NCBI GenBank assembly: GCA_017643165.1
Contig: JAEPNY010000002.1
Span: 993,016-1,057,015, forward strand
DNA: 64,000 nt
From: Psychroserpens sp.
GTDB taxonomy: Bacteria > Bacteroidota > Bacteroidia > Flavobacteriales > Flavobacteriaceae
Direction of reading: 5' to 3'
Each line of letters opens with the position of its first letter. The first letter of the stretch is position 1. Shown in pieces: positions 1-64,000 of the stretch. The translations under genes and the position numbers were made by a program. The notes beneath the pieces were generated by a model that was not told where the DNA came from, made no database searches, and saw only the letters and a program-made list of their open reading frames with translations.

Positions 1-1
1 T

Positions 2-346
2 GACTATCCTGGATTTGTTGCTAATCGCATTTTAATGCCAATGATCAACGAATCTATTGAAACACTATACAATGGCGTTGCAGGTGTTGTCGAAATCGAT
101 ACAGTTATGAAATTAGGAATGGCACACCCAATGGGACCTTTGCAGCTTGCTGATTTTATCGGACTAGATGTATGCTTATCGATCTTGAACGTTATGTATG
201 ACGGATTTAAAAATCCAAAATATGCGCCTTGTCCGTTACTAGTAAATATGGTGAGAGCTGGGAAACTCGGCGTAAAATCTGGAGAAGGATTCTATGATTA
301 TTCTGAAAGCAGAAAAGCTGAGAACGTAGCGAAGCAATTTGCATAA
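2..346 (+). CDS. 3-hydroxyacyl-CoA (3-hydroxybutyryl-CoA) dehydrogenase, C-terminal part
   Basis: This is the C-terminal end of a gene that enters the window already open; no stop precedes the first methionine at base 35, and the frame reads back to base 2. The visible part starts with [17 protein letters not shown], continues through [29 protein letters not shown] and ends with KSGEGFYDY. These are hallmarks of the C-terminal dimerisation/catalytic domain of 3-hydroxybutyryl-CoA dehydrogenase (Hbd/PaaH family), which oxidises 3-hydroxyacyl-CoA with NAD(P). The Rossmann domain lies outside the window. A DUF1015 gene follows after 22 bases on the same strand, so the two are probably co-transcribed. 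The family is clear; the chain-length preference is not visible. Confidence 0.93.
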
Positions 347-368
347 GACCTAAGGACTTTATCGACGT

Positions 369-1607
369 ATGGCGAAAGTAATTCCATTCAAAGCTGTAAG
401 ACCAACTAGAGCTATAGTTGGGCTGGTTGCTGCACGTCCGTACCAAAGCTACACGGTTTATGAACGTGAGTCTAGAATGGATTACAATCCGTACAGTTTC
501 TTACATATTGTCAATCCTGGCTATAAGTATGACAAAGTTATTACAGGAGAAGAACGCTATAAATTAGTTAGAAATAGGTATTTAGAATTCAAAGAAGATG
601 GTGTCTTTGTGCAAGACGATACGCCATCGTATTACGTCTATAAGATTGTTAATCGGCATGGTCAAGAATTTAATGGAATCATTGCCGCTACCAGCGCCGA
701 AGATTATGTAAATGACGTCATTAAAAAACATGAAGATACGATTGCCAAGCGTGAACAAACGTTTAAAACTTACCTTAAAACTGTAGGATTTAACGCTGAG
801 CCTGTACTCCTCACCTATCCTGATAATGATCGTATTGCAGAAATTATTCGAGAAACTCAGAAAAAATATGCTGAGTTCGAATTTACCATGACCTATCGTG
901 ACACGCACTATCTCTGGCGTTTAGACAATTCTGAAGATCTTAAAACTATTGAGCGAGAATTCGGTGAGATGAAAACGATTTATATTGCCGATGGGCATCA
1001 TAGATCAGCTTCTTCTGCACTTCTATATGTAGATGAAAGGGAAAATAATCCTGACTATTCAAAAACAGCATCTTATAACTATTTTATGTCTTATTTGATC
1101 CCTGAATCAGATTTAGTGATTCATGAGTTTAATAGACTGATTAAAGATCTTAACGGACTTACAAAGGAAGAATTCCTGATTAAGTTAGATGAAATGTACC
1201 GCATAGATAATAAAGGACAATTTCCATATTCACCATCAAAGCCACATCATTTTAGCATGTATCTTGATGGCGAGTTTTATTCCTTATATCTCAGAAAGGC
1301 CAATTACACTTTTAACAATGCTCTTGATCGTTTAGACGCTCAATTATTATACGAAACCATTTTAAAGCCTGTACTTGGAATTGACGATCTACGAAATAAC
1401 AATCGGATTGAATATGTAAATGGTCGACATGAAATGATTACAATTAAAAGCAGCGTTGATAGTGGCGAATTTGAAGTTGGTTTTGGCATGTGTCCTGCCA
1501 CAGTAAAACAAATGAAACAAATTGCCGACGAAGGTCTAAAGATGCCGCCTAAAAGCACCTATATTCTACCGAAATTACGAAGTGGAATAACGATTTATGA
1601 ATTTTAG
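369..1607 (+). CDS. DUF1015 family protein
   Basis: The 412-residue protein opens with MAKVIPFKAVRPTRA and carries the conserved block IADGHHRSASS at about residues 206-216, with the D-G-H-H-R signature of DUF1015. Family members are about 400 residues long, so it is full length. The biochemical role of DUF1015 is not firmly established; in Bacteroidetes it often sits beside amino-acid or acyl-CoA metabolism genes. No signal peptide or membrane segment is seen, so it is probably cytosolic. It lies between a hydroxyacyl-CoA dehydrogenase gene and a yggS gene with tight spacing, which suggests one operon. Confidence 0.9.
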   Translation: MAKVIPFKAVRPTRAIVGLVAARPYQSYTVYERESRMDYNPYSFLHIVNPGYKYDKVITGEERYKLVRNRYLEFKEDGVFVQDDTPSYYVYKIVNRHGQEFNGIIAATSAEDYVNDVIKKHEDTIAKREQTFKTYLKTVGFNAEPVLLTYPDNDRIAEIIRETQKKYAEFEFTMTYRDTHYLWRLDNSEDLKTIEREFGEMKTIYIADGHHRSASSALLYVDERENNPDYSKTASYNYFMSYLIPESDLVIHEFNRLIKDLNGLTKEEFLIKLDEMYRIDNKGQFPYSPSKPHHFSMYLDGEFYSLYLRKANYTFNNALDRLDAQLLYETILKPVLGIDDLRNNNRIEYVNGRHEMITIKSSVDSGEFEVGFGMCPATVKQMKQIADEGLKMPPKSTYILPKLRSGITIYEF

Positions 1608-1608
1608 A

Positions 1609-2280
1609 ATGACGATTACTGAAAATTTAAAAACGATAAGCTCTGAGCTCCCTGAACACGTGACATTAGTTGCTGTTTCTAAAACGAAACCTATAGTAGA
1701 TCTTATGGAGGCTTACAACGCTGGTCAACGTGTATTTGGTGAAAATAAGATTCAAGAAATGGTTGATAAGCACGAACAAATGCCCAAGGATATTGAATGG
1801 CATATGATTGGTCATGTGCAACGTAATAAAGTCAAATACATGGCTGATTTTGTGCATCTTATTCACGGTGTTGATAGCTTAAAATTATTAACAGAAATTA
1901 ATAAACAGGCTCAAAAACATAAACGAATCATTAACTGTTTGCTTCAAATAAAAATCGCCAAAGAAGATTCTAAATTTGGAATGTCACCTGACGACGCTTT
2001 AGCATTAGTTAAATCTGAAGACTATTTGAACTTAAATAACGTTTGTATTACAGGTGTTATGGGTATGGCCACTTTTACAGATGATATGACACAAATTGAA
2101 TACGAGTTTAATACTTTAAAATCCACATACGACCAATTACAAACAATCTCTAATGAAAGAACAAATTGGCAAACCATTTCGATGGGAATGAGTGGTGATT
2201 ATAAACTAGCAATTGATTGCGGAAGTACCATGGTGCGTGTCGGAAGTAGTATTTTTGGAAGCCGAAACTATTCAAATTAA
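1609..2280 (+). CDS. yggS: YggS family pyridoxal phosphate homeostasis protein
   Basis: The 223-residue protein matches the PLP-binding YggS/PROSC family, a single-domain alanine-racemase-like TIM barrel that buffers pyridoxal phosphate and affects amino-acid balance. The PLP lysine lies in VAVSKTKP near the N terminus. Further family blocks are FGENKIQEM, WHMIGHVQRNKVKY, KFGMSP, MGMATF and MGMSGDYKLAI followed by GSTMVRVGSSIFG. I place the start at the ATG one base after the upstream stop codon; an ATG 12 bases earlier, overlapping the DUF1015 gene, would add four residues. The next gene begins almost on top of this stop codon. Confidence 0.93.
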   Translation: MTITENLKTISSELPEHVTLVAVSKTKPIVDLMEAYNAGQRVFGENKIQEMVDKHEQMPKDIEWHMIGHVQRNKVKYMADFVHLIHGVDSLKLLTEINKQAQKHKRIINCLLQIKIAKEDSKFGMSPDDALALVKSEDYLNLNNVCITGVMGMATFTDDMTQIEYEFNTLKSTYDQLQTISNERTNWQTISMGMSGDYKLAIDCGSTMVRVGSSIFGSRNYSN

Positions 2281-2291
2281 ATTATAGATAT

Positions 2292-3662
2292 ATCTACGCA
2301 ATATTAGACATAGAAACCACGGGAGGAAAGTACAACGAAGAAGGTATAACAGAAATTGCTATTTATAGATTTGATGGCCATCAAGTGGTGGATAAGTTCA
2401 TTAGCCTGGTCAATCCTGAACGAGAAATACAGCCTTTTGTTGTTAATCTCACAGGTATCAATAACAATATGTTGCGAAATGCACCCAAGTTTTATGAGGT
2501 TGCGAAACGCATTGTTGAAATCACCGAAGACTGTATTATCGTAGCACACAACGCCCAATTTGATTATCGTATTCTGCGAACAGAATTTAAACGATTAGGA
2601 TTTGGTTTTAAGCGTAAAACACTTTGTACTGTTGAATTAGCCAAACAACTTATTCCTGATCAACCTTCATATAGCTTAGGAAAATTGACACGAGCGTTAG
2701 GTATCCCTGTAAGTGATCGTCATCGTGCCAATGGTGATGCAATGGCTACAGTTAAGTTATTCAAAATGTTGTTGAGTAAAGATCTTAGTAAACGTATCAT
2801 TAAAGATAATGTTAAGGTGGAAATCATCAAACGTTTAAATGACACACACAAACGTATTATTGACGAATTACCATCAATTACTGGAGTTTATTACATTCAT
2901 GACGAAAATGGCGAAATCATTTACATCGGGAAGAGTAAAAACATTAAACACCGTATCAACCAACATTTTACAAACGATAGTAATAAGTCAAAGAAAATCC
3001 AATTACTGGCAAAATCTGTAACTTATGAAGCGACTGGTAGCGAACTTGTAGCACTATTAAAAGAAAGTGAAGAGATAAAACGCAATAAACCTATTTTTAA
3101 TAGAGCATTAAGACGTAATAGCTTCACACATGGTCTTTATATATTTACTGATGACAACAACTATATCAATCTAAAAGTTTCGAAAGTTAATTCGCAAGAA
3201 CATCCGATTACAACGTTTAGCAATTTACAAAGTGCTAAAAGCTTCCTGAATCGAGTTATTGATGATTATAGTTTATGTCAGAAATTAGTGGGACTAAGCA
3301 CTTCTAAAAGCAACTGCTTTAACTATACCATTAAGAAATGTGATGGCGCTTGTGTTTTAGAAGAACCACATGAGAGTTATAACATGCGTGTTCAAGAGTT
3401 GATCGCTAAAAACAGTTATAGCGATCGCAATATGATAATCATAGACCAAGGACGTGATATCGAAGAGAAAAGTGTTATCTATATTGAAGATGGCGTCTTC
3501 AGAGGACTGGGCTTTTTTGATCTAAATCATCAAATCAATAATATTGAAGTGCTCTCATCCATTATTACGCCAATGGAAAATAATCGCGATACACAACATA
3601 TCATTCAAAGCTACTTAAGACGAAATAAGCGTGTTAAGACTTTGATTATTGAGAATCAATAA
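2292..3662 (+). CDS. DEDDh exonuclease fused to GIY-YIG nuclease domain
   Basis: The N-terminal half is a DnaQ-type 3'-5' exonuclease: YAILDIETTGG holds the motif I D-x-E, AHNAQFDYRIL motif II, and HRANGD motif III (H-x4-D). A GIY-YIG domain follows (GVYYIHDENGEIIYIGKSKNI, with catalytic-type glutamate in the later EESEEI stretch), as in UvrC/Cho. This arrangement is often annotated as a DNA polymerase III epsilon-like protein in Flavobacteria and fits a DNA repair role. No ATG, GTG or TTG occurs in frame between the upstream stop at 2247 and motif I; the first is GTG 2385, which would delete the catalytic motif. I place the start at the ATC at 2292, which gives the expected (M)YAILDIETTGG beginning; the exact start is uncertain. 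Confidence 0.88.
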   Translation: MYAILDIETTGGKYNEEGITEIAIYRFDGHQVVDKFISLVNPEREIQPFVVNLTGINNNMLRNAPKFYEVAKRIVEITEDCIIVAHNAQFDYRILRTEFKRLGFGFKRKTLCTVELAKQLIPDQPSYSLGKLTRALGIPVSDRHRANGDAMATVKLFKMLLSKDLSKRIIKDNVKVEIIKRLNDTHKRIIDELPSITGVYYIHDENGEIIYIGKSKNIKHRINQHFTNDSNKSKKIQLLAKSVTYEATGSELVALLKESEEIKRNKPIFNRALRRNSFTHGLYIFTDDNNYINLKVSKVNSQEHPITTFSNLQSAKSFLNRVIDDYSLCQKLVGLSTSKSNCFNYTIKKCDGACVLEEPHESYNMRVQELIAKNSYSDRNMIIIDQGRDIEEKSVIYIEDGVFRGLGFFDLNHQINNIEVLSSIITPMENNRDTQHIIQSYLRRNKRVKTLIIENQ

Positions 3663-3721
3663 GTCTTTTTTACTTCAGTAATCGAATACTCAATCGATAA
3701 ACTTTTATTACATTTGGATTA

Positions 3722-4597
3722 ATGGATACGCAGAAAAACACGAAATCCTGGCGAGATAAACTACATGAAATAATTTATGAGGCTGATACACCTGCCGGAA
3801 AATTATTCGATGTGGTCTTACTTATCGCCATTCTTGCAAGTATTTTATTTGTAATGCTTGAAAGTGTTAAGAGCTTTGATGACAAATACCATACGTTCTT
3901 AGATATTGCGGAATGGGTCATTACTATTTTATTCTCTATTGAATACATTGCACGTATTATTTCGGTTAGGAAACCCATGCGCTATATTCTCAGTTTTTAC
4001 GGTATAATTGATCTGCTCTCAACCATACCAAAATACATATCGCTTTTCTTAGGTGGAACACAAGCCCTAATTGCACTTAGAGCGCTGCGACTACTGAGGG
4101 TATTCCGTATACTAAAACTCGCACGATATTTAGGCGCTTCAAATCAATTGGCTAATGCGATAAAAGCAAGTCGAGCGAAAATCGCTGTATTTCTATTTGC
4201 AGTTCTCATTGCTTCGATCATATTTGGAACGATCATGTATATGGTTGAAGGTGAAGAAAATGGGTTTACTAATATTCCTAAAAGTGTGTACTGGTGTATT
4301 GTAACATTGACAACTGTCGGCTTTGGTGATATTGCACCTCAGACACCAATTGGGCAATTTATTGCAACCATTATTATGATTTTAGGTTATGGAATTATAG
4401 CGGTACCTACAGGAATAGTTTCTGCAGAATATACAAAAGCGGCTTCTGACGGCAACAATAAACTATCAGATGAAGAACATGAGAATCTCAAATCGGTTGT
4501 ATTAAATACACAATGCTGCGTAAACTGCTTGGCGGAAACCCATAGAGATGATGCCGAATACTGTTTTAAATGCGGATGTAAATTAGGACATGACTAA
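3722..4597 (+). CDS. Voltage-gated-type potassium channel with C-terminal zinc-ribbon
   Basis: This 291-residue protein has the six-helix Kv layout. S1 is near residues 30-49. S4 is a charged helix with basic residues every third position (R120, R123, R126, R129, K132, R135). The selectivity filter TTVGFGD is at 197-203, and S6 follows around 210-230. It should be an inner-membrane K+ channel acting as a tetramer. After S6 the short cytosolic tail ends in cysteine pairs C266-x2-C269 and C281-x2-C284 plus C265 and C286, which look like a zinc ribbon. A metal-binding tail in place of a cyclic-nucleotide or RCK domain is unusual. The gene overlaps miaA by 8 bases. Confidence 0.92.
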   Translation: MDTQKNTKSWRDKLHEIIYEADTPAGKLFDVVLLIAILASILFVMLESVKSFDDKYHTFLDIAEWVITILFSIEYIARIISVRKPMRYILSFYGIIDLLSTIPKYISLFLGGTQALIALRALRLLRVFRILKLARYLGASNQLANAIKASRAKIAVFLFAVLIASIIFGTIMYMVEGEENGFTNIPKSVYWCIVTLTTVGFGDIAPQTPIGQFIATIIMILGYGIIAVPTGIVSAEYTKAASDGNNKLSDEEHENLKSVVLNTQCCVNCLAETHRDDAEYCFKCGCKLGHD

Positions 4598-5498
4598 ATA
4601 TCTTATATCTATTGTTGGTCCTACCGCCATCGGAAAAACTGCATTAAGTATCAAGTTGGCCCAACACTATCAAACTGAGATCATTTCAGCTGATTCTAGA
4701 CAATTTTACAAGGAAATGTCTATTGGAACTGCTGTACCCACTCCTACTGAGCTTTCAGCTGCAGCACATCATTTCATACAGCACATTTCAGTAACATCTG
4801 ATTATAACGTTGGTGCTTTTGAGAAAGATGCGATGCAACAATTAAAATTGTTATTCCGAAAGCATGATGTCGTAATTATGGTAGGAGGTTCAGGATTGTA
4901 TGTTAAAGCAGTAACGGAAGGATTAGATGAATTTCCAGAGGTAGATAGTAATATACGCGAACAATTAAATGAACAATTAAAATCTGAAGGTATAAAGGGT
5001 TTACAACAACAACTCAAGCAATTAGATCCTACTGCCTATCAAACTATCGCTATTGATAATCCGCATCGTGTGATACGCGCTTTAGAAGTTTCTATTGGAA
5101 GTGGTAAACCCTATTCTTCATTCTTGGGAGCAAAACACTCGAAACGTGATTTTGAAACCATATCAATAGGTTTAATGGCGGATCGACAGTTGATTTATGA
5201 TCGTATTAATAGTCGAGTAGATCAAATGATAGCCAACGGCTTACTTAATGAAGTCAAAAAACTTAAAGATCTAAAGCATCTAAATGCTTTAAATACGGTA
5301 GGTTACAAGGAACTTTTTAAACACATTTACGGCGAATGGGATTTGGAATTTGCTATTTCAGAAATTAAAAAGAATACACGCCGATTCGCGAAACGTCAAA
5401 TGACCTGGTTCAAAAAAGACCAATCAATACATTGGTTCGATTACGACACCAATCTTTCTGAAATTGTTGACACTATTACCAAACAGATCCAAAAATAG
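4590..5498 (+). CDS. miaA: tRNA dimethylallyltransferase
   Basis: MiaA transfers a dimethylallyl group to N6 of A37 in tRNAs that read UNN codons. The P-loop GPTAIGKT is at residues 10-17, followed by SADSRQFYKEMSIGTA, HHFIQHISV and GGSGLYVKAV. The C-terminal part has NTVGYKELF and KNTRRFAKRQMTWFK, which are conserved in the family. The length of 302 residues is normal. It overlaps the end of the channel gene by 8 bases and faces the convergent response-regulator gene, with a hairpin between them. Confidence 0.96.
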   Translation: MTKYLISIVGPTAIGKTALSIKLAQHYQTEIISADSRQFYKEMSIGTAVPTPTELSAAAHHFIQHISVTSDYNVGAFEKDAMQQLKLLFRKHDVVIMVGGSGLYVKAVTEGLDEFPEVDSNIREQLNEQLKSEGIKGLQQQLKQLDPTAYQTIAIDNPHRVIRALEVSIGSGKPYSSFLGAKHSKRDFETISIGLMADRQLIYDRINSRVDQMIANGLLNEVKKLKDLKHLNALNTVGYKELFKHIYGEWDLEFAISEIKKNTRRFAKRQMTWFKKDQSIHWFDYDTNLSEIVDTITKQIQK

Positions 5499-5504
5499 TG
5501 CTAC

Positions 5505-5536
5505 AAAAAAAAGCCAATTTCAATGAAATTGGCTCA
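5505..5536 (-). terminator. Intrinsic terminator between convergent miaA and response regulator genes
   Basis: AGCCAATTTCA (5512-5522) pairs with TGAAATTGGCT (5524-5534). A run of A residues at 5504-5511 forms the U-tract for transcripts coming from the response-regulator side (minus strand). It may also slow transcripts from miaA, but that side lacks a good T-run. Confidence 0.8.
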
Positions 5537-5559
5537 ATATCATAAACTTGAATATGTAA

Positions 5560-6270
5560 TTATACATCCTGATTTACTACAAGTCTAAACCCTTCACCGT
5601 GAATATTTAAGATTTCAACATTCGGGTCTAATTTGAGATATTTTCTCAACTTGGCGATGTAAACATCCATACTTCTAGAGGTGAAATAATTATCATCTCT
5701 CCAAATCTTCGTTAACGCAAGTTCTCTAGGCATTAGATCATTTTCATGAAGTGCCAACATACGTAATAGTTCATTTTCTTTTGGTGACAGTTTGATTGGA
5801 TCCTTCCCATCAAATTTTAAGAATCTAAGTTTTGAATTTAAATCAAACTTTCCAATCTTAAATTCAAATTGCTTACTATCAGCGATAGTATCAGTTGCCT
5901 TACGTTGCATGATTGCTTTGATCTTCATCAACAACACCTCACTATCAAAAGGTTTATTTAAATAGTCATCTGCCCCAACTTTATAGCCTTTAAGAACATC
6001 TTCCTTCATAGCCTTCGCTGTTAAAAAGATGATAGGAACATCTGTATTTTTCTCTCTGATTTCTTTTGCCAATGTAAATCCATCTTTATATGGCATCATG
6101 ACATCAAGAATACAAAGATCGAAGTCGTCCTTTTTAAACTTTTCGAAACCTTCCATTCCGTTTTTTGCATGAACAACGTCATAATCGTTCATATTCAAAT
6201 AATCTTTTAGAACTGTTCCGAAGTTTGGATCGTCCTCTACGAGTAATATTTTTTTATTTTGTTCTTCCAT
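5560..6270 (-). CDS. OmpR-family response regulator (RprY-like)
   Basis: The receiver domain covers residues 7-120, with acidic pocket EDD at 12-14, phospho-acceptor D56 in LCILDVMMP and the conserved lysine in IIFLTAK. A winged-helix DNA-binding domain of the OmpR/PhoB type follows (about 135-232), with LSPKENELLRML and SRSMDVYIAKLRKYL. It is the partner of the histidine kinase just upstream (3 bases apart). By family it controls transcription through tandem half-sites about 10-11 bp apart. GTTAAA boxes with that spacing lie in front of the kinase gene and in front of the HtrA gene at 48.2 kb; a link is my inference. Confidence 0.94.
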   Translation of the reverse strand: MEEQNKKILLVEDDPNFGTVLKDYLNMNDYDVVHAKNGMEGFEKFKKDDFDLCILDVMMPYKDGFTLAKEIREKNTDVPIIFLTAKAMKEDVLKGYKVGADDYLNKPFDSEVLLMKIKAIMQRKATDTIADSKQFEFKIGKFDLNSKLRFLKFDGKDPIKLSPKENELLRMLALHENDLMPRELALTKIWRDDNYFTSRSMDVYIAKLRKYLKLDPNVEILNIHGEGFRLVVNQDV

Positions 6271-6273
6271 AAT

Positions 6274-7848
6274 TTATGATATTAATGGTAGTTTTATTAT
6301 AAATGTGCTTCCTTTTCCTTTTTCACTTTCTACTGATATATGACCTTGATGGTCATCTACTATACGTTTAACATAAGCCAAACCTAAACCATGCCCTTTT
6401 ACATTGTGTACATTTCCTGTATGCTCGCGAAAAAATTTCTCAAACACACGTTTTTGAACTTGTTTTGACATACCATGTCCTTGATCAGAGATCTTTAACA
6501 AGATATTATTTCCAACATTTTCAGTATAAACATCAACCTTAGGCGCGTTATCACTATACTTAATTGCGTTGTCAAGTATATTAACGATCACATTCGTAAA
6601 GTGTGTATCATTCGCTAAAACTGACGATTTATCAGCGTTAAGATGTGTTTTCACATAACCTTTTCGATCTTCCACGATTAATTCGACGTGAGTAACTGCA
6701 TCTTCTATAAGGTCGTGAAGCTTGAGTCGTTCCTTACTAATATTTAGCTCATTTTTTTCAAGCTTCGAAATACGCAATACATTTTCAACTTGAGCGTGCA
6801 TACGTTTATTTTCATCCTTGATCATTTTCAAGTAGCGTGTTACCTTCTCCTGATCCTGTATAATTTTCGGATTCTTTATCGAGTCTAAAGCCAGATTAAT
6901 AGTGGCAATTGGTGTTTTAAACTCGTGCGTCATATTGTTGATAAAATCTGTTTTAATCTGAGAAATCTGACGCTGACGAATTAACTGATAAATCGCACTT
7001 GAATAAGCCAAAATAATAATCGATGTAAATACAATTGACAAAACAATCATCCCTAAAATAGAAGACAATAGGAAGCGTCTTCGCTCAGGGAAATCAACAT
7101 ACAAGGTGTAATCACTCTTATTTTCGTTATCAGCAAAAACAGGAATTCCCATGGTTGATTTGATATTGAGATCAAAATTTTCTGATTGAATCTTAGTCGA
7201 TAAATCCTTATCATAGATTGCATATTCAAATGGTGTATCGATGCCACTACTCGCAAATTGCGATCCAAGTAACTCCGAAACTTCTTCGTTCGTAATACGC
7301 TTATAAACCGGATAATTACGATAGGCCTTACGATAGTTTTCTTTATAAAACTTTCGACCTAACTCATCCATGGTATTATAATCTTTATAGATCTTAACCG
7401 GATTGAAATTGATCTTCCCGTCAATAGTATTGCGTTCAAATACTTTTGTTTCACTGATATTCGTAAACCTACTAATATTTATACTATCTGTACCAATGTC
7501 AAAGAACAATGATGGTGCTTTAAAACTTTCTTCGGCAATTGCATTTTTAAAACGAATCATCTGACTCGTTTCTTCGTTATAAGCATCAAAAACAAGTAAT
7601 TGTTTTATCTCTGTTGTATCAGGAGTTCTACCATTACTCGTGACTTCTCTATAAAGCTTATCAAAACTAAGAAGCTCCTTATCCTCAATAGCTTTAGACA
7701 CTGAGATTAGCGATCGTTTTACGTTTAAAGTAAACTGCTTTTCCTCATTAGTTAAGGTATTATTGATAAAAAATGCTTGAACGAAGATGATGCCAATGAG
7801 TGACAAACTCATCAAAACCACCAATAAAATGAATAGTTTCTTGCCCAT
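6274..7848 (-). CDS. Membrane sensor histidine kinase (RprX-like)
   Basis: The 524-residue protein has an N-terminal membrane helix (residues 5-27), a roughly 230-residue periplasmic region, and a second helix (about 259-285). A HisKA domain follows with the phospho-acceptor H308 in NNMTHEFKTPIATI. The HATPase domain has an N box (NILDNAIKYS), DQGHGM and GHGLGLAYVKRIV. It phosphorylates the neighbouring response regulator. The periplasmic part shows no sensor fold I can name, which fits a sensor of envelope conditions. It is separated by 63 bases from coaE upstream, and that gap holds GTTAAA-type boxes. Confidence 0.94.
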   Translation of the reverse strand: MGKKLFILLVVLMSLSLIGIIFVQAFFINNTLTNEEKQFTLNVKRSLISVSKAIEDKELLSFDKLYREVTSNGRTPDTTEIKQLLVFDAYNEETSQMIRFKNAIAEESFKAPSLFFDIGTDSINISRFTNISETKVFERNTIDGKINFNPVKIYKDYNTMDELGRKFYKENYRKAYRNYPVYKRITNEEVSELLGSQFASSGIDTPFEYAIYDKDLSTKIQSENFDLNIKSTMGIPVFADNENKSDYTLYVDFPERRRFLLSSILGMIVLSIVFTSIIILAYSSAIYQLIRQRQISQIKTDFINNMTHEFKTPIATINLALDSIKNPKIIQDQEKVTRYLKMIKDENKRMHAQVENVLRISKLEKNELNISKERLKLHDLIEDAVTHVELIVEDRKGYVKTHLNADKSSVLANDTHFTNVIVNILDNAIKYSDNAPKVDVYTENVGNNILLKISDQGHGMSKQVQKRVFEKFFREHTGNVHNVKGHGLGLAYVKRIVDDHQGHISVESEKGKGSTFIIKLPLIS

Positions 7849-7856
7849 CGTTCAAA

Positions 7857-7904
7857 TTTAACATTTTAACATTTAGGTGTATCTCTGTTTAACCTTACAT
7901 TAAC
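7857..7904 (-). promoter_or_regulatory. GTTAAA-type direct repeats upstream of the two-component operon
   Basis: On the minus strand the 63-base gap before the kinase gene carries GTTAAT (7904-7899) and GTTAAA (7893-7888), which are 11 bp apart, then GTTAAA at 7870-7865 and 7862-7857. The 23-bp step between the second and third boxes is about two helical turns. OmpR-family regulators bind tandem half-sites spaced like this, so autoregulation is plausible. The boxes are seen directly; regulator binding is inferred. Confidence 0.4.
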
Positions 7905-7911
7905 AAAAATG

Positions 7912-8511
7912 TTAAAATTTGGACTTTTCGATGGTTTTTAATATCTGGTGATGTGTTGTTAATACTTGGTTTTTAGTACTTTCCAAATCGTGATTTTCAA
8001 TAACATAGTCTGATTTCTTTATTTTCTCGCTATCACTCAATTGGTTACTAATAATGGCTTCAATCTTAGCTCTTGATGACTGATCACGATGCATTACGCG
8101 TTTTATACGTTCTTCTAAATCGGCTGTCACTGTTATGATTAAATCATATTCAGACGCTTTGTTATGTTCAAATATTATGGCAGCTTCTTTAATAACATAA
8201 GGCGCGTCTTGTTTCTTTAGCCAACGCTTAAAATGAGATGCAACTTTAGGATGTACGATAGCATTCATCTGATCGAGAAGAGATTTGTCGTTAAATATTT
8301 TGGATGCTATATAGGGTCTATTCAATTCTTTACCGTTATAAGTCTTATCTCCAAAAAGAGCAATTAATTTACGTCGAATTACTTTAGAACGAACCATTAA
8401 AGATTTGGCCTCAGTATCGGCGATATACACAGGAATTCCTAGCGCTTCAAAAAACGAGCCTACTGTAGTTTTACCACTACCTATACCACCTGTTAAGCCA
8501 ACTATTATCAT
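7912..8511 (-). CDS. coaE: Dephospho-CoA kinase
   Basis: CoaE catalyses the last step of coenzyme A synthesis, phosphorylating the 3'-hydroxyl of dephospho-CoA. The P-loop GLTGGIGSGKTTV is at residues 5-17, followed by IADTEAK, which matches the conserved substrate-binding aspartate region, and then VVHPKV-like IVHPKVA and a C-terminal RVMHRDQ. At 199 residues it has the usual length. It overlaps the upstream YbbR-domain gene by 4 bases (ATGA type), so the two are translationally coupled. Confidence 0.96.
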   Translation of the reverse strand: MIIVGLTGGIGSGKTTVGSFFEALGIPVYIADTEAKSLMVRSKVIRRKLIALFGDKTYNGKELNRPYIASKIFNDKSLLDQMNAIVHPKVASHFKRWLKKQDAPYVIKEAAIIFEHNKASEYDLIITVTADLEERIKRVMHRDQSSRAKIEAIISNQLSDSEKIKKSDYVIENHDLESTKNQVLTTHHQILKTIEKSKF

Positions 8512-9476
8512 TTCACAATTATATAAGACACTTTATTTTGTTTCAATTCAGTAGATTTGATCTTGTCTGTACTTACAATCAATTTCGGAATTAAATACGA
8601 GGCATTGGAATTATCAATATCGTTGTAATCACATTCGATTTTAAAATCATAAGACTTTATATCCTTATAATCCTTAAGGCTTACATAATAAGATACCTTG
8701 ATCTGTTTAGGAAAATAATTCAATTCGATATCTGAAGGTTTATTAATGATTGTAACTGGTATATCGACAATTCCTTCAGTAAATTTTTCGACGCGTGCCG
8801 TCAACTTAGCGGACTGTTCTGATAGTTTTATTTTATCCGAAATATTTTGAAGATCAAATTTCACTGTCTGATTAATATCTGACTTAAGTTTCTTGAATTC
8901 AATTAGAGCAGTTTGGATCGACATAATCTCTTTAATATCTTCTTCTGCACCTATAACTTTAACAGAATCAGGTTCTAATACAAAGCCTTGTAATGAGTTA
9001 TATCCAGACTCGAAGTTAATATCAGAACGCAGTATCAAAGGAACTTTCTTAGTTGCTAATATTCCGTAAGGTAATTCTAATGAATCTGGAGTAATAGAAA
9101 CAATATTCACTGATTGTCTCATTATTTGATTGAAATCATAACTTCCTTTCTCTGCTAACCATAGATATGCATCATTGTTAAGTTTTGAACACTTCTCAAC
9201 ATCTATTGTATACTCTGGTTTACTAAAATAATACGAGAGTAGATTAAAACCATGGGTAGATACGGTTACATCAATTTGAGGCGTACTGTCCAAAGTAATA
9301 ATCATATTTTCTGGTAAATTTTTATAGGACACCTTAAATGGTATGGTTTCTACATAAGATTCGGATAATTTCGTAATAACCAAAATAATGAATGACAAAA
9401 TCAAGAACAGACCGAAAACATTAAGCTTTTTATTCTTAAGTGATTTAAGTATATATATTCTTAAGTGATTAAACAT
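8508..9476 (-). CDS. YbbR-like domain protein
   Basis: This 322-residue protein has one N-terminal membrane helix (about residues 18-38) and a long extracytoplasmic region made of YbbR-like beta domains. Typical phrases are PFKVSYKNLPENMII, VPLILRSDINFESGY and PDSVKVIGAEEDIKEI. In Firmicutes the YbbR protein CdaR regulates a cyclic-di-AMP synthase; here no such enzyme is next door and the role is open. The gene overlaps the upstream glycosyltransferase gene by 8 bases and coaE by 4, so all three form a compact operon, an arrangement common in Flavobacteria. Confidence 0.85.
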   Translation of the reverse strand: MFNHLRIYILKSLKNKKLNVFGLFLILSFIILVITKLSESYVETIPFKVSYKNLPENMIITLDSTPQIDVTVSTHGFNLLSYYFSKPEYTIDVEKCSKLNNDAYLWLAEKGSYDFNQIMRQSVNIVSITPDSLELPYGILATKKVPLILRSDINFESGYNSLQGFVLEPDSVKVIGAEEDIKEIMSIQTALIEFKKLKSDINQTVKFDLQNISDKIKLSEQSAKLTARVEKFTEGIVDIPVTIINKPSDIELNYFPKQIKVSYYVSLKDYKDIKSYDFKIECDYNDIDNSNASYLIPKLIVSTDKIKSTELKQNKVSYIIVK

Positions 9477-10476
9477 TCTTGAAGAAGAGTTTTGGAAAGT
9501 GTAGTTCTGGATCTTTATTCAGCATATTTATTGCAACCGTAGATTTGAGAAATCCACTTCCATATCCATAAAATTGTATACAAATTGCATATAAGGATTG
9601 AAACGCTACTTTAATATTTTTAGTTTGAATTAAAGCCATTATAAAAGCTAATATAAAATAAACGGCATATAAATATAATCCATATTTAAAATTCAGCAGA
9701 AAAAGGACAAAGGCAATAACAAGTCCTAAAATGAAGAATGTAGGAAACCAATATGTCAATTTTTTCGTTTGTGGATGCCACTTGTTTAAAATAGGTCGCA
9801 CCAATCCAAATTTATAGACTTGCTGGTAAAACTTATTCCAAGAAATTCTTCGCTTATGATATACGTATGCGTTTTGAATTAATACAGTCTTATAACCTAG
9901 TCTATTCAAGCGAATCGACAAATCCGGATCTTCACCTGGGTGAATTGTACCAAATCCTCCAGAATGTTCAAATGCCTTCTTCGAAAGTCCCATATTAAAA
10001 CTTCTTGGCTGAAAACTTGTCGAATCCTTTCCTCCGCGAATACCACCAGTTGTGATAAAAGACGTCATAGAAAAATTAATAGCTTTTTGGAGATCGCTGA
10101 ATGACGCGTGGGCAGCGTCAGGACCGCCGTAACAATCAACTAAATTAGTTGATAAAAATTCAGATACACTTACAAGGTAGGATTTAGGTAAAAGACAGTC
10201 GGAATCAAGAATAATAAAATAATTCCCTTTAGCCTTTTTCATTCCGTAATTTCGAGAATCTCCAGGACCTGAATTAGCTTTATAGTAATAGCTGATGTCT
10301 AGGTTCGAAGTATACTTATCAATAACTGTTTTGCAATCTATTGAGGACCCGTCCTCCACGATCACAATTTCAAATGGAATATCACCTTCAAGACCAAGAA
10401 AACTATGCAATAATTCATCGATCTCATCTGGTCGATTATAAACAGGAATAATAAATGAATACTTCAGGTTGTTCAT
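9469..10476 (-). CDS. Family 2 glycosyltransferase
   Basis: The N-terminal GT-A domain begins YSFIIPVYNRPDE and has the metal-binding DSD in IILDSDCLL (near residues 90-97), then GEDPDLSIRLNRLGY, the acceptor-site ED motif. Two or three hydrophobic segments near the C terminus (about residues 245-300) anchor it in the membrane. It should transfer a sugar from a nucleotide donor to a polysaccharide or lipid acceptor, unknown which. I use the ATG giving MNNLKYSF (335 residues), because a promoter-like TACCTTTG at 10490-10483 overlaps the ATG nine bases upstream, making that longer start unlikely. Confidence 0.9.
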   Translation of the reverse strand: MNNLKYSFIIPVYNRPDEIDELLHSFLGLEGDIPFEIVIVEDGSSIDCKTVIDKYTSNLDISYYYKANSGPGDSRNYGMKKAKGNYFIILDSDCLLPKSYLVSVSEFLSTNLVDCYGGPDAAHASFSDLQKAINFSMTSFITTGGIRGGKDSTSFQPRSFNMGLSKKAFEHSGGFGTIHPGEDPDLSIRLNRLGYKTVLIQNAYVYHKRRISWNKFYQQVYKFGLVRPILNKWHPQTKKLTYWFPTFFILGLVIAFVLFLLNFKYGLYLYAVYFILAFIMALIQTKNIKVAFQSLYAICIQFYGYGSGFLKSTVAINMLNKDPELHFPKLFFKNV

Positions 10477-10482
10477 ACCCAA

Positions 10483-10490
10483 CAAAGGTA
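10483..10490 (-). promoter_or_regulatory. Candidate -7 element of the glycosyltransferase operon
   Basis: On the minus strand this reads TACCTTTG, matching the Bacteroidetes -7 consensus TAnnTTTG. No good -33 element is visible at the normal distance, where the upstream terminator lies. It implies a very short leader for the start at 10476. Confidence 0.4.
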
Positions 10491-10503
10491 ATTAAACAAA
10501 AAA

Positions 10504-10530
10504 CAAAAGCCACCTAGAAGGTGGCTTTTG
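10504..10530 (-). terminator. Intrinsic terminator of the T9SS cargo gene
   Basis: CAAAAGCCACC (10504-10514) pairs perfectly with GGTGGCTTTTG (10520-10530) around a 5-base loop. It is 20 bases beyond the stop of the minus-strand gene at 10550 and has A-rich flanks that give a U-run on that strand. It separates this gene from the glycosyltransferase operon. Confidence 0.88.
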
Positions 10531-10549
10531 CTCTTATATTTTATTAAGC

Positions 10550-12382
10550 TTATTGCTTAATGATTCTAACTGTTTCAGTTACGTTATCGATAGTTACACG
10601 AACGAAATAAGCACCATTACTTAAACCATTCATGTCGATAGCCGTATCAGCGTTGTTAGGAGCAACTCTTAATACTTGTTGACCTAATACGTTAAATACA
10701 GTTACATCTTGAATATCTTTTTGAGCATTCAATAATAACTCACCTTTAACTGGGTTTGGATAGTACGTGAACGCGTTAGCATCTTCTACAGATCCTGTAG
10801 ATAAAGTTGCATCTGCAGTTACTGTAAATCCTCCTTCAGTTCTTCCTGATGAAGGTGGCGCATTACCATCACTCCATACTCTTACATAATAAAGACCTGC
10901 AGGTAGGTTATTAATTGTTAACGTTTCTCCTCCGTTAGCATCAGAACATCCTACTGAGTTTCCAGCAGCTCCATCGCAATCTGTATAAACAGCTACGTTT
11001 GCTTGATCTGAAGTATCTGTAATTGTAGTAACAATACTTAAGTTATTAGAAGATAATGTTAGGTTAACTGAATACCATACGTCAGCAATTTGACCGAACG
11101 TATCACATGTTGGTGGATCACCAGCATCAGTGGTAGCTCCTACTGTTGTACCAGTAGCAGTTACAGTTAAAGTTAAAGCCTCAGCGTTAGCACACTGATC
11201 ATTTGCTGGTGGAGGTGTTGGAGCAACACAAGATACTGTCATATCAAAATCACCAGTACTTCCAAAGTTAAATCCTTCAACAGCGATGTAGTAAGTATCT
11301 GTTCCATTTGCAACAAAAGTTACATTTGATTGACAACACTGTCCACATACTCCGATATTGTCATCATTACCTGCTACGAAAGTTAAGTTACCAGAAGTAC
11401 CAGTATAAACTAATACAGACGTATCGTAAGTTGATGGACAAAGATCAACTGTAATATCTCCAGCTCCTTCAGCAGCACTATCATAAGAGAACCACACGTT
11501 TGGTGCATCCATATCAGCACCACCTCCATCAGGAGCATCGTCTTCATCTAATGTTGCAAGAGAAGTAGAACCCATTAAGTTAGTAGTCGAACAATCGATA
11601 GCCTGTGCGTTAGCAAAGTTATCATTTGCTGGTGGTGGACCTGCCGTAGTTGTGAAACCAGTTGTCACATATGCAGATGTTCCATCTACACCACAATCTG
11701 TTTGTACATATACTTCGTATGCTGTACTAGCAGTTAAAACGTTACCTGTTACTACAGATGTACCAGCAGTAGTACCTGATGCTAAAGCACCTGGAGTACC
11801 TTGAGCTACACCGTCAGGCTGTACTTCCCAGTTATATCCAGTTGTTGTTCCAAAAGCAGGAGCGTCCCAAGAAATTGTAACCGCAACATCTGTTGGTGCT
11901 GCACTTAAGTTTTCTGGATCACCACATGCTGGTGGTGGAGTAACTGTTACAACTATGTTTGACCAGTCTGCATCTGAACCTGCAAAAGATTGATTTAAAA
12001 CGATATCTAAGAATCCGTCTACACTAGGATCATAAGGCGCTGTGAAACTACCCTCAAAAGTCATTGTAGTAGCTGCACCAGAAGTACCTGCACCAGTAGT
12101 TGCAGGATCAATAACAACACTTCCTGCAGTTGTAGTTACAGTTAGATCGGCTTCAGAAGACCAAGGTCCACCTGCACCCTCTGTCCAATCAACAGATACA
12201 GAGAAAGACACGTAAGATCCAGCTGTCGCAGCAGCAGAATTCCCAACATCATTGATATTCAATGTTACTGGAGTACCAGCAGCCACATTAGTAGGGCCAG
12301 GAACTGATGGAAAAGAAAATTGCGCAAATGCCGTCAAAGAACCGAACAACATTGCCACAACTAATAAAGTAATTTTTTTCAT
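10550..12382 (-). CDS. Secreted multidomain protein with T9SS type A sorting domain
   Basis: The 610-residue protein starts with a clear signal peptide (MKKITLLVVAMLFGSLTAFAQ). A beta-rich N-terminal part (22-150) is followed by a fibronectin type III-like segment (about 155-245). Two domains resembling bacterial pre-peptidase C-terminal modules follow, each beginning with a PPANDNFANA/PPANDQCANA phrase. The end carries YYPNPVKGELLL and GLSNGAYFVRVTIDN, which mark a type A T9SS sorting domain. It should be exported across the outer membrane and attached to the cell surface or released. I see no catalytic domain, so an adhesive or structural role is likely. The composition is rich in T, A, G and D, and a strong terminator follows. 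Confidence 0.88.
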   Translation of the reverse strand: MKKITLLVVAMLFGSLTAFAQFSFPSVPGPTNVAAGTPVTLNINDVGNSAAATAGSYVSFSVSVDWTEGAGGPWSSEADLTVTTTAGSVVIDPATTGAGTSGAATTMTFEGSFTAPYDPSVDGFLDIVLNQSFAGSDADWSNIVVTVTPPPACGDPENLSAAPTDVAVTISWDAPAFGTTTGYNWEVQPDGVAQGTPGALASGTTAGTSVVTGNVLTASTAYEVYVQTDCGVDGTSAYVTTGFTTTAGPPPANDNFANAQAIDCSTTNLMGSTSLATLDEDDAPDGGGADMDAPNVWFSYDSAAEGAGDITVDLCPSTYDTSVLVYTGTSGNLTFVAGNDDNIGVCGQCCQSNVTFVANGTDTYYIAVEGFNFGSTGDFDMTVSCVAPTPPPANDQCANAEALTLTVTATGTTVGATTDAGDPPTCDTFGQIADVWYSVNLTLSSNNLSIVTTITDTSDQANVAVYTDCDGAAGNSVGCSDANGGETLTINNLPAGLYYVRVWSDGNAPPSSGRTEGGFTVTADATLSTGSVEDANAFTYYPNPVKGELLLNAQKDIQDVTVFNVLGQQVLRVAPNNADTAIDMNGLSNGAYFVRVTIDNVTETVRIIKQ

Positions 12383-12454
12383 ATTTAGTTGAATTTAATT
12401 ATTAAGTGTTAAAAATATGATAAATCTCTAATAAATTAAAACCACACCTGTATA

Positions 12455-12481
12455 ATCGATAAAAAAACCGTTTTCATCGAT
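12455..12481 (-). terminator. Inverted repeat, possible weak terminator
   Basis: ATCGAT (12455-12460) recurs at 12476-12481, enclosing AAAAC (12465-area) and GTTTT that also pair. It lies downstream of the minus-strand gene ending at 12509, with a run of seven A residues that gives a U-tract on that strand. The stem is interrupted, so the call is tentative. Confidence 0.4.
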
Positions 12482-12508
12482 GAAATGTGTTGATTCGCAG
12501 GTGTCTAG

Positions 12509-14218
12509 TTAATTCTTAATGAAACGATAAACGGAATAGTTTTGAGCCGAATTTACTTCAATAAAATAATATCCGTCAGATAAGAAAGAAAGATCTATTT
12601 CATTGTTATTCAAATCTTTAGTAGAATACAATTTTTGACCTAACATATTGAAGATTCTGACCTCTTGTACCAGTTGGTTTGAACCTATATTGATGATATC
12701 CTTTACTGGATTTGGAAAAATAAAAGCGTCCTTCAAATTAGTCGTTTCTACGCTCAAGGTATTATTACCTTCTGTAATATCTAAGACTTGATTTACAGGT
12801 ACATTATTAACGATATCTACAATACCACTTAACCATGTTACTTTCACATAATCCAAAATCGTTGCATCCCCTACTCCAAAATGCTCTATTCCAGAATTTT
12901 GTGACATATAGCCTTCGCCGCAATGTGTGTAACGATATTGACGTTGACCATTAATTTGGATTTCAATTATAGAACCTATAGCGTCTCTATTGCTAACCGT
13001 ACCGGTAAGTTTGACTTTCAACCAGTTATCATTAGCTAAAACCGACGTGTTTTTCCATAAGAAAATATCATCATCGTTCAAATTAGTAACGACAAGATCC
13101 AGAAGTCCGTCATTATCAATATCCCCTATAGCATTTCCATAGCTTTCTCGAGTATCATTAGGAAAGCTCGAATTATTCAAATTAAAAGTGCTATCGCCAT
13201 TATTAAGAAAGAAACCTCCGGGAAGTGATGCGGTAGAGCCATCTGCTATTGCAGCAACGTAAAGATCTAATTCTGTATCGTTATTCGCATCAAAAAACAC
13301 TGCTCCCCAACTAAAGCTATTAAACTCGGTACCAGATGAAGTGGCGGCATTCGTAAACGTTTCATCTCCATTATTGCGTAATAAATAATTACCGGTCTGA
13401 TTATTCGTAACATAGATATCAAAAAAGCCATCTCGGTCATAATCTCCAACAGTAACTGTCATCGCGTCAATTGCCATATCTGTTCCTGAGCTTGAACTAA
13501 TATCATCAAAGGTTCCGTCTCCATTATTTTTATACATCTTATTCTCAAAAAGGAATCGATCATTAGACACATAGAGATCTTGAAATCCGTCATTATTGAT
13601 ATCGAGAAATGCAGCGCAGAACGACAAGGCAGGGGTCAAATCTATCCCAGCAAAAAAAGACACATCAGAAAATGTGCCGTCACCATTATTTTGATATAGT
13701 TTATTTGGCACTAGGGTAGTTCTATTCGCGAGAAAAACATCAAGATAGCTGTCATTATTGAAATCGCCCCATGTTGCGCCATCGGTATAAAGTACGGTTG
13801 TTGGTAATCCTGTTGTTGCCGTAATATCCTGAAACGTCATACTCCCAGTATTTTCAAGAAGTTTATTTCCGCCTAATTCACTAGTAACAAACAGATCTTT
13901 ATCACCATCATTATCAAAATCCACCCAGGTTGCAGACTTAGTTTCATAATCAATGGATTGTAAACCGAAGTCCTGTTCTACAAAAGATCCATTAACATTT
14001 TTAAAAAACCGTAGTGCTTCTCCATCTTCTGTAGTGAGGGTTAAGTCATCCCAACCATCATTGTCAAAATCATAAAATGCGACACCATTACCAAAAATTG
14101 TATTTCCCGTAGCGACATCAACACCAAGCGACGTCGCTTGATTTTCGAATTGTACTTGTGCCAAAGACACATTCAAAAAACATAAACTTATAATAATAGC
14201 AATGCTTGATATTTTCAT
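12509..14218 (-). CDS. VCBS/FG-GAP repeat protein with ASPIC/UnbV and T9SS domains (copy A)
   Basis: After a signal peptide (residues 1-20, ending SLAQ), the 569-residue protein has about seven repeats of the VCBS/FG-GAP kind. Each contains a calcium-binding-like D-x-D/N-x-D-G-x-x-D loop, such as DFDNDGWDDL, DFDNDGDKDLFV, DINNDGFQDLYV and DIDNDGLLDLVV. These should build a beta-propeller. An ASPIC/UnbV domain follows (about 395-485; NWLKVKLTG to VKVTWLSG), then a type A T9SS sorting domain (IFPNPVKDI to the end). It is a secreted or surface-bound protein of unknown ligand. It lies 15 bases downstream of a paralog of exactly equal length. Confidence 0.92.
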   Translation of the reverse strand: MKISSIAIIISLCFLNVSLAQVQFENQATSLGVDVATGNTIFGNGVAFYDFDNDGWDDLTLTTEDGEALRFFKNVNGSFVEQDFGLQSIDYETKSATWVDFDNDGDKDLFVTSELGGNKLLENTGSMTFQDITATTGLPTTVLYTDGATWGDFNNDSYLDVFLANRTTLVPNKLYQNNGDGTFSDVSFFAGIDLTPALSFCAAFLDINNDGFQDLYVSNDRFLFENKMYKNNGDGTFDDISSSSGTDMAIDAMTVTVGDYDRDGFFDIYVTNNQTGNYLLRNNGDETFTNAATSSGTEFNSFSWGAVFFDANNDTELDLYVAAIADGSTASLPGGFFLNNGDSTFNLNNSSFPNDTRESYGNAIGDIDNDGLLDLVVTNLNDDDIFLWKNTSVLANDNWLKVKLTGTVSNRDAIGSIIEIQINGQRQYRYTHCGEGYMSQNSGIEHFGVGDATILDYVKVTWLSGIVDIVNNVPVNQVLDITEGNNTLSVETTNLKDAFIFPNPVKDIINIGSNQLVQEVRIFNMLGQKLYSTKDLNNNEIDLSFLSDGYYFIEVNSAQNYSVYRFIKN

Positions 14219-14233
14219 AGGGCACCGAATACA

Positions 14234-15943
14234 TTAGTGTTTGATTAAGCGATGGTTAGTTATGCCTGTTTTAGTCTTGACTTTTAAGATATAGTGTCCT
14301 TGCGCTAAAAAAGAAATATCAATTTGGGATGATAGATTTTTATTGGAAACAAATACAACTTGTCCCAGTGCATTTATAATCTCTAAAGATTCTAAAGGGT
14401 TGTTCGTTACAATATTGACAACATCTTCGGCAGGGTTTGGAAAAATGATGGCATCATCTTTTTCAACTTTGATGACATCTAAGGTATTATTGCCTTCAGT
14501 AATAGAGAACAATTGATTAACTGGTACATCATTAAAGATTTCAACCAATCCGCTTAACCATGTTATTTTTACATAATCGATAAGTGTCGCGTCACCAACA
14601 CCAAAATGCTCAACACCAGAATTTTGTGACATATAGCCTTCGCCTAGATGTGTATAACGGTATTGTTTCTCACCATTTATTCCAATTTCTATCCAAGATC
14701 CTATTGCATTCTTATTACTGGTCGTTCCTGTCAATTTCAACTTTAACCAATTGTTGGTTGTTGTAGATACATTTTTCCATAAGAATATATTCTTACCCAA
14801 TCCGTTAGTTACTGCGATATCCATTAGTCCATCATTATTGATATCACCCATCGCGTTTGAATAACTTGATCTATTATCATTTGGAAAACAACTGTTGCTT
14901 AATGAAAATGAACCATTCCCATTATTTTCATAAAATGCCGCAGATAAATAACCTCCAGCATTTGTATCTTCCAATGAACCACTGACATATAAATCTAATT
15001 CTTTGTTATTATCTGCATCGATAAACAGCGCTCCCCATCCAATACTATTGAAAGTCGTTAAGGTAGGGCCGGCAACATTGGTAAAGGTCTCGTCGCCGTT
15101 ATTACGCAGAAGCTCATTTCCACCTTGCGTATTTGTCACATATATATCGACATAACCATCATTATTGTAGTCATCAACAGTAACTGACATGGCATCTATA
15201 CTAATATTGGTTCCAGAGGAAACGCTAATATCAGTAAATGTTCCGTTACCATTATTTTTATACAATTTGTTTGGCATATTGACTTTATCGTTCGATACAT
15301 AAAGGTCTTGATAACCATCATTATTTATATCTAAAAATGCCGAACAAAACGAATAAAGTGGTGTCAGATCTATTCCAGCGAAGAGTGTCACATCTTGAAA
15401 CGTACCATCGCCATTGTTCTTATATAATTTATTAGGAATGAAAAAAGTTCTATTACTTAGAAAGACATCTAAATAACCATCATTATTATAATCTCCCCAT
15501 GATGCACCATAGGTATATAAGTTAGCCAATGATAATCCTGTCGTATCTGTAATATCGACAAAAGTCATATTTCCTTGATTCTCTAATAATTTGTTGTTAA
15601 CCGTTTCGCTCGTAACGAATAGGTCATTATCACCATCATTATCAAAATCTACCCACGTAACAGACTTGGTATCATAGGTTAAATACTGGAGCTGATAATT
15701 TTGTTCTACAAAGGTCCCATTGACATTTTTAAATATGCGAATTCCGTCATTGAGATCGGTAGCGAAAGTTATATCGTCCCATCCATCATTATCAAAATCA
15801 AAGAATGATATGCCATTACCGAGATATGTATCTCCAGCAGTAACAGGAATTCCTAAGGCATTCGCTTGATCTTCAAATTGAATTTGACTAAAACCTTTAA
15901 AGAAAATGAGGGCAAAAAGAATTAAAGTAATTTTGATTTTCAT
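14234..15943 (-). CDS. VCBS/FG-GAP repeat protein with ASPIC/UnbV and T9SS domains (copy B)
   Basis: This is the upstream member of a tandem pair. It also has 569 residues and the same order: signal peptide (ending KGFSQ), about seven D-x-D-x-D-G propeller repeats (DFDNDGWDDITF, DFDNDGDNDLFV, DYNNDGYLDVFL and others), ASPIC/UnbV domain, and T9SS sorting domain (IIFPNPAEDVV to the end). Several blocks are identical to copy A, for example RYTH, GEGYMSQNSG and EHFGVGDAT. The two are therefore a duplication, diverged most in the signal peptide and sorting domain. They are probably transcribed together, with this copy first. Confidence 0.92.
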   Translation of the reverse strand: MKIKITLILFALIFFKGFSQIQFEDQANALGIPVTAGDTYLGNGISFFDFDNDGWDDITFATDLNDGIRIFKNVNGTFVEQNYQLQYLTYDTKSVTWVDFDNDGDNDLFVTSETVNNKLLENQGNMTFVDITDTTGLSLANLYTYGASWGDYNNDGYLDVFLSNRTFFIPNKLYKNNGDGTFQDVTLFAGIDLTPLYSFCSAFLDINNDGYQDLYVSNDKVNMPNKLYKNNGNGTFTDISVSSGTNISIDAMSVTVDDYNNDGYVDIYVTNTQGGNELLRNNGDETFTNVAGPTLTTFNSIGWGALFIDADNNKELDLYVSGSLEDTNAGGYLSAAFYENNGNGSFSLSNSCFPNDNRSSYSNAMGDINNDGLMDIAVTNGLGKNIFLWKNVSTTTNNWLKLKLTGTTSNKNAIGSWIEIGINGEKQYRYTHLGEGYMSQNSGVEHFGVGDATLIDYVKITWLSGLVEIFNDVPVNQLFSITEGNNTLDVIKVEKDDAIIFPNPAEDVVNIVTNNPLESLEIINALGQVVFVSNKNLSSQIDISFLAQGHYILKVKTKTGITNHRLIKH

Positions 15944-15968
15944 TTTATAATAGACTAAGAGACCAACT

Positions 15969-15976
15969 CAAATCTA
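15969..15976 (-). promoter_or_regulatory. Candidate -7 element for the VCBS gene pair
   Basis: The minus strand reads TAGATTTG, which matches TAnnTTTG. It lies 26 bases before the start codon of copy B. A TTG is found only about 26 bases further upstream, longer than the usual 19-21, so the -33 element is doubtful. Confidence 0.35.
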
Positions 15977-16040
15977 TTAAATTTTCTCATTGTATTCACT
16001 TTCAATGGTTAAACGGATAAAAACAATAGATAAAATGAAA

Positions 16041-16067
16041 AAACCGATACTTTCGTATCGGTTTTTA
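16041..16067 (-). terminator. Intrinsic terminator of fabI
   Basis: AAAACCGATAC (16041-16051) pairs perfectly with GTATCGGTTTT (16056-16066) around TTTC. The 5' A-rich stretch gives the U-tract on the minus strand. It lies about 24 bases past the fabI stop. Confidence 0.88.
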
Positions 16068-16089
16068 ATCTATAAAAAAGTAATAAATT

Positions 16090-16908
16090 CTACTCTTCAG
16101 GTGCGAATACTTCCATAACAGCATCACTCACACCCATATTACTAAACCCACCATCATTGAATAAGTTTTGAAGTGTTACACGTTTAGTAAGGTCACTAAA
16201 TAAAGTAATCGTATAATTAGCACAGTCTAATGCCGTGGCATTTCCTAATGGCGACATCTTTTCCGCATAATTGATAAAACCATCAAATCCTTTAACACCT
16301 TGACCGGCAGTGGTTGGTGTAGGAGATTGAGAGATTGTATTAACTCTGACGTTTTTATCTCTTCCAAAGAAATACCCAAAGCTTCTAGCGATACTTTCTA
16401 AATATGCTTTGTTATCTGCCATATCGTTATAATCAGGAAATACGCGCTGAGCCGCCATATAAGTTAAAGCTACAATACTTCCCCATTCGTTCATTGCATC
16501 AGACTTATATAAAGTTTGCATGACTTTGTGAAAAGACATTGCAGACACGTCGGTTCCTTTTTGAGTCCAATCATATTTCTGATCTGTATATGCTCTACCT
16601 TTCCTAACGTTAACAGACATGCCTATTGAATGCAGTACGAAATCCAGTTTTCCGCCAAGAATTTCCATAGACTTTGAAACTAAATTTTCTAGATCCTCGA
16701 TAGATGTTGCATCAGCCGGAATAATCTCAGAACCTGTTTTTTCAGCAAGCTCATTTATTTGACCCATACGCATCGCAATTGGAGCATTAGTTAACACGAA
16801 CGTACCACCTTCCTCATGAACTCGTTCAGCTGTTTTCCATGCGATCGAATTAGCGTCTAAAGCGCCAAAAATAATTCCGCGTTTTCCTTTTAATAAATTA
16901 TATGCCAT
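16090..16908 (-). CDS. fabI: Enoyl-[acyl-carrier-protein] reductase (NADH)
   Basis: FabI reduces the trans-2-enoyl-ACP intermediate in the last step of each fatty-acid elongation cycle. The short-chain dehydrogenase fold begins with the cofactor-binding GIIFGALDANSIAWKTA. The active-site pattern Y-x6-K is present in PDYNDMADNK, and SQSPTPTTAGQGVKGF matches the substrate loop. Residue 86-100 LDFVLHSIGMS is also characteristic. The 272 residues are typical of FabI in Bacteroidetes. It has its own terminator and a TATCTTTG -7 element upstream, so it is probably a single-gene unit following recN. Confidence 0.95.
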   Translation of the reverse strand: MAYNLLKGKRGIIFGALDANSIAWKTAERVHEEGGTFVLTNAPIAMRMGQINELAEKTGSEIIPADATSIEDLENLVSKSMEILGGKLDFVLHSIGMSVNVRKGRAYTDQKYDWTQKGTDVSAMSFHKVMQTLYKSDAMNEWGSIVALTYMAAQRVFPDYNDMADNKAYLESIARSFGYFFGRDKNVRVNTISQSPTPTTAGQGVKGFDGFINYAEKMSPLGNATALDCANYTITLFSDLTKRVTLQNLFNDGGFSNMGVSDAVMEVFAPEE

Positions 16909-16945
16909 TCTATGTATTTTTAGTTGTTAGTTCGAAAATTAAGTT

Positions 16946-16953
16946 CAAAGATA
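16946..16953 (-). promoter_or_regulatory. Candidate -7 element of fabI
   Basis: The minus strand reads TATCTTTG, an exact match to the Bacteroidetes -7 consensus, 37 bases before the fabI start. The -33 region would lie inside the end of recN, and no clear TTTG is found there. Confidence 0.5.
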
Positions 16954-16956
16954 GTA

Positions 16957-18609
16957 TTAATTGAGTAATTGTTTAGCATGCTCAAGTGCTGAATTTGAAA
17001 CATCTACTCCACCCAACATCTGAGCAATTTCAACAATGCGATCTTCATGAGACAATTGTGTTAATTGCGTTTGGGTTTCATTATTAATATCGGATTTATA
17101 GACTTTATAATGTGTATCTCCTTTAGCCGCTATTTGTGGTAGATGCGTTATCGTAAATACTTGCATTGATTTACTCATATCTTGCATTATACTACCCATT
17201 TTGTTCGATATTTCTCCTGAAACACCTGTATCTATTTCGTCAAACATTATGGTCGGAAGCTGTGTATATCGCGATAAAATTGATTTTATGGCTAACATGA
17301 TTCGTGATAACTCACCACCTGAAGCTGCCTTTTTGAGCTCATTAAATTTTCCACCTTTATTCGCAGAGAATAAGAATTCTAATCGATCTGTTCCATTAGT
17401 TAAAAACGATTCGGAAGGGTAAAGCTTCACATCAAACTTTGCGTTAGGCATTCCAAGCGTGGCAAGAATTTCCTCTAGTTGATCCGTGAGTTTATTGAGC
17501 ACATCGTGTCTATTCTTGCTGATTTTATCTGACAATGACTTTAGTTTAGAATTGAGATGCGCTATAGATTGCTCCTTTTCTAATATCATCGCATCTAAGC
17601 TTTCAGTATCTGAGACTTTTGATTCTAAATCTTCTTGTATTTGTAAGAGTTCGTTTGTGTTTGCAGCGGTATGCTTCTGCATCAAATTATGAAGCGTTTG
17701 CAACTTAGTATTCACTACTTCGAGACGCATCGGGTCGGCATCTAAATTTGATTCGAGCAGTTCTATCTCTGCAATTAAGTCGTTTAATTCAATAACGGCA
17801 CTATTCACGCGTTCAAACAATTCATTATATGATGCTCCAAATGCTGATATGCGAGATAGATGTTGTTTTATATCTGTTAATCCAGATAGTACGCCAATGT
17901 CTTCATTTGCTAAACGTTGATATGAATTTGACAATCCGTCTTTAATTTCTTCAACATTATTGAGTGTTTCGTATTCACGCTCTAAATCTTCTAATTCACC
18001 ATCTTTAATATTCGCATCAGTCAACTCATTCAAAAGAAAACGGTTATAATCAAGCTCTTTTAATGCCTCCGTTTTTTGATCTTTTAGTTTATTGAGTTCA
18101 TTATGTGCCAATTTAAATTCTGACAATACAGCTTCATACTTGATAAGTGTCTCGCTATTATTCGCAAGTGCATCAATAATCTGAAATTGAAAGTCATCAT
18201 TGGTTAGTTGTAAGGTTTGATGCTGTGAGTGTATATCAAGCAAGCTTTTCCCAAGCAACTGCAAACTATCTAGCTTTACTGGCGTATCGTTTACAAATGC
18301 GCGTGATTTTCCTGAAGGCAAGATTTCACGTCTAATAATAGTGATGGGCTCGTAATCCAAATCCTCTTCATTGAATAAGGGTTTCAAGTTATAATTGGCG
18401 ATATCAAAAGTAGCTTCAACAATACATTTTTTAGAAGAATCTTTTACATTAGTCAGGTCGGCACGCTTTCCAAGCACTAATGATAAACCACCAAGTAAGA
18501 TTGATTTTCCTGCACCAGTTTCACCAGTAATAATGGTCAATCCATTACCAAAACTAACGTTTAATTCGTCGATTAATGCATAGTTTTTTATGGTTAATTG
18601 TGATAGCAT
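16957..18609 (-). CDS. recN: DNA repair protein RecN
   Basis: RecN is an SMC-like ATPase that acts on double-strand breaks. The N-terminal half has MLSQLTIKNYALIDEL and the Walker A GETGAGKS (near residues 29-36). A long coiled-coil middle region (about 160-370) follows. The C-terminal half has the ABC signature SGGELSRIMLA and the Walker B region PTIMFDEIDTGVSGE. The length of 550 is normal. Divergent spacing of 58 bases separates it from the PorD-like gene upstream on the same strand. Confidence 0.96.
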   Translation of the reverse strand: MLSQLTIKNYALIDELNVSFGNGLTIITGETGAGKSILLGGLSLVLGKRADLTNVKDSSKKCIVEATFDIANYNLKPLFNEEDLDYEPITIIRREILPSGKSRAFVNDTPVKLDSLQLLGKSLLDIHSQHQTLQLTNDDFQFQIIDALANNSETLIKYEAVLSEFKLAHNELNKLKDQKTEALKELDYNRFLLNELTDANIKDGELEDLEREYETLNNVEEIKDGLSNSYQRLANEDIGVLSGLTDIKQHLSRISAFGASYNELFERVNSAVIELNDLIAEIELLESNLDADPMRLEVVNTKLQTLHNLMQKHTAANTNELLQIQEDLESKVSDTESLDAMILEKEQSIAHLNSKLKSLSDKISKNRHDVLNKLTDQLEEILATLGMPNAKFDVKLYPSESFLTNGTDRLEFLFSANKGGKFNELKKAASGGELSRIMLAIKSILSRYTQLPTIMFDEIDTGVSGEISNKMGSIMQDMSKSMQVFTITHLPQIAAKGDTHYKVYKSDINNETQTQLTQLSHEDRIVEIAQMLGGVDVSNSALEHAKQLLN

Positions 18610-18667
18610 AGATTAAACTGAAATATCTGATGAAATTACAGAAATTAACCGAGATAATGTATTAGGC

Positions 18668-19555
18668 TTAGTAATTTATTTTACGCCATTTTGACGAATG
18701 CATTGGCGCAATTTTGGTAAGTGTGGAAACCAAATCTGCAATATTCACAGAAGGTCCGCCACTAAAGATTTGTTGTATCTCGTCAGACTTTGCGTCGAAA
18801 AATGTTCGCAGTAAAAAAGAATTAGGACGTCTACTATTCATTCTACGCAGTGTCTCAATTGATTCGGCAATTACTTGTTTACCTTTCTTAGGATCTTCAC
18901 TCATTTGATCCAATCCATTGCGATGGTAATCATACAGCACATTTCTAAATTCCTTGAATGTTGGCGATAATATATTATCAATTAATATGAAACGTGTTTG
19001 TTGTCCGTCTTCCAACTTCCAACCTTTCCCAGTATTTTGTTGTGAATAATTTAAAATCGTTTGAGCTTGTTTAAAATAATCAAGACCTCCACCTTGTTCG
19101 AAAGAATCAGCATCCAACCCTAACATCATGAATATATGAAATGTGATTACAGAGACTAAGTTAGATTCAAACTGATTTTCGTTGTAGACAAAATTCTGAA
19201 ATTGCAAGTATTGAAACGTAAAGTCTTTATCGTTAAAGTTATAGATTGGCGTATTATAGGTAGATCCATAAACTGGACGACTGCTCGTAATTTGAATAGA
19301 ACAATCAAACAAATCATTGTTATAGCCGTTTACGGTGATGATCATACCACAATCAATGCGCTCCTGAGTCTTGAACGATTTTGAAGTCCATTGCGTGTTA
19401 TTAATAAATTCATTGAGTTGACGCTCAAGAGTTTGAAATACCTGAAGGTTTTCATTACCTGTCAATTGTGCATTGACAACCACATTGCAATTAAGCTCTT
19501 GTGTTATCCCACTAAATGATGTAATTAAAGCTAATATAAATAGATACTTACGCAT
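18668..19555 (-). CDS. porD: DUF4835 family protein, PorD-like T9SS component
   Basis: The 295-residue protein has a signal peptide (residues 1-18, ending SGITQ) and then ELNCNVVVNAQLTGNENLQVFQTLE, the characteristic start of DUF4835. This family includes PorD, required for the type IX secretion system in Porphyromonas. The mature part has no membrane segment, so it is periplasmic or outer-membrane associated. Its presence agrees with the four proteins with T9SS sorting domains in this window. It overlaps coaBC by 8 bases, a pairing seen in other Flavobacteria. Family assignment is firm; the T9SS role is by family only. Confidence 0.75.
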   Translation of the reverse strand: MRKYLFILALITSFSGITQELNCNVVVNAQLTGNENLQVFQTLERQLNEFINNTQWTSKSFKTQERIDCGMIITVNGYNNDLFDCSIQITSSRPVYGSTYNTPIYNFNDKDFTFQYLQFQNFVYNENQFESNLVSVITFHIFMMLGLDADSFEQGGGLDYFKQAQTILNYSQQNTGKGWKLEDGQQTRFILIDNILSPTFKEFRNVLYDYHRNGLDQMSEDPKKGKQVIAESIETLRRMNSRRPNSFLLRTFFDAKSDEIQQIFSGGPSVNIADLVSTLTKIAPMHSSKWRKINY

Positions 19556-20759
19556 TCTTTTGTTTTAATATTTGTTGCATCAAATCTTCTGCAACTTCAG
19601 ATTTAGATTTTAACTCATGTTCAATTATCTCATGAGCGACTGTTATAAAAGTAACTTTATTTGTCGAACCACCAAAACCAGCACCTTTGTCTTGTAAAGA
19701 ATTAAGGACGATCAGGTCTAAATTTTTTGATTTTAATTTGCCTTTGGCATTTTCCAATTCGTTATTCGTTTCCAAGGCAAAACCTACCAAGAACTGCTTA
19801 GATTTTTGTTCTCCAAGCGATTTCAATATATCTGTTGTCTTTTCTAATTCTATGGTAAACGTTGATTCCTTCTTCTTTATTTTGGTATCCGAAACTTTTT
19901 TCGGTCTGTAATCGGCGACCGCTGCCGACAAAATAGCTATATCTGTAGCTTGAAAATACTGATGAACGGCTTCATACATGTCTTGGGCACTTGTAACCTT
20001 AACCAGTTGCACCAGACTATGATCTAAAATCTCATGTGTCGGGCCAGAAACTAATACAACCTCAGCTCCTAAATTAGCTGCTGCTTTTGCTATTTCGAAT
20101 CCCATCTTACCACTAGAGTGGTTACCTATAAATCGAACAGGATCAATAGCTTCGTAAGTAGGTCCTGCCGTTAATAAAACCTTTTGACCTTTTAGTGGTA
20201 ATTGATCGAGAATATGTTGTTCTATAAAATGAACAATATCTTCAGGCTCTGCCATACGTCCTTCACCAACCAATCCACTAGCCAATTCTCCTGAAGTGGC
20301 TGGAATCATAACATTTCCGAAGGATTGTAGCTTATCAAATGAGGTTGTGGTTGTGGGATGTTTATACATATCCAAATCCATTGCTGGTGCGAAATATACA
20401 GGACATTTAGCCGACAAATAAGTTGCTAATAATAAATTATCACTTGTGCCATTCGCCATTTTAGACATGGTGTTAGCAGTGGCAGGTGCGACTAAAAAAA
20501 GATCAGCCCACAATCCTAGTTCTACATGATTGTTCCACATGGCATTATCATCTTCCTCATCAAAAAAAGAAGACAAAACCGGATTTTTGGATAATGTTGA
20601 TAGTGTTAAAGGCGTAATAAAGTCTTTTGCCGCAGGTGTCATGACAACCTGTACATTAGCGCCCTTTTTAATGAATAATCTAACTAAACTAGCAGTCTTA
20701 TAAGCGGCTATACCAGCAGTAATGCCTAAAAGTATATTTTTGCCGCTTAATATTGACAT
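19548..20759 (-). CDS. coaBC: Bifunctional phosphopantothenoylcysteine decarboxylase / phosphopantothenate-cysteine ligase
   Basis: The protein joins two steps of coenzyme A synthesis. The N-terminal flavoprotein decarboxylase (CoaC, about 1-185) has GKNILLGITAGIAAYK, APATANTMSKMANG and PAMDLDMY. The C-terminal CTP-dependent ligase (CoaB, about 190-400) has KVLLTAGPTYEAIDPVRFIGNHSSGKMG and SAAVADYRPK. At 403 residues it has the expected full length. With coaE at 7.9 kb the window holds two CoA synthesis genes in separate operons. It starts 7 bases after rpoZ. Confidence 0.97.
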   Translation of the reverse strand: MSILSGKNILLGITAGIAAYKTASLVRLFIKKGANVQVVMTPAAKDFITPLTLSTLSKNPVLSSFFDEEDDNAMWNNHVELGLWADLFLVAPATANTMSKMANGTSDNLLLATYLSAKCPVYFAPAMDLDMYKHPTTTTSFDKLQSFGNVMIPATSGELASGLVGEGRMAEPEDIVHFIEQHILDQLPLKGQKVLLTAGPTYEAIDPVRFIGNHSSGKMGFEIAKAAANLGAEVVLVSGPTHEILDHSLVQLVKVTSAQDMYEAVHQYFQATDIAILSAAVADYRPKKVSDTKIKKKESTFTIELEKTTDILKSLGEQKSKQFLVGFALETNNELENAKGKLKSKNLDLIVLNSLQDKGAGFGGSTNKVTFITVAHEIIEHELKSKSEVAEDLMQQILKQKNA

Positions 20760-20766
20760 CTTAATA

Positions 20767-21102
20767 TTATTCCTTGACGTTTTCGTCGTCAGTGTTTCTG
20801 TAGTATATTTTATCGTCTAACCACTCTTGTACTGCTAATGCATGTGGTTTAGGTAATTTTTCGTAGAATTTAGATACTTCGATCTGTTCTTTGTTTTCGA
20901 AGATTTCTTCTAGACTATCATTATAAGTAGCAAACTCTTCTAATTTGTCAACCAATTCACGTCTAATGTCTGTGTTGATCTGTTCAGCTCTTTTCGATAT
21001 TACAGAAATTGCCTCATAAATATTATTAGTTGGCTCATCGATGACATTTCTATCATAAGTTTCTGTTGTTACAGGAGCATTGGTCTTTTTTAAATCCATC
21101 AT
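20767..21102 (-). CDS. rpoZ: RNA polymerase omega subunit
   Basis: This 111-residue protein matches the Bacteroidetes form of omega: MDLKKTNAPVTTETYDRNVID, then NIYEAISVISKRAEQINTDIRRELVDKL, and a C-terminal acidic tail. Omega helps assemble the beta' subunit. The start is either of two adjacent ATG codons; the second gives the usual MDLKK. It lies between bamD and coaBC with gaps of 5 and 7 bases, the conserved order of this region in the family. Confidence 0.9.
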   Translation of the reverse strand: MMDLKKTNAPVTTETYDRNVIDEPTNNIYEAISVISKRAEQINTDIRRELVDKLEEFATYNDSLEEIFENKEQIEVSKFYEKLPKPHALAVQEWLDDKIYYRNTDDENVKE

Positions 21103-21107
21103 TTATT

Positions 21108-21926
21108 TTATTTGCTTTGTGTATTATATTGTTGCATCGCAACGGTCATCTCCTCATTCATTTTATTTGCCTGTTCAGTAAACTCAGAATTTGGATAAAA
21201 CTTTGTAAAACTCTTAAAGTAGTTAATTGCGGTATTTAGACGCTCTTCTTTTTTAGCATCTATACTATTGATTCCTAATTTATAAGCTGAATCTAAACGA
21301 TAAAACATGGCCTGTTCTCTAAAACTAGTACCAGGAAAATCAGCCAAAAAGTTATCGAAAGCTTTAATTGCTGCTATATAATCTGAAGACTCAAAATAGG
21401 CAATGCTATTATATTGCTTTGCAATTTCAAACGCTTTTCGCTCTAATTTATAATCCAGTTCATTAATCAATGTGTTCGCTTGCGGTAAATATTCAGATTC
21501 TGGATATTTATTTACAAATAGCTGTAATTTCTGAAGCGCTTCAACCGTTTCATGTTGTTCTTTACTGTAAACAGGAGAAAGATAATAAAAACTCTTTGCC
21601 GCTAGAAAAGCTGCTTCTTGAACTTTTTCACTATTTGGATATAATCTCTCAAACTGATCTAGCTTATACGCTGCCTCAATGTAGCTTCGCATCTCAAAAA
21701 ACGTCTTTGCATACATGTACGACAGTTTCTCTGCTTGCGGCTTACCTCTGTAATTCGGCTCAATCTGCTTAAACAATCTATTGGCCTTAGACCACTTACC
21801 TGCTTCATACAACTCGGTTCCTAAATTGAATTTCACGCCGATATCTTCGGAACGCAACGCTTTTTGAAATTCACTACAAGAGCTTACTACCAAGAGGATG
21901 AATACGATATAAACTAATTTCTTCAT
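21108..21926 (-). CDS. bamD: Outer membrane protein assembly factor BamD
   Basis: A lipoprotein signal (MKKLVYIVFILLVVSSCSEF, with the lipid-modified cysteine in SSC) precedes a series of TPR-like helical repeats, as in BamD, which works with BamA in folding outer-membrane proteins. I start at the ATG at 21926, which gives a normal lipoprotein signal; an in-frame ATG 30 bases upstream adds MRNFAFCFLF, which has no support. A promoter-like element at 21944-21951 also favours the shorter form. The protein has 272 residues. Confidence 0.9.
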   Translation of the reverse strand: MKKLVYIVFILLVVSSCSEFQKALRSEDIGVKFNLGTELYEAGKWSKANRLFKQIEPNYRGKPQAEKLSYMYAKTFFEMRSYIEAAYKLDQFERLYPNSEKVQEAAFLAAKSFYYLSPVYSKEQHETVEALQKLQLFVNKYPESEYLPQANTLINELDYKLERKAFEIAKQYNSIAYFESSDYIAAIKAFDNFLADFPGTSFREQAMFYRLDSAYKLGINSIDAKKEERLNTAINYFKSFTKFYPNSEFTEQANKMNEEMTVAMQQYNTQSK

Positions 21927-21943
21927 AAATAAAAAACAGAATG

Positions 21944-21951
21944 CAAAATTA
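21944..21951 (-). promoter_or_regulatory. Candidate -7 element of the bamD-rpoZ-coaBC operon
   Basis: The minus strand reads TAATTTTG (TAnnTTTG). A TTTG lies 24 bases upstream (21979-21976), somewhat far for a -33 box. The position would place the transcript start just before the ATG at 21926. Confidence 0.4.
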
Positions 21952-22046
21952 CGCAATTCTAACGGATTATAAAAACAAATATTTTAGGCTAAAATAAGAG
22001 ATGTTTCTAGTAATCAGAACGGATTAGCTATTATTTAACGTTTCGT

Positions 22047-22928
22047 CTAATTATTAAGTTTATCAAGGGCTAGGCGAATCTTATTTTTTAAATCATCTGT
22101 TGCTTCCACTAAAGGTAATCTTACATCAGATCTAGATAGGTTTAACGCTTCTAACACGGCTTTAATACCTGCTGGATTATTTTCAGAGAATATTAATGAT
22201 GTCATATCCATCAAATCAAAATGGATTTTATAGGCCTCTTTTGCTTTTCCCTCCAAACCTAATTTGATCATCTTAGTGAATTGTTTCGGGAGTGCTTGTC
22301 CTAAAACAGAGATTACACCTGCACCTCCAGCCAAAACAACTCCTAAAACAAGATCGTCATCGCCTGAAATAACTAAAAAATCTTCTGGTTTATCACGTAA
22401 TAAATTTAAATACTGATGTACATTATTACCGGCTTCTTTAACTGCAATGATATTATCAAAATCTCGTGCTAAGCGTAATGTAGTCTCTGGCAACATATTT
22501 GAAGATGTTCGGCCAGGGACATTATATAAAATAATATCAATTGGAGAGGCTTCCGCTATTGCCTTAAAATGCTGATAAATTCCTTCTTGCGTAGGCTTAC
22601 TATAATAAGGTGACACAGATAACAACGCATCTATTTGCGATAGATCTGTGGCATTGATCTCATCAATAATAGTTGCCGTATTATTTCCGCCTATACCTAA
22701 AACCAAAGGCACGCGGGCATTCGTTGCACGAATTATGGTTTGAATGATGTCCTTTTTTTCTTGCTTCGTAATGGTAACACTTTCGCCTGTGGTTCCGCTG
22801 ATTACGATATAATTGGTGCCGTTTTCAATATTATAGTCAACCAGATTTGATAAGGCTTCATGATCTACACTTCCATCTTCATTAAATGGTGTAATAATGG
22901 CCACACCTGTTCCATAAAATTTTGTCAT
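22047..22928 (-). CDS. dapA: 4-hydroxy-tetrahydrodipicolinate synthase
   Basis: DapA condenses pyruvate with aspartate semialdehyde, the first step committed to lysine and diaminopimelate. The Schiff-base lysine is K164 in IIAVKEAGN; Y135 is in ILYNVPGRT, and the pyruvate-binding GTTGES is at 45-50. The length of 293 residues is usual. It shares one base with the upstream DUF6913 gene (TAATG-like overlap), so they are coupled. dapF of the same pathway is at 47.4 kb. Confidence 0.96.
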   Translation of the reverse strand: MTKFYGTGVAIITPFNEDGSVDHEALSNLVDYNIENGTNYIVISGTTGESVTITKQEKKDIIQTIIRATNARVPLVLGIGGNNTATIIDEINATDLSQIDALLSVSPYYSKPTQEGIYQHFKAIAEASPIDIILYNVPGRTSSNMLPETTLRLARDFDNIIAVKEAGNNVHQYLNLLRDKPEDFLVISGDDDLVLGVVLAGGAGVISVLGQALPKQFTKMIKLGLEGKAKEAYKIHFDLMDMTSLIFSENNPAGIKAVLEALNLSRSDVRLPLVEATDDLKNKIRLALDKLNN

Positions 22929-23446
22929 TATAATTTATTTAAAACCGTTAAATATTTTTTTAATTCATTTTTGAATGTCGAAAATTGCGACACTTTCAAA
23001 TCAATAATAAGATCATACAAACGCTTATCATGGTTTGTTAATCCCACTTTGAAATTGGCCTTTGATACCGCAGTTATCAAATTCAATTCCATATGTTTTT
23101 CTTGATAATAGCTTATTAATACGTCAAATTCTGTATCAATAAAGGTTTGTAAGTCGATACTATTGATCTTTCCTTTCCATCCAAAATCTTTTGGATTAAA
23201 AAACGTGTCCCATAAATTGTTGACGTCTTTTGGATCCTCTACAAATCCAATAATCTTTGTTTTAGCTTCATGAAGCCCCAAAGCCTTAAAAAATGCTCTA
23301 AATGCATCGAAATCAGAAAACTCATTCATATTCAAAATAACACCAACACTCTTCATCTGTGTACCACGTACAGCAACCCGACGTGCATTTAATAAATTGT
23401 TAATGTATTTTTGATTTGATTTTTCTTTAAATGCCTTTAAAATCAT
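22928..23446 (-). CDS. DUF6913 family protein
   Basis: This 172-residue protein begins MILKAFKEKSNQKYINNLLN and is basic and soluble, with no signal peptide or membrane segment. It contains VGVILNMNEFSDFDAFRAFFKALGL and later INSIDLQTFIDTEFDVLISYY. I know this type only as a Flavobacteriia family of unknown function that is regularly linked to dapA. It is the first gene of the dapA operon here. The DUF name is from memory and should be taken as probable. Confidence 0.7.
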   Translation of the reverse strand: MILKAFKEKSNQKYINNLLNARRVAVRGTQMKSVGVILNMNEFSDFDAFRAFFKALGLHEAKTKIIGFVEDPKDVNNLWDTFFNPKDFGWKGKINSIDLQTFIDTEFDVLISYYQEKHMELNLITAVSKANFKVGLTNHDKRLYDLIIDLKVSQFSTFKNELKKYLTVLNKL

Positions 23447-23464
23447 TTATCTTTAACCTTTGTA

Positions 23465-23472
23465 CAAATTTA
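23465..23472 (-). promoter_or_regulatory. Candidate -7 element of the DUF6913-dapA operon
   Basis: The minus strand reads TAAATTTG, matching TAnnTTTG, 19 bases before the DUF6913 start. A TTTG occurs 27 bases upstream, outside the preferred distance. Confidence 0.4.
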
Positions 23473-23516
23473 GAAAAAAGGCAGGTACTAAAACCTAAAC
23501 AAATCATAATTAATCT

Positions 23517-24275
23517 ATGAATTATAAACAGATCATCCTCGTCTTTGCCCTTCTAATATTAAGCTCATGTTCAAAGGTGTTTTACACCAGTAAAATAGAA
23601 GGCAAACAGATAAAGGTTAGCGATAGCTTAGCTATTGATCAGGAGATTGAACAGTTTATCAAACCCTATAGATCGCATTTGAATGCAACCCTAGATAGTG
23701 TTTTAGCTTATTCTGTTGACACCTATTCGAAACGCGATGGCGAGTTTAATACAGCTATCGGAAACATGATGGCCGATGCAGTTTATGAACACGCCAATAA
23801 GGTATTCAATAAGCGTACTGGAAAAAATATCGACTTTGTTCTCTTAAATCATGGAGGTATACGATCGATCATTTCTAAAGGTGATATTACGATTCGTACA
23901 GCATATGAGGTGATGCCTTTCGAAAATTCTGTGGTCGTGGCTAATCTACCTGGTGCAAATGTGAGAGACTTACTTACCTATTTATCCAAAGCCAAACGAG
24001 CGCATCCCATTTCGAAACTAAATATTATTCTTGATAAAGAAGGGAATGTTGAATCAGCAACTATAGCTGGAGAGGCGATTGATTTTAATAAATCATATTA
24101 CGTCGCAACTAATGATTATCTCTATAATGGCGGTGATCGTATGACATTCTTTCAACCAAATGACGGACTCGAAGTTTTAGACTATAAAATTAGGAATGTA
24201 TTAATTGATCATTTTATTCAGATCGATACACTTAATCCTGTAATTGATAATCGTTTTATCCAATTAAAAGACTAA
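23517..24275 (+). CDS. 5'-nucleotidase C-terminal domain lipoprotein
   Basis: The 252-residue protein has a lipoprotein signal (LLILSSCSK) and then only the C-terminal substrate-binding domain of the UshA/5'-nucleotidase family. Visible blocks are NTAIGNMMADAVYEHAN, LNHGGIRS, GDITIRTAYEVMPFENSVV and YYVATNDYLYNGGD. The N-terminal metallophosphatase half is missing, but it is encoded by the next gene, 2 bases downstream. The pair should together form a periplasmic or surface nucleotidase that releases phosphate and nucleosides. The lipid anchor suggests attachment to a membrane. Confidence 0.93.
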   Translation: MNYKQIILVFALLILSSCSKVFYTSKIEGKQIKVSDSLAIDQEIEQFIKPYRSHLNATLDSVLAYSVDTYSKRDGEFNTAIGNMMADAVYEHANKVFNKRTGKNIDFVLLNHGGIRSIISKGDITIRTAYEVMPFENSVVVANLPGANVRDLLTYLSKAKRAHPISKLNIILDKEGNVESATIAGEAIDFNKSYYVATNDYLYNGGDRMTFFQPNDGLEVLDYKIRNVLIDHFIQIDTLNPVIDNRFIQLKD

Positions 24276-24277
24276 TT

Positions 24278-25189
24278 ATGAAAAGAAGAGAATTCATACA
24301 ACAGACAGCAGCTGCATCAGCATTAATTGGATTAAGTGGTATGGGATTGACCTCATTTACATCTCAAACCAAGAAGATTACTATTTTACATACGAACGAC
24401 GTACATAGTCATATTGATCCTTTCGGACCCGAAGATGGACGAAATCCTAATCAAGGAGGAGTTGCCAGACGTGCAAGTTTAATCAAAGCAATTAGAGCTG
24501 AAAATCCGAACACCTTATTACTCGATGCAGGTGATATCTTTCAAGGCACACCTTATTTCAATTATTATGGCGGAGAACTGGAGTTTAAACTAATGAGTAT
24601 GCTCAAATACGATGTAGCGACCATTGGAAATCATGATTTTGATAATGGAATTGACGGACTTTACGCACAACTTCCTCATGCTAAATTTGACTTTGTTTCA
24701 TCGAATTACGATTTCTCAAATACCATAATGGATACGCATGTAAAACCGTATCGAGTGATAATTAAAGATGGCATCAAAATTGGAATTTTCGGCTTGGGAA
24801 TTCGCCTGGAAGGTCTTGTTGATAAGAAAATGTATAAAGAAACAGTCTACCGAGACCCAATTGAAACTTGTCAAGAAATGACTCGAATCCTTAAGCAAGA
24901 TGAAAAATGTGACCTCATTATTTGTTTATCACATTTGGGCTATTATTACAGAAATGTACCAGAGCGTATATCAGATTTAAATGTTGCTAAAGCTACCAAG
25001 GATATAGATCTTATTATTGGTGGACATACGCATACCTTCTTAGATAAGCCTACTGTGGTAAAAAACTTGGATAACGAGAACATGCTCGTCAACCAGGTTG
25101 GTTGTTATGGCATTAACTTAGGCCGAATTGACTTCTATTTCGACGCTAACAAGAATAAAGCCGCGAATGGAACTTCAATTGTTGTCTAA
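24278..25189 (+). CDS. Metallophosphatase (5'-nucleotidase N-terminal half), Tat-type signal
   Basis: This 303-residue protein carries MKRREFIQQTAAASALIG, a twin-arginine-like signal peptide. The calcineurin-type metallophosphatase follows, with metal-binding motifs ILHTNDVHSHID (D and H), LLLDAGDIFQGTPYF, TIGNHDFDNG (the G-N-H-D/E block) and GGHTHTF near the end. It lacks the C-terminal nucleotidase domain, which the upstream gene supplies. A Tat signal implies folding and metal loading in the cytosol before export. It ends directly against the convergent gene at 25190. Confidence 0.93.
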   Translation: MKRREFIQQTAAASALIGLSGMGLTSFTSQTKKITILHTNDVHSHIDPFGPEDGRNPNQGGVARRASLIKAIRAENPNTLLLDAGDIFQGTPYFNYYGGELEFKLMSMLKYDVATIGNHDFDNGIDGLYAQLPHAKFDFVSSNYDFSNTIMDTHVKPYRVIIKDGIKIGIFGLGIRLEGLVDKKMYKETVYRDPIETCQEMTRILKQDEKCDLIICLSHLGYYYRNVPERISDLNVAKATKDIDLIIGGHTHTFLDKPTVVKNLDNENMLVNQVGCYGINLGRIDFYFDANKNKAANGTSIVV

Positions 25190-25966
25190 TTAAAAATTAA
25201 CACGAATTTGACGTAATGCTTCCGTCGTTGGAATGAAATATTCTGAAAATTTTATACGCTCTTCCGAGTTGATCATTGTGTGGTGATCGTAGACATATTT
25301 GTATAACAAGAACAGCCCAGTAATATGGAGTATACTTTCAAATAATTCGAATATCCAATAATAGACATATAACTGACAAATGTAATTCAATACATCAGCA
25401 AAGACTAAACTGAACACCATCAGAAGAAATGTTATCGACTGCGCTGTTTCTCTGCTTAAATAAACCGCAAATGCAAAAAATGTTATAGCAATTAATGTGA
25501 TACCATGACAGACGTAAAGAAACAGATTAAAATCATCAACAAAATTTTCCTTAGCAACACCATACAGGGCATACAAGAAGTAAGAATTAAGCAAGAGTAC
25601 TAAAATGAGATATACAGAAACTAATCCGTCAAATTTTAGCTTTTTTAGTTTACCAAATAGTACAAAAATTAATAAGGCATAAGCGCAAATGTAAGCCGCC
25701 TTTGACAATTTCAAAGCAACTTCTCCGAACTCAAATACAGAGAACGCATCTCCAATAAAGAACACGAGAAAGGTCACTAAAAATACATTAGCCATCTTAT
25801 TCAGTTGGCAATAAAAGAATGTTAATAATATCGTAACCGTGATTAACTTCGTAATCTTAGGATAGACCGAATAATCAAAAAAATAAGAAATACAGTTGCC
25901 TAATAACAAGACAACAAGCACTATTACTAATGCCAAATTAGGCTTTAATTTTTGAATGCTTTGCAT
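25190..25966 (-). CDS. Multi-pass membrane protein, function unknown
   Basis: After a short basic N terminus (MQSIQKLKPN) the protein has about seven or eight hydrophobic helices over 258 residues and a cytosolic tail ending TEALRQIRVNF. It vaguely resembles the YhhN-type seven- to eight-helix proteins, but I cannot show a motif. I choose the ATG at 25966 rather than the one at 26017, because a good promoter (-7 TATATTTG) lies between them. A second protein of similar size and layout is encoded at 26.5-27.2 kb on the same strand, beyond a DoxX gene. Confidence 0.75.
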   Translation of the reverse strand: MQSIQKLKPNLALVIVLVVLLLGNCISYFFDYSVYPKITKLITVTILLTFFYCQLNKMANVFLVTFLVFFIGDAFSVFEFGEVALKLSKAAYICAYALLIFVLFGKLKKLKFDGLVSVYLILVLLLNSYFLYALYGVAKENFVDDFNLFLYVCHGITLIAITFFAFAVYLSRETAQSITFLLMVFSLVFADVLNYICQLYVYYWIFELFESILHITGLFLLYKYVYDHHTMINSEERIKFSEYFIPTTEALRQIRVNF

Positions 25967-25989
25967 TGCACATTTAGATTTGGGTAGGT

Positions 25990-26017
25990 CAAATATACTA
26001 AAAATTATGTATTTCAA
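25990..26017 (-). promoter_or_regulatory. Promoter of the membrane protein gene at 25190
   Basis: On the minus strand TTG (26017-26015) is followed after 17 bases by TATATTTG (25997-25990). This fits the Bacteroidetes promoter form with a slightly short spacer. It puts the transcript start near 25983, inside the longer reading frame, and so supports the start codon at 25966. Confidence 0.5.
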
Positions 26018-26115
26018 CGTGTTTTTTAAACATTTTATCGATATTTTTAATTTTTTATCTTCTTTTCGGTAGGTTCGAGTTACTTAAACGTCTAAAGATC
26101 AAAACCGAACAAACA

Positions 26116-26499
26116 ATGAAAAAATATTTACCGATCATTTTTAGAATTGCAGTCGCAATTATTTTGATTCAAACACTCCGATTTAAATTTACAGGACACG
26201 AAGACAGTATTTATATATTCACGCAAGTTGGCTTAGAGCCAGTTGGACGAATAGGTATAGGTATTGCAGAATTAGTCGCTGGACTATTATTATTATTTAG
26301 AAAAACAGCCTGGTTAGGCGCCGTACTGACTCTTGGAATCATAGGAGGCGCAATAATGATGCATCTTACAATTCTTGGAATAGATGTTAAAGGTGATGGT
26401 GGTGTTCTATTTTATACTGCGATAACTACGTTTGTCCTATCGTTAATAGTGCTTTATTTCTATCGAAAAGACATTCCTATTCTAGGCAAAAAATTTTAA
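26116..26499 (+). CDS. DoxX-like small membrane protein
   Basis: This 127-residue protein has four hydrophobic helices: residues about 5-22, 48-63, 66-85 and 100-118. It contains RIGIGIAELVAGLLLLFRKTAWLGAVLTLGIIGGAIMMHL, typical of the DoxX/DoxD-like family. Members are inner-membrane proteins with loosely defined roles in redox or respiration. It is a single-gene unit, divergent from the gene at 25190 and overlapping the convergent gene at 26496 by 4 bases. Confidence 0.8.
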   Translation: MKKYLPIIFRIAVAIILIQTLRFKFTGHEDSIYIFTQVGLEPVGRIGIGIAELVAGLLLLFRKTAWLGAVLTLGIIGGAIMMHLTILGIDVKGDGGVLFYTAITTFVLSLIVLYFYRKDIPILGKKF

Positions 26500-27236
26500 G
26501 CCTCGACTTCGGAATAGCTCAGTACACGTTCAGGCTCGTCTTCAAGTCGCGATTGTAAATAGAAAAACACAAACGCGGCAACAAGAAATACCGAGTATAC
26601 CACATTTAAAGTGTTATCATAATCGGTAATATAGTAATACGCTATTTGTATGACTTCCGAAAAAACGATGAATATGCAACCTATTAGCAGATTCATAGAT
26701 TTCTTCGTGTCTTTATACATATAATTGATTAAAGATAAACTCACTAATATCATAATGAGCGCATTGTAGAATAACTCTATAAAATAGGCATAATCTAATG
26801 GCGTACTTGAAATAGACAGATCTGTAATCATATAGGTCACGAATATGCCTAAGGTTGCAAGCAATAAAATTTGAATCGGAAAGCGCGTAAGCGCTTTTTT
26901 GATATCCATTAATGATAAGACCCTTCCTATTAAAAAGACATAAGAAAGCATAAAAAATGAATTCCCAACTATATAGTACATATCTAAGGGCGCGTCATCA
27001 GCAGGCAATAAATTGAAAGTAAAATAATTATAGACTTCCGCCGTAGTGAATAATAGTAAGAAAAGAATAAATAATATATGCTTTGATTTCACCGAAATGA
27101 AATAAAGTAATGCCAATAACACTAAGGTAAGTGCCTTAACGCCAAATGCTTCTAGCTCCCAACCCAGGGACTGAAAGCCCAGGAATAGGATACTCAAACA
27201 GATAATTGTAATCCCAAATATCTTAGTTAATTGCAT
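26496..27236 (-). CDS. Multi-pass membrane protein, function unknown
   Basis: The 246-residue protein has about eight hydrophobic helices and a short acidic tail (RLEDEPERVLSYSEVEA). I recognise no motif. Like the protein at 25190 it starts with a helix, has short loops and ends with a cytosolic tail; the two may be distant paralogs (both have a conserved-looking SLVFADVLNYICQLYVYYW / IFIVFSEVIQIAYYYITDY segment late in the chain). It overlaps the DoxX gene tail by 4 bases. Confidence 0.7.
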   Translation of the reverse strand: MQLTKIFGITIICLSILFLGFQSLGWELEAFGVKALTLVLLALLYFISVKSKHILFILFLLLFTTAEVYNYFTFNLLPADDAPLDMYYIVGNSFFMLSYVFLIGRVLSLMDIKKALTRFPIQILLLATLGIFVTYMITDLSISSTPLDYAYFIELFYNALIMILVSLSLINYMYKDTKKSMNLLIGCIFIVFSEVIQIAYYYITDYDNTLNVVYSVFLVAAFVFFYLQSRLEDEPERVLSYSEVEA

Positions 27237-27258
27237 AATTTACTCTTTAATAGCAAAG

Positions 27259-27266
27259 CAAATATA
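27259..27266 (-). promoter_or_regulatory. Candidate -7 element for the gene at 26496
   Basis: The minus strand reads TATATTTG, an exact match to TAnnTTTG, 22 bases before the start codon at 27236. No -33 TTTG is seen at the expected distance. Confidence 0.4.
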
Positions 27267-27333
27267 TACAAAAATTACATATAAACGAATAAAAATGCAT
27301 TTTATCGATATAATTTAACAATTTGTAGGAATT

Positions 27334-29328
<1,995 letters not shown>

Positions 29329-29388
29329 TTAAAAGGAACATTCTAAGTTATCTTTTTACCTTATATTTAAAGCATCTAATATACTAAA

Positions 29389-31653
29389 ATGTACCTCAAA
29401 AAATTCCTAGTACTTTGTGTTTTTATCAGCTTTTTATCAAGTTGTACATCCGAAAAACAGATTACTGATAATCCTTCAATAATACCTATACCCAACCATC
29501 TAAATATAAACGAAGGTAAGTTCGAATTAAATGCTGAAACGACAGTCATGTATCCAAAAGAATTTGAGATTACGGGTGCCTATGTTACAGACTGGTTAGG
29601 AATAAAACCATTCTTAAAATCGGTAGATAATAACCAAATTGTGTTTGTCAAGGAGGACTCTATATCGAACCCTGAAGGTTATGCTCTTGAAATCACTGAA
29701 GATCATATAACCATCAAATCTTCAACCGATCGCGGTGCTTTCTATGCCGTACAATCCCTTCGACAACTAATGCCGCCAACTCTAGAAGTTGAAAAACTAC
29801 AAGATCCAATAAAGATGCCTTGCTTGATAATTACAGATGAACCTAGGTTTCAATATAGAGGAATGCATCTTGACGTTGGCAGGCATATGTTTTCAACGAA
29901 ATTCATCAAAAAATACATTGATGCTATGGCCATGTTAAAAATGAACACATTTCATTGGCATCTCACCGAAGATCAAGGCTGGCGTATAGAGATTAAAGCG
30001 TATCCAAAGCTGCAAGAAATAGCGGCTTATCGCAATGAAACCTTAATTGGTCATTACAGCGACCAACCTCATCAATTTGATGGTGAACGTTATGGTGGAT
30101 ATTACACTCAAGAGGAAATCAAAGATATTGTCGCTTATGCGCAATCCAGACATATCACAATTATACCTGAAATTGAGCTACCAGGACATGCACAGGCCGC
30201 CATTAGTGCGTATCCAGAATTAGGATGCACTGGAGAGCAAGTTCCTGTCGCTACGAAATGGGGTGTTTTCGAACATATTTATTGTCCGACAGATGAGACC
30301 TTTAATTTTTTAGAAAATGTATTTGATGAAGTTATCGATCTATTTCCTGGCGAATACATCCATATTGGTGGTGATGAAGCGCCTAAAATCAATTGGAAAT
30401 CCTGCCAAAAATGTCAAGAACTTATACAAACTGAAAACCTCAAAGACGAGCATGAGCTTCAAAATTATTTTATCACACGAATTGAAAAATATCTCAATTC
30501 TAAAGGAAAACAGATTATTGGTTGGGACGAGATCCTAGAAGGCGGTTTAGCGCCTAACGCTACGGTGATGTCATGGCGTGGTATTAATGGTGCTATTGAA
30601 GCAGCAAAACAAAACCACAATGTGATTTTGACACCAACGTCTCATTGTTATTTCGATTATTATCAGTCTACAAATGAAAACGAACCTTTGGCTATAGGTG
30701 GTTATTTACCACTCGAAAAAGTTTACAGTTTTAATCCAATACCAGAAGAGTTGAATGAAAGTGAACGCCAGTATGTCTTAGGAGCCCAAGGTAATATCTG
30801 GACCGAATATATGCCGACCTCATCACAAGTAGAATATATGGCGTTTCCAAGAATGCTTGCCATGAGCGAAGTCGTTTGGTCAAGAAGCAATCAAAAAGAT
30901 TATTTAAATTTTGTTAAGCGACTCGAAGACTTCCATGAAAGGTTAGATATTCTAGATATTAATTATGCCAATCATCTTTATGAAATTGAGGGCAATATTT
31001 ATACAGAAAACGGTCAGACGTATTATGCATTACAGACTTTAATTGATGATAAAACAATACGACTTGCGCTAAATGGGTCTGATCCTAAACCGGATTCCAG
31101 AATTTATACGAATCCTATTGTCATTGATACGAGTGTAACCATAAAGGCGGCGGTTTATATTGATCGTGACATATTAAGTTCAGTTTTCACTGAATCGATC
31201 AATTATCATAACGCAGTTGGAAAACCAATACACATAGATAAGGAACCACACGCCTCTTATTCCGGAAGCGGAGCTCAAGGATTAATCAACGGTATATTGG
31301 GGAGCTCTAAACGCTATGGCGACAAAGAATGGTTAGGGTTTTGGGGTGAAGATATTGAGATTACAATTGATCTTGGTGAAGAAGTGGATATTAAAACTGT
31401 AAAAACACGATTTCATAACGGTAAAGGACAATGGATATACGCTCCTGAAAAGGTTAAACTAGAGTTAGATAATGATCTATTAGTATATGATGTTGCTCCC
31501 AGTGATGACGTGCTTATTCCAATAATATTTAAAACAAATCAACGCTCGCGATACATTAGATTAAGAGTTCCAAATTACGGGGTCATTCCAGATGGAAAGC
31601 AAGGAGCAGGTAACAAGGCATGGACCTTCATCGACGAAATTATCATTAATTAA
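29389..31653 (+). CDS. GH20 beta-N-acetylhexosaminidase, lipoprotein
   Basis: The signal peptide ends in a lipobox (SFLSSCTSEK), so the enzyme is membrane-anchored. A GH20b domain (about 30-150) precedes the GH20 TIM barrel (about 155-510). The catalytic aspartate-glutamate pair is D329-E330 in HIGGDEAPK; other hallmarks are GMHLDVGRHMF, FHWHLTEDQGWRIEIK and PEIELPGHAQAA. The C-terminal region (about 620-754) has a chitobiase C-terminal-like piece and a discoidin/F5-8-type carbohydrate-binding fold. It should cut terminal N-acetylglucosamine or galactosamine from chitin or glycans. It leads a glycan-degradation operon with cutC and a beta-mannosidase. Confidence 0.96.
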   Translation: MYLKKFLVLCVFISFLSSCTSEKQITDNPSIIPIPNHLNINEGKFELNAETTVMYPKEFEITGAYVTDWLGIKPFLKSVDNNQIVFVKEDSISNPEGYALEITEDHITIKSSTDRGAFYAVQSLRQLMPPTLEVEKLQDPIKMPCLIITDEPRFQYRGMHLDVGRHMFSTKFIKKYIDAMAMLKMNTFHWHLTEDQGWRIEIKAYPKLQEIAAYRNETLIGHYSDQPHQFDGERYGGYYTQEEIKDIVAYAQSRHITIIPEIELPGHAQAAISAYPELGCTGEQVPVATKWGVFEHIYCPTDETFNFLENVFDEVIDLFPGEYIHIGGDEAPKINWKSCQKCQELIQTENLKDEHELQNYFITRIEKYLNSKGKQIIGWDEILEGGLAPNATVMSWRGINGAIEAAKQNHNVILTPTSHCYFDYYQSTNENEPLAIGGYLPLEKVYSFNPIPEELNESERQYVLGAQGNIWTEYMPTSSQVEYMAFPRMLAMSEVVWSRSNQKDYLNFVKRLEDFHERLDILDINYANHLYEIEGNIYTENGQTYYALQTLIDDKTIRLALNGSDPKPDSRIYTNPIVIDTSVTIKAAVYIDRDILSSVFTESINYHNAVGKPIHIDKEPHASYSGSGAQGLINGILGSSKRYGDKEWLGFWGEDIEITIDLGEEVDIKTVKTRFHNGKGQWIYAPEKVKLELDNDLLVYDVAPSDDVLIPIIFKTNQRSRYIRLRVPNYGVIPDGKQGAGNKAWTFIDEIIIN

Positions 31654-31654
31654 T

Positions 31655-32353
31655 ATGTTATTAGAAATCTGCGCTAATTCTTATCAGTCGGCATATAATG
31701 CCCAACATGCAGGTGCACATCGCATCGAGCTATGCAGTGAATTATCGGTTGGTGGGATCACACCTAGTCACGGACTCATAAAGCAAGTCATTTCAGAATT
31801 AACAATAGATACCTTTGTACTCATTAGACCTCGAAGCGGAAATTTCAATTACAATGATTCCGAATTTGAAGTAATGAAAACTGATATTGAATTTTGTAAG
31901 TCTGTAGGTTGTCATGGTATAGTCTCAGGTGTTTTGAATGCAGATCAAACATTAGACCTCAAGAGAACCTTAGAATTAATAGAACTAGCAAAGCCATTAT
32001 CTTTTACCTTTCACAGAGCTTTTGACCTTGTTCCAGACCCTTTGCAAACATTAGACCAATTAATTGAACTAGGCGTTGATAGAATATTGACCTCGGGACA
32101 ACAAACTAAAGCAATAGATGGATTAGATTTACTCATCGAGTTAAATAAAAGATCACAAGAAAAGTTGATTATACTTCCGGGAAGTGGTATCAATATAAAT
32201 AATGTCACCAGCTTCAAAAACAGCGGGTTTAAAGAAATTCATTCCTCTGCTTCTAAGGTAGTTTCAAATAACCAATCTGGAATTTTTGATACTCAGCTGA
32301 CGGTTTCAAGTATGGATAATATTACAGCTATTCTAAACAGAATTCATGAATAA
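31655..32353 (+). CDS. cutC: CutC family TIM-barrel protein
   Basis: I start at the ATG one base after the hexosaminidase stop, giving MLLEICANSYQSAYNAQHAGAHRIELCSELSVGG, the classical CutC beginning; an in-frame upstream ATG lies inside the hexosaminidase gene and is not needed. Other family blocks are LIRPRSGNFNY, GCHGIVSGVL, FHRAFDL and ILTSGQ. The 232-residue protein is cytosolic. CutC was first named for copper tolerance, but that role is disputed and the enzyme activity is unknown. Its location between two glycosidases suggests a link to sugar metabolism. Confidence 0.93.
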   Translation: MLLEICANSYQSAYNAQHAGAHRIELCSELSVGGITPSHGLIKQVISELTIDTFVLIRPRSGNFNYNDSEFEVMKTDIEFCKSVGCHGIVSGVLNADQTLDLKRTLELIELAKPLSFTFHRAFDLVPDPLQTLDQLIELGVDRILTSGQQTKAIDGLDLLIELNKRSQEKLIILPGSGININNVTSFKNSGFKEIHSSASKVVSNNQSGIFDTQLTVSSMDNITAILNRIHE

Positions 32354-34838
32354 ATACTTTATCATATCAATTGTCATTATTGTCCTATTTAGCTGCACAC
32401 CAAAACATGATGTACCTGTAACGACATCCATTGATAATAATTGGAAATTCAAATCTATGACCGACAGTATTTGGTTTGATGCTACGGTTCCAGGGAATAT
32501 CCACTCAGATTTATTACGCCATAATATTATTCCACATCCATTTATAGGAGCTAATGAAGACAGTATACAATGGGTTTCTAAGAACGGATGGGACTATAAA
32601 ACCAGATTTAATATTGATCAAAATATATTAGAACAACAACATATAGAACTTAATATTGAAGGTCTTGATACATATGCCGTTGTAGCATTAAACGACAGTG
32701 TTATTTTGAAATCAGATAATGCCTTTCGATCGCATTCGATAGACATAAAAACACTTCTTAAACCCTCCAATAAATTAGAGTTACTATTTCTACCAACAGA
32801 ATTCTATGAGAAAAGTAAAGCATCACTAGTCTCTTACCAACTACCAGAGGGAAATCGAATTTTCACCAGGAAAGCGCAATTTCAATATGGTTGGGATTGG
32901 GGACCAATCTTAAATACCAGTGGAATTTGGAAACCAATCAGCATAACCAGTTGGAACGATTTTAAATTTCAAAATGTTCATACTAAAATAACGGAACTAT
33001 CAGATTCGATTGCACATATTTCCTTTGATGTAAGGTCAAATAATTCATTCGAAAAACCCGTCTCCTATGAGGTATTTGTTAATGATGAGCTGCACAAAAT
33101 TTTCGAAGATATTCCTATTGATTCGATTCCTGATTTAAATATATCAATTGAAAATCCGCGTCTTTGGTGGCCACATAATCTGGGTGAACCGTATTTATAT
33201 GACCTCAAATTGATCGCCAAGGACAATCGACGAATCCTGGATAGTATCGCGTTTAAGAAAGGACTACGCACTGTAGAGCTTATTACCGAAAAGGACAGTC
33301 TTGGTGAATCCTTTTACTTTAAGATCAATAAGGTTCCGGTCTATATGAAAGGTGCCAACTATATACCACAGAACAGTATGCAAAATCAGGTAATCGATTC
33401 ACATTATGAACGGCTATTATCTGATGTTGTTGATGCTAATATGAATATGCTTCGAGTTTGGGGTGGTGGCATTTATGAGAATGATATTTTTTATGAATTA
33501 TGCGATGAAAAAGGCATCCTCATTTGGCAAGATTTCATGTTCGCCTGTGCTATGTATCCTGGAGATGAAGCATTCCTGAATAATGTGCGTATAGAAGCCC
33601 AGCAACAAGTGGAGCGCTTAAGAAATTATGCGTCTGTAGTATTATGGTGCGGAAATAATGAAAGCTCAGAGGGCTGGCATCGTTGGGGATGGCAAAGTGG
33701 TCGTTCGGAAAAAGAAAAAACTAAAATTTGGAATAACTATCTTAAACTCTTTGATTCCGTCCTTCCAAATACCGTTAATAAAATGACTGACATTCCTTAT
33801 TGGGAATCATCACCAAAATATGGTCGTGGTAATCCAAAATATGAGTTTGAAGGTGATGCTCATGACTGGTGGGTATGGCATGATGCTTATCCCTTTGAAC
33901 ACTTTGAAGAAAAGGTGCCACGATTTATGAGCGAATTCGGATTTCAAAGTTTTCCTAGTTATGAAGCTATCCGATATATCAATCAGAATGACACCATAGA
34001 AATCACTTCAGAAGGATTTAAAAATCATCAGAAGCATCATCGTGGATTTGAGCTTATTGACACGTATATGTCTAGAGATTATCCAGTTCCTACAAATGCT
34101 GAAGACCATGTCTATGTGAGTCAACTCTTGCAAGCCTATGGCATGACTAAAGGTATTGAAGCGCACCGACGCGCAAAACCCTATAATATGGGAACCTTAT
34201 ACTGGCAACTTAATGACTGTTGGCCTGTTGTATCCTGGTCAAGTATTGATTTCTTCGGAAACTGGAAAGCTCTACACTATAAAGCAAAGAAAAGTTTTTA
34301 CAACACTATTGTTTCTACAAAAAGAACGAATAGCACCTTAGAATTTCATATTATTAATGATGAACTTAAAGAGATTGAAGATCAACTGAATATTTCTGTA
34401 ATTGATTTTGATGGTAAGGAGGTTTGGAATGCAGCTACCTCTGTATTAGCACCTGCAAATAGTTCAGAAGTTTATTATTCTCTGAGTTTAGAAAACCCTG
34501 ATTTAGATAAGAGGAGCATCGTAATCATGTCCACATTTAATGATCAAACTCGATTAACATATCTGGTACGACCTAAAGATCTTAATCTCAAAGAAGGAGC
34601 AATTGATTACGACATAAATAAAACTGAAACAGGGTTTGATATTACATTACAAAGTACAACCTTACAAAAGGATGTATTTCTTGATACAAAGGCCAAAGGC
34701 CACTTTAGCGATAATTATTTTGATCTTATACCAAATGAAAGCGTAACCATCTCTTTTACGAGTAAGAATGAAACTTTAGACGATCTCAGAGTTCGCTCAT
34801 TAAACCGATTAATTGAATCAACACCGAACGGCCTTTAA
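32346..34838 (+). CDS. GH2 beta-mannosidase, lipoprotein
   Basis: A lipobox (IVLFSCTPK) anchors the 830-residue enzyme. The GH2 layout is sugar-binding jelly roll (about 25-190), immunoglobulin-like domain (about 195-295) and TIM barrel (about 300-640), followed by C-terminal beta domains. The acid/base glutamate is E439 in WCGNNESSEG, and the nucleophile is E530 in MSEFGFQSFPS. Features such as QYGWDWGP, RVWGGGIYE and LYWQLNDCWPVVSW are characteristic of beta-mannosidases. It should remove terminal beta-mannose, as in N-glycan cores or mannans. It overlaps cutC by 8 bases and the convergent prmC by 21 bases. Confidence 0.95.
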   Translation: MNKYFIISIVIIVLFSCTPKHDVPVTTSIDNNWKFKSMTDSIWFDATVPGNIHSDLLRHNIIPHPFIGANEDSIQWVSKNGWDYKTRFNIDQNILEQQHIELNIEGLDTYAVVALNDSVILKSDNAFRSHSIDIKTLLKPSNKLELLFLPTEFYEKSKASLVSYQLPEGNRIFTRKAQFQYGWDWGPILNTSGIWKPISITSWNDFKFQNVHTKITELSDSIAHISFDVRSNNSFEKPVSYEVFVNDELHKIFEDIPIDSIPDLNISIENPRLWWPHNLGEPYLYDLKLIAKDNRRILDSIAFKKGLRTVELITEKDSLGESFYFKINKVPVYMKGANYIPQNSMQNQVIDSHYERLLSDVVDANMNMLRVWGGGIYENDIFYELCDEKGILIWQDFMFACAMYPGDEAFLNNVRIEAQQQVERLRNYASVVLWCGNNESSEGWHRWGWQSGRSEKEKTKIWNNYLKLFDSVLPNTVNKMTDIPYWESSPKYGRGNPKYEFEGDAHDWWVWHDAYPFEHFEEKVPRFMSEFGFQSFPSYEAIRYINQNDTIEITSEGFKNHQKHHRGFELIDTYMSRDYPVPTNAEDHVYVSQLLQAYGMTKGIEAHRRAKPYNMGTLYWQLNDCWPVVSWSSIDFFGNWKALHYKAKKSFYNTIVSTKRTNSTLEFHIINDELKEIEDQLNISVIDFDGKEVWNAATSVLAPANSSEVYYSLSLENPDLDKRSIVIMSTFNDQTRLTYLVRPKDLNLKEGAIDYDINKTETGFDITLQSTTLQKDVFLDTKAKGHFSDNYFDLIPNESVTISFTSKNETLDDLRVRSLNRLIESTPNGL

Positions 34839-35684
34839 CATTCGATCTTTACCTGACATGTCCTTAATCAATTCAATAGTCTCAAATTCATAAGCTGCCA
34901 CAAGCTCAAGCATAGCAGTACCAAGATATTCATTGATCTCAAAATACAATATCCCTTTTGGTTTTAAATGATCAAGTGCAAATTCACATATCGATCGATA
35001 AAACACAAGAGGATCGTTATCGTCTACAAATAATGCTTGGTGTGGTTCATGATCCAACACATTCGGTCGAATCTCAGATTTCTCAGAATTGCGTACATAA
35101 GGCGGATTCGAAACAATAACATCGAATGACGAATGATCGATAGTCAAATCACTATAGTCCAATATATCCGACTTTATAAAAGATATATCTACATCATTCA
35201 ATTCTGCATTCTCTTTTGCAGTCTTTAAAGCATCCTCCGAAATATCAATTGCTGTAACTTGAGCATTTAACAGGTGCTTCGCTAGGGTAACTGCGATACA
35301 ACCCGAACCTGTTCCAATATCAAGAATCGTTAATTTCGAATCATTCGAATGCGATGAATAATCGGTTATTATTTTGGACACCAACTCCTCAGTTTCAGGT
35401 CGTGGAATCAATGTATATGAATTGACATTAAATGTAAGTCCATAAAATTCCGTAGACCCTAGAATATATTGTATTGGTTTATACTGTTTAAGATCACTCA
35501 ATGCCTGGAATAACGGCTGTTCCTCTAATTTAGTAACAGCATATTCTGGGTTCATTATCATGTCCAATGGTTTCAGACTTAGATAATGCTCTATGAGCCA
35601 ATTAAAAAAACTAGTAACTTCATTAGGATTGTAGAGGTTATCTAGTTCTTGATGGAAGATATGTTCAATATCCTTTAATCTCAT
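34818..35684 (-). CDS. prmC: Peptide chain release factor N5-glutamine methyltransferase
   Basis: PrmC methylates the glutamine of the GGQ motif of release factors RF1 and RF2. The SAM-binding motif is ILDIGTGSGCIAVTLA, and the catalytic NPPY is in DVIVSNPPYVRN. An N-terminal helical substrate-binding region (1-85) includes QYILGSTEFYG and LIPRPETEEL. The length is 288 residues. Its stop codon region overlaps the end of the convergent beta-mannosidase by 21 bases. It overlaps the upstream GNAT gene by 4 bases. Confidence 0.96.
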   Translation of the reverse strand: MRLKDIEHIFHQELDNLYNPNEVTSFFNWLIEHYLSLKPLDMIMNPEYAVTKLEEQPLFQALSDLKQYKPIQYILGSTEFYGLTFNVNSYTLIPRPETEELVSKIITDYSSHSNDSKLTILDIGTGSGCIAVTLAKHLLNAQVTAIDISEDALKTAKENAELNDVDISFIKSDILDYSDLTIDHSSFDVIVSNPPYVRNSEKSEIRPNVLDHEPHQALFVDDNDPLVFYRSICEFALDHLKPKGILYFEINEYLGTAMLELVAAYEFETIELIKDMSGKDRMLKAVRC

Positions 35685-36199
35685 AACGATTTAGTCATCC
35701 AGACACCACAAGAATAATGTCCAGTATTACCTAGAGGACCATCTAGATGATCAAACCCCGTTTGTTCATAGATATGAATTGCCGCTTTCAATTGGGAAGC
35801 CGATTCTAAATAACATGTGCTATAACCCAAGTCTTTGGCTGCATTCAAACATCGCTGGATCATTTGTTTACCTAATCCAAGCCCTCTTACCTTAGGAGAA
35901 AAATACATTTTCTGAAGTTCACAGATATTTCCTTCAAAGTCTTTAAGCTGCTTAATTCCACCACCTCCAAGTACTTCACCATCCTTATCTACAACAAAAT
36001 AAACTTCGCGTTCGCTTTGATAAGACTCATACATTCTCGGTGTCTCGAAATCTTCATAAGCCGTACCTACTAAAGGTAATCCGAACTCAGGAAAGCAGGC
36101 TTTTATTACTGACTCGAGTTGCGCATTATCTTCGGGCTGAATTTCTCTAATTGTGATATTATTTGAACTCACTTTATTATAGTATTTTTGCTGGACCAA
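35681..36199 (-). CDS. GNAT family N-acetyltransferase
   Basis: The 172-residue protein has a single GNAT domain. The acetyl-CoA-binding motif A is in YFSPKVRGLGLGKQMIQRCL (R/Q-x-x-G-x-G/A type), preceded by VLGGGGIKQL and followed by TCYLESASQLKAAIHIYEQTGF. The substrate cannot be told. It overlaps prmC by 4 bases and is transcribed away from ribD. A relation to modification of translation factors or other proteins is possible given prmC, but this is only a guess. Confidence 0.85.
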   Translation of the reverse strand: MVQQKYYNKVSSNNITIREIQPEDNAQLESVIKACFPEFGLPLVGTAYEDFETPRMYESYQSEREVYFVVDKDGEVLGGGGIKQLKDFEGNICELQKMYFSPKVRGLGLGKQMIQRCLNAAKDLGYSTCYLESASQLKAAIHIYEQTGFDHLDGPLGNTGHYSCGVWMTKSL

Positions 36200-36301
36200 G
36201 TTACGCTAATTAGGGCACACAAGTCAATGACTATACTGTTAATCTTATTAACATCACGATGCTTCAAATGGCCACAAATGATATAACTATCATATAATTT
36301 A

Positions 36302-37306
36302 TTGCAGACTAACGAACATTACATACAGCGTTGCATTGAAATTGCCAGAAACGGATTAGGTTCTACTGCACCAAATCCAATGGTAGGTTGCGTTATTGTA
36401 CACGACAATAAGATTATTGGTGAGGGATATACCAGTCCTTATGGAGGTCCTCACGCTGAAGTCAATGCTATAAATGCTGTTAAAGACACACATCTTTTAA
36501 ATGAATCTACCTTATTTGTCACCTTAGAACCTTGTTCCCATTATGGAAAGACGCCTCCTTGTAGTGATCTTATCATAAAACATAAGATTCCAAAAGTAGT
36601 TATAGGTTGTATTGATGATAATGAACAAGTAGCTGGAAAAGGAATTGCCAAGCTACGAAATTCTGGCTGCGAAGTTACTGTTGGCGTATTAGAAAATGAA
36701 TGCAAAGAACATCATAAGCGATTCTTTACTTTTCACAATAAAAAACGCCCTTATATCATATTAAAATGGGCAGCATCTAAAGATGGTTTTATTGCTCCTT
36801 TACATAAATCTGAAAAAAAACCTGTTTGGATCACAAATTCATATTCAAGACAATTAGTTCATAAATGGCGTGCTGAAGAACAGGCGATACTTGTAGGTAC
36901 AAATACCGTCGTTGAAGATAATCCGAGTTTAACAGTACGAGACTGGACTGGAAATAACCCGATTCGCTTCGTATTAGACCAAAACAATCGTTTATCTAAA
37001 TCATATCAGGTCTTTGATGACACCGTTGAAACTCACTTAATTTCAAATCAACACATTGATTTTAATAGTCCCATTGCTGTACAGATTGCACAATACTTAT
37101 ATGACAAGGATATAAATTCAGTTATTGTAGAAGGTGGTGCAAGAACCCTAAATACATTTATCGATGAAGACCTCTGGGACGAAGCGCGCATATTTTTAGG
37201 CAATATGGAATTTTCTAAAGGTATTGAAGCACCAAAAATAAACGGGGTATCAATTTCGGAAACACAAATATTAGATGACAAATTACAGATCTATGTCAAA
37301 AATTAA
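36302..37306 (+). CDS. ribD: Bifunctional riboflavin biosynthesis deaminase/reductase
   Basis: RibD performs two steps of riboflavin synthesis: deamination and then reduction of the pyrimidine intermediate. The N-terminal zinc deaminase has GPHAEVNAI (H-A-E) and PCSHYGKTPPCSD for zinc. The C-terminal reductase (about 150-334) has ILKWAASKDGFIA and IVEGGARTLNTFI. The start is a TTG codon giving MQTNEHYIQRCIEIARNGLG; no ATG is available close by. The stop lies inside the start region of the next HAD gene, so they are coupled. Confidence 0.94.
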   Translation: MQTNEHYIQRCIEIARNGLGSTAPNPMVGCVIVHDNKIIGEGYTSPYGGPHAEVNAINAVKDTHLLNESTLFVTLEPCSHYGKTPPCSDLIIKHKIPKVVIGCIDDNEQVAGKGIAKLRNSGCEVTVGVLENECKEHHKRFFTFHNKKRPYIILKWAASKDGFIAPLHKSEKKPVWITNSYSRQLVHKWRAEEQAILVGTNTVVEDNPSLTVRDWTGNNPIRFVLDQNNRLSKSYQVFDDTVETHLISNQHIDFNSPIAVQIAQYLYDKDINSVIVEGGARTLNTFIDEDLWDEARIFLGNMEFSKGIEAPKINGVSISETQILDDKLQIYVKN

Positions 37307-37910
37307 AGCACTCATATTCGATTTCGGTGACGTGTTTATCAATTTGGACAAGGAAGGCGCAATGAAGAATGCCTTAAACTTGTTTGAATTAGATCAATTC
37401 CCGGAAGAATTGTTTGCCATTAATGCTTTATACGAACAAGGATTAATGTCGACGAATGAGTTTCTAGATTTTTATAAGGATAATTTCCCAAGGTTGACCA
37501 AAGACCAAATTATTGATGCTTGGAACTATATTTTAAAGGATTTCCCGATGCATCGACTTGACTTCATTAAAGAATTAGCACAAAAGAACAACTACAAGCG
37601 TATCCTTTTAAGCAACACTAACGAATTACATATTCAATGGATAATGGATCGAATTTCTTTTTATGAAGAATTTAAAAACTGTTTTGACGCATTTTATCTC
37701 TCTCATGAAATTGGGATGCGTAAACCCAATGATGACATTTATAATTTCGTACTAGAACAACATAGCCTTAATGCGGCGTCTTGTTTATTCATCGATGACA
37801 CTAAAGAGAATACCGATACAGCTAATGCCTTAGGTATTCATACTTGGAATATTGATGAGACCTCCGAAGACATTGTAGATTTGTTCAACATTAACACACA
37901 CCTATTTTGA
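37293..37910 (+). CDS. HAD-family hydrolase
   Basis: The protein begins MSKIKALIFDFGDVFINLDKEG, with the HAD nucleophile aspartate in LIFDFGDV; motif II is LLSNTNELH and motif III/IV is IGMRKPNDDIY then CLFIDDTKENTDTA. These make it a subfamily IA phosphatase of about 205 residues, with the substrate not visible. An ATG 18 bases upstream would add MTNYRS. It overlaps ribD by 14 bases and the DMT gene by 4. Because one riboflavin-pathway phosphatase step is often done by a HAD protein, a role with RibD is possible but unproven. Confidence 0.88.
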   Translation: MSKIKALIFDFGDVFINLDKEGAMKNALNLFELDQFPEELFAINALYEQGLMSTNEFLDFYKDNFPRLTKDQIIDAWNYILKDFPMHRLDFIKELAQKNNYKRILLSNTNELHIQWIMDRISFYEEFKNCFDAFYLSHEIGMRKPNDDIYNFVLEQHSLNAASCLFIDDTKENTDTANALGIHTWNIDETSEDIVDLFNINTHLF

Positions 37911-38770
37911 TTTATCTTTTACTAAGTATATCAGCATCAACGTTAATCTTTATCATATTTAAACTATTTAATAAATACGGTATTAATACGCTGCACGCCA
38001 TTGTTATAAATTATCTCACTGCGTGTTTATTTGGGATATGGAGTTATAACGAACCCGTTGATGTCAATGAAATTTTAACTTCAAAATGGATTTATGGTGC
38101 TATAATACTCGGATTTCTATTTATTAGTATTTTCAATGTCATGGCACTTACAGCTCAGCGTAATGGTTTATCTGTAGCGTCTGTAGCTTCAAAAATGAGT
38201 GTAATTATTCCTGTAATTTTTGGTATTTATGTCTATAATGAAGGTGTCGGATTTCAAAAAATAATTGGAATAATATTAGCGTTAGTTTCAGTGTATTTAA
38301 CCTCTGTAAAACCGCGAGGAAATACCAATACAACCAAAGGTCTTTGGTTACCATTATTGCTTTTTATTGGATCTGGTATTATTGACACATCAATCAAATA
38401 CGTAGAAACCACGTACCTTCCAGAAGGTGGAATTCCAATATTTTCAGCTACCATATTCGCTTTCGCATTTATTATTGGAGCCTGCATTATATTGGTAAGA
38501 GCGATGAAGCATGGTTTAAAATTACCTGTAAAAAATATAGTGGGTGGCTCCATATTAGGTGTAGTAAATTACTACTCGATCTATTATTTATTAAAAGCAT
38601 TGAACTACGAAGGATTAGAAAGCTCAACACTTTTTACAGTAAATAATGTGGCAATCGTTATGTTGTCTACCTTATTGGGACTTTTCCTTTTTAAAGAGCG
38701 CATATCTAAAAAGAATTGGGTAGGAATTAGTTTGGCAGTAATATCAATTGTAATAGTCACGTTTGCATAA
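37907..38770 (+). CDS. DMT/EamA family transporter
   Basis: The 287-residue protein has about ten hydrophobic helices in two EamA halves, as in drug/metabolite transporters. The start is TTG (overlapping the HAD stop, TTGA), giving MIYLLLSISASTLIFIIFKLF. Blocks such as ASVASKMSVIIPVIFGIYVYNEG and LFTVNNVAIVMLSTLLGLFLFKERISKKNWVGI match EamA repeat ends. The transported molecule is unknown. It overlaps the next gene by one base. Confidence 0.9.
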   Translation: MIYLLLSISASTLIFIIFKLFNKYGINTLHAIVINYLTACLFGIWSYNEPVDVNEILTSKWIYGAIILGFLFISIFNVMALTAQRNGLSVASVASKMSVIIPVIFGIYVYNEGVGFQKIIGIILALVSVYLTSVKPRGNTNTTKGLWLPLLLFIGSGIIDTSIKYVETTYLPEGGIPIFSATIFAFAFIIGACIILVRAMKHGLKLPVKNIVGGSILGVVNYYSIYYLLKALNYEGLESSTLFTVNNVAIVMLSTLLGLFLFKERISKKNWVGISLAVISIVIVTFA

Positions 38771-39393
38771 TGGAAATCCAAAACGACACATACAAAACCT
38801 TAAGCCAAGCCTCTCCCGAAGCGCTTTTTAAAGATAGAAACAGCAAATTCTATGGATATGCATTTCCTGTGAGCTCTGAAGATGAAATCAAAAAGCATCT
38901 TGAAGAACTCAGAAAAATGCATCATTCTGCGAGACACTGGTGCTATGCCTATCAATTGGGAGCTCAAGAAAAGCAACGTGTTTTTCGCGCCAATGACGAT
39001 GGCGAACCAAATAATAGTGCTGGTATGCCAATTTACGGACAAATTCAATCCTTTGATCTTACAAATGTACTAGTTATTGTAGTACGTTATTTTGGAGGTG
39101 TTAAATTAGGTGTTGGAGGCTTAATTAATGCTTACAGAACTGCCGCTCAAATGACGTTGGATGACGGTATTATAATAGAAAAGACTATCAATGTCAATTA
39201 TCGTATCAAATTTGACTACAAAAACATGAATAAAGTGATGCGAATTATTAAGGAAAAGCAACTAACCGTTGTTAGTCAAACCTTAGAGTTGGATTGCGAA
39301 TTAATAATTTCCGTACGATTGACGATTGCAAATCAAATTTTTGAGATTTTTGATGCCTTATACGAAGTTCAAATAAAGGAGTTTAACGATTAA
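38770..39393 (+). CDS. IMPACT/YigZ family protein
   Basis: The 207-residue protein has the UPF0029/IMPACT N-terminal domain: FKDRNSKFYGYAFPV, RHWCYAYQLG, FRANDDGEPNNSAGMPIYGQI and VVRYFGGVKLGVGGLINAYRTAA. A C-terminal YigZ-type ferredoxin-like domain follows. The bacterial family is thought to act with RNA or ribosomes, but its biochemical role is unclear. It is the last gene of the ribD operon and overlaps a convergent thioesterase gene by 4 bases. Confidence 0.92.
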   Translation: MEIQNDTYKTLSQASPEALFKDRNSKFYGYAFPVSSEDEIKKHLEELRKMHHSARHWCYAYQLGAQEKQRVFRANDDGEPNNSAGMPIYGQIQSFDLTNVLVIVVRYFGGVKLGVGGLINAYRTAAQMTLDDGIIIEKTINVNYRIKFDYKNMNKVMRIIKEKQLTVVSQTLELDCELIISVRLTIANQIFEIFDALYEVQIKEFND

Positions 39394-39800
39394 ATATGCA
39401 GTTTGTCTAAAATATAATCTGGACATCTTGTAGGCCGATTCTTATGAATATCAATAAAAGCTAAAACTGAATTTCCCGTTGCTAAAAGCTCGTCATTTTC
39501 ATTTCTCATTTCATAATCAAATTCAATTTTCACAGACGGCGTTTTAGCGAGTTTAGTTATTACTTTAACGCAATCATCATAACGTGCTGACTTTTTGTAA
39601 TTTATAGAAAGTGAGATTACCGGAAGCATAATTCCGTCCTTCTCCATCTGACTGTAAGAAAAACCCATTTCACGCAGCCATTCCGTTCTTCCCATTTCAA
39701 AATACTGGGCGTAATTACCATGATATACAACACCCATTTGATCGGTTTCACCATAGCGAATACGAAATTCAATTTCGGTAGACTGGGTAAGAATTGACAT
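39390..39800 (-). CDS. YbgC-like acyl-CoA thioesterase (hotdog fold)
   Basis: The 136-residue protein contains the 4-hydroxybenzoyl-CoA thioesterase signature: FRIRYGETDQMGVVYHGNYAQYFEMGRTEWLRE, with the catalytic-type D-x-M-G-V-V-x-H/Y-x-N-Y pattern. It should hydrolyse acyl-CoA or acyl-ACP thioesters. It is a single gene convergent with the IMPACT gene, and its upstream side faces dnaA divergently. Confidence 0.9.
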   Translation of the reverse strand: MSILTQSTEIEFRIRYGETDQMGVVYHGNYAQYFEMGRTEWLREMGFSYSQMEKDGIMLPVISLSINYKKSARYDDCVKVITKLAKTPSVKIEFDYEMRNENDELLATGNSVLAFIDIHKNRPTRCPDYILDKLHI

Positions 39801-39927
39801 ATGCTTTGATATTTTTTTTGTAATTTCGAAACGTTTTAAACATGAGAAAAAATTTCTAAAAATTCAACCCTTTTTGATTTTTTTATTAAGAAATTTGTTC
39901 ACATATTTGTCAAGTAAGAATGATACG

Positions 39928-39955
39928 AGAGAAACCTGAATTTCTCTTTTTTTTG
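39928..39955 (+). promoter_or_regulatory. Terminator-like hairpin in the dnaA upstream region
   Basis: AGAGAAA (39928-39934) pairs with TTTCTCT (39941-39947) around CCTGAA, and seven further T residues follow. It lies 36 bases before the dnaA start. It could end stray transcription or act as an attenuator in the dnaA leader. The stem is short and A-T rich, so strength is unclear. I see no TTATCCACA-like DnaA boxes nearby. Confidence 0.45.
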
Positions 39956-39990
39956 CTAACTAACTATCAACTTAAAAACTAACTTAGAGA

Positions 39991-41418
39991 ATGAATATAA
40001 CTGCGCAATCGGTTTGGAATAACTGTCTCTCTTTTATAAAGGACAATATACAACCTCAAGCCTATAAAACTTGGTTTGAACCAATCAAAGCAGTTAAACT
40101 AACCGACAACGCTCTAAGCATTCAAGTTCCAAGTAAATTTTTCTATGAGTGGCTAGAAGAGCATTATGTAAAAATTCTGAAAGTCGCACTTACAAAACAA
40201 TTAGGTGAATCTGCCAAATTGGTCTACGTTATCAAAATGGAAAACACTTACGGTAACAAACAACCATTTACTGAAAAAATACCGAGTTCTAATCGGGGAG
40301 CCTTAAAATCTCAAGATGTTGATGTTCCTCTTCAAAATAAAAATCCAGAACTCAAAAATCCATTTGTGATTCCAGGAATTCGAAATGTTAAGATAGAATC
40401 GCAACTTAATCCGAATTATAACTTTGAGAACTTCTTAGAAGGTGATTCTAATAGATTAGCAAGAAATGCAGGATTAGCAGTTGCCAATAAACCAGGTGGT
40501 ACCTCATTTAATCCATTATTAATTTTTGGTGGTGTTGGTTTAGGTAAAACACACCTAGCGCATGCTATTGGTGTAGACATCAAAGACAAATACCCAGAGA
40601 AGACAGTGTTATATATTTCTGCTGAAAAGTTTACACAGCAATATATTGATTCAGTTAAAAAGAATAATAGAAACGATTTCATTCACTTCTACCAGATTAT
40701 AGATGTTTTAATTATTGATGACGTTCAATTTTTATCTGGTAAATCTGGAACTCAAGACGTGTTCTTCCATATTTTCAATCACTTGCACCAAAATGGCAAA
40801 CAAGTCATTTTAACCAGTGATAAAGCACCTGTTGATATGCAAGATATAGAGCAACGTTTATTATCACGCTTCAAATGGGGATTATCAGCTGAACTGCAAA
40901 GCCCAGATTTTGAAACTAGAGTTTCAATCCTTAAAAACAAACTATATCGCGATGGCGTTGAAATGCCAGATGAAATTATAGAATACGTTGCGAAACATAT
41001 TAAAACCAATGTGAGAGAATTGGAAGGTGCCATTATCTCGTTAATTGCCCAATCCTCATTCAACAAAAAAGAAATTACTGTTAACTTAGCAAAGGAGATT
41101 GTCGAGAAATTTGTTAAGAATACAAAACGTGAAGTGTCTATTGATTATATACAAAAGGTAGTATCCGATTATTTCCAAATGGATGTAAGCACACTCCAAT
41201 CAAAGACTCGAAAAAGACACATTGTTCAGGCACGTCAGTTAGCAATGTTCTTCGCTAAGAAATACACAAAAGCGTCGCTGGCAAGTATTGGTTCTCAAAT
41301 TGGAAAACGTGATCATGCCACTGTACTGCATGCCTGTAAGACTGTAGACAACTTATCCTCTACTGATAAGCAGTTTAGAAAGTATGTAGAAGATCTTTCT
41401 AAAAAACTTTCTCTTTAA
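39991..41418 (+). CDS. dnaA: Chromosomal replication initiator protein DnaA
   Basis: All DnaA domains are present in 475 residues. Domain I (1-85) begins SVWNNCLSFIKDNI. A short variable linker follows, then the AAA+ domain with Walker A GGVGLGKTHLAHA, Walker B VLIIDDVQFLSG and sensor II LEGAIISL. Domain IV ends with the DNA-binding signature KRDHATVLHACKTV. In Bacteroidetes the origin is often not beside dnaA, and no obvious origin is seen here. The gene faces the thioesterase gene divergently, with 190 bases between them. Confidence 0.98.
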   Translation: MNITAQSVWNNCLSFIKDNIQPQAYKTWFEPIKAVKLTDNALSIQVPSKFFYEWLEEHYVKILKVALTKQLGESAKLVYVIKMENTYGNKQPFTEKIPSSNRGALKSQDVDVPLQNKNPELKNPFVIPGIRNVKIESQLNPNYNFENFLEGDSNRLARNAGLAVANKPGGTSFNPLLIFGGVGLGKTHLAHAIGVDIKDKYPEKTVLYISAEKFTQQYIDSVKKNNRNDFIHFYQIIDVLIIDDVQFLSGKSGTQDVFFHIFNHLHQNGKQVILTSDKAPVDMQDIEQRLLSRFKWGLSAELQSPDFETRVSILKNKLYRDGVEMPDEIIEYVAKHIKTNVRELEGAIISLIAQSSFNKKEITVNLAKEIVEKFVKNTKREVSIDYIQKVVSDYFQMDVSTLQSKTRKRHIVQARQLAMFFAKKYTKASLASIGSQIGKRDHATVLHACKTVDNLSSTDKQFRKYVEDLSKKLSL

Positions 41419-41427
41419 CCCTATCGT

Positions 41428-41880
41428 ATGACACGAATTTTAATGGTGTGCCTTGGAAATATTTGCAGGTCACCACTTGCCCATGGAATTTTGGAATCAA
41501 AACTCCCTAATGATCGATATTATGTAGATTCAGCAGGAACTGCAAATTATCATGTTGGAAGCTCACCTGATTCACGTTCTATCAAAGTGGCCTCAAACCA
41601 AGGTATAGATATATCTGCGCAACGCGCAAGACAATTCAAAGTACAAGATTTTGATACTTTTGACCACATTTATGTTATGGATCAATCCAACTATTCTGAC
41701 GTCATTCGCTTAGCAAGATCTAATGACGATATCGCTAAGGTAAAATTGATTCTAGAAGAAGACCAAAGTATTATTGATAAACGAGTACCAGATCCGTATT
41801 ATGGTGATTCTTCAGATTTTGAACTTGTATTTAACTTGCTAGATTCAGCCTGCAATGCGATTACAAAGCGGTTATCATAA
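41428..41880 (+). CDS. Low-molecular-weight protein tyrosine phosphatase
   Basis: The 150-residue protein has the phosphate loop C8-x4-C13-R14-S (VCLGNICRSPLAHG) of the LMW-PTP family, and the general-acid aspartate in VPDPYYGD. The length is typical. It lies 9 bases downstream of dnaA on the same strand, and is probably co-transcribed with it. Targets are unknown; the family often controls polysaccharide synthesis or tyrosine kinases in bacteria. Confidence 0.93.
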   Translation: MTRILMVCLGNICRSPLAHGILESKLPNDRYYVDSAGTANYHVGSSPDSRSIKVASNQGIDISAQRARQFKVQDFDTFDHIYVMDQSNYSDVIRLARSNDDIAKVKLILEEDQSIIDKRVPDPYYGDSSDFELVFNLLDSACNAITKRLS

Positions 41881-41960
41881 AGACCCACCCTTCGGTATCC
41901 TCAATAAAACTCTCGATTTTTTTCGTATTTTGTAAAAAAATTCCTTAAAATCTAGAAATA

Positions 41961-43361
41961 ATGAAAAGACTTTTACTTTTCTTGACCTGCTGTGTTTTTA
42001 TCTCGGTTAATGCTCAAGATATCAACCTAGAACTCTATGGATCCGGCTTTTTTAGCCCTGTAAATGTAAAACATGCGGGAGACGACAGATTATTTGTTGT
42101 TGAACGCGCTGGTTACATTAAAATCCTAAATAACGACGGCACTGTAAATACCGCAAATTTCCTAAATATTGACGCGAGAGTAACAAACAATGGTGGTGAA
42201 CAAGGCTTACTTGCCATGGCATTTCATCCTAATTATAGCTCAAACGGCTTTTTCTATGTAAACTATATTAATAATTCAGGTGATACCGTTATTTCAAGGT
42301 TTACGCGACTATCCCCAGGACTAGCAGATCCAAATTCTGAAGTCATATTATTAACGATTTCACAACCATTTTCAAATCATAATGGTGGTGACATGCATTT
42401 TGGTCCAAATGATGGCTACTTGTATATATCTACAGGAGATGGTGGATCGGGAGGCGATCCTGGAAACCGCGCTCAAAACTTGAATTTACTCCTAGGAAAG
42501 ATGCTTAGAATCGACGTTGATGGCACCAGTAATGGCAATTATGGAATTCCAGCCAGCAATCCTTTTGTTGGTAATCCCTCAGCTTTGGATGAGATTTGGG
42601 CATATGGTTTAAGAAATCCTTGGAAATTCTCATTCGATCGTTCAAATGGCGATATGTGGATTGCCGATGTTGGTCAAAGTGCACGAGAAGAAATTAATCG
42701 TGTTCCAGCATCATCAACTGGAGGAGAGAACTATGGTTGGAAATGTTTTGAAGGCAACTCAGTATTTAGTTCAATGACTGAATGTAATACCATTACGCAT
42801 CAGCCACCAGTCTCAGAGTATGTCTATGGTGGTAACCCATTTAGATGCTCGATTACTGGAGGATATCGCTATCGTGGAACCATTCAAACCGGACTACAAG
42901 GGCGTTTTTTCTTTGCTGATTTCTGTAGTGATGAAATTGGTGTGGTCACTGAAACAAGTCCAGATAATTATAGCTTAAGTTTCTTAGATCAATTTACAAA
43001 TGAAGGATTCTCAGCATTTGTGGAAGACGTTAATGGCGAGTTATATGCTGTAGGCTTGATCTCAGGTAATATATATCGCATCGAAGATGCCAATCTTAGT
43101 GTTTCGGAAAGCAACATAAATGACATTAAAATGTACCCTAACCCTGCGGATGATGTGGTAACATTTGATTTGGAGAGCACTTCAGTTCAATTGAGCGACA
43201 TTAAGTTTTATGATGTCTTAGGTAAGCAAATATATACGCACGCTAATTTTAATAATCAATTAGTCACTATTCCGTTAGATAATTTTAAAAGCGGATTATA
43301 CATTATTGAACTCTTAGACAATCAAGGTAGTACTAGTATTCGTAAACTTATTGTAGACTAA
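41961..43361 (+). CDS. PQQ-dependent sugar dehydrogenase-like secreted protein with T9SS domain
   Basis: A signal peptide (1-18, ending SVNAQ) leads into a glucose/sorbosone dehydrogenase propeller (about 25-370). Its family blocks include RLFVVERAGYIKIL, GGEQGLLAMAFHPNY, GGDMHFGPNDGYLYISTGDGG, WAYGLRNPWKFSFD and NYGWKCFEG. A T9SS type A sorting domain (about 390-466; MYPNPADDVVTF to the end) follows. It should be a secreted or surface soluble-type sugar dehydrogenase, possibly with PQQ. The metal and cofactor residues were not checked against a structure. Confidence 0.92.
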   Translation: MKRLLLFLTCCVFISVNAQDINLELYGSGFFSPVNVKHAGDDRLFVVERAGYIKILNNDGTVNTANFLNIDARVTNNGGEQGLLAMAFHPNYSSNGFFYVNYINNSGDTVISRFTRLSPGLADPNSEVILLTISQPFSNHNGGDMHFGPNDGYLYISTGDGGSGGDPGNRAQNLNLLLGKMLRIDVDGTSNGNYGIPASNPFVGNPSALDEIWAYGLRNPWKFSFDRSNGDMWIADVGQSAREEINRVPASSTGGENYGWKCFEGNSVFSSMTECNTITHQPPVSEYVYGGNPFRCSITGGYRYRGTIQTGLQGRFFFADFCSDEIGVVTETSPDNYSLSFLDQFTNEGFSAFVEDVNGELYAVGLISGNIYRIEDANLSVSESNINDIKMYPNPADDVVTFDLESTSVQLSDIKFYDVLGKQIYTHANFNNQLVTIPLDNFKSGLYIIELLDNQGSTSIRKLIVD

Positions 43362-43365
43362 ATCT

Positions 43366-44082
43366 ATGCAGTCGGAATTTGGAAAACTATATCTAATACC
43401 TACCCGATTAGGAGACAACCCTCCTCTTGAGGTATTGCCCATTTCGGTTAAAAAAATTGTAGAATTAGTTGATGATTACATTGTTGAAAATGAAAAAACC
43501 GCGCGTCGATTTATTAAAAAGATCGATTCAAGAAAATCACAAAACAGTCTGAATTTTAAAATTCTGAATAAATATACGCAACGCGAAGAGATTGAAGACT
43601 TCTTAGACGCTTGTAAAGCAGGAAAACATATGGGATTATTGTCTGAAGCTGGCTGCCCTGGAATTGCCGATCCTGGCGCTGACATCGTAAAACTAGCACA
43701 TGAACATCATATTCGTGTTGTTCCTATGGTAGGTCCATCTTCAATTCTATTAGCAATGATGGCTTCAGGTATGAATGGCCAAAGCTTTACATTTAATGGT
43801 TATATACCTATAGACAAGGCTGAACGTAAAGCAAGTCTAAAACGATTAGAACGCCAGTCTTACGAGCACAACCAATCGCAAATTTTCATTGAGACGCCTT
43901 ATCGAAACAATAAGATATTAGAAGATATATGTGGCGCATTACATGCCAATACTAGAGTATGTGTTGCTTGCGATCTTACACTCCCTTCGGAATATATAAA
44001 GACATTGACCGTCAAAGAATGGAAACACACAAACGTTGATCTCCATAAACGACCAGCGATCTTTATTATTCACAAAGATTAA
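43366..44082 (+). CDS. RsmI-like SAM-dependent methyltransferase (tetrapyrrole methylase fold)
   Basis: The protein (238 residues) has the tetrapyrrole methylase fold: GKLYLIPTRLGDNPPLEVLP at the start, then GLLSEAGCPGIADPGADIVKLAHE and VVPMVGPSSILLAMMASGMNGQSFTFNGYIP. RsmI methylates the 2'-hydroxyl of C1402 in 16S rRNA; this version is shorter than RsmI and has an altered N terminus, so it may have another target. It starts 4 bases after the T9SS dehydrogenase and is convergent with the transglycosylase-like gene. Confidence 0.88.
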   Translation: MQSEFGKLYLIPTRLGDNPPLEVLPISVKKIVELVDDYIVENEKTARRFIKKIDSRKSQNSLNFKILNKYTQREEIEDFLDACKAGKHMGLLSEAGCPGIADPGADIVKLAHEHHIRVVPMVGPSSILLAMMASGMNGQSFTFNGYIPIDKAERKASLKRLERQSYEHNQSQIFIETPYRNNKILEDICGALHANTRVCVACDLTLPSEYIKTLTVKEWKHTNVDLHKRPAIFIIHKD

Positions 44083-44092
44083 TTACAGGAAT

Positions 44093-44782
44093 TTATAAAA
44101 CGACCTTTGCCTTTTTATCTGGTTGGATAAATGATGTATCGTAGCCTGCGAACTTTTTCATGTAGTGTCTTACTGTAGACCCATAGGCATCTGCAACATT
44201 AGCATTACCATACGATCTCAAGTAACGTTTTACACTTCCTGGCCCAGCTAAATGTGCAGCAGCAAGAATACCCGATTCAGTGACTAAAACACCATTAATT
44301 GTTTTACCTTCAAAGCGCTTGATATCCTTTCTTAAAATCCATTTGTTGCGTTCAGCATTTGCAAGAAAGGCTTTTTCTTGTAATTCTGGATTATATAAGA
44401 ATTGATTTGGATTATAGATTCCAATTAGCTTTAAAGTTTCAGCTCCAAACTGATATTTCCCTAAATAACCTAAAGTATTAACAGTAAAATAGTTACCTCT
44501 CGATTCTTTAAAAGCAACAGCTTCCTTAAATCCATTGTAGGATTTACCTAAGTATGGGAATATTGCAGGAGAAGATTCTTGTTCTTTAGACCAATCAATT
44601 GTAGAATTTTCATCAGACGTTTCAGTCACAGCTGCCACATCTTTAGAAATATTATAGTCTAACTCCAAACCTTTAGTAGAATAATCGTCATAATTTAACG
44701 ATGCTTCTGGTTTTAATGCCACATATAATGTAACAATAATAGCTAAAGGAATTACGAAATAATTACCTATATTTTTCAGCAT
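44093..44782 (-). CDS. Lytic transglycosylase/lysozyme-like protein with N-terminal membrane anchor
   Basis: A single N-terminal hydrophobic helix (about 6-22) anchors the 229-residue protein, followed by a low-complexity linker. The domain from about 80 on contains FKEAVAFKESRGNYFTVNTLG and YLGKYQFGAETL, which look like the catalytic glutamate and the G-x-Y-Q-F block of transglycosylases (GH23-type). GILAAAHLAGPGSVKRYL matches the later helix. It should act on peptidoglycan in the periplasm. Its own promoter is clear. It stands near DUF2279 and mltG, which suggests a cell-wall group. Confidence 0.8.
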   Translation of the reverse strand: MLKNIGNYFVIPLAIIVTLYVALKPEASLNYDDYSTKGLELDYNISKDVAAVTETSDENSTIDWSKEQESSPAIFPYLGKSYNGFKEAVAFKESRGNYFTVNTLGYLGKYQFGAETLKLIGIYNPNQFLYNPELQEKAFLANAERNKWILRKDIKRFEGKTINGVLVTESGILAAAHLAGPGSVKRYLRSYGNANVADAYGSTVRHYMKKFAGYDTSFIQPDKKAKVVL

Positions 44783-44841
44783 AATAGCTAATATTCTGAA
44801 GTACTTAATTGTCCCCTTTACAGTACATCAATTTCAGCGTG

Positions 44842-44873
44842 CAAATATACGCATAAATCCATATATTATCAAA
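44842..44873 (-). promoter_or_regulatory. Promoter of the transglycosylase-like gene
   Basis: On the minus strand TTTG (44873-44870) and TATATTTG (44849-44842) are separated by 20 bases. This is an excellent match to the Bacteroidetes -33/-7 form. The predicted transcript start near 44835 gives a leader of about 50 bases. Confidence 0.7.
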
Positions 44874-44891
44874 TAACCCGTTAAAGTACCT

Positions 44892-45800
44892 CTAAAAGTA
44901 GATATAATGCAGTTTTACGCCGTTTTTGGAGTTGTATTCTATGGTAGGAAACGGCACCTTTATAAGGTTTAAAACGTCAAATAGCGTCTTTAGAAACCTA
45001 GAATCTGTCTGGATTCTAGTAAAATCGATGTCTAAACTGAGGTAAAATTGTCGCTGTCTTTGCTGACTTGTCATAAAATTATCAACAATTTCATTTCGAC
45101 CCGTCAACATTCCGTCTGCACCAAAGCCTACCGCGACGTTTAACCACTTGGGAATTTTACTTGTTTTAAAGAATGAATGGACGTTTGCACTCAACCAATA
45201 TGTTTGACCATTATAATCTTTAAGCATTTCTTCTAATAAACCATCACCTAGTTTATCTTGTCGTTGATCGGCAAACCGTGTTTGATGAAATGAATACTTC
45301 AAACTAATGCGTTGCTCGTCCCATAAAAGCTCTTGCCCGATGAACAATCCTGCTCCTAATCCGTTGGCAGCCATATCAGACCAAGAAAAACCCCATTCGG
45401 CAGAAAAACCGTCAAAAATTTCGACGGCAGTCAAAAATCCTAAACCTAAGGTCGCACCATAAATTAATTGATCTTCTTTTCGCACACCACTCCACTCCAA
45501 AGCGTTAGCGCCAATACGCCCAAGTTGATACGCAGAAAACACATGTCCATACTTGTCCATTTGTAACCATTCATCACTATCGTCAATAGTTCTGAAGTTT
45601 GTTCGAGGAAAATCAGCATACCATAGCTGGTCCAATCCAACTAATGTTAGCGTACCTAGGCTTGCTTCCGTTATAATAACTGCATTTCTTCTCGGCTTAT
45701 TTAGTGTATCACTAGGTTTTAAGAAATCATTAATCTTCGACTGCGAAAAACAATCTACAGTCCATAAGAGCAACGCTAATAGTAGATATTTACGAAACAC
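44892..45800 (-). CDS. DUF2279 family outer-envelope protein
   Basis: The 302-residue protein has a signal peptide (1-19, ending DCFSQ) and the DUF2279/YfiM-like block with DKYGHVFSAYQLGRIGANALEWSG, then GFSAEWGFSWSDMAANGLGAGLFIGQELLWDEQRISLKYS. The remaining part (about 150-302) has alternating hydrophobic residues such as a small beta-barrel. It probably lies in the outer membrane or envelope. Function is not known. It lies 2 bases downstream of mltG in the same operon. Confidence 0.85.
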   Translation of the reverse strand: MFRKYLLLALLLWTVDCFSQSKINDFLKPSDTLNKPRRNAVIITEASLGTLTLVGLDQLWYADFPRTNFRTIDDSDEWLQMDKYGHVFSAYQLGRIGANALEWSGVRKEDQLIYGATLGLGFLTAVEIFDGFSAEWGFSWSDMAANGLGAGLFIGQELLWDEQRISLKYSFHQTRFADQRQDKLGDGLLEEMLKDYNGQTYWLSANVHSFFKTSKIPKWLNVAVGFGADGMLTGRNEIVDNFMTSQQRQRQFYLSLDIDFTRIQTDSRFLKTLFDVLNLIKVPFPTIEYNSKNGVKLHYIYF

Positions 45801-45802
45801 TT

Positions 45803-46846
45803 CTATTTATTAATTCCTTGTGTTGTGAGATATCTTTGATATTCTCTTGCATTTTTGTTATGCTGTGCTAAAGACTTAGCAAATTTGTGAAATCCTAATT
45901 TTTTTGCATTTGCTGCAAAATAGAAATAATCGTGTTTTTCATAATTCAAAACAGCGTTAATTGCAGAGATATCTGGCATTGCTATCAAACCAGGCGGTAA
46001 TCCTGCATTTTTGTAGGTATTGTAAGGCGAGTCTATCTCTTTATGCTTGTTAAGCACACGCTTAATTACAGTATTCTTATACTCTGGTAACTTGTAAGCT
46101 GCAAATTTTAATGTAGGATCAGCTTGTAATGGCATACCTACGCGAATACGATTCATGTATACTCCTGCAATTCTTGGCTGTTCAACAGCTTGCTTAGATT
46201 CTTCATGAACGATTGATGCTAATGTCATAACGTCATTTTGCGTTAATCCGATGGCCTTTGCCTTGGACTTGCGATTGTCATTCCAAAATCGATTATATTC
46301 TTTCAGCATTCGATCTCTAAATTCTTCAGCCGAAGTATCCCAGAAAAACTCATAACTATTCGGTATGTACATTCCTAATGCGGTCGCTTCAGAAAATTCA
46401 CTAGCTTCAAAGAAGGTTTTGGACTTCATTGTTTCTAACAGACTTAGACTATCCGCATCTATTTGTGCCGCAATTCGTCCTGCCAATTTCTCTAGTGACT
46501 CCTGATTATTAAATGATACTTTGATTGGAATATTATTACTTCGAATTGAGTTAATAATGTCATTATTACTCATATCCTTTTTAATACGATACTTACCAGC
46601 TCTAATATTAGTTTTGTATTCTTTACGCTCTGCCAAGGCATCGAAAGTACCAATATCCTTAAGTAGTGGCTCAAGTTGTGTTTTTACCTCATCATAAGTA
46701 TCATTCGATGATATATAAATGTATGCTTCGTCGTTAACAAAATTTGTATTTGGTGATAGCATCGTACTATAAACGTAGTAAGCAAAAGATGCCACAACAA
46801 CTAAACCTATTAAGGCAATAGCCCAAAGTATTTTTTTTATATACAT
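45803..46846 (-). CDS. mltG: Endolytic transglycosylase MltG
   Basis: MltG cuts nascent peptidoglycan strands and is tied to the end of glycan synthesis. A membrane helix (about 8-26) precedes a LysM-like region, then the catalytic YceG domain with VMTLASIVHEESKQ (catalytic glutamate), RIAGVYMNRIRVGMPLQADPTLKFA, SPYNTYKNAGLPPGLI and the terminal DYFYFAA. At 347 residues it is complete. It sits 3 bases downstream of a GNAT gene and shares an operon with dapF. Confidence 0.96.
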   Translation of the reverse strand: MYIKKILWAIALIGLVVVASFAYYVYSTMLSPNTNFVNDEAYIYISSNDTYDEVKTQLEPLLKDIGTFDALAERKEYKTNIRAGKYRIKKDMSNNDIINSIRSNNIPIKVSFNNQESLEKLAGRIAAQIDADSLSLLETMKSKTFFEASEFSEATALGMYIPNSYEFFWDTSAEEFRDRMLKEYNRFWNDNRKSKAKAIGLTQNDVMTLASIVHEESKQAVEQPRIAGVYMNRIRVGMPLQADPTLKFAAYKLPEYKNTVIKRVLNKHKEIDSPYNTYKNAGLPPGLIAMPDISAINAVLNYEKHDYFYFAANAKKLGFHKFAKSLAQHNKNAREYQRYLTTQGINK

Positions 46847-46849
46847 GTG

Positions 46850-47371
46850 TTACAATAGTATTTGTAAGAGGTACTCATTTTTAAAAGCACCATTTATATA
46901 GTTCCAATCTTTTTTTAGGCCAATAATTTCAAATCCTTCATTTTTAAACAATTTTAGACTTAGATTATTGCCTTCGGAAATATTACAGTAAAGCTGATGC
47001 AATGCGAGTTGTGATTTACAGTATGCAATAAGTAACCGAAGCGCATCACGACCAAACCCTTTCTGACGGTTTGTTTCTTCTTTGATTAAAATGCCAATTC
47101 CTGCGCGTTTATTCTTAAAATCAAAATCAAATAAATCTATCATTCCAATGGCTTCATCCTGATAATTGCAGATGACGAGTCGGAGTTGCTTGACCTCATA
47201 AATATCTTTATGAGAATGCTCAATATACTGTTTGATAACAAATTTTGAATAGGGAACAATCGTATTACTAATGTCCCAAAAAGCATGATCATTTTCTATT
47301 TCATGAATGAATTCCAAGTCTTCTGGCTCAATTGCTCTCAAATAGATATGTTCACCTTGCATTGGTCTCAT
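46850..47371 (-). CDS. GNAT family N-acetyltransferase (RimJ/RimL-like)
   Basis: This 173-residue protein belongs to the RimJ/RimL-like GNAT group: HIYLRAIEPEDLEFIHEIEND at the start, then GMIDLFDFDFKNKRAGIGILIKEETNRQKGFGRDALRLL, the acetyl-CoA-binding motif, and EGNNLSLKLFKNEGFEI. It may acetylate a protein N terminus or an amino sugar. It overlaps dapF by 4 bases, and dapF, this gene, mltG and DUF2279 are read together. Confidence 0.9.
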   Translation of the reverse strand: MRPMQGEHIYLRAIEPEDLEFIHEIENDHAFWDISNTIVPYSKFVIKQYIEHSHKDIYEVKQLRLVICNYQDEAIGMIDLFDFDFKNKRAGIGILIKEETNRQKGFGRDALRLLIAYCKSQLALHQLYCNISEGNNLSLKLFKNEGFEIIGLKKDWNYINGAFKNEYLLQILL

Positions 47372-48144
47372 TCGATTGTCCCTTTAAAAACCTGTTTCGC
47401 TGGCCCTATTAACCATATATTTTTAAAGCTTTCTTCTCCTCTTTCAAACCTCACTTGTAATTCGCCACCTGGTGTATGCAATGTGATAAGATTTTTTTCG
47501 GTCTCGCCTATATAATTCATAGCTAAAGCTACAGCTGTAACACCAGTACCACAAGACAAGGTTTCGTTTTCTACACCTCGCTCATATGTTCGTACTTTAA
47601 AATTATCAGAATCTAATGGCTCAACGAAGTTGACATTCGTCCCTTCTTTTCCATAGTGTTCTGAATATCGAATCTGATGTCCTAGTTTTTTAACATCAAG
47701 ATGTTGGAGATCACTTTTCACTTCAACATGGTGTGGCGAACCAGTGTCAAGAAACACATATGATTTGTTGTTTTGAACATGGTCAACATCACCCATTTGT
47801 AGACTCACCTGATTACCATCAATTACTGCCTTATGGAGTCCGTCAATAGCTTCAAATTCGGCACTATCTTCTATGATTCCTAGGAAGTGAGCAAAAGCAG
47901 TGATACAACGTCCACCATTACCACACATTGTACTTTCATTTCCATCGGAATTATAATACACCATTTTAAAATCACAAGTTGGATGTAATTCCAATAAAAT
48001 CAGACCATCAGCCCCAATCCCAAAGCGTCTATCACATAAAAATGCAATTTCGTTTTGATTGGTTCTATTGAAAACTTTATCACGATTATCGATCATGATA
48101 AAGTCATTTCCTGTTCCTTGATATTTATAAAATGTAATCGGCAT
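47368..48144 (-). CDS. dapF: Diaminopimelate epimerase
   Basis: DapF converts LL- to meso-diaminopimelate, used in lysine and cell-wall synthesis. The two catalytic cysteines are in MCGNGGRC and LSCGTGVTAVALA. Other blocks are KYQGTGNDFIMIDNR and RRFGIGADGLILLE. The length of 258 residues is usual. It is the first gene of the operon with GNAT, mltG and DUF2279, so precursor synthesis and glycan processing are expressed together. A TATATTTG -7 element lies 9 bases upstream. Confidence 0.97.
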   Translation of the reverse strand: MPITFYKYQGTGNDFIMIDNRDKVFNRTNQNEIAFLCDRRFGIGADGLILLELHPTCDFKMVYYNSDGNESTMCGNGGRCITAFAHFLGIIEDSAEFEAIDGLHKAVIDGNQVSLQMGDVDHVQNNKSYVFLDTGSPHHVEVKSDLQHLDVKKLGHQIRYSEHYGKEGTNVNFVEPLDSDNFKVRTYERGVENETLSCGTGVTAVALAMNYIGETEKNLITLHTPGGELQVRFERGEESFKNIWLIGPAKQVFKGTIE

Positions 48145-48152
48145 TTGTCTTG

Positions 48153-48160
48153 CAAATATA
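48153..48160 (-). promoter_or_regulatory. Candidate -7 element of the dapF operon
   Basis: The minus strand reads TATATTTG, an exact match to the consensus, placed so that the transcript would begin very close to the dapF start codon. No TTTG is seen at the -33 position. Confidence 0.45.
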
Positions 48161-48185
48161 GGAATAATGCTGCGATAAATATGCT

Positions 48186-48224
48186 GTTAAATCAGCGTTA
48201 AAAAGCGCGTTAAAAATCGTTAAA
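48186..48224 (+). promoter_or_regulatory. Four phased GTTAAA direct repeats upstream of the HtrA protease gene
   Basis: GTTAAA occurs at 48186, 48197, 48209 and 48219, that is with steps of 11, 12 and 10 bases on the same strand, one helical turn each. The array ends about 57 bases before the protease start and just upstream of where a -33 element would fall for a weak TAATTTTA (48251-48258). This is the expected geometry for an OmpR-family activator. The CpxR box of Enterobacteria (GTAAA, 5 bases, GTAAA) controls degP and has a similar look. That the regulator is the one at 5560 is inference. Confidence 0.5.
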
Positions 48225-48280
48225 GTGAAACACGAAAATCAATAATTATTTAATTTTAATCGTTACCTAATTAATAAATA

Positions 48281-49711
48281 ATGAATTCAATGAAAAAGAT
48301 TTTAAGTTTAGTATTCGTATCGGTATTAGGTGGAATAATTGCCTTATCAATAAACACCTATTTAACTGAAGAACAAAACACAGTAAATGTTATAGAAGAA
48401 TCTGTAACACAACCTACATTAGTAAACACATCATTTGATGCTAAAACAACTTCGTTAATGACGGGTGAAAACCCAGATTTCACAATTGCTGCAGAAAATA
48501 CGCTGAACTCTGTAGTCCACGTAAAGAATACAGCATTAGTTGCAGGCAATCCAACAATACAAGATTTTTTCTTAGGCAGACGTCCAGCGCCAAGAGCACA
48601 AGTTGGTACGGGAAGCGGTGTTATTATTAATAAAGATGGCTATATCATCACGAACAATCACGTAATTGCTGGTTCTAGTAAGATATCAGTGACCTTAAAT
48701 GATAATAGAGAGTTTGAAGCCGAACTTATTGGGACTGATGAAGAAACCGATATTGCCTTACTAAAAATTGACACTGAAGACGATCTACCTGCAGTTGCTT
48801 TCGGAGATTCTGATAATGCTAAAGTTGGAGAATGGGTACTCGCAGTAGGAAACCCATTTAATTTAACATCAACGGTCACCGCTGGAATCATCAGTGCAAA
48901 ATCAAGAGATTTATCGAGAGATAAGTCGCAATCATTTATACAAACGGATGCCGCAGTGAATCCAGGCAACTCTGGCGGCGCACTCGTTAATTCAAGAGGT
49001 GAGCTAATAGGGATCAATACGGCTATCACGTCACAAACTGGTGCGTACATTGGTTATTCGTTTGCGGTGCCTAGTAATATTGCTAGAAAGGTGATCGAAG
49101 ATATCATGGAATATGGTAATGTTCAAGAAGGTGTACTTGGTGTAGTTGGTGGATCTGTCAATAGTCGATTTGCTGAAGAATTTGGAATTGACACTGCACA
49201 AGGATTTTATGTCAAGGATGTTGAGGACAATTCAGGCGCTCAAAAAGCCGGAATCAAAAGTGGTGACATCATTAAACGCATTGACAATGTTGAAATTTCA
49301 AAGTTTTCTGATCTAAGTGGTTATTTAAAAACTAAACGACCAAATGATCAAGTTCGCGTTGAACTCTTACGAAATGACAAACTTAAAATCGTACCAGTCA
49401 CCTTATCAAAGAGCGACATGGTTAGTATTGACTTTTTGAATATGGAGTTGAGAAATATTCCTTCCACTATAAAAAAACAGTCAGATATTAAGACAGGTGT
49501 TTTGGTTCAGAAAAATCAAAATAAATTCTTATACTCAAAACTCGGTATTCGTCCAGGCTATATTATTACTGGTATAAATGATATGGAAATAAAAACTATT
49601 GCTGATATATCAAAATTTACAGAAAAGTATGGTGAAGATGCCGTAGATAACATCTATAAGTTGGAATATATGAATACCAAATTCGAGAAAAAAGAAGTGA
49701 TCTTCAAATAA
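48281..49711 (+). CDS. Do/HtrA family periplasmic serine protease
   Basis: An N-terminal signal or anchor helix (about 5-25) precedes a trypsin-like domain with histidine in IITNNHVIAG, aspartate in EETDIALLKI and serine in NPGNSGGAL. Two PDZ domains follow (about 275-370 and 385-470; GAQKAGIKSGDIIKRID is the first). It is a DegP/DegS-type protease and chaperone that deals with misfolded envelope proteins. The length of 476 residues matches. An internal ATG nine bases later is an alternative start. The four GTTAAA boxes upstream suggest stress control. A terminator follows directly. Confidence 0.94.
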   Translation: MNSMKKILSLVFVSVLGGIIALSINTYLTEEQNTVNVIEESVTQPTLVNTSFDAKTTSLMTGENPDFTIAAENTLNSVVHVKNTALVAGNPTIQDFFLGRRPAPRAQVGTGSGVIINKDGYIITNNHVIAGSSKISVTLNDNREFEAELIGTDEETDIALLKIDTEDDLPAVAFGDSDNAKVGEWVLAVGNPFNLTSTVTAGIISAKSRDLSRDKSQSFIQTDAAVNPGNSGGALVNSRGELIGINTAITSQTGAYIGYSFAVPSNIARKVIEDIMEYGNVQEGVLGVVGGSVNSRFAEEFGIDTAQGFYVKDVEDNSGAQKAGIKSGDIIKRIDNVEISKFSDLSGYLKTKRPNDQVRVELLRNDKLKIVPVTLSKSDMVSIDFLNMELRNIPSTIKKQSDIKTGVLVQKNQNKFLYSKLGIRPGYIITGINDMEIKTIADISKFTEKYGEDAVDNIYKLEYMNTKFEKKEVIFK

Positions 49712-49731
49712 GCTGGTAACACCCTAAAGCA

Positions 49732-49767
49732 AACCCTTCAGAAATAATAATCTGAGGGGTTTTTTAT
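49732..49767 (+). terminator. Intrinsic terminator of the HtrA gene
   Basis: AACCCTTCAGA (49732-49742) pairs with TCTGAGGGGTT (49751-49761), with one G-T pair, around an 8-base loop. It continues into a T-rich tract, ending transcription before the GAPDH gene. Confidence 0.85.
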
Positions 49768-49804
49768 TTTGTTAAAATAAATTACGAAAACGTTTGAAAT
49801 ATAT

Positions 49805-49812
49805 TACTTTTG
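49805..49812 (+). promoter_or_regulatory. Candidate -7 element of the GAPDH gene
   Basis: TACTTTTG matches TAnnTTTG and stands 40 bases before the start codon. The -33 region is A-T rich without a clear TTTG at 19-21 bases. Confidence 0.45.
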
Positions 49813-49852
49813 CAAAAATTTTTAAAACACAACACACACTAAAAATCACAAA

Positions 49853-51301
49853 ATGGGCTTAAACGGAACCTATGAAAAAGAACTCGCTTTTCAGGCTGAT
49901 CGCCGAAGAGCAACAGTTGAATTTATTAAGATCGTAAGCGATCTGTGGTATGACAAGTCAATTGAACTTGTTCTATTCAGAAACCAACTTATTGATCGTA
50001 ACGTAAGTGAAATTCTAAATCTTCATGAATACGCTGGTGAGTTCGTTCAAAAACCAATTTCCATTTTTGACTCTGTAGAAATTGCACAGGCGATAAAAAA
50101 CATGGACTTACCACCAGCAAAGCTGGATATTGGTAAGTTAACTTATGAGTTTCATTTAGAAGATCAGAAGTATAACAATGCAACTGGATTTGTACGATCG
50201 AAATTAAAAGAAGCCAAAGAAACTAAAGATATCCAACCAAAAGATGTAGTTCTTTACGGTTTTGGTAGAATCGGAAGATTGGTTGCCAGAGAATTAATGA
50301 CAAGAACTGGAAAAGGCAGTCAATTACGCTTAAGAGCGATTGTAACGCGTGGTGCTATTGACCAAGTTGTATTAGAGAAGCGTGCTTCACTATTAAGAAA
50401 CGATTCAGTTCACGGTGAATTTTCAGGAACAGTCGTAGCAGATGCTGAACATAGTGCTTTAATTATTAATGGAACTACAGTAAATATTATTTCGGCTAAT
50501 GCACCTGAAGAAATTGATTATACAAAATATGGTATAAATGACGCGTTAATAATTGACAATACTGGTGCTTTCCGTGATAAGGAAGCATTAAGTCGTCATT
50601 TGAAGGCAAAAGGAGTTTCTAAAGTATTATTAACAGCGCCTGGAAAAGGTATTCCTAATATCGTACATGGTGTTAATCAGTTAGAAAATAACCCGAACAA
50701 GATCGATATCTTCTCTGCTGCCTCATGTACAACTAATGCCATTACACCTATTTTAAAGGCTATGGAAGATTCATTCGGTGTCGTAAGTGGACATCTCGAA
50801 ACCATTCATGCTTATACAAACGATCAAAACCTAGTTGATAACTTTCATAAGAAATATCGTCGTGGTAGAGCAGCTGGATTAAACATGGTAATTACTGAAA
50901 CAGGAGCGGGCAAAGCCGTATCAAAGGCTTTACCATCTTTAGAAGGAAAACTTACTTCTAATGCTATCCGTGTTCCGGTACCAAACGGATCATTAGCTAT
51001 TTTAAACCTAGAATTAGAAAAAGAAACTTCTGTGGATGGCATCAATGCGATTATGAAAAAATACGCACTTGAAGGTGATCTAGTAGAACAAATTAAGTAT
51101 GAAATGAGTGACGAATTGGTATCAAGTGATATCGTAGGTAGCTCAGCGCCTTCAATTTATGATAGTAAAGCGACTATCGTTAGAGCTGATGGAAAAAATG
51201 CCATACTCTATGTTTGGTATGATAATGAATACGGATATAGCCATCAAGTAATACGATTAGCAAAATACATCGCTAAGGTGAGACGTTTCTCATATTACTA
51301 G
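49853..51301 (+). CDS. Glyceraldehyde-3-phosphate dehydrogenase, long form
   Basis: The catalytic part has NAD(P)-binding GFGRIGR (136-142), the active-site cysteine C292 in SAASCTTNAIT, and WYDNEYGYSHQV near the end. An N-terminal extension of about 130 residues, rich in charged helices (for example ELAFQADRRRATVEFIKIVSDLWYDKSIELVLF), precedes it, making 482 residues against about 335 for a standard enzyme. This long form is shared by many Bacteroidetes; its extra part has no known job to me. The reaction interconverts glyceraldehyde 3-phosphate and 1,3-bisphosphoglycerate in glycolysis or gluconeogenesis. It is a single-gene unit ended by a strong hairpin. Confidence 0.95.
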   Translation: MGLNGTYEKELAFQADRRRATVEFIKIVSDLWYDKSIELVLFRNQLIDRNVSEILNLHEYAGEFVQKPISIFDSVEIAQAIKNMDLPPAKLDIGKLTYEFHLEDQKYNNATGFVRSKLKEAKETKDIQPKDVVLYGFGRIGRLVARELMTRTGKGSQLRLRAIVTRGAIDQVVLEKRASLLRNDSVHGEFSGTVVADAEHSALIINGTTVNIISANAPEEIDYTKYGINDALIIDNTGAFRDKEALSRHLKAKGVSKVLLTAPGKGIPNIVHGVNQLENNPNKIDIFSAASCTTNAITPILKAMEDSFGVVSGHLETIHAYTNDQNLVDNFHKKYRRGRAAGLNMVITETGAGKAVSKALPSLEGKLTSNAIRVPVPNGSLAILNLELEKETSVDGINAIMKKYALEGDLVEQIKYEMSDELVSSDIVGSSAPSIYDSKATIVRADGKNAILYVWYDNEYGYSHQVIRLAKYIAKVRRFSYY

Positions 51302-51340
51302 AACATAGAACATCCAAAATTTTGATTTAACCGTATATAT

Positions 51341-51373
51341 GTTAGCCTTGCAAAATGCAGGGCTAACTTTTTA
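51341..51373 (+). terminator. Intrinsic terminator of the GAPDH gene
   Basis: GTTAGCCTTGCA (51341-51352) pairs with TGCAGGGCTAAC (51356-51367) with one G-T pair around AAA, followed by TTTTT. It is a strong hairpin 40 bases past the stop. Confidence 0.9.
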
Positions 51374-51460
51374 TGAAGACGTGAGTTTAACTTAATATGT
51401 ATCATATTAATTATTATATTGTCGACAGATTATTAGCTACTAATTTACAACCAATTAAAA

Positions 51461-52084
51461 ATGAAAATCATCAAATCTTTCCTGTGTTCTATTCTAATTC
51501 TTTCTAGTGTATCAATTAGCACGGCTCAAAATACTGATGACGAACAAGAACTATCATTAAATAGCGGATCAATAGATAGCCAGTTTGAATACGTTTTTAG
51601 AAAATCTGGCAACTTTAAGGGAACCAATGGTCAGAAATACGAAGCAGTAAAACAGGCATGGCTACTTAGATTAAAGGCCAACGTCTTAGACTCCTTAAAA
51701 ACTACATATCAGGAATTAGATAATTTAGAAGTTACCGTTTCAACACAGGCGCAAAAAATTGATGACCTAAATTCAGAACTAGCAAATACTAAAGCAACTC
51801 TTGATAATACAATAGCTGAAAAAGATAGCATGACATTATTCGGGATGCAAATGAGCAAGCCAAATTATAGTTTGATACTTTGGAGTTTTATCGGATTGCT
51901 TTCAATCTTACTACTATTCTTTATTTATAAATTCAGAAATAGCAATGCTATTACTAAACAAGCTAGGCGTAGTTTGGCTGAAACAGAAGAAGAATTTGAA
52001 GAACACCGACGTGTAGCACTTGAACGCGAACAAAAAGTTAGACGACAATTACAAGATGAGATTAACAAACAGAAAAAAGCATAA
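51461..52084 (+). CDS. Secretory/membrane coiled-coil protein, function unknown
   Basis: The 207-residue protein starts with a signal peptide (1-22, ending ISTAQ). An extracytoplasmic region with a coiled coil (about 75-120; TTYQELDNLEVTVSTQAQKIDDLNSELANTKATL) is followed by one membrane helix (about 136-155; LILWSFIGLLSILLLFFIY) and a charged helical cytosolic tail (RRVALEREQKVRRQLQDEINKQ). In related genomes it often carries the wrong label tRNA (guanine-N1)-methyltransferase, because of its location near trmD; I see no methyltransferase motif. It is ended by a terminator that abuts the next gene. Confidence 0.85.
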   Translation: MKIIKSFLCSILILSSVSISTAQNTDDEQELSLNSGSIDSQFEYVFRKSGNFKGTNGQKYEAVKQAWLLRLKANVLDSLKTTYQELDNLEVTVSTQAQKIDDLNSELANTKATLDNTIAEKDSMTLFGMQMSKPNYSLILWSFIGLLSILLLFFIYKFRNSNAITKQARRSLAETEEEFEEHRRVALEREQKVRRQLQDEINKQKKA

Positions 52085-52135
52085 TTAGATCTTTGAGAAT
52101 TGTATAGAGACTAAACTCTTAATAAAATCAATAAA

Positions 52136-52166
52136 AATCTGTAATTTTAAGTTACAGATTTTTTTT
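52136..52166 (+). terminator. Intrinsic terminator touching the GNAT start codon
   Basis: AATCTGTAA (52136-52144) pairs with TTACAGATT (52152-52160) around TTTTAAG, and the T-run ends at base 52166. The GNAT start codon is base 52167. The hairpin should end the coiled-coil gene transcript; the GNAT gene must then use an own promoter inside or read-through. Confidence 0.82.
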
Positions 52167-52604
52167 ATGATAATATCACGTGCAAAATTAAAGGATCTCA
52201 ATGCATTAGCAGAATTGTTTGACGGTTATCGCGTATTCTACAAACAAGAATCGAATATTTCTGCTGGCAAACGATTTTTAAAACAACGCATGATGCGTAA
52301 TGATTCTATAATATATATTGCTTATGAAAATGAAGAAGCTGTTGGATTTACGCAACTTTATCCTTTGTTTTCTTCTGTTTCTATAGAGTCTATGTATATT
52401 CTTAATGATCTATATGTTTCTCCAAAACATCGAAATAAAGGTATTGGCGAAGCCCTATTAGATCGCGCTAAACATCTTTGCCGTTCAGAAAATAATAAAG
52501 GACTCGCTCTACAAACCGCTCGAGATAATCCGGCTCAGCATTTATATACACGATTAGGATTTGTGAAGGATACTGACCTACTTTTCTTTTGGAAGAATTC
52601 CTAA
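52167..52604 (+). CDS. GNAT family N-acetyltransferase
   Basis: The 145-residue protein starts MIISRAKLKDLNALAELFDGYRVFY and has the motif A region DLYVSPKHRNKGIGEALLDRAKHLC (the acetyl-CoA-binding R-N-K-G-I-G), then GLALQTARDNPAQHLYTRLGF. The substrate is unknown. The start is fixed by the family-like beginning, even though it directly follows the T-run of a terminator. That arrangement leaves no room for a normal leader. Confidence 0.88.
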   Translation: MIISRAKLKDLNALAELFDGYRVFYKQESNISAGKRFLKQRMMRNDSIIYIAYENEEAVGFTQLYPLFSSVSIESMYILNDLYVSPKHRNKGIGEALLDRAKHLCRSENNKGLALQTARDNPAQHLYTRLGFVKDTDLLFFWKNS

Positions 52605-52644
52605 CCAAATTTTGGAATATTCAATTTGAATCAATGAATTCAAT

Positions 52645-52652
52645 TATCTTTG
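52645..52652 (+). promoter_or_regulatory. Candidate -7 element of trmD
   Basis: TATCTTTG matches TAnnTTTG exactly and lies 20 bases before the trmD ATG. TTTG at 52625-52628 is 16 bases upstream, shorter than the usual spacer. Confidence 0.45.
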
Positions 52653-52671
52653 CCTCGTTTATACGACTACC

Positions 52672-53349
52672 ATGCGAATCGATATCATTACCGTATTACC
52701 TGAACTTTTAAAAAGTCCGTTTGAAGCATCAATTTTAAAACGCGCCATAACTGCTGGTCTCGTTAGTGTTCATTTTCATAATTTAAGAGATTATGCTACC
52801 GGAGGATACAAAGCGATTGATGACACGCAATATGGTGGTGGTGCTGGTATGGTTATGATGATTGAACCTATTGATAAATGCATAAGCAAGTTACAGCAAG
52901 AAAGAGACTATGATGAGATCATATATATGACGCCAGATGGTGAACGACTTACACAAAGTATTGCAAATCAAGTTTCCTTAAAAGGTAATATTATGATCCT
53001 CTGCGGACATTATAAAGGTGTAGACGAACGTGTGAGAGAAAAGTTCATTACCAAAGAAATCTCAATTGGTGATTATGTGCTCTCTGGTGGAGAATTGGGC
53101 GCTGCTGTTTTATGTGATGCAGTGATTCGACTTATTCCAGGAGTATTAGGTAATGAAACTTCTGCCCTAACCGATTCATTTCAAGATGGACTATTAGCAC
53201 CTCCAATTTATACCAAGCCGAGAGAATATGACGGTATGAAAGTACCTGAGATCTTATTTAGTGGAAATTTTCCTGAAATTGAAAAGTGGCGCGAAACAAA
53301 AGCTTATGAACGTACCAAAGAACGTCGTCCAGATTTACTTGATGATTAG
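52672..53349 (+). CDS. trmD: tRNA (guanine-N1-)-methyltransferase
   Basis: TrmD methylates G37 of tRNAs to keep the reading frame. The SPOUT knot has [26 protein letters not shown] and the signature [15 protein letters not shown]. The C-terminal domain has [11 protein letters not shown] and ERRPDLL. The length of 225 residues is normal. rplS follows on the same strand at 147 bases, with its own promoter, in the widely conserved trmD-rplS order. Confidence 0.97.
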
Positions 53350-53395
53350 TGAACTAATTGTGTTCTGCATTTAGCAGAAAAATTATCGCGAATAA

Positions 53396-53425
53396 TTGTA
53401 CATTATTAATTATTACTTATCTTTG
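53396..53425 (+). promoter_or_regulatory. Promoter of rplS
   Basis: TTG (53396-53398), 19 bases, then TATCTTTG (53418-53425) is an excellent Bacteroidetes promoter match. The transcript start near 53432 leaves a leader of about 65 bases before the rplS ATG; it may hold autoregulation but I see no clear structure. Confidence 0.72.
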
Positions 53426-53496
53426 CAGCCAATTTTGGATTAACCTCTGGCGAAAATCGTGAACGTTGATTTGAATGAACCATTTAAATTATAACA

Positions 53497-53847
53497 ATGA
53501 ATTCTTTAGTAAAATTTGTACAAGACGAATTTGTAGAAAAAAAAGACTTTCCAGAATTTGGAGCTGGTGATACAATCACAGTTTACTATGAAATTAAGGA
53601 AGGAAACAAAACACGTACACAGTTCTTTAAAGGTGTCGTATTACAAGTAAAAGGATCTGGATCTTCACAGACATTTACAATCAGAAAAATGTCTGGAACT
53701 ATCGGTGTAGAGCGAATCTTCCCTATTAACTTACCAGCACTTCAAAAAATTGAAGTTAACAAAAGAGGTAAAGTTAGAAGAGCAAGAATCTACTATTTCA
53801 GAGGTCTTACCGGTAAAAAAGCAAGAATTAAAGAAGTTAGAAGATAA
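53497..53847 (+). CDS. rplS: 50S ribosomal protein L19
   Basis: The 116-residue protein matches L19: FGAGDTITVYYEIKEGNKTRTQFFKGVVLQ, SSQTFTIRKMSGTIGVERIFPINLPALQKIEV and the C-terminal KVRRARIYYFRGLTGKKARIKE. L19 lies at the 30S-50S interface. It has its own promoter and a strong terminator, so it can be made apart from trmD. Confidence 0.98.
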   Translation: MNSLVKFVQDEFVEKKDFPEFGAGDTITVYYEIKEGNKTRTQFFKGVVLQVKGSGSSQTFTIRKMSGTIGVERIFPINLPALQKIEVNKRGKVRRARIYYFRGLTGKKARIKEVRR

Positions 53848-53872
53848 GCTTAAACTTATCAAACATAAAATG

Positions 53873-53902
53873 AAAAGCCTTGACAGTGTCAAGGCTTTTT
53901 TA
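53873..53902 (+). terminator. Intrinsic terminator of rplS
   Basis: AAAAGCCTTGACA (53873-53885) pairs with TGTCAAGGCTTTT (53887-53899), and more T residues follow. It lies 25 bases past the rplS stop and begins the long gene-free stretch. Confidence 0.9.
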
Positions 53903-53963
53903 GTTATGAACTTTTGTTAATAACTGTGGTTTATAAAATGTGAATATCTAAAACCTTAAAAAA

Positions 53964-53994
53964 TTTGGAATTCTCAAACAATCATTTACTTTAG
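53964..53994 (+). promoter_or_regulatory. Candidate promoter of the structured RNA
   Basis: TTTG (53964-53967), 19 bases, then TACTTTAG (53987-53994), one mismatch to TAnnTTTG, would start transcription near 54001. A second weaker choice is TTG 54054 with TAGTATTG 54081-54088 (24-base spacer). Either puts the RNA between rplS and icd. Confidence 0.42.
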
Positions 53995-54000
53995 CTAAAC

Positions 54001-54509
54001 AATTAACAACAAATCTAGTTTGGTTTTGAAATTTATTTTGAATTTGTGTTAAATTGTAAATAAAGTAACGTTCTTTAAAATAGTATTGTTTTTTGAGGTT
54101 TCGACGACGGCATGTGTAAGTGTGTTAGTTAAGGAATCATGAAGCTTAGGGAGCAGAACATGCGCAAGTAGGTTATGTTCACGGAGTGGAAAGCTTTGAA
54201 AAAGTAACGGGAGCGAAAGTAAACGTGAAAAGGATGAGCAATGTTGATTGAGCTGTTTGACACGCAAGTGAAAGATGAGTCCAATGGACATCAAGAAAAA
54301 CAAACTACGGAGCTTAGTAGCATCAGGTCAATACATTTTGAAAGTTGCGAAACGTTTCACCGATCTAGTGAGGCTTGAACCGAAACAGGGTGAGGGGACG
54401 AAAGTCCAGCTATCTTGAATTTAACAGCAATGTTAAATAGGTCACGCGGAGCTATTTCAAAAAAGCCATGTCAGAGTAGATTTCTACAGTGATATGGCTT
54501 TTGTTTTTT
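54001..54509 (+). ncRNA. Large structured noncoding RNA candidate, family not recognised
   Basis: The 830-base interval between rplS and icd has no credible protein gene, but shows a dense series of hairpins on the plus strand ending in a terminator. Directly visible pairs are GAACAT (54156)/ATGTTC (54175), AAGCTT (54142)/AAGCTT (54191), CAC-GCAA-GTG (54261-54270), GTCC-AAT-GGAC (54279-54289), GAAAGTT-GCGA-AAC/TTTC (54340-54358), GGAC-GAAA-GTCC (54396-54407), TTTAACA-GCAA-TGTTAAA (54420-54437) and AAATAG/CTATTT (54435-54457). Four of the listed hairpins have GNRA loops, as large ribozymes do. G+C is raised within the element. It lacks the tmRNA tRNA-like end and the RNase P core. The 5' end is near 54001 or 54095. 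A group II intron-like RNA is possible, but no domain V is seen. Confidence 0.6.
54461..54509 (+). terminator. Intrinsic terminator of the structured RNA
   Basis: AAAAGCCATGTCA (54461-54473) pairs over 13 positions with TGATATGGCTTTT (54490-54502), with one G-T pair. The inner stem GTAG/CTAC (54476-54479, 54484-54487) extends it, and GTTTTTT follows. There is no coding sequence just upstream, which implies a noncoding transcript ending here. Confidence 0.85.
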
Positions 54510-54603
54510 ATATACATTAGTTATCTAAACATTGGGATATCTACTTCTCAAAAGTCTAGATTTAATCCATAATACATTTTGTAAAAGTGTTCTCTTACAC
54601 ATC

Positions 54604-54633
54604 TTGAATAAGGGATAGAATTTTGTATATTTG
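54604..54633 (+). promoter_or_regulatory. Promoter of icd
   Basis: TTG (54604-54606), 19 bases, then TATATTTG (54626-54633) matches the Bacteroidetes promoter very well. The predicted start near 54640 leaves a leader of about 40 bases before the ATG at 54681, so icd is independent of the RNA upstream. Confidence 0.72.
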
Positions 54634-54650
54634 CTCTGCAAAAAAAATGA

Positions 54651-56900
<2,250 letters not shown>

Positions 56901-56905
56901 TAAAT

Positions 56906-56936
56906 AAAGGCCGTATTTTACTACGGCCTTTTATTT
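56906..56936 (+). terminator. Intrinsic terminator of icd close to the next start
   Basis: AAAGGCCGTA (56906-56915) pairs with TACGGCCTTT (56922-56931) around TTTTAC, with a T-rich end. It ends only a few bases before the ATG at 56942, leaving no space for a separate promoter downstream. Confidence 0.88.
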
Positions 56937-56941
56937 TATAT

Positions 56942-57877
56942 ATGACGAAGAAAGATCTCATTGATTGCTATAACCGAATAGCGCCATACATTCATAAAAC
57001 ACCAGTACTTACATCTGAGCTCGTTAATGAGTTAGTTGGTGCAAATTTGTACTTTAAATGTGAGAACTTTCAAAAAACTGGTGCATACAAAATGCGCGGC
57101 GCTACTAATGCAATCATGCAATTATCGGATCAAGAGCGATCTAAAGGAGTCGTTACGCATTCTTCCGGAAACTTTGCCCAATCCTTATCAAAAGCGGCTC
57201 AAAGCCTTGGAGTCAAAGCAACAATCGTGATGCCATCTAATTCTCCGAATGCCAAGAAAGAAGGTGTGAAAACCTATGGAGGACATATCATTGAATGTGA
57301 ACCCACAATTGAAGCACGCCAAGGTACTGCAGATAAAATCGCAGAGGCTACTGGAGCTACTTTTATTCACCCGTCAAATGATTTAGATGTCATATTAGGT
57401 CAAGGTACAGCCTGCTATGAATTACTAACCGATTTTCCAGATATTAACGTAGTTGTATGTCCGGTTGGAGGCGGTGGACTTATAGCTGGTTCAGCGATCG
57501 CGGCACATCATTTAACAGATAATTGTATCGTTATTGGTGGAGAACCATTTGAAGCTGATGATGCATATCGCTCATTACTTAGTGGAAAGATCGAAACAAA
57601 TGAAACGGCTAATACCATTGCTGATGGATTACGAACACAGCTGGGACATCACAATTTCCCAATAATAAAAACGCACGTCAATCGTATTATTCGAGTCACT
57701 GAATCTGAAATCATAGAAGCGATGCGATTCATCTGGGAACGCATGAAAATTCTAATTGAACCTTCAAGTGCTGTTACCTTCGCAGCAGTTTTAAAAGATA
57801 AAGATCAACTAAAGGATCTGAACATAGGAATTATTATTTCCGGTGGAAATGTGGATGTTACAAATCTTCCTTTTTAA
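56942..57877 (+). CDS. PLP-dependent threonine/serine dehydratase or serine racemase
   Basis: The 311-residue fold type II enzyme has the Schiff-base lysine K50 in QKTGAYKMRGA, the phosphate-binding SSGNFAQSL, and the glycine loop VCPVGGGGLIAGSA. It lacks the C-terminal regulatory ACT-like domain of biosynthetic IlvA, so it is a catabolic-type threonine dehydratase or a serine racemase. The start follows the icd terminator by 5-10 bases; expression must come from read-through, or from a promoter in the icd end. Confidence 0.93.
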   Translation: MTKKDLIDCYNRIAPYIHKTPVLTSELVNELVGANLYFKCENFQKTGAYKMRGATNAIMQLSDQERSKGVVTHSSGNFAQSLSKAAQSLGVKATIVMPSNSPNAKKEGVKTYGGHIIECEPTIEARQGTADKIAEATGATFIHPSNDLDVILGQGTACYELLTDFPDINVVVCPVGGGGLIAGSAIAAHHLTDNCIVIGGEPFEADDAYRSLLSGKIETNETANTIADGLRTQLGHHNFPIIKTHVNRIIRVTESEIIEAMRFIWERMKILIEPSSAVTFAAVLKDKDQLKDLNIGIIISGGNVDVTNLPF

Positions 57878-57934
57878 TATTTAATTAACTTTTAAGTACC
57901 TGTAAGCCGTCATATTGTTCCTTAATTTTGTGTA

Positions 57935-60310
57935 ATGATGAAATTAAAGTATAAAGCCCTACTCCTATTCGTCTTAAGCATCAACTTTCTATTAAGTCAG
58001 GAAAAGGTTACACTAAGTGGAACTATAACCGATGCCGGCAGTAATGAAACCTTAATTGGTGTTAACATCATATTTCCTGAATTACAAACAGGAACTAATA
58101 CCAATGAATATGGTTTCTACTCAATATCACTACCGAAAGGCACCTATAAAGTCCAAATAAGTTATCTCGGTTATACTACTATAACAGAAACACTTACATT
58201 TTCAGAAAATCAAGTCATTAATTACAAACTCGAAGAAAGTACTGAAAGTCTGGATGAAATCGTTATCAAACAGGATGTTGAGAAATTAAATATCAAAAAG
58301 CCACAAATGAGTGTAAACGCACTTTCAATTAATACCATAAAACAAATGCCTGTGGTATTAGGAGAAGTGGATGTCATTAAATCTATAACCCTTTTACCAG
58401 GTGTCACGAATGCTGGAGAAGGCTCATCAGGATTTAATGTGCGTGGTGGCGCCGTAGATCAAAACCTCATTCTACTTGATGAAGCTACCATTTTTAACTC
58501 TTCTCATCTTTTCGGTTTCTTTTCTGTATTCAACCCTGATGCAATAAAAGATATCAAACTATATAAAGGTGGTATTCCTGCTAAATATGGAGGTCGTGTA
58601 TCATCCGTATTAGATATATATCAAAAAGATGGTAATAGTAATGAATTTCATATGAATGGAGGAATTGGCTTTGTATCGAGCAGATTGCTCGCAGAAGGAC
58701 CAATAAAAAAAGGAAAGGGATCCTTTTTATTCGGTGGAAGAAGTAGTTACGCACATCTGTTTTTACCGCTTTTTGATGTTGATAACACCGCTTACTTCTA
58801 CGATTTAAATACAAAACTGAGTTACAGGTTAAATGATAAGAACAGTATCTTTTTATCTGGATATTTCGGAAGAGACGTATTTAATATTTCTGATAGTTTT
58901 GAAAACACCTATGGTAACACGGTCATCAATTTTAGATGGAATCATCTGTTTTCCGACCGACTATTTTCGAATATGTCATTAATCTACTCCGATTATTATT
59001 ACGGACTTAACCTAAATTTCGTTGAATTCGAATGGGATTCTGGAATTCAAAATTTCAATTTTAAATATGATCTAAAACATTATATAAATAACAAGTTCAA
59101 ATTGGAATATGGTTTAAATAGTATCTATTATAAATTTAATCCAGGTGAAATCAATCCGTCTACATCGACCTCTGGCATTAATCCATTTAAATTAATCGAT
59201 AAATACGCATTTGAAAATGCTATATATCTAGATGCGGAACACCAGATTACAGATAAGCTGGCATTATCCTATGGATTACGGGTAAGTTCTTTTTTAAGAC
59301 TTGGACAAGATGAACTCAACACCTATACTGATGATAATCCTGTATTATACAATGAAACCCTTCAATTATATGAAAAAGCTAATCCAACTGGAACGGAAAG
59401 TTTCAGTAGAATTGACGTTATAGAGTCTTTTGCTAATCTGGAACCAAGATTTTCATTAGCATATCAACTCAATGATCAGTCTTCTGTTAAAGCCAGCTAC
59501 AACAGAATGACACAATACCTACATTTATTATCTAACACATCATCTCCAACACCGCTAGATGTTTGGACACCAAGTGGTAAATTTATTGAACCGCAAATTT
59601 TAGATCAGGTAGCTATTGGATATTTTAGAACATTCAAAGACAATACATACGCATTAGAATTTGAAAGTTTTTATAAAACCATTCAAAACAGAATCGACTA
59701 CATTGATGGTGCAGACTTGATAGCTAACAATGCTATAGAACAAGTCATTCTTAATGGCGAAGCTCGCGCCTACGGAATGGAAGTCCTTCTAAGAAAAAAT
59801 GAAGGACGTCTAAAAGGTTGGCTGGCATATACATTAAGTAAGTCTGAACAGCAAACTCTTGGGCGTACACCTTTAGAACCCGGTATCAACAATGGCGAAT
59901 GGTATAGCACACCATATGATAAAACACATGATATTTCATTAACCGCAAGTTATGAACTTAATGATCGTTGGACATTCGGTAGTAATTTTTTATTCCAAAC
60001 AGGATTACCAGTAACCTTCCCTAATGGGCAATACCAGTTTAATGGTATTGTAGTTCCTACCTATGAAGCAAGAAATTCAAGCCGATTGCCGGCATACCAT
60101 CGATTGGATATTTCAGCAACCTATAATCCCAAAAAAAACGCTAATAGGCGTTGGCAAGGGCAATGGGTTTTCGGAATTTACAATATCTATAACCGTCGAA
60201 ATGCAGCATCAATTCAGTTTGCAGAAAACAGAGAAACTGGACGAAACGAGGCAACACGTCTAGCTATTTTTGGAATAGTTCCATCAGTATCGTATAACTT
60301 TAAATTTTAG
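57935..60310 (+). CDS. TonB-dependent receptor with carboxypeptidase-like regulatory domain
   Basis: The signal peptide (about 1-21) leads into a CarboxypepD_reg-like domain (about 25-110; VTLSGTITDAGSNETLIGVNIIFPELQTGT, GFYSISLPKGTYKVQISYLGY). A plug domain (about 115-225; GEVDVIKSITLLPGV, GFNVRGGAVDQNLILLDEA) follows, then a 22-strand barrel. At 791 residues it is complete. It is an outer-membrane transporter for an unknown ligand. The DUF4249 lipoprotein gene starts 3 bases downstream; the pair is typical of Bacteroidetes. Confidence 0.95.
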   Translation: MMKLKYKALLLFVLSINFLLSQEKVTLSGTITDAGSNETLIGVNIIFPELQTGTNTNEYGFYSISLPKGTYKVQISYLGYTTITETLTFSENQVINYKLEESTESLDEIVIKQDVEKLNIKKPQMSVNALSINTIKQMPVVLGEVDVIKSITLLPGVTNAGEGSSGFNVRGGAVDQNLILLDEATIFNSSHLFGFFSVFNPDAIKDIKLYKGGIPAKYGGRVSSVLDIYQKDGNSNEFHMNGGIGFVSSRLLAEGPIKKGKGSFLFGGRSSYAHLFLPLFDVDNTAYFYDLNTKLSYRLNDKNSIFLSGYFGRDVFNISDSFENTYGNTVINFRWNHLFSDRLFSNMSLIYSDYYYGLNLNFVEFEWDSGIQNFNFKYDLKHYINNKFKLEYGLNSIYYKFNPGEINPSTSTSGINPFKLIDKYAFENAIYLDAEHQITDKLALSYGLRVSSFLRLGQDELNTYTDDNPVLYNETLQLYEKANPTGTESFSRIDVIESFANLEPRFSLAYQLNDQSSVKASYNRMTQYLHLLSNTSSPTPLDVWTPSGKFIEPQILDQVAIGYFRTFKDNTYALEFESFYKTIQNRIDYIDGADLIANNAIEQVILNGEARAYGMEVLLRKNEGRLKGWLAYTLSKSEQQTLGRTPLEPGINNGEWYSTPYDKTHDISLTASYELNDRWTFGSNFLFQTGLPVTFPNGQYQFNGIVVPTYEARNSSRLPAYHRLDISATYNPKKNANRRWQGQWVFGIYNIYNRRNAASIQFAENRETGRNEATRLAIFGIVPSVSYNFKF

Positions 60311-60313
60311 ACG

Positions 60314-61126
60314 ATGAAAAGATTTTTATACATTCTTGTGGCATTATTAGTCTTCACTTGTGAGGATGTTATTGATGTCGATTTAAATACAGCCGAACCA
60401 AGATTGGTTATTGATGCGTCTTTAAATTGGTTTAAAGGTACAGTAGGCAATGAACAAGAAATTCGATTAAGTCTAACAGCACCATTTTTTGATGATGACG
60501 TTCCTGCAGCTACAGGAGCACAAGTTCGCGTTATTAAAAACAGTGACGATGTTTTTATTTTCACAGAAGAAGGCAATTCTGGAATCTATAGAAACTCAAA
60601 CTTTATTCCGCAACTAGACGAAACATATGAATTAGAAGTTATCTATGAAGGTGAAACTTATATTGCCACTGAAACAATGAAGTCAGTGGTGCCTATTGAT
60701 TTTGTTGAACAAGAAAATGAAGGTGGATTCTCAGGTGAAGACACCGAACTCAAAGCCTATTATACCGATCCTGCAAATATCGAAAACTATTATTTCTTTG
60801 AGTTTATCAACGAAGTTGTTCCAGTACCATCTCTTGATGTATATGATGATGAATTTACAGATGGCAATCAAATATTCGGGTTTTATTCTGAAGATGATGT
60901 AGGTCCAGGTGATATCGTCACCATCCGAAATTATGGGATTTCTCAGCGATTCTACGAATTCATGTTTATTCTTTTACAACAAAATCCTGAGGACGGCGGT
61001 GGTCCCTTTGAGACTCAGCCCGCAACTGTGAGAGGTAATTGTCAAAATATCACCAATCCTGATAATTTCCCTCTAGGTTATTTCAGAGCCTCAGAAGTTG
61101 CAGAATTCATCTATACCGTACAATAG
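60314..61126 (+). CDS. DUF4249 family lipoprotein
   Basis: The 270-residue protein has a lipoprotein-like signal (LYILVALLVFTCEDVIDVDL, with the cysteine in TCED) and the typical beginning DLNTAEPRLVIDASLNW. A beta-sandwich with a receptor-like SLTAPFFDDDVPAATGAQV and ITNPDNFPLGYFRASEVAE follows. DUF4249 proteins regularly accompany TonB receptors and are surface or periplasmic partners with unknown ligand. It is directly coupled to the receptor upstream. Confidence 0.92.
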   Translation: MKRFLYILVALLVFTCEDVIDVDLNTAEPRLVIDASLNWFKGTVGNEQEIRLSLTAPFFDDDVPAATGAQVRVIKNSDDVFIFTEEGNSGIYRNSNFIPQLDETYELEVIYEGETYIATETMKSVVPIDFVEQENEGGFSGEDTELKAYYTDPANIENYYFFEFINEVVPVPSLDVYDDEFTDGNQIFGFYSEDDVGPGDIVTIRNYGISQRFYEFMFILLQQNPEDGGGPFETQPATVRGNCQNITNPDNFPLGYFRASEVAEFIYTVQ

Positions 61127-61128
61127 GT

Positions 61129-61232
61129 TTTGGGCGTTACCATACCGTTATAACGGATATGGTCGTGCTATCCGCTATATCTTTTTATCGTTATAAAAAG
61201 GATGTCGCTTTTATCACTAACGCTGGTAAAAA
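61129..61232 (+). repeat. Flavobacterial-type intergenic palindromic repeat
   Basis: The 104-base stretch after DUF4249 begins GGGCGTTACC and ends near CTAACGCTGG, so the ends are GCGTTA and TAACGC, inverted. Inside, ACCGTTATAACGG and ATATCTTTTTAT/ATAAAAAGGAT form hairpins, and GTGCTATCCGCTATATC is a phrase I remember from repeats scattered through many Flavobacteriaceae genomes. No open frame of its own is seen. It overlaps a falsely long start of murQ. Copy number could not be tested in this window; I see only one. Confidence 0.6.
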
Positions 61233-61249
61233 TTGAGTATTTTTACAAC

Positions 61250-62071
61250 ATGAGCTTTACAAAAACTACTGAACAAGACTCGAATTATGATCATTTAGAA
61301 AAAATGAGTATTACCGAGTTGTTGACGAATATCAATACCGAAGATCAAACGGTACCTCATGCTGTAGAAAAAGCTATACCTCAAATAGAAGCATTGGTTC
61401 AACAGGTCGTAAACAAGCTAGAGAACGGCGGACGACTATTTTATTTAGGTGCAGGTACCAGCGGACGACTAGGTATTCTAGATGCTTCCGAATGCCCTCC
61501 AACTTTTGGTGTATCTCATGACCTCGTTATCGGACTGATTGCAGGAGGCGATTCGGCCATTAGAAAAGCTGTGGAGTTTGCCGAAGATTCAGTTAATCAA
61601 GGCTTTATTGACCTTCAAAATTATAATATTTCAAAAAATGACATTGTAATTGGCATTGCCGCTTCCGGCACAACACCATATGTGCTCGGTGCTATTAAAG
61701 CCTGCAATGATACCAATATTGTAACAGGTTGTATCACTTGTAATAAGAATAGTCCATTATCTCTTAGTGCCCAGTATCCAATTGAAGTTGTAGTTGGACC
61801 TGAATTTGTTACGGGAAGTTCAAGGATGAAAGCAGGAACTGCTCAAAAGTTGGTTCTCAATATGATCACAACTACCACGATGATTAAACTCAACAAAGTT
61901 AAGGGCAATAAAATGGTTGATATGCAACTGAGTAATTATAAGCTCGTAGATCGTGGCATTCGCATGTTAATGAAAGAATTAAGTATTGATCAAAAAACTG
62001 CCGAAAAGCTTTTAGAAGAACATCAAAGTGTGAGAAAAGCAATTCAAAATTTTAAGAATGGAAGAAACTAA
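61250..62071 (+). CDS. murQ: N-acetylmuramic acid 6-phosphate etherase
   Basis: MurQ removes the lactyl ether from MurNAc 6-phosphate, giving GlcNAc 6-phosphate, in recycling of the cell wall. The SIS domain has RLFYLGAGTSGRLGILDASECPPTFG, the strongest signature, and GIAASGTTPYVLGAI and GSSRMKAGTAQKLVLNM. I use the ATG at 61250 giving MSFTKTTEQDSNYDHLEKM (273 residues); the frame open from 61202 reads through the intergenic repeat. It overlaps the next small gene by 14 bases. Confidence 0.96.
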   Translation: MSFTKTTEQDSNYDHLEKMSITELLTNINTEDQTVPHAVEKAIPQIEALVQQVVNKLENGGRLFYLGAGTSGRLGILDASECPPTFGVSHDLVIGLIAGGDSAIRKAVEFAEDSVNQGFIDLQNYNISKNDIVIGIAASGTTPYVLGAIKACNDTNIVTGCITCNKNSPLSLSAQYPIEVVVGPEFVTGSSRMKAGTAQKLVLNMITTTTMIKLNKVKGNKMVDMQLSNYKLVDRGIRMLMKELSIDQKTAEKLLEEHQSVRKAIQNFKNGRN

Positions 62072-62297
62072 ACACACAGATAAAGAAGTGCTAATGAAAG
62101 GGGTGAAAATAATGCTCCTTACTGCAGTATTGATGTTTTTGGGTCCAACCTTATTCTATATTGGTATGAATAATCAGGAAAAAGCACTTTTCATTCCTAT
62201 TATGGTTGTCGCATCAATTGTACTTGTGCTAGCTTTGTATTTTATGTATAAAGGTCTTAAAACGATTATGAACAGTATGTTTGGACCGAAGAAATAA
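62058..62297 (+). CDS. DUF6095-like small membrane protein
   Basis: This 79-residue protein starts METTKHTD-like (MEETKHTDKEVLMKGVKIM) and has two hydrophobic helices (about 18-34 and 42-62). The order murQ then small two-helix protein is usual in Flavobacteria, where it carries the name DUF6095; the assignment is from memory. It overlaps the end of murQ by 14 bases. No function is known. Confidence 0.8.
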   Translation: MEETKHTDKEVLMKGVKIMLLTAVLMFLGPTLFYIGMNNQEKALFIPIMVVASIVLVLALYFMYKGLKTIMNSMFGPKK

Positions 62298-62312
62298 CAC
62301 CTATCTTTTTAA

Positions 62313-63392
62313 CTAGATTATCCCCTTTTCATCAAAAAAAGCATCAATAATTGCATTAAATGCTTCATCCTCGTCGGGATTTGAACAATTTATTAAAATC
62401 GTTATAACTACTTTCTCTTCAGGATAAACTCTGAAAATGGCATAGCCTCCTAAACCATTTCCTGTATGACCAAAATAAGGGCGCCCTTTGTGATCAAAAC
62501 TAGACTCAAAACCAATACCATAATACGTGCGTTTGCCATTTATTTCTTGAGAAGTGGTAAATTCCTTTAAGACATTGTTGTCGATTATCTCTTCATTTAA
62601 TAAAGCTTTGCCGAATAATGAAAGATCATCAGCAGTAGACAGGTAACCACCTCCAGCTAATTTATAATAATTATTTACGGTAGTCGCCTCTTTGAATTTT
62701 CGAGATCGCACCTTAGTGTAAAAGACAGCTTTATTAATTAGTTTCTGATTTTTATCGGCATAGGTATGTATCATACCTACCGGATCAAGTATAGCGGTCT
62801 TTATATAATCTTCAAACCTCAAATTCGTAATGCTTTCAATAGTATGAGCGATCAAATTCCAACCATAACTTGTATATAAAAATTCCGTACCTGGTTGAAA
62901 CAATAATGCATCATTTTTAAATATATCGATGCCCTGATTAATTGATAATGGTTTTGTATTTAAAAATTCACCATTCTTATAACTCCTAATACCAGCAAGA
63001 TGTCCACCAAGTTGTCTTAAAGAAAAGTCAAACGACTTTTTCGGAAATTGAGGTATATAGTTATAAATAGAAGCATCCAAACTAACATTATTTGAATCAT
63101 AAAGTTTGGCTAAACCGACTGACGCAATTGGTTTGGACACACTAGCAATTCTAAAAATAGTAGATTTTGGATCTACGATTTCTTGTTGTTCTATATTGGC
63201 ATAACCAAATCCTTGAGAATAGACTAAGGAATTATTTTGTACTACACTAATTGCAATTCCAGGAACCTTTTTTTTACGTACTAACTTTTTAGATATTCGT
63301 TTTACCTTATTAAAATCGTCTCTTACGTCTTGGGCGATAGCAGAACTAAATGATAAAAGAAAAATAAACAGAATATAATGTCTTATAGTCAT
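62313..63392 (-). CDS. Serine hydrolase of the beta-lactamase class C / penicillin-binding family
   Basis: A signal peptide (1-20, ending SAIAQ) precedes the 359-residue class-C-like domain. The catalytic S84-x-x-K87 is in RIASVSKPIAS. The position of the usual Y-x-N motif is Y173-T-S, so the third residue is serine, and HTG stands in FGHTGNGLGG near residue 310. Such proteins act as esterases, D-aminopeptidases or peptidases rather than true beta-lactamases. It is a single gene, downstream (on the minus strand) of the rRNA operon's terminator. Confidence 0.9.
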   Translation of the reverse strand: MTIRHYILFIFLLSFSSAIAQDVRDDFNKVKRISKKLVRKKKVPGIAISVVQNNSLVYSQGFGYANIEQQEIVDPKSTIFRIASVSKPIASVGLAKLYDSNNVSLDASIYNYIPQFPKKSFDFSLRQLGGHLAGIRSYKNGEFLNTKPLSINQGIDIFKNDALLFQPGTEFLYTSYGWNLIAHTIESITNLRFEDYIKTAILDPVGMIHTYADKNQKLINKAVFYTKVRSRKFKEATTVNNYYKLAGGGYLSTADDLSLFGKALLNEEIIDNNVLKEFTTSQEINGKRTYYGIGFESSFDHKGRPYFGHTGNGLGGYAIFRVYPEEKVVITILINCSNPDEDEAFNAIIDAFFDEKGII

Positions 63393-63470
63393 CTAATAAG
63401 GAAAATTATTTACCTCATTTTAGTACGAATAGAATGATAATCCTTACGTAGGAGTTAACTATAAAGCATA

Positions 63471-63499
63471 AAAAACCCTCAACGACAAGTTGAGGGTTT
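63471..63499 (-). terminator. Intrinsic terminator of the rRNA operon
   Basis: AAACCCTCAAC (63473-63483) pairs perfectly with GTTGAGGGTTT (63489-63499) around GACAA, with A residues before it for the U-run on the minus strand. It lies right after the 5S gene. Confidence 0.92.
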
Positions 63500-63501
63500 A
63501 A

Positions 63502-63610
63502 AAAAGGCGACGACCTACTCTCCCACGGATGCAGTACCATCGGCGCAAATGGGCTTAACTTCTCTGTTCGGAATGGTAAGAGGTGAGCCCCATCGCTATA
63601 ATCACCTTAA
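63502..63610 (-). rRNA. 5S ribosomal RNA
   Basis: On the minus strand the sequence runs from a TTAAGGTGATTATAGCG start through GGGGCTCACCTCTTACCA, CCGAACAGAGAAGTTAAGCC and GGGAGAGTAGGTCGTCGCC, the conserved 5S pattern of Bacteroidetes. Ends are accurate to a few bases. It is the last gene of an rRNA operon whose 23S lies upstream to the right. Confidence 0.95.
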
Positions 63611-63714
63611 ATCTTTCGGTGTATGTAGTTGTAACTACTTGACCGTATATAATAACATATTGAAAAAAGAATAGTATAAAAATACATGTACTTGTTAAAA
63701 AAACAGGCGTACAA

Positions 63715-64000
63715 TAAGCCTATGGGTTATTAGTACTACTCGGCTATGACATTACTGCCTTTACACCTGTAGCCTATCAACGTGGTCATCTTCCACGACC
63801 CTTTAAAGAAATCTCATCTTGTGGTAGGTTTCGCGCTTATATGCTTTCAGCGCTTATCCTTTCCCAACGTAGCTACCCAGCAATGCTCCTGGCGGAACAA
63901 CTGGTACACCAGAGGTTAGTCCAACTCGGTCCTCTCGTACTAGAGTCAGATCCACTCAAATTTCTAACGCCCACAGTAGATAGAGACCGAACTGTCTCAC
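63715..64000 (-). rRNA. 23S ribosomal RNA, 3' end (partial)
   Basis: The minus strand of this stretch is the conserved 3' part of 23S rRNA: GTGAGACAGTTCGGTCTCTA, then the sarcin-ricin-like AGTACGAGAGGACC and the terminal region TACTAATAACCCATAGGC. The 5' part lies beyond the window. About 100 bases separate it from the 5S gene, with no tRNA gene in between. Confidence 0.96.

What the first reader, a model, noticed from the sequence alone, without database searches (positions are those of the whole stretch)
53902..54516. Unassigned large structured RNA between rplS and icd
The interval has no credible gene but ends in a strong terminator and holds at least seven plus-strand hairpins; several are capped by GNRA loops (GCAA at 54264 and 54427, GCGA at 54347, GAAA at 54400). 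GNRA-rich architectures of 400-500 nt are typical of large ribozymes or ornate RNAs. It lacks the tRNA-like end of tmRNA, the RNase P core, and a group II intron domain V or reverse transcriptase. It may be a new RNA class of Flavobacteriaceae or an ORF-less ribozyme. Seen: hairpins and terminator. Inferred: function.
Basis: partly seen in the sequence, partly recalled or inferred. Interest (0 to 1): 0.78.

Follow-up and report, generated by a model that had tools for sequence, protein, structure and literature searches.

The report
New large RNA family in flavobacteria
Next to an ordinary ribosomal-protein gene of a flavobacterium lies what looks like a gene for a folded, non-protein-coding RNA of about 430-510 bases that many related bacteria keep in the same place and that matches no catalogued RNA family; what it does is unknown.

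Summary
The interval holds a stand-alone gene for a large structured RNA. Rfam 15 has no match. Homologues follow rplS on the same strand in 80 of 80 named stretches long enough to show it. The fold is backed by covariation: folds made from two clades (53 and 62 sequences) share 97 pairs, and each predicts 90-92% pairing in the other clade, against 40-46% when slid. Four hairpin loops are conserved GNRA and no reading frame is conserved. RNase P, tmRNA, 6S-Flavo and SRP RNA lie elsewhere. The gene has a Bacteroidota-like promoter, a boxA-like element shared with 6S-Flavo and a tRNA, and a highly conserved terminator. Of 100 genera inspected, 78 score as carrying such a locus, one probably by chance, in several subtypes. 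Upstream lies a paired inverted box, within one mismatch in 67 of 100 genera. In 1.12 Mb sampled from two relatives it occurred once, beside one genome's GC-skew minimum, so DnaA is a candidate regulator; the second genome's check failed. Transcription and function are untested.

The parts
53497..53847 (+). rplS (50S ribosomal protein L19), upstream neighbour
   Evidence: NCBIfam TIGR01024, 138.1 bits, cut-off 90.7
53873..53901 (+). hairpin plus T run that ends rplS (its own terminator)
   Evidence: seen in the sequence and in aligned relatives
53903..53948 (.). upstream block: paired inverted boxes TTATGAACT-TT-TGTTAATAA (53904-53923; one mismatch to TTATNAACA-N2-TGTTNATAA) and two further half-sites; DnaA-box-like; candidate regulatory site
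   Evidence: positions; pair within 160 nt after rplS at <=1 mismatch in 67 and <=2 in 72 of 100 genera; 69 of 78 RNA loci against 3 of 22 without
53964..53994 (+). promoter: TTTG (53964-53967), 19 nt, TACTTTAG (53987-53994); start inferred near 54000
   Evidence: in the 28 aligned regions TAnnTTNR stands at this place in 28 and TTTG in 23; the consensus TTTG/TAnnTTTG is recalled
54067..54079 (+). boxA-like element AACGTTCTTTAAA
   Evidence: AACGTTCTTT at <=1 mismatch in 66 of 78 RNA loci and 2 of 22 without (background 172 of 2464 windows); 5 exact copies in the genome, one before 6S-Flavo and one before tRNA-Tyr
54085..54304 (+). 5' domain, closed by 54085-54094 with 54295-54304; helices 54097-54102/54134-54138, 54111-54115/54120-54124, 54144-54149/54182-54187, 54156-54163/54168-54175, 54193-54197/54235-54239, 54241-54248/54284-54291, 54261-54263/54268-54270
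   Evidence: consensus of 115 sequences mapped to the window; covariation
54215..54218 (+). conserved GNRA loop (GAAA)
   Evidence: 103 of 115 homologues
54264..54267 (+). conserved GNRA loop (GCAA)
   Evidence: 95 of 115 homologues
54309..54358 (+). central hairpin with the most conserved stretch, GTCAATACATTTTGA; UCAA/UUGA stem with loop UACAUU (54332-54337)
   Evidence: exact in 25 of 28 regions that were not chosen by it; the 109 of 115 is inflated because those sequences were chosen by this motif; supporting stems covary
54360..54460 (+). 3' domain, closed by 54360-54369 with 54451-54460; inner helix 54374-54381/54440-54446; GNRA hairpins at 54396-54407 and 54421-54436
   Evidence: model of central hairpin plus 3' domain: 31 of 37 pairs with changes on both sides, 90.9% paired against 33-46% when slid
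54461..54509 (+). terminator: AAAAGCCATGTCA...TGATATGGCTTTT and U run
   Evidence: highly conserved; exact form in 28 of 28 first relatives; single copy in the genome
54626..54633 (+). separate -7 element TATATTTG in front of icd
   Evidence: seen in the sequence; TAnnTTYG within 120 nt upstream of icd in 74 of 81 genera with icd in the stretch
54681..56900 (+). icd (monomeric NADP isocitrate dehydrogenase), downstream neighbour here
   Evidence: NCBIfam TIGR00178, 1322.6 bits

Best explanation
Shown by sequence comparison: a stand-alone, single-copy gene for a folded noncoding RNA, with its own upstream block, promoter-like pair, boxA-like element and terminator, kept downstream of rplS (and here before icd) in most sampled genera of its family. 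Inferred: RNA polymerase starts near 54000; the boxA-like element lets it run through about 500 untranslated bases, as on rRNA; the RNA is released at the terminator and folds into two domains that flank the conserved GUCAAUACAUUUUGA hairpin, with GNRA loops making tertiary contacts; the folded RNA then acts in trans, most likely as the scaffold of a ribonucleoprotein recognised through that hairpin and the conserved 3' stem. A protein bound to the paired boxes upstream, perhaps DnaA, tunes its output to growth or replication. Rough likelihoods: structured stand-alone RNA 0.95; boxA antitermination 0.6; scaffold acting in trans 0.5; DnaA as regulator 0.35. The figure below is for structured RNA gene plus action in trans.
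For: Covariation and hold-out; conserved GNRA loops; plus-strand G-U bias; no conserved frame; rplS upstream on the same strand in 80 of 80 named stretches long enough to show it. Independence from neighbours: rplS has its own terminator; icd has its own -7 element in 74 of 81; in L102 the core is 1747 nt from rplS, in L064 the terminator is 6535 nt from icd, and 6 of 88 stretches hold over 3 kb downstream without icd. boxA-like motif shared with 6S-Flavo and tRNA-Tyr, with similar GTTCTTTAGC and GTTCATTAAC in a relative's 16S leader. Box pair tied to the RNA: Fisher p = 5.7e-11.
Against: No transcript, protein partner or phenotype was seen. The locus is absent by the automatic criteria in 22 of 100 genera (L201, L239, L283 and L287 are doubtful absences, L263 a doubtful presence), so it is not universally needed. 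Against my home-made tree-based null only 4 column pairs pass E < 0.05 alignment-wide, 3 of them in the structure; 32 of 118 pass when only structure pairs are tested. The box pair was not found in 180 kb around the second genome's skew minimum, and a paper on a relative puts the origin at mnmG (passages of PMC12843772), which I did not reconcile. The SRP, RNase P and tmRNA upstream regions lack the boxA, and 2 of its 5 exact copies are near no known RNA. No complementarity to the dnaA leader beyond shuffles.
Confidence: 0.6

Rival explanations
1. A base-pairing regulatory RNA of the cell cycle, like Caulobacter CcnA: the RNA is made under replication control and pairs with target mRNAs.
For: Paired DnaA-like boxes upstream; dnaA lies about 12.6 kb upstream in the same window; CcnA is an ncRNA gene at the Caulobacter origin with weak DnaA boxes (passages of PMC8959179).
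Against: The RNA is long and largely paired; the most conserved stretch forms a hairpin; no complementarity to the dnaA leader beyond shuffles. Other targets were not searched.
Confidence: 0.15
2. A catalytic RNA (ribozyme) that cuts or joins itself or another RNA.
For: Size, GNRA loops and conserved core.
Against: No match to a ribozyme family; terminator single copy and place fixed beside rplS, so no sign of intron-like mobility. Catalysis was not testable.
Confidence: 0.1
3. A cis-acting leader of icd or a 3' extension of rplS.
For: Constant position after rplS; icd follows in 30 of 30 loci of the first search.
Against: rplS has its own terminator, the RNA ends in a strong terminator, icd has its own -7 element; some genomes show long gaps on either side or no icd within 3 kb.
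Confidence: 0.04
4. A diverged housekeeping RNA (RNase P, tmRNA, 6S, SRP).
For: Widespread in the family, single copy, boxA-like element.
Against: All four are found elsewhere in the same genome above their cut-offs, and the RNA scores for none.
Confidence: 0.02
5. The selected element is DNA: a DnaA-binding site that titrates DnaA, with the RNA a by-product.
For: The box pair is kept in genera whose RNA middle differs.
Against: Covariation shows selection on RNA pairing; 9 of 78 scored RNA loci lack the block (one of these, L263, is probably a chance match).
Confidence: 0.04

Closest known systems
OLE, ROOL and GOLLD RNAs
   Same: Large, ornate, stand-alone bacterial RNAs of unknown or partly known function (passages of PMC12286853).
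   Different: No covariance match; other lineages; ROOL and GOLLD are described as phage or prophage RNAs, whereas no viral contig holds an exact copy of this core or terminator pattern; this RNA is chromosomal in a fixed place.
raiA motif / ModT RNA
   Same: Broadly conserved structured bacterial RNA (abstract start of PMC11706538 in a listing).
   Different: Reported from other phyla; no match in the Rfam scan.
6S-Flavo RNA (RF01685)
   Same: Flavobacterial ncRNA preceded by the same AACGTTCTTTAAA element.
   Different: A separate gene in the same genome; 108-position model; no match here.
CcnA of Caulobacter
   Same: An ncRNA gene linked to DnaA boxes (passages).
   Different: 182 nt, lies within the origin; here the skew minimum of two relatives is far from the RNA.
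Soda Lake RNA (smtA motif)
   Same: Large (>350 nt) lineage-restricted structured RNA of unknown function (passage of PMC11109978).
   Different: Thioalkalivibrio only and upstream of smtA; the sequences were not compared.

Membership tests
RNase P RNA (RF00010) | covariance-model match with its conserved core | tested here: not met
   no match in 53840-54700 up to E = 10; the genome's own copy is at C2:450873-451184, 191.5 bits
tmRNA (RF00023) | tRNA-like end and tag reading frame | tested here: not met
   no ARAGORN or Rfam hit here; the true tmRNA, tag GENNYALAA, is elsewhere
6S / 6S-Flavo (RF00013, RF01685) | covariance-model match | tested here: not met
   no match here; 6S-Flavo found on C2 about 58 nt after 393,887; RF00013 not found in the genome
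Bacterial small SRP RNA (RF00169) | covariance-model match | tested here: not met
   no match here; found elsewhere, C2:966421-966519, 53 bits
OLE, ROOL, GOLLD, raiA and all other Rfam 15 families | match at gathering score | tested here: not met
   none in the interval nor in 20 subtype loci at E <= 0.05 except a sub-threshold rimP hit on the minus strand of L200's terminator
Large ornate bacterial ncRNA of unknown function (a descriptive kind) | long, stand-alone, covariation-supported multi-helix fold without conserved ORF | tested here: met
Large ornate bacterial ncRNA of unknown function (a descriptive kind) | detected stable transcript | not testable with these tools
   no expression data held
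boxA-bearing untranslated RNA gene | boxA between promoter and RNA | tested here: inconclusive
   motif conserved and shared with 6S-Flavo and tRNA-Tyr; NusB binding untested
DnaA-regulated gene | DnaA boxes upstream of the promoter | tested here: inconclusive
   pair matches one beside a relative's skew minimum, not found in the other
Self-cleaving or splicing ribozyme | catalysis | not testable with these tools
   no ribozyme family match

The most novel reading that the evidence does not exclude
A family-wide RNA machine of the Flavobacteriaceae whose gene is governed by the replication initiator DnaA: a boxA-antiterminated RNA of about 200-430 nt whose middle evolves fast while promoter, closing stem and terminator stay fixed, and which couples growth or chromosome replication to an unknown ribonucleoprotein activity.
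Probability: 0.25. Interest if true: 0.9.

Novelty: new member of a known kind. Interest (0 to 1): 0.72.

Why it matters
Few large structured bacterial RNAs are known, and the best studied come from Bacillota or phages (recalled, and passages). This one is chromosomal, sits beside rplS and scores in 78 of 100 sampled genera of one family, so it can be deleted, probed and purified. Its link to a box pair of the kind seen at a putative origin gives a direct test: whether DnaA controls a noncoding RNA gene in Bacteroidota.

Tried and rejected
Origin of replication at the RNA: the upstream boxes and the local skew flip suggested it, but in two single-contig relatives the skew minimum lies about 0.30-0.35 of the ring away. 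Housekeeping RNA in disguise: all four found elsewhere. Coding gene or short peptide: frames not conserved. Antisense control of dnaA: longest pairing 12 nt, within 30 shuffles (10-16). Phage origin: no exact core or terminator pattern in viral contigs. The RNAalifold structure alone for the model (R1, 13 pairs) was replaced by the consensus structure (R2). R2 over 395 genomes of the order hit 11, all in the same family; that search scored 7 candidates per genome in the rows shown, with strict filters, so it is weak evidence of absence elsewhere. Literature: in ten searches none of the papers listed was on such an RNA by its title or abstract start; the lists were capped (25 of 1,215) and supplements could not be read, so the Rfp table of the F. 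psychrophilum transcriptome was not checked (its main-text section on small RNAs was read).

Rows dropped before counts: one search left out 7 stretches that cut the RNA and 19 duplicates, and L020, which lacks the exact core, never entered; one search left out 8 duplicates and then 29 of 144 sequences without a core motif, so the 115 are subtype I only and chosen by that motif. Slips in my notebook: entry 2 says the RNA is always between rplS and icd, but icd was seen in 61 of 88 stretches; entry 3 says the upstream block is in all genera, the count is 72 of 100, and calls the -7 element TAnnTTT, it is TAnnTTNR; entry 4 says 27 of the top 30 covarying pairs, recounting one search gives 26 plus one adjacent.

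Full report
What is there. The window interval lies between rplS (53497-53847) and icd (54681-56900), both named by NCBIfam. No tRNA or tmRNA is found in the window, and Rfam 15 gives no match in the interval at gathering score nor a credible one up to E = 10; most of the low-scoring hits gather at the rplS terminator. Elsewhere in the window Rfam finds the L19-Flavobacteria leader, Flavo-1, 5S and the 23S end.

Homologues. A DNA search of 57 genomes (the own one included) matched in 28; all 30 loci it returned have rplS and icd in the locus. An exact 21-base pattern from the most conserved stretch gave 88 stretches in species genomes, labelled with Flavobacteriaceae genera (Psychroserpens, Lacinutrix, Olleya, Gelidibacter, Bizionia, Winogradskyella, Mangrovimonas, Xanthomarina and others) or as metagenome bins, one labelled Chlorobiota. 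rplS lies upstream on the same strand in 80 of 88; in the other 8 the core is within 529 nt of the end of the held stretch. The distance from rplS to the core is 450-540 nt in 75 of 80. icd lies downstream on the same strand in 61 of 88; 18 of the other 27 hold less than 1.6 kb downstream, but 9 hold more, and 6 over 3 kb, without icd, so rplS is the constant neighbour and icd is not. In L102 the core is 1747 nt from rplS, and in L064 the terminator is 6535 nt from icd. The RNA gene is thus separable from both.

Structure. RNAalifold on 87 sequences gave a fold of many helices with compensatory changes, and 115 subtype-I sequences gave essentially the same fold. The hold-out test is the strongest: folding one clade (53 sequences) and testing the other (62) gave 91.6% paired cells, the reverse 90.5%, against 40-46% when the 3' partner is slid by 1-3 columns; the two folds share 97 of 110 and 122 pairs. 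In 56 sequences below 80% identity, fold_alignment found 80 pairs, 52 with a both-sided change. In the central hairpin and 3' domain 31 of 37 pairs have both-sided changes, and 0 of 500 shuffles reach any of the five measures. Ranked by corrected G statistic, 26 of the top 30 column pairs are structure pairs and one more is adjacent; yet under my own tree-based null only 4 pairs (3 in the structure) reach E < 0.05 over the whole alignment, and 32 of 118 when only structure pairs are tested. G-U cells (1372) far exceed A-C cells (180), so the plus strand is the RNA. Four hairpin loops are GNRA in 103, 95, 74 and 69 of 115 homologues; two other tetraloops are so in only 24 and 31. The central stretch GTCAATACATTTTGA is exact in 25 of 28 regions found by overall similarity; in the 115 it was a selection criterion.

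Gene anatomy. In the window TTTG, 19 nt, TACTTTAG (53964-53994) resembles the Bacteroidota promoter consensus (recalled), so the start is inferred near 54000; in 28 aligned regions TAnnTTNR stands at that place in 28 and TTTG in 23. A stricter pattern downstream of the block was met in 26 of 72 genera against 30 of 640 background windows, so it is enriched but not shown in all. AACGTTCTTTAAA (54067-54079) occurs 5 times exactly in the genome: here, before 6S-Flavo, before tRNA-Tyr, and twice near no known RNA; with one mismatch allowed 47 sites against 22 for the reversed control. RNase P, tmRNA and SRP upstream regions do not show it. The terminator stem is highly conserved in sequence within subtype I, which a plain terminator does not need; it is single copy. 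In other subtypes it varies.

Spread. From 146 of 149 family genomes with an rplS match I took 100 of other genera: 80 in order of rplS similarity and 20 from lower down. By automatic criteria 78 of 100 score as having an RNA locus within 900 nt of rplS: 40 with this core (I), 10 with a CAATCAATGGTTGC core (II), 8 with GCAAGGGTATAATAAACTTGC (III), 20 others. The relaxed terminator, met in 72 of 100, is met in 2 of 2464 background windows; the loosest criterion, GCCAT...ATGGC, in 71 of 2464, and L263 rests on it alone and is probably chance, L209 and L278 rest on it but keep the upstream block. One genus with many species (g146; name not shown) lacks RNA and block in the genome read (L276). That subtypes II, III and others are one family with I rests on place, boxA, closing stem and terminator, not on a shared tested fold. 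Over 395 genomes of the order, the model of the central hairpin and 3' domain hit 11, all in the same family.

The upstream block. Right after rplS a paired inverted box TTATNAACA-N2-TGTTNATAA occurs within one mismatch in 67 and two in 72 of 100 genera, in 69 of 78 scored RNA loci but 3 of 22 without (Fisher p = 5.7e-11). In 939,960 bases sampled from two relatives (G012, G006; their RNA loci not included) it occurs once at one mismatch, at G012 584,917, and not in 180 kb more of G006. There the cumulative GC skew is lowest at about 564-584 kb and rises after, and the densest box cluster of 140 kb sits at 584.4-585.2 kb, a putative origin. The same check in G006, around its skew minimum, found no such pair, and a paper on a relative puts the origin at mnmG (passages). 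The pair is therefore DnaA-like but its binding protein is unproven. The origin is not at the RNA itself. dnaA lies at 39991-41418 in this window.

Reading. The structured RNA gene is near certain as sequence evidence goes. Its function is unknown; action in trans as an RNP scaffold is my best guess, from independence of neighbours, two highly conserved elements that look like recognition sites, and lack of an antisense signal to dnaA. Whether it is catalytic, regulatory or a scaffold needs the bench.

Novelty. No Rfam family matches, and none of the papers listed by ten literature searches was on it by title or abstract start. Papers seen: passages of PMC9723704 with its small-RNA section whole, passages of PMC11109978, PMC12843772, PMC2864571, PMC8959179, PMC12286853 and PMC5613140, others only as listings. 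It is a new RNA family of a known general kind, the large structured bacterial RNAs.

Noticed in passing
L300:15918 (G012 C1 584,917) and surrounding 584.4-585.2 kb: Putative replication origin of a relative: densest TTATNAACA-type box cluster of 140 kb beside the GC-skew minimum, between frames that read like rpiB and rnr (names recalled, not tested).
   Followed up: partly
L181 (C6:37472) and L176 (C2:48168): In the own genome near-copies of the box palindrome also lie upstream of a gyrB-like frame and between two glutamine-synthetase-like frames (names from reading the translations).
   Followed up: no
window 61157-61232, minus strand: Flavo-1 RNA (RF01705), an earlier reported flavobacterial RNA, lies about 7 kb away.
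   Followed up: no
window 53441-53468: L19-Flavobacteria leader (RF03130) in front of rplS.
   Followed up: no
L198, L200, L227: A minor subtype has the terminator stem changed on both sides (GCCATTTCA...TGAAATGGC) and lacks the upstream box pair.
   Followed up: partly
L264, about 211-624 nt after rplS: A subtype with several GCAA-looped hairpins by eye in the same place; no Rfam match.
   Followed up: partly
L002-L007, L010, L011, L015, L018, L019, L021: In these relatives the rplS-icd gap is 1.3-1.5 kb against 0.73-0.95 kb in the others, and a further frame seems to sit between the RNA and icd.
   Followed up: no
L278, within about 1 kb after rplS: An RNA locus with a strongly altered terminator, followed by what looks by eye like a second box palindrome before icd.
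   Followed up: no
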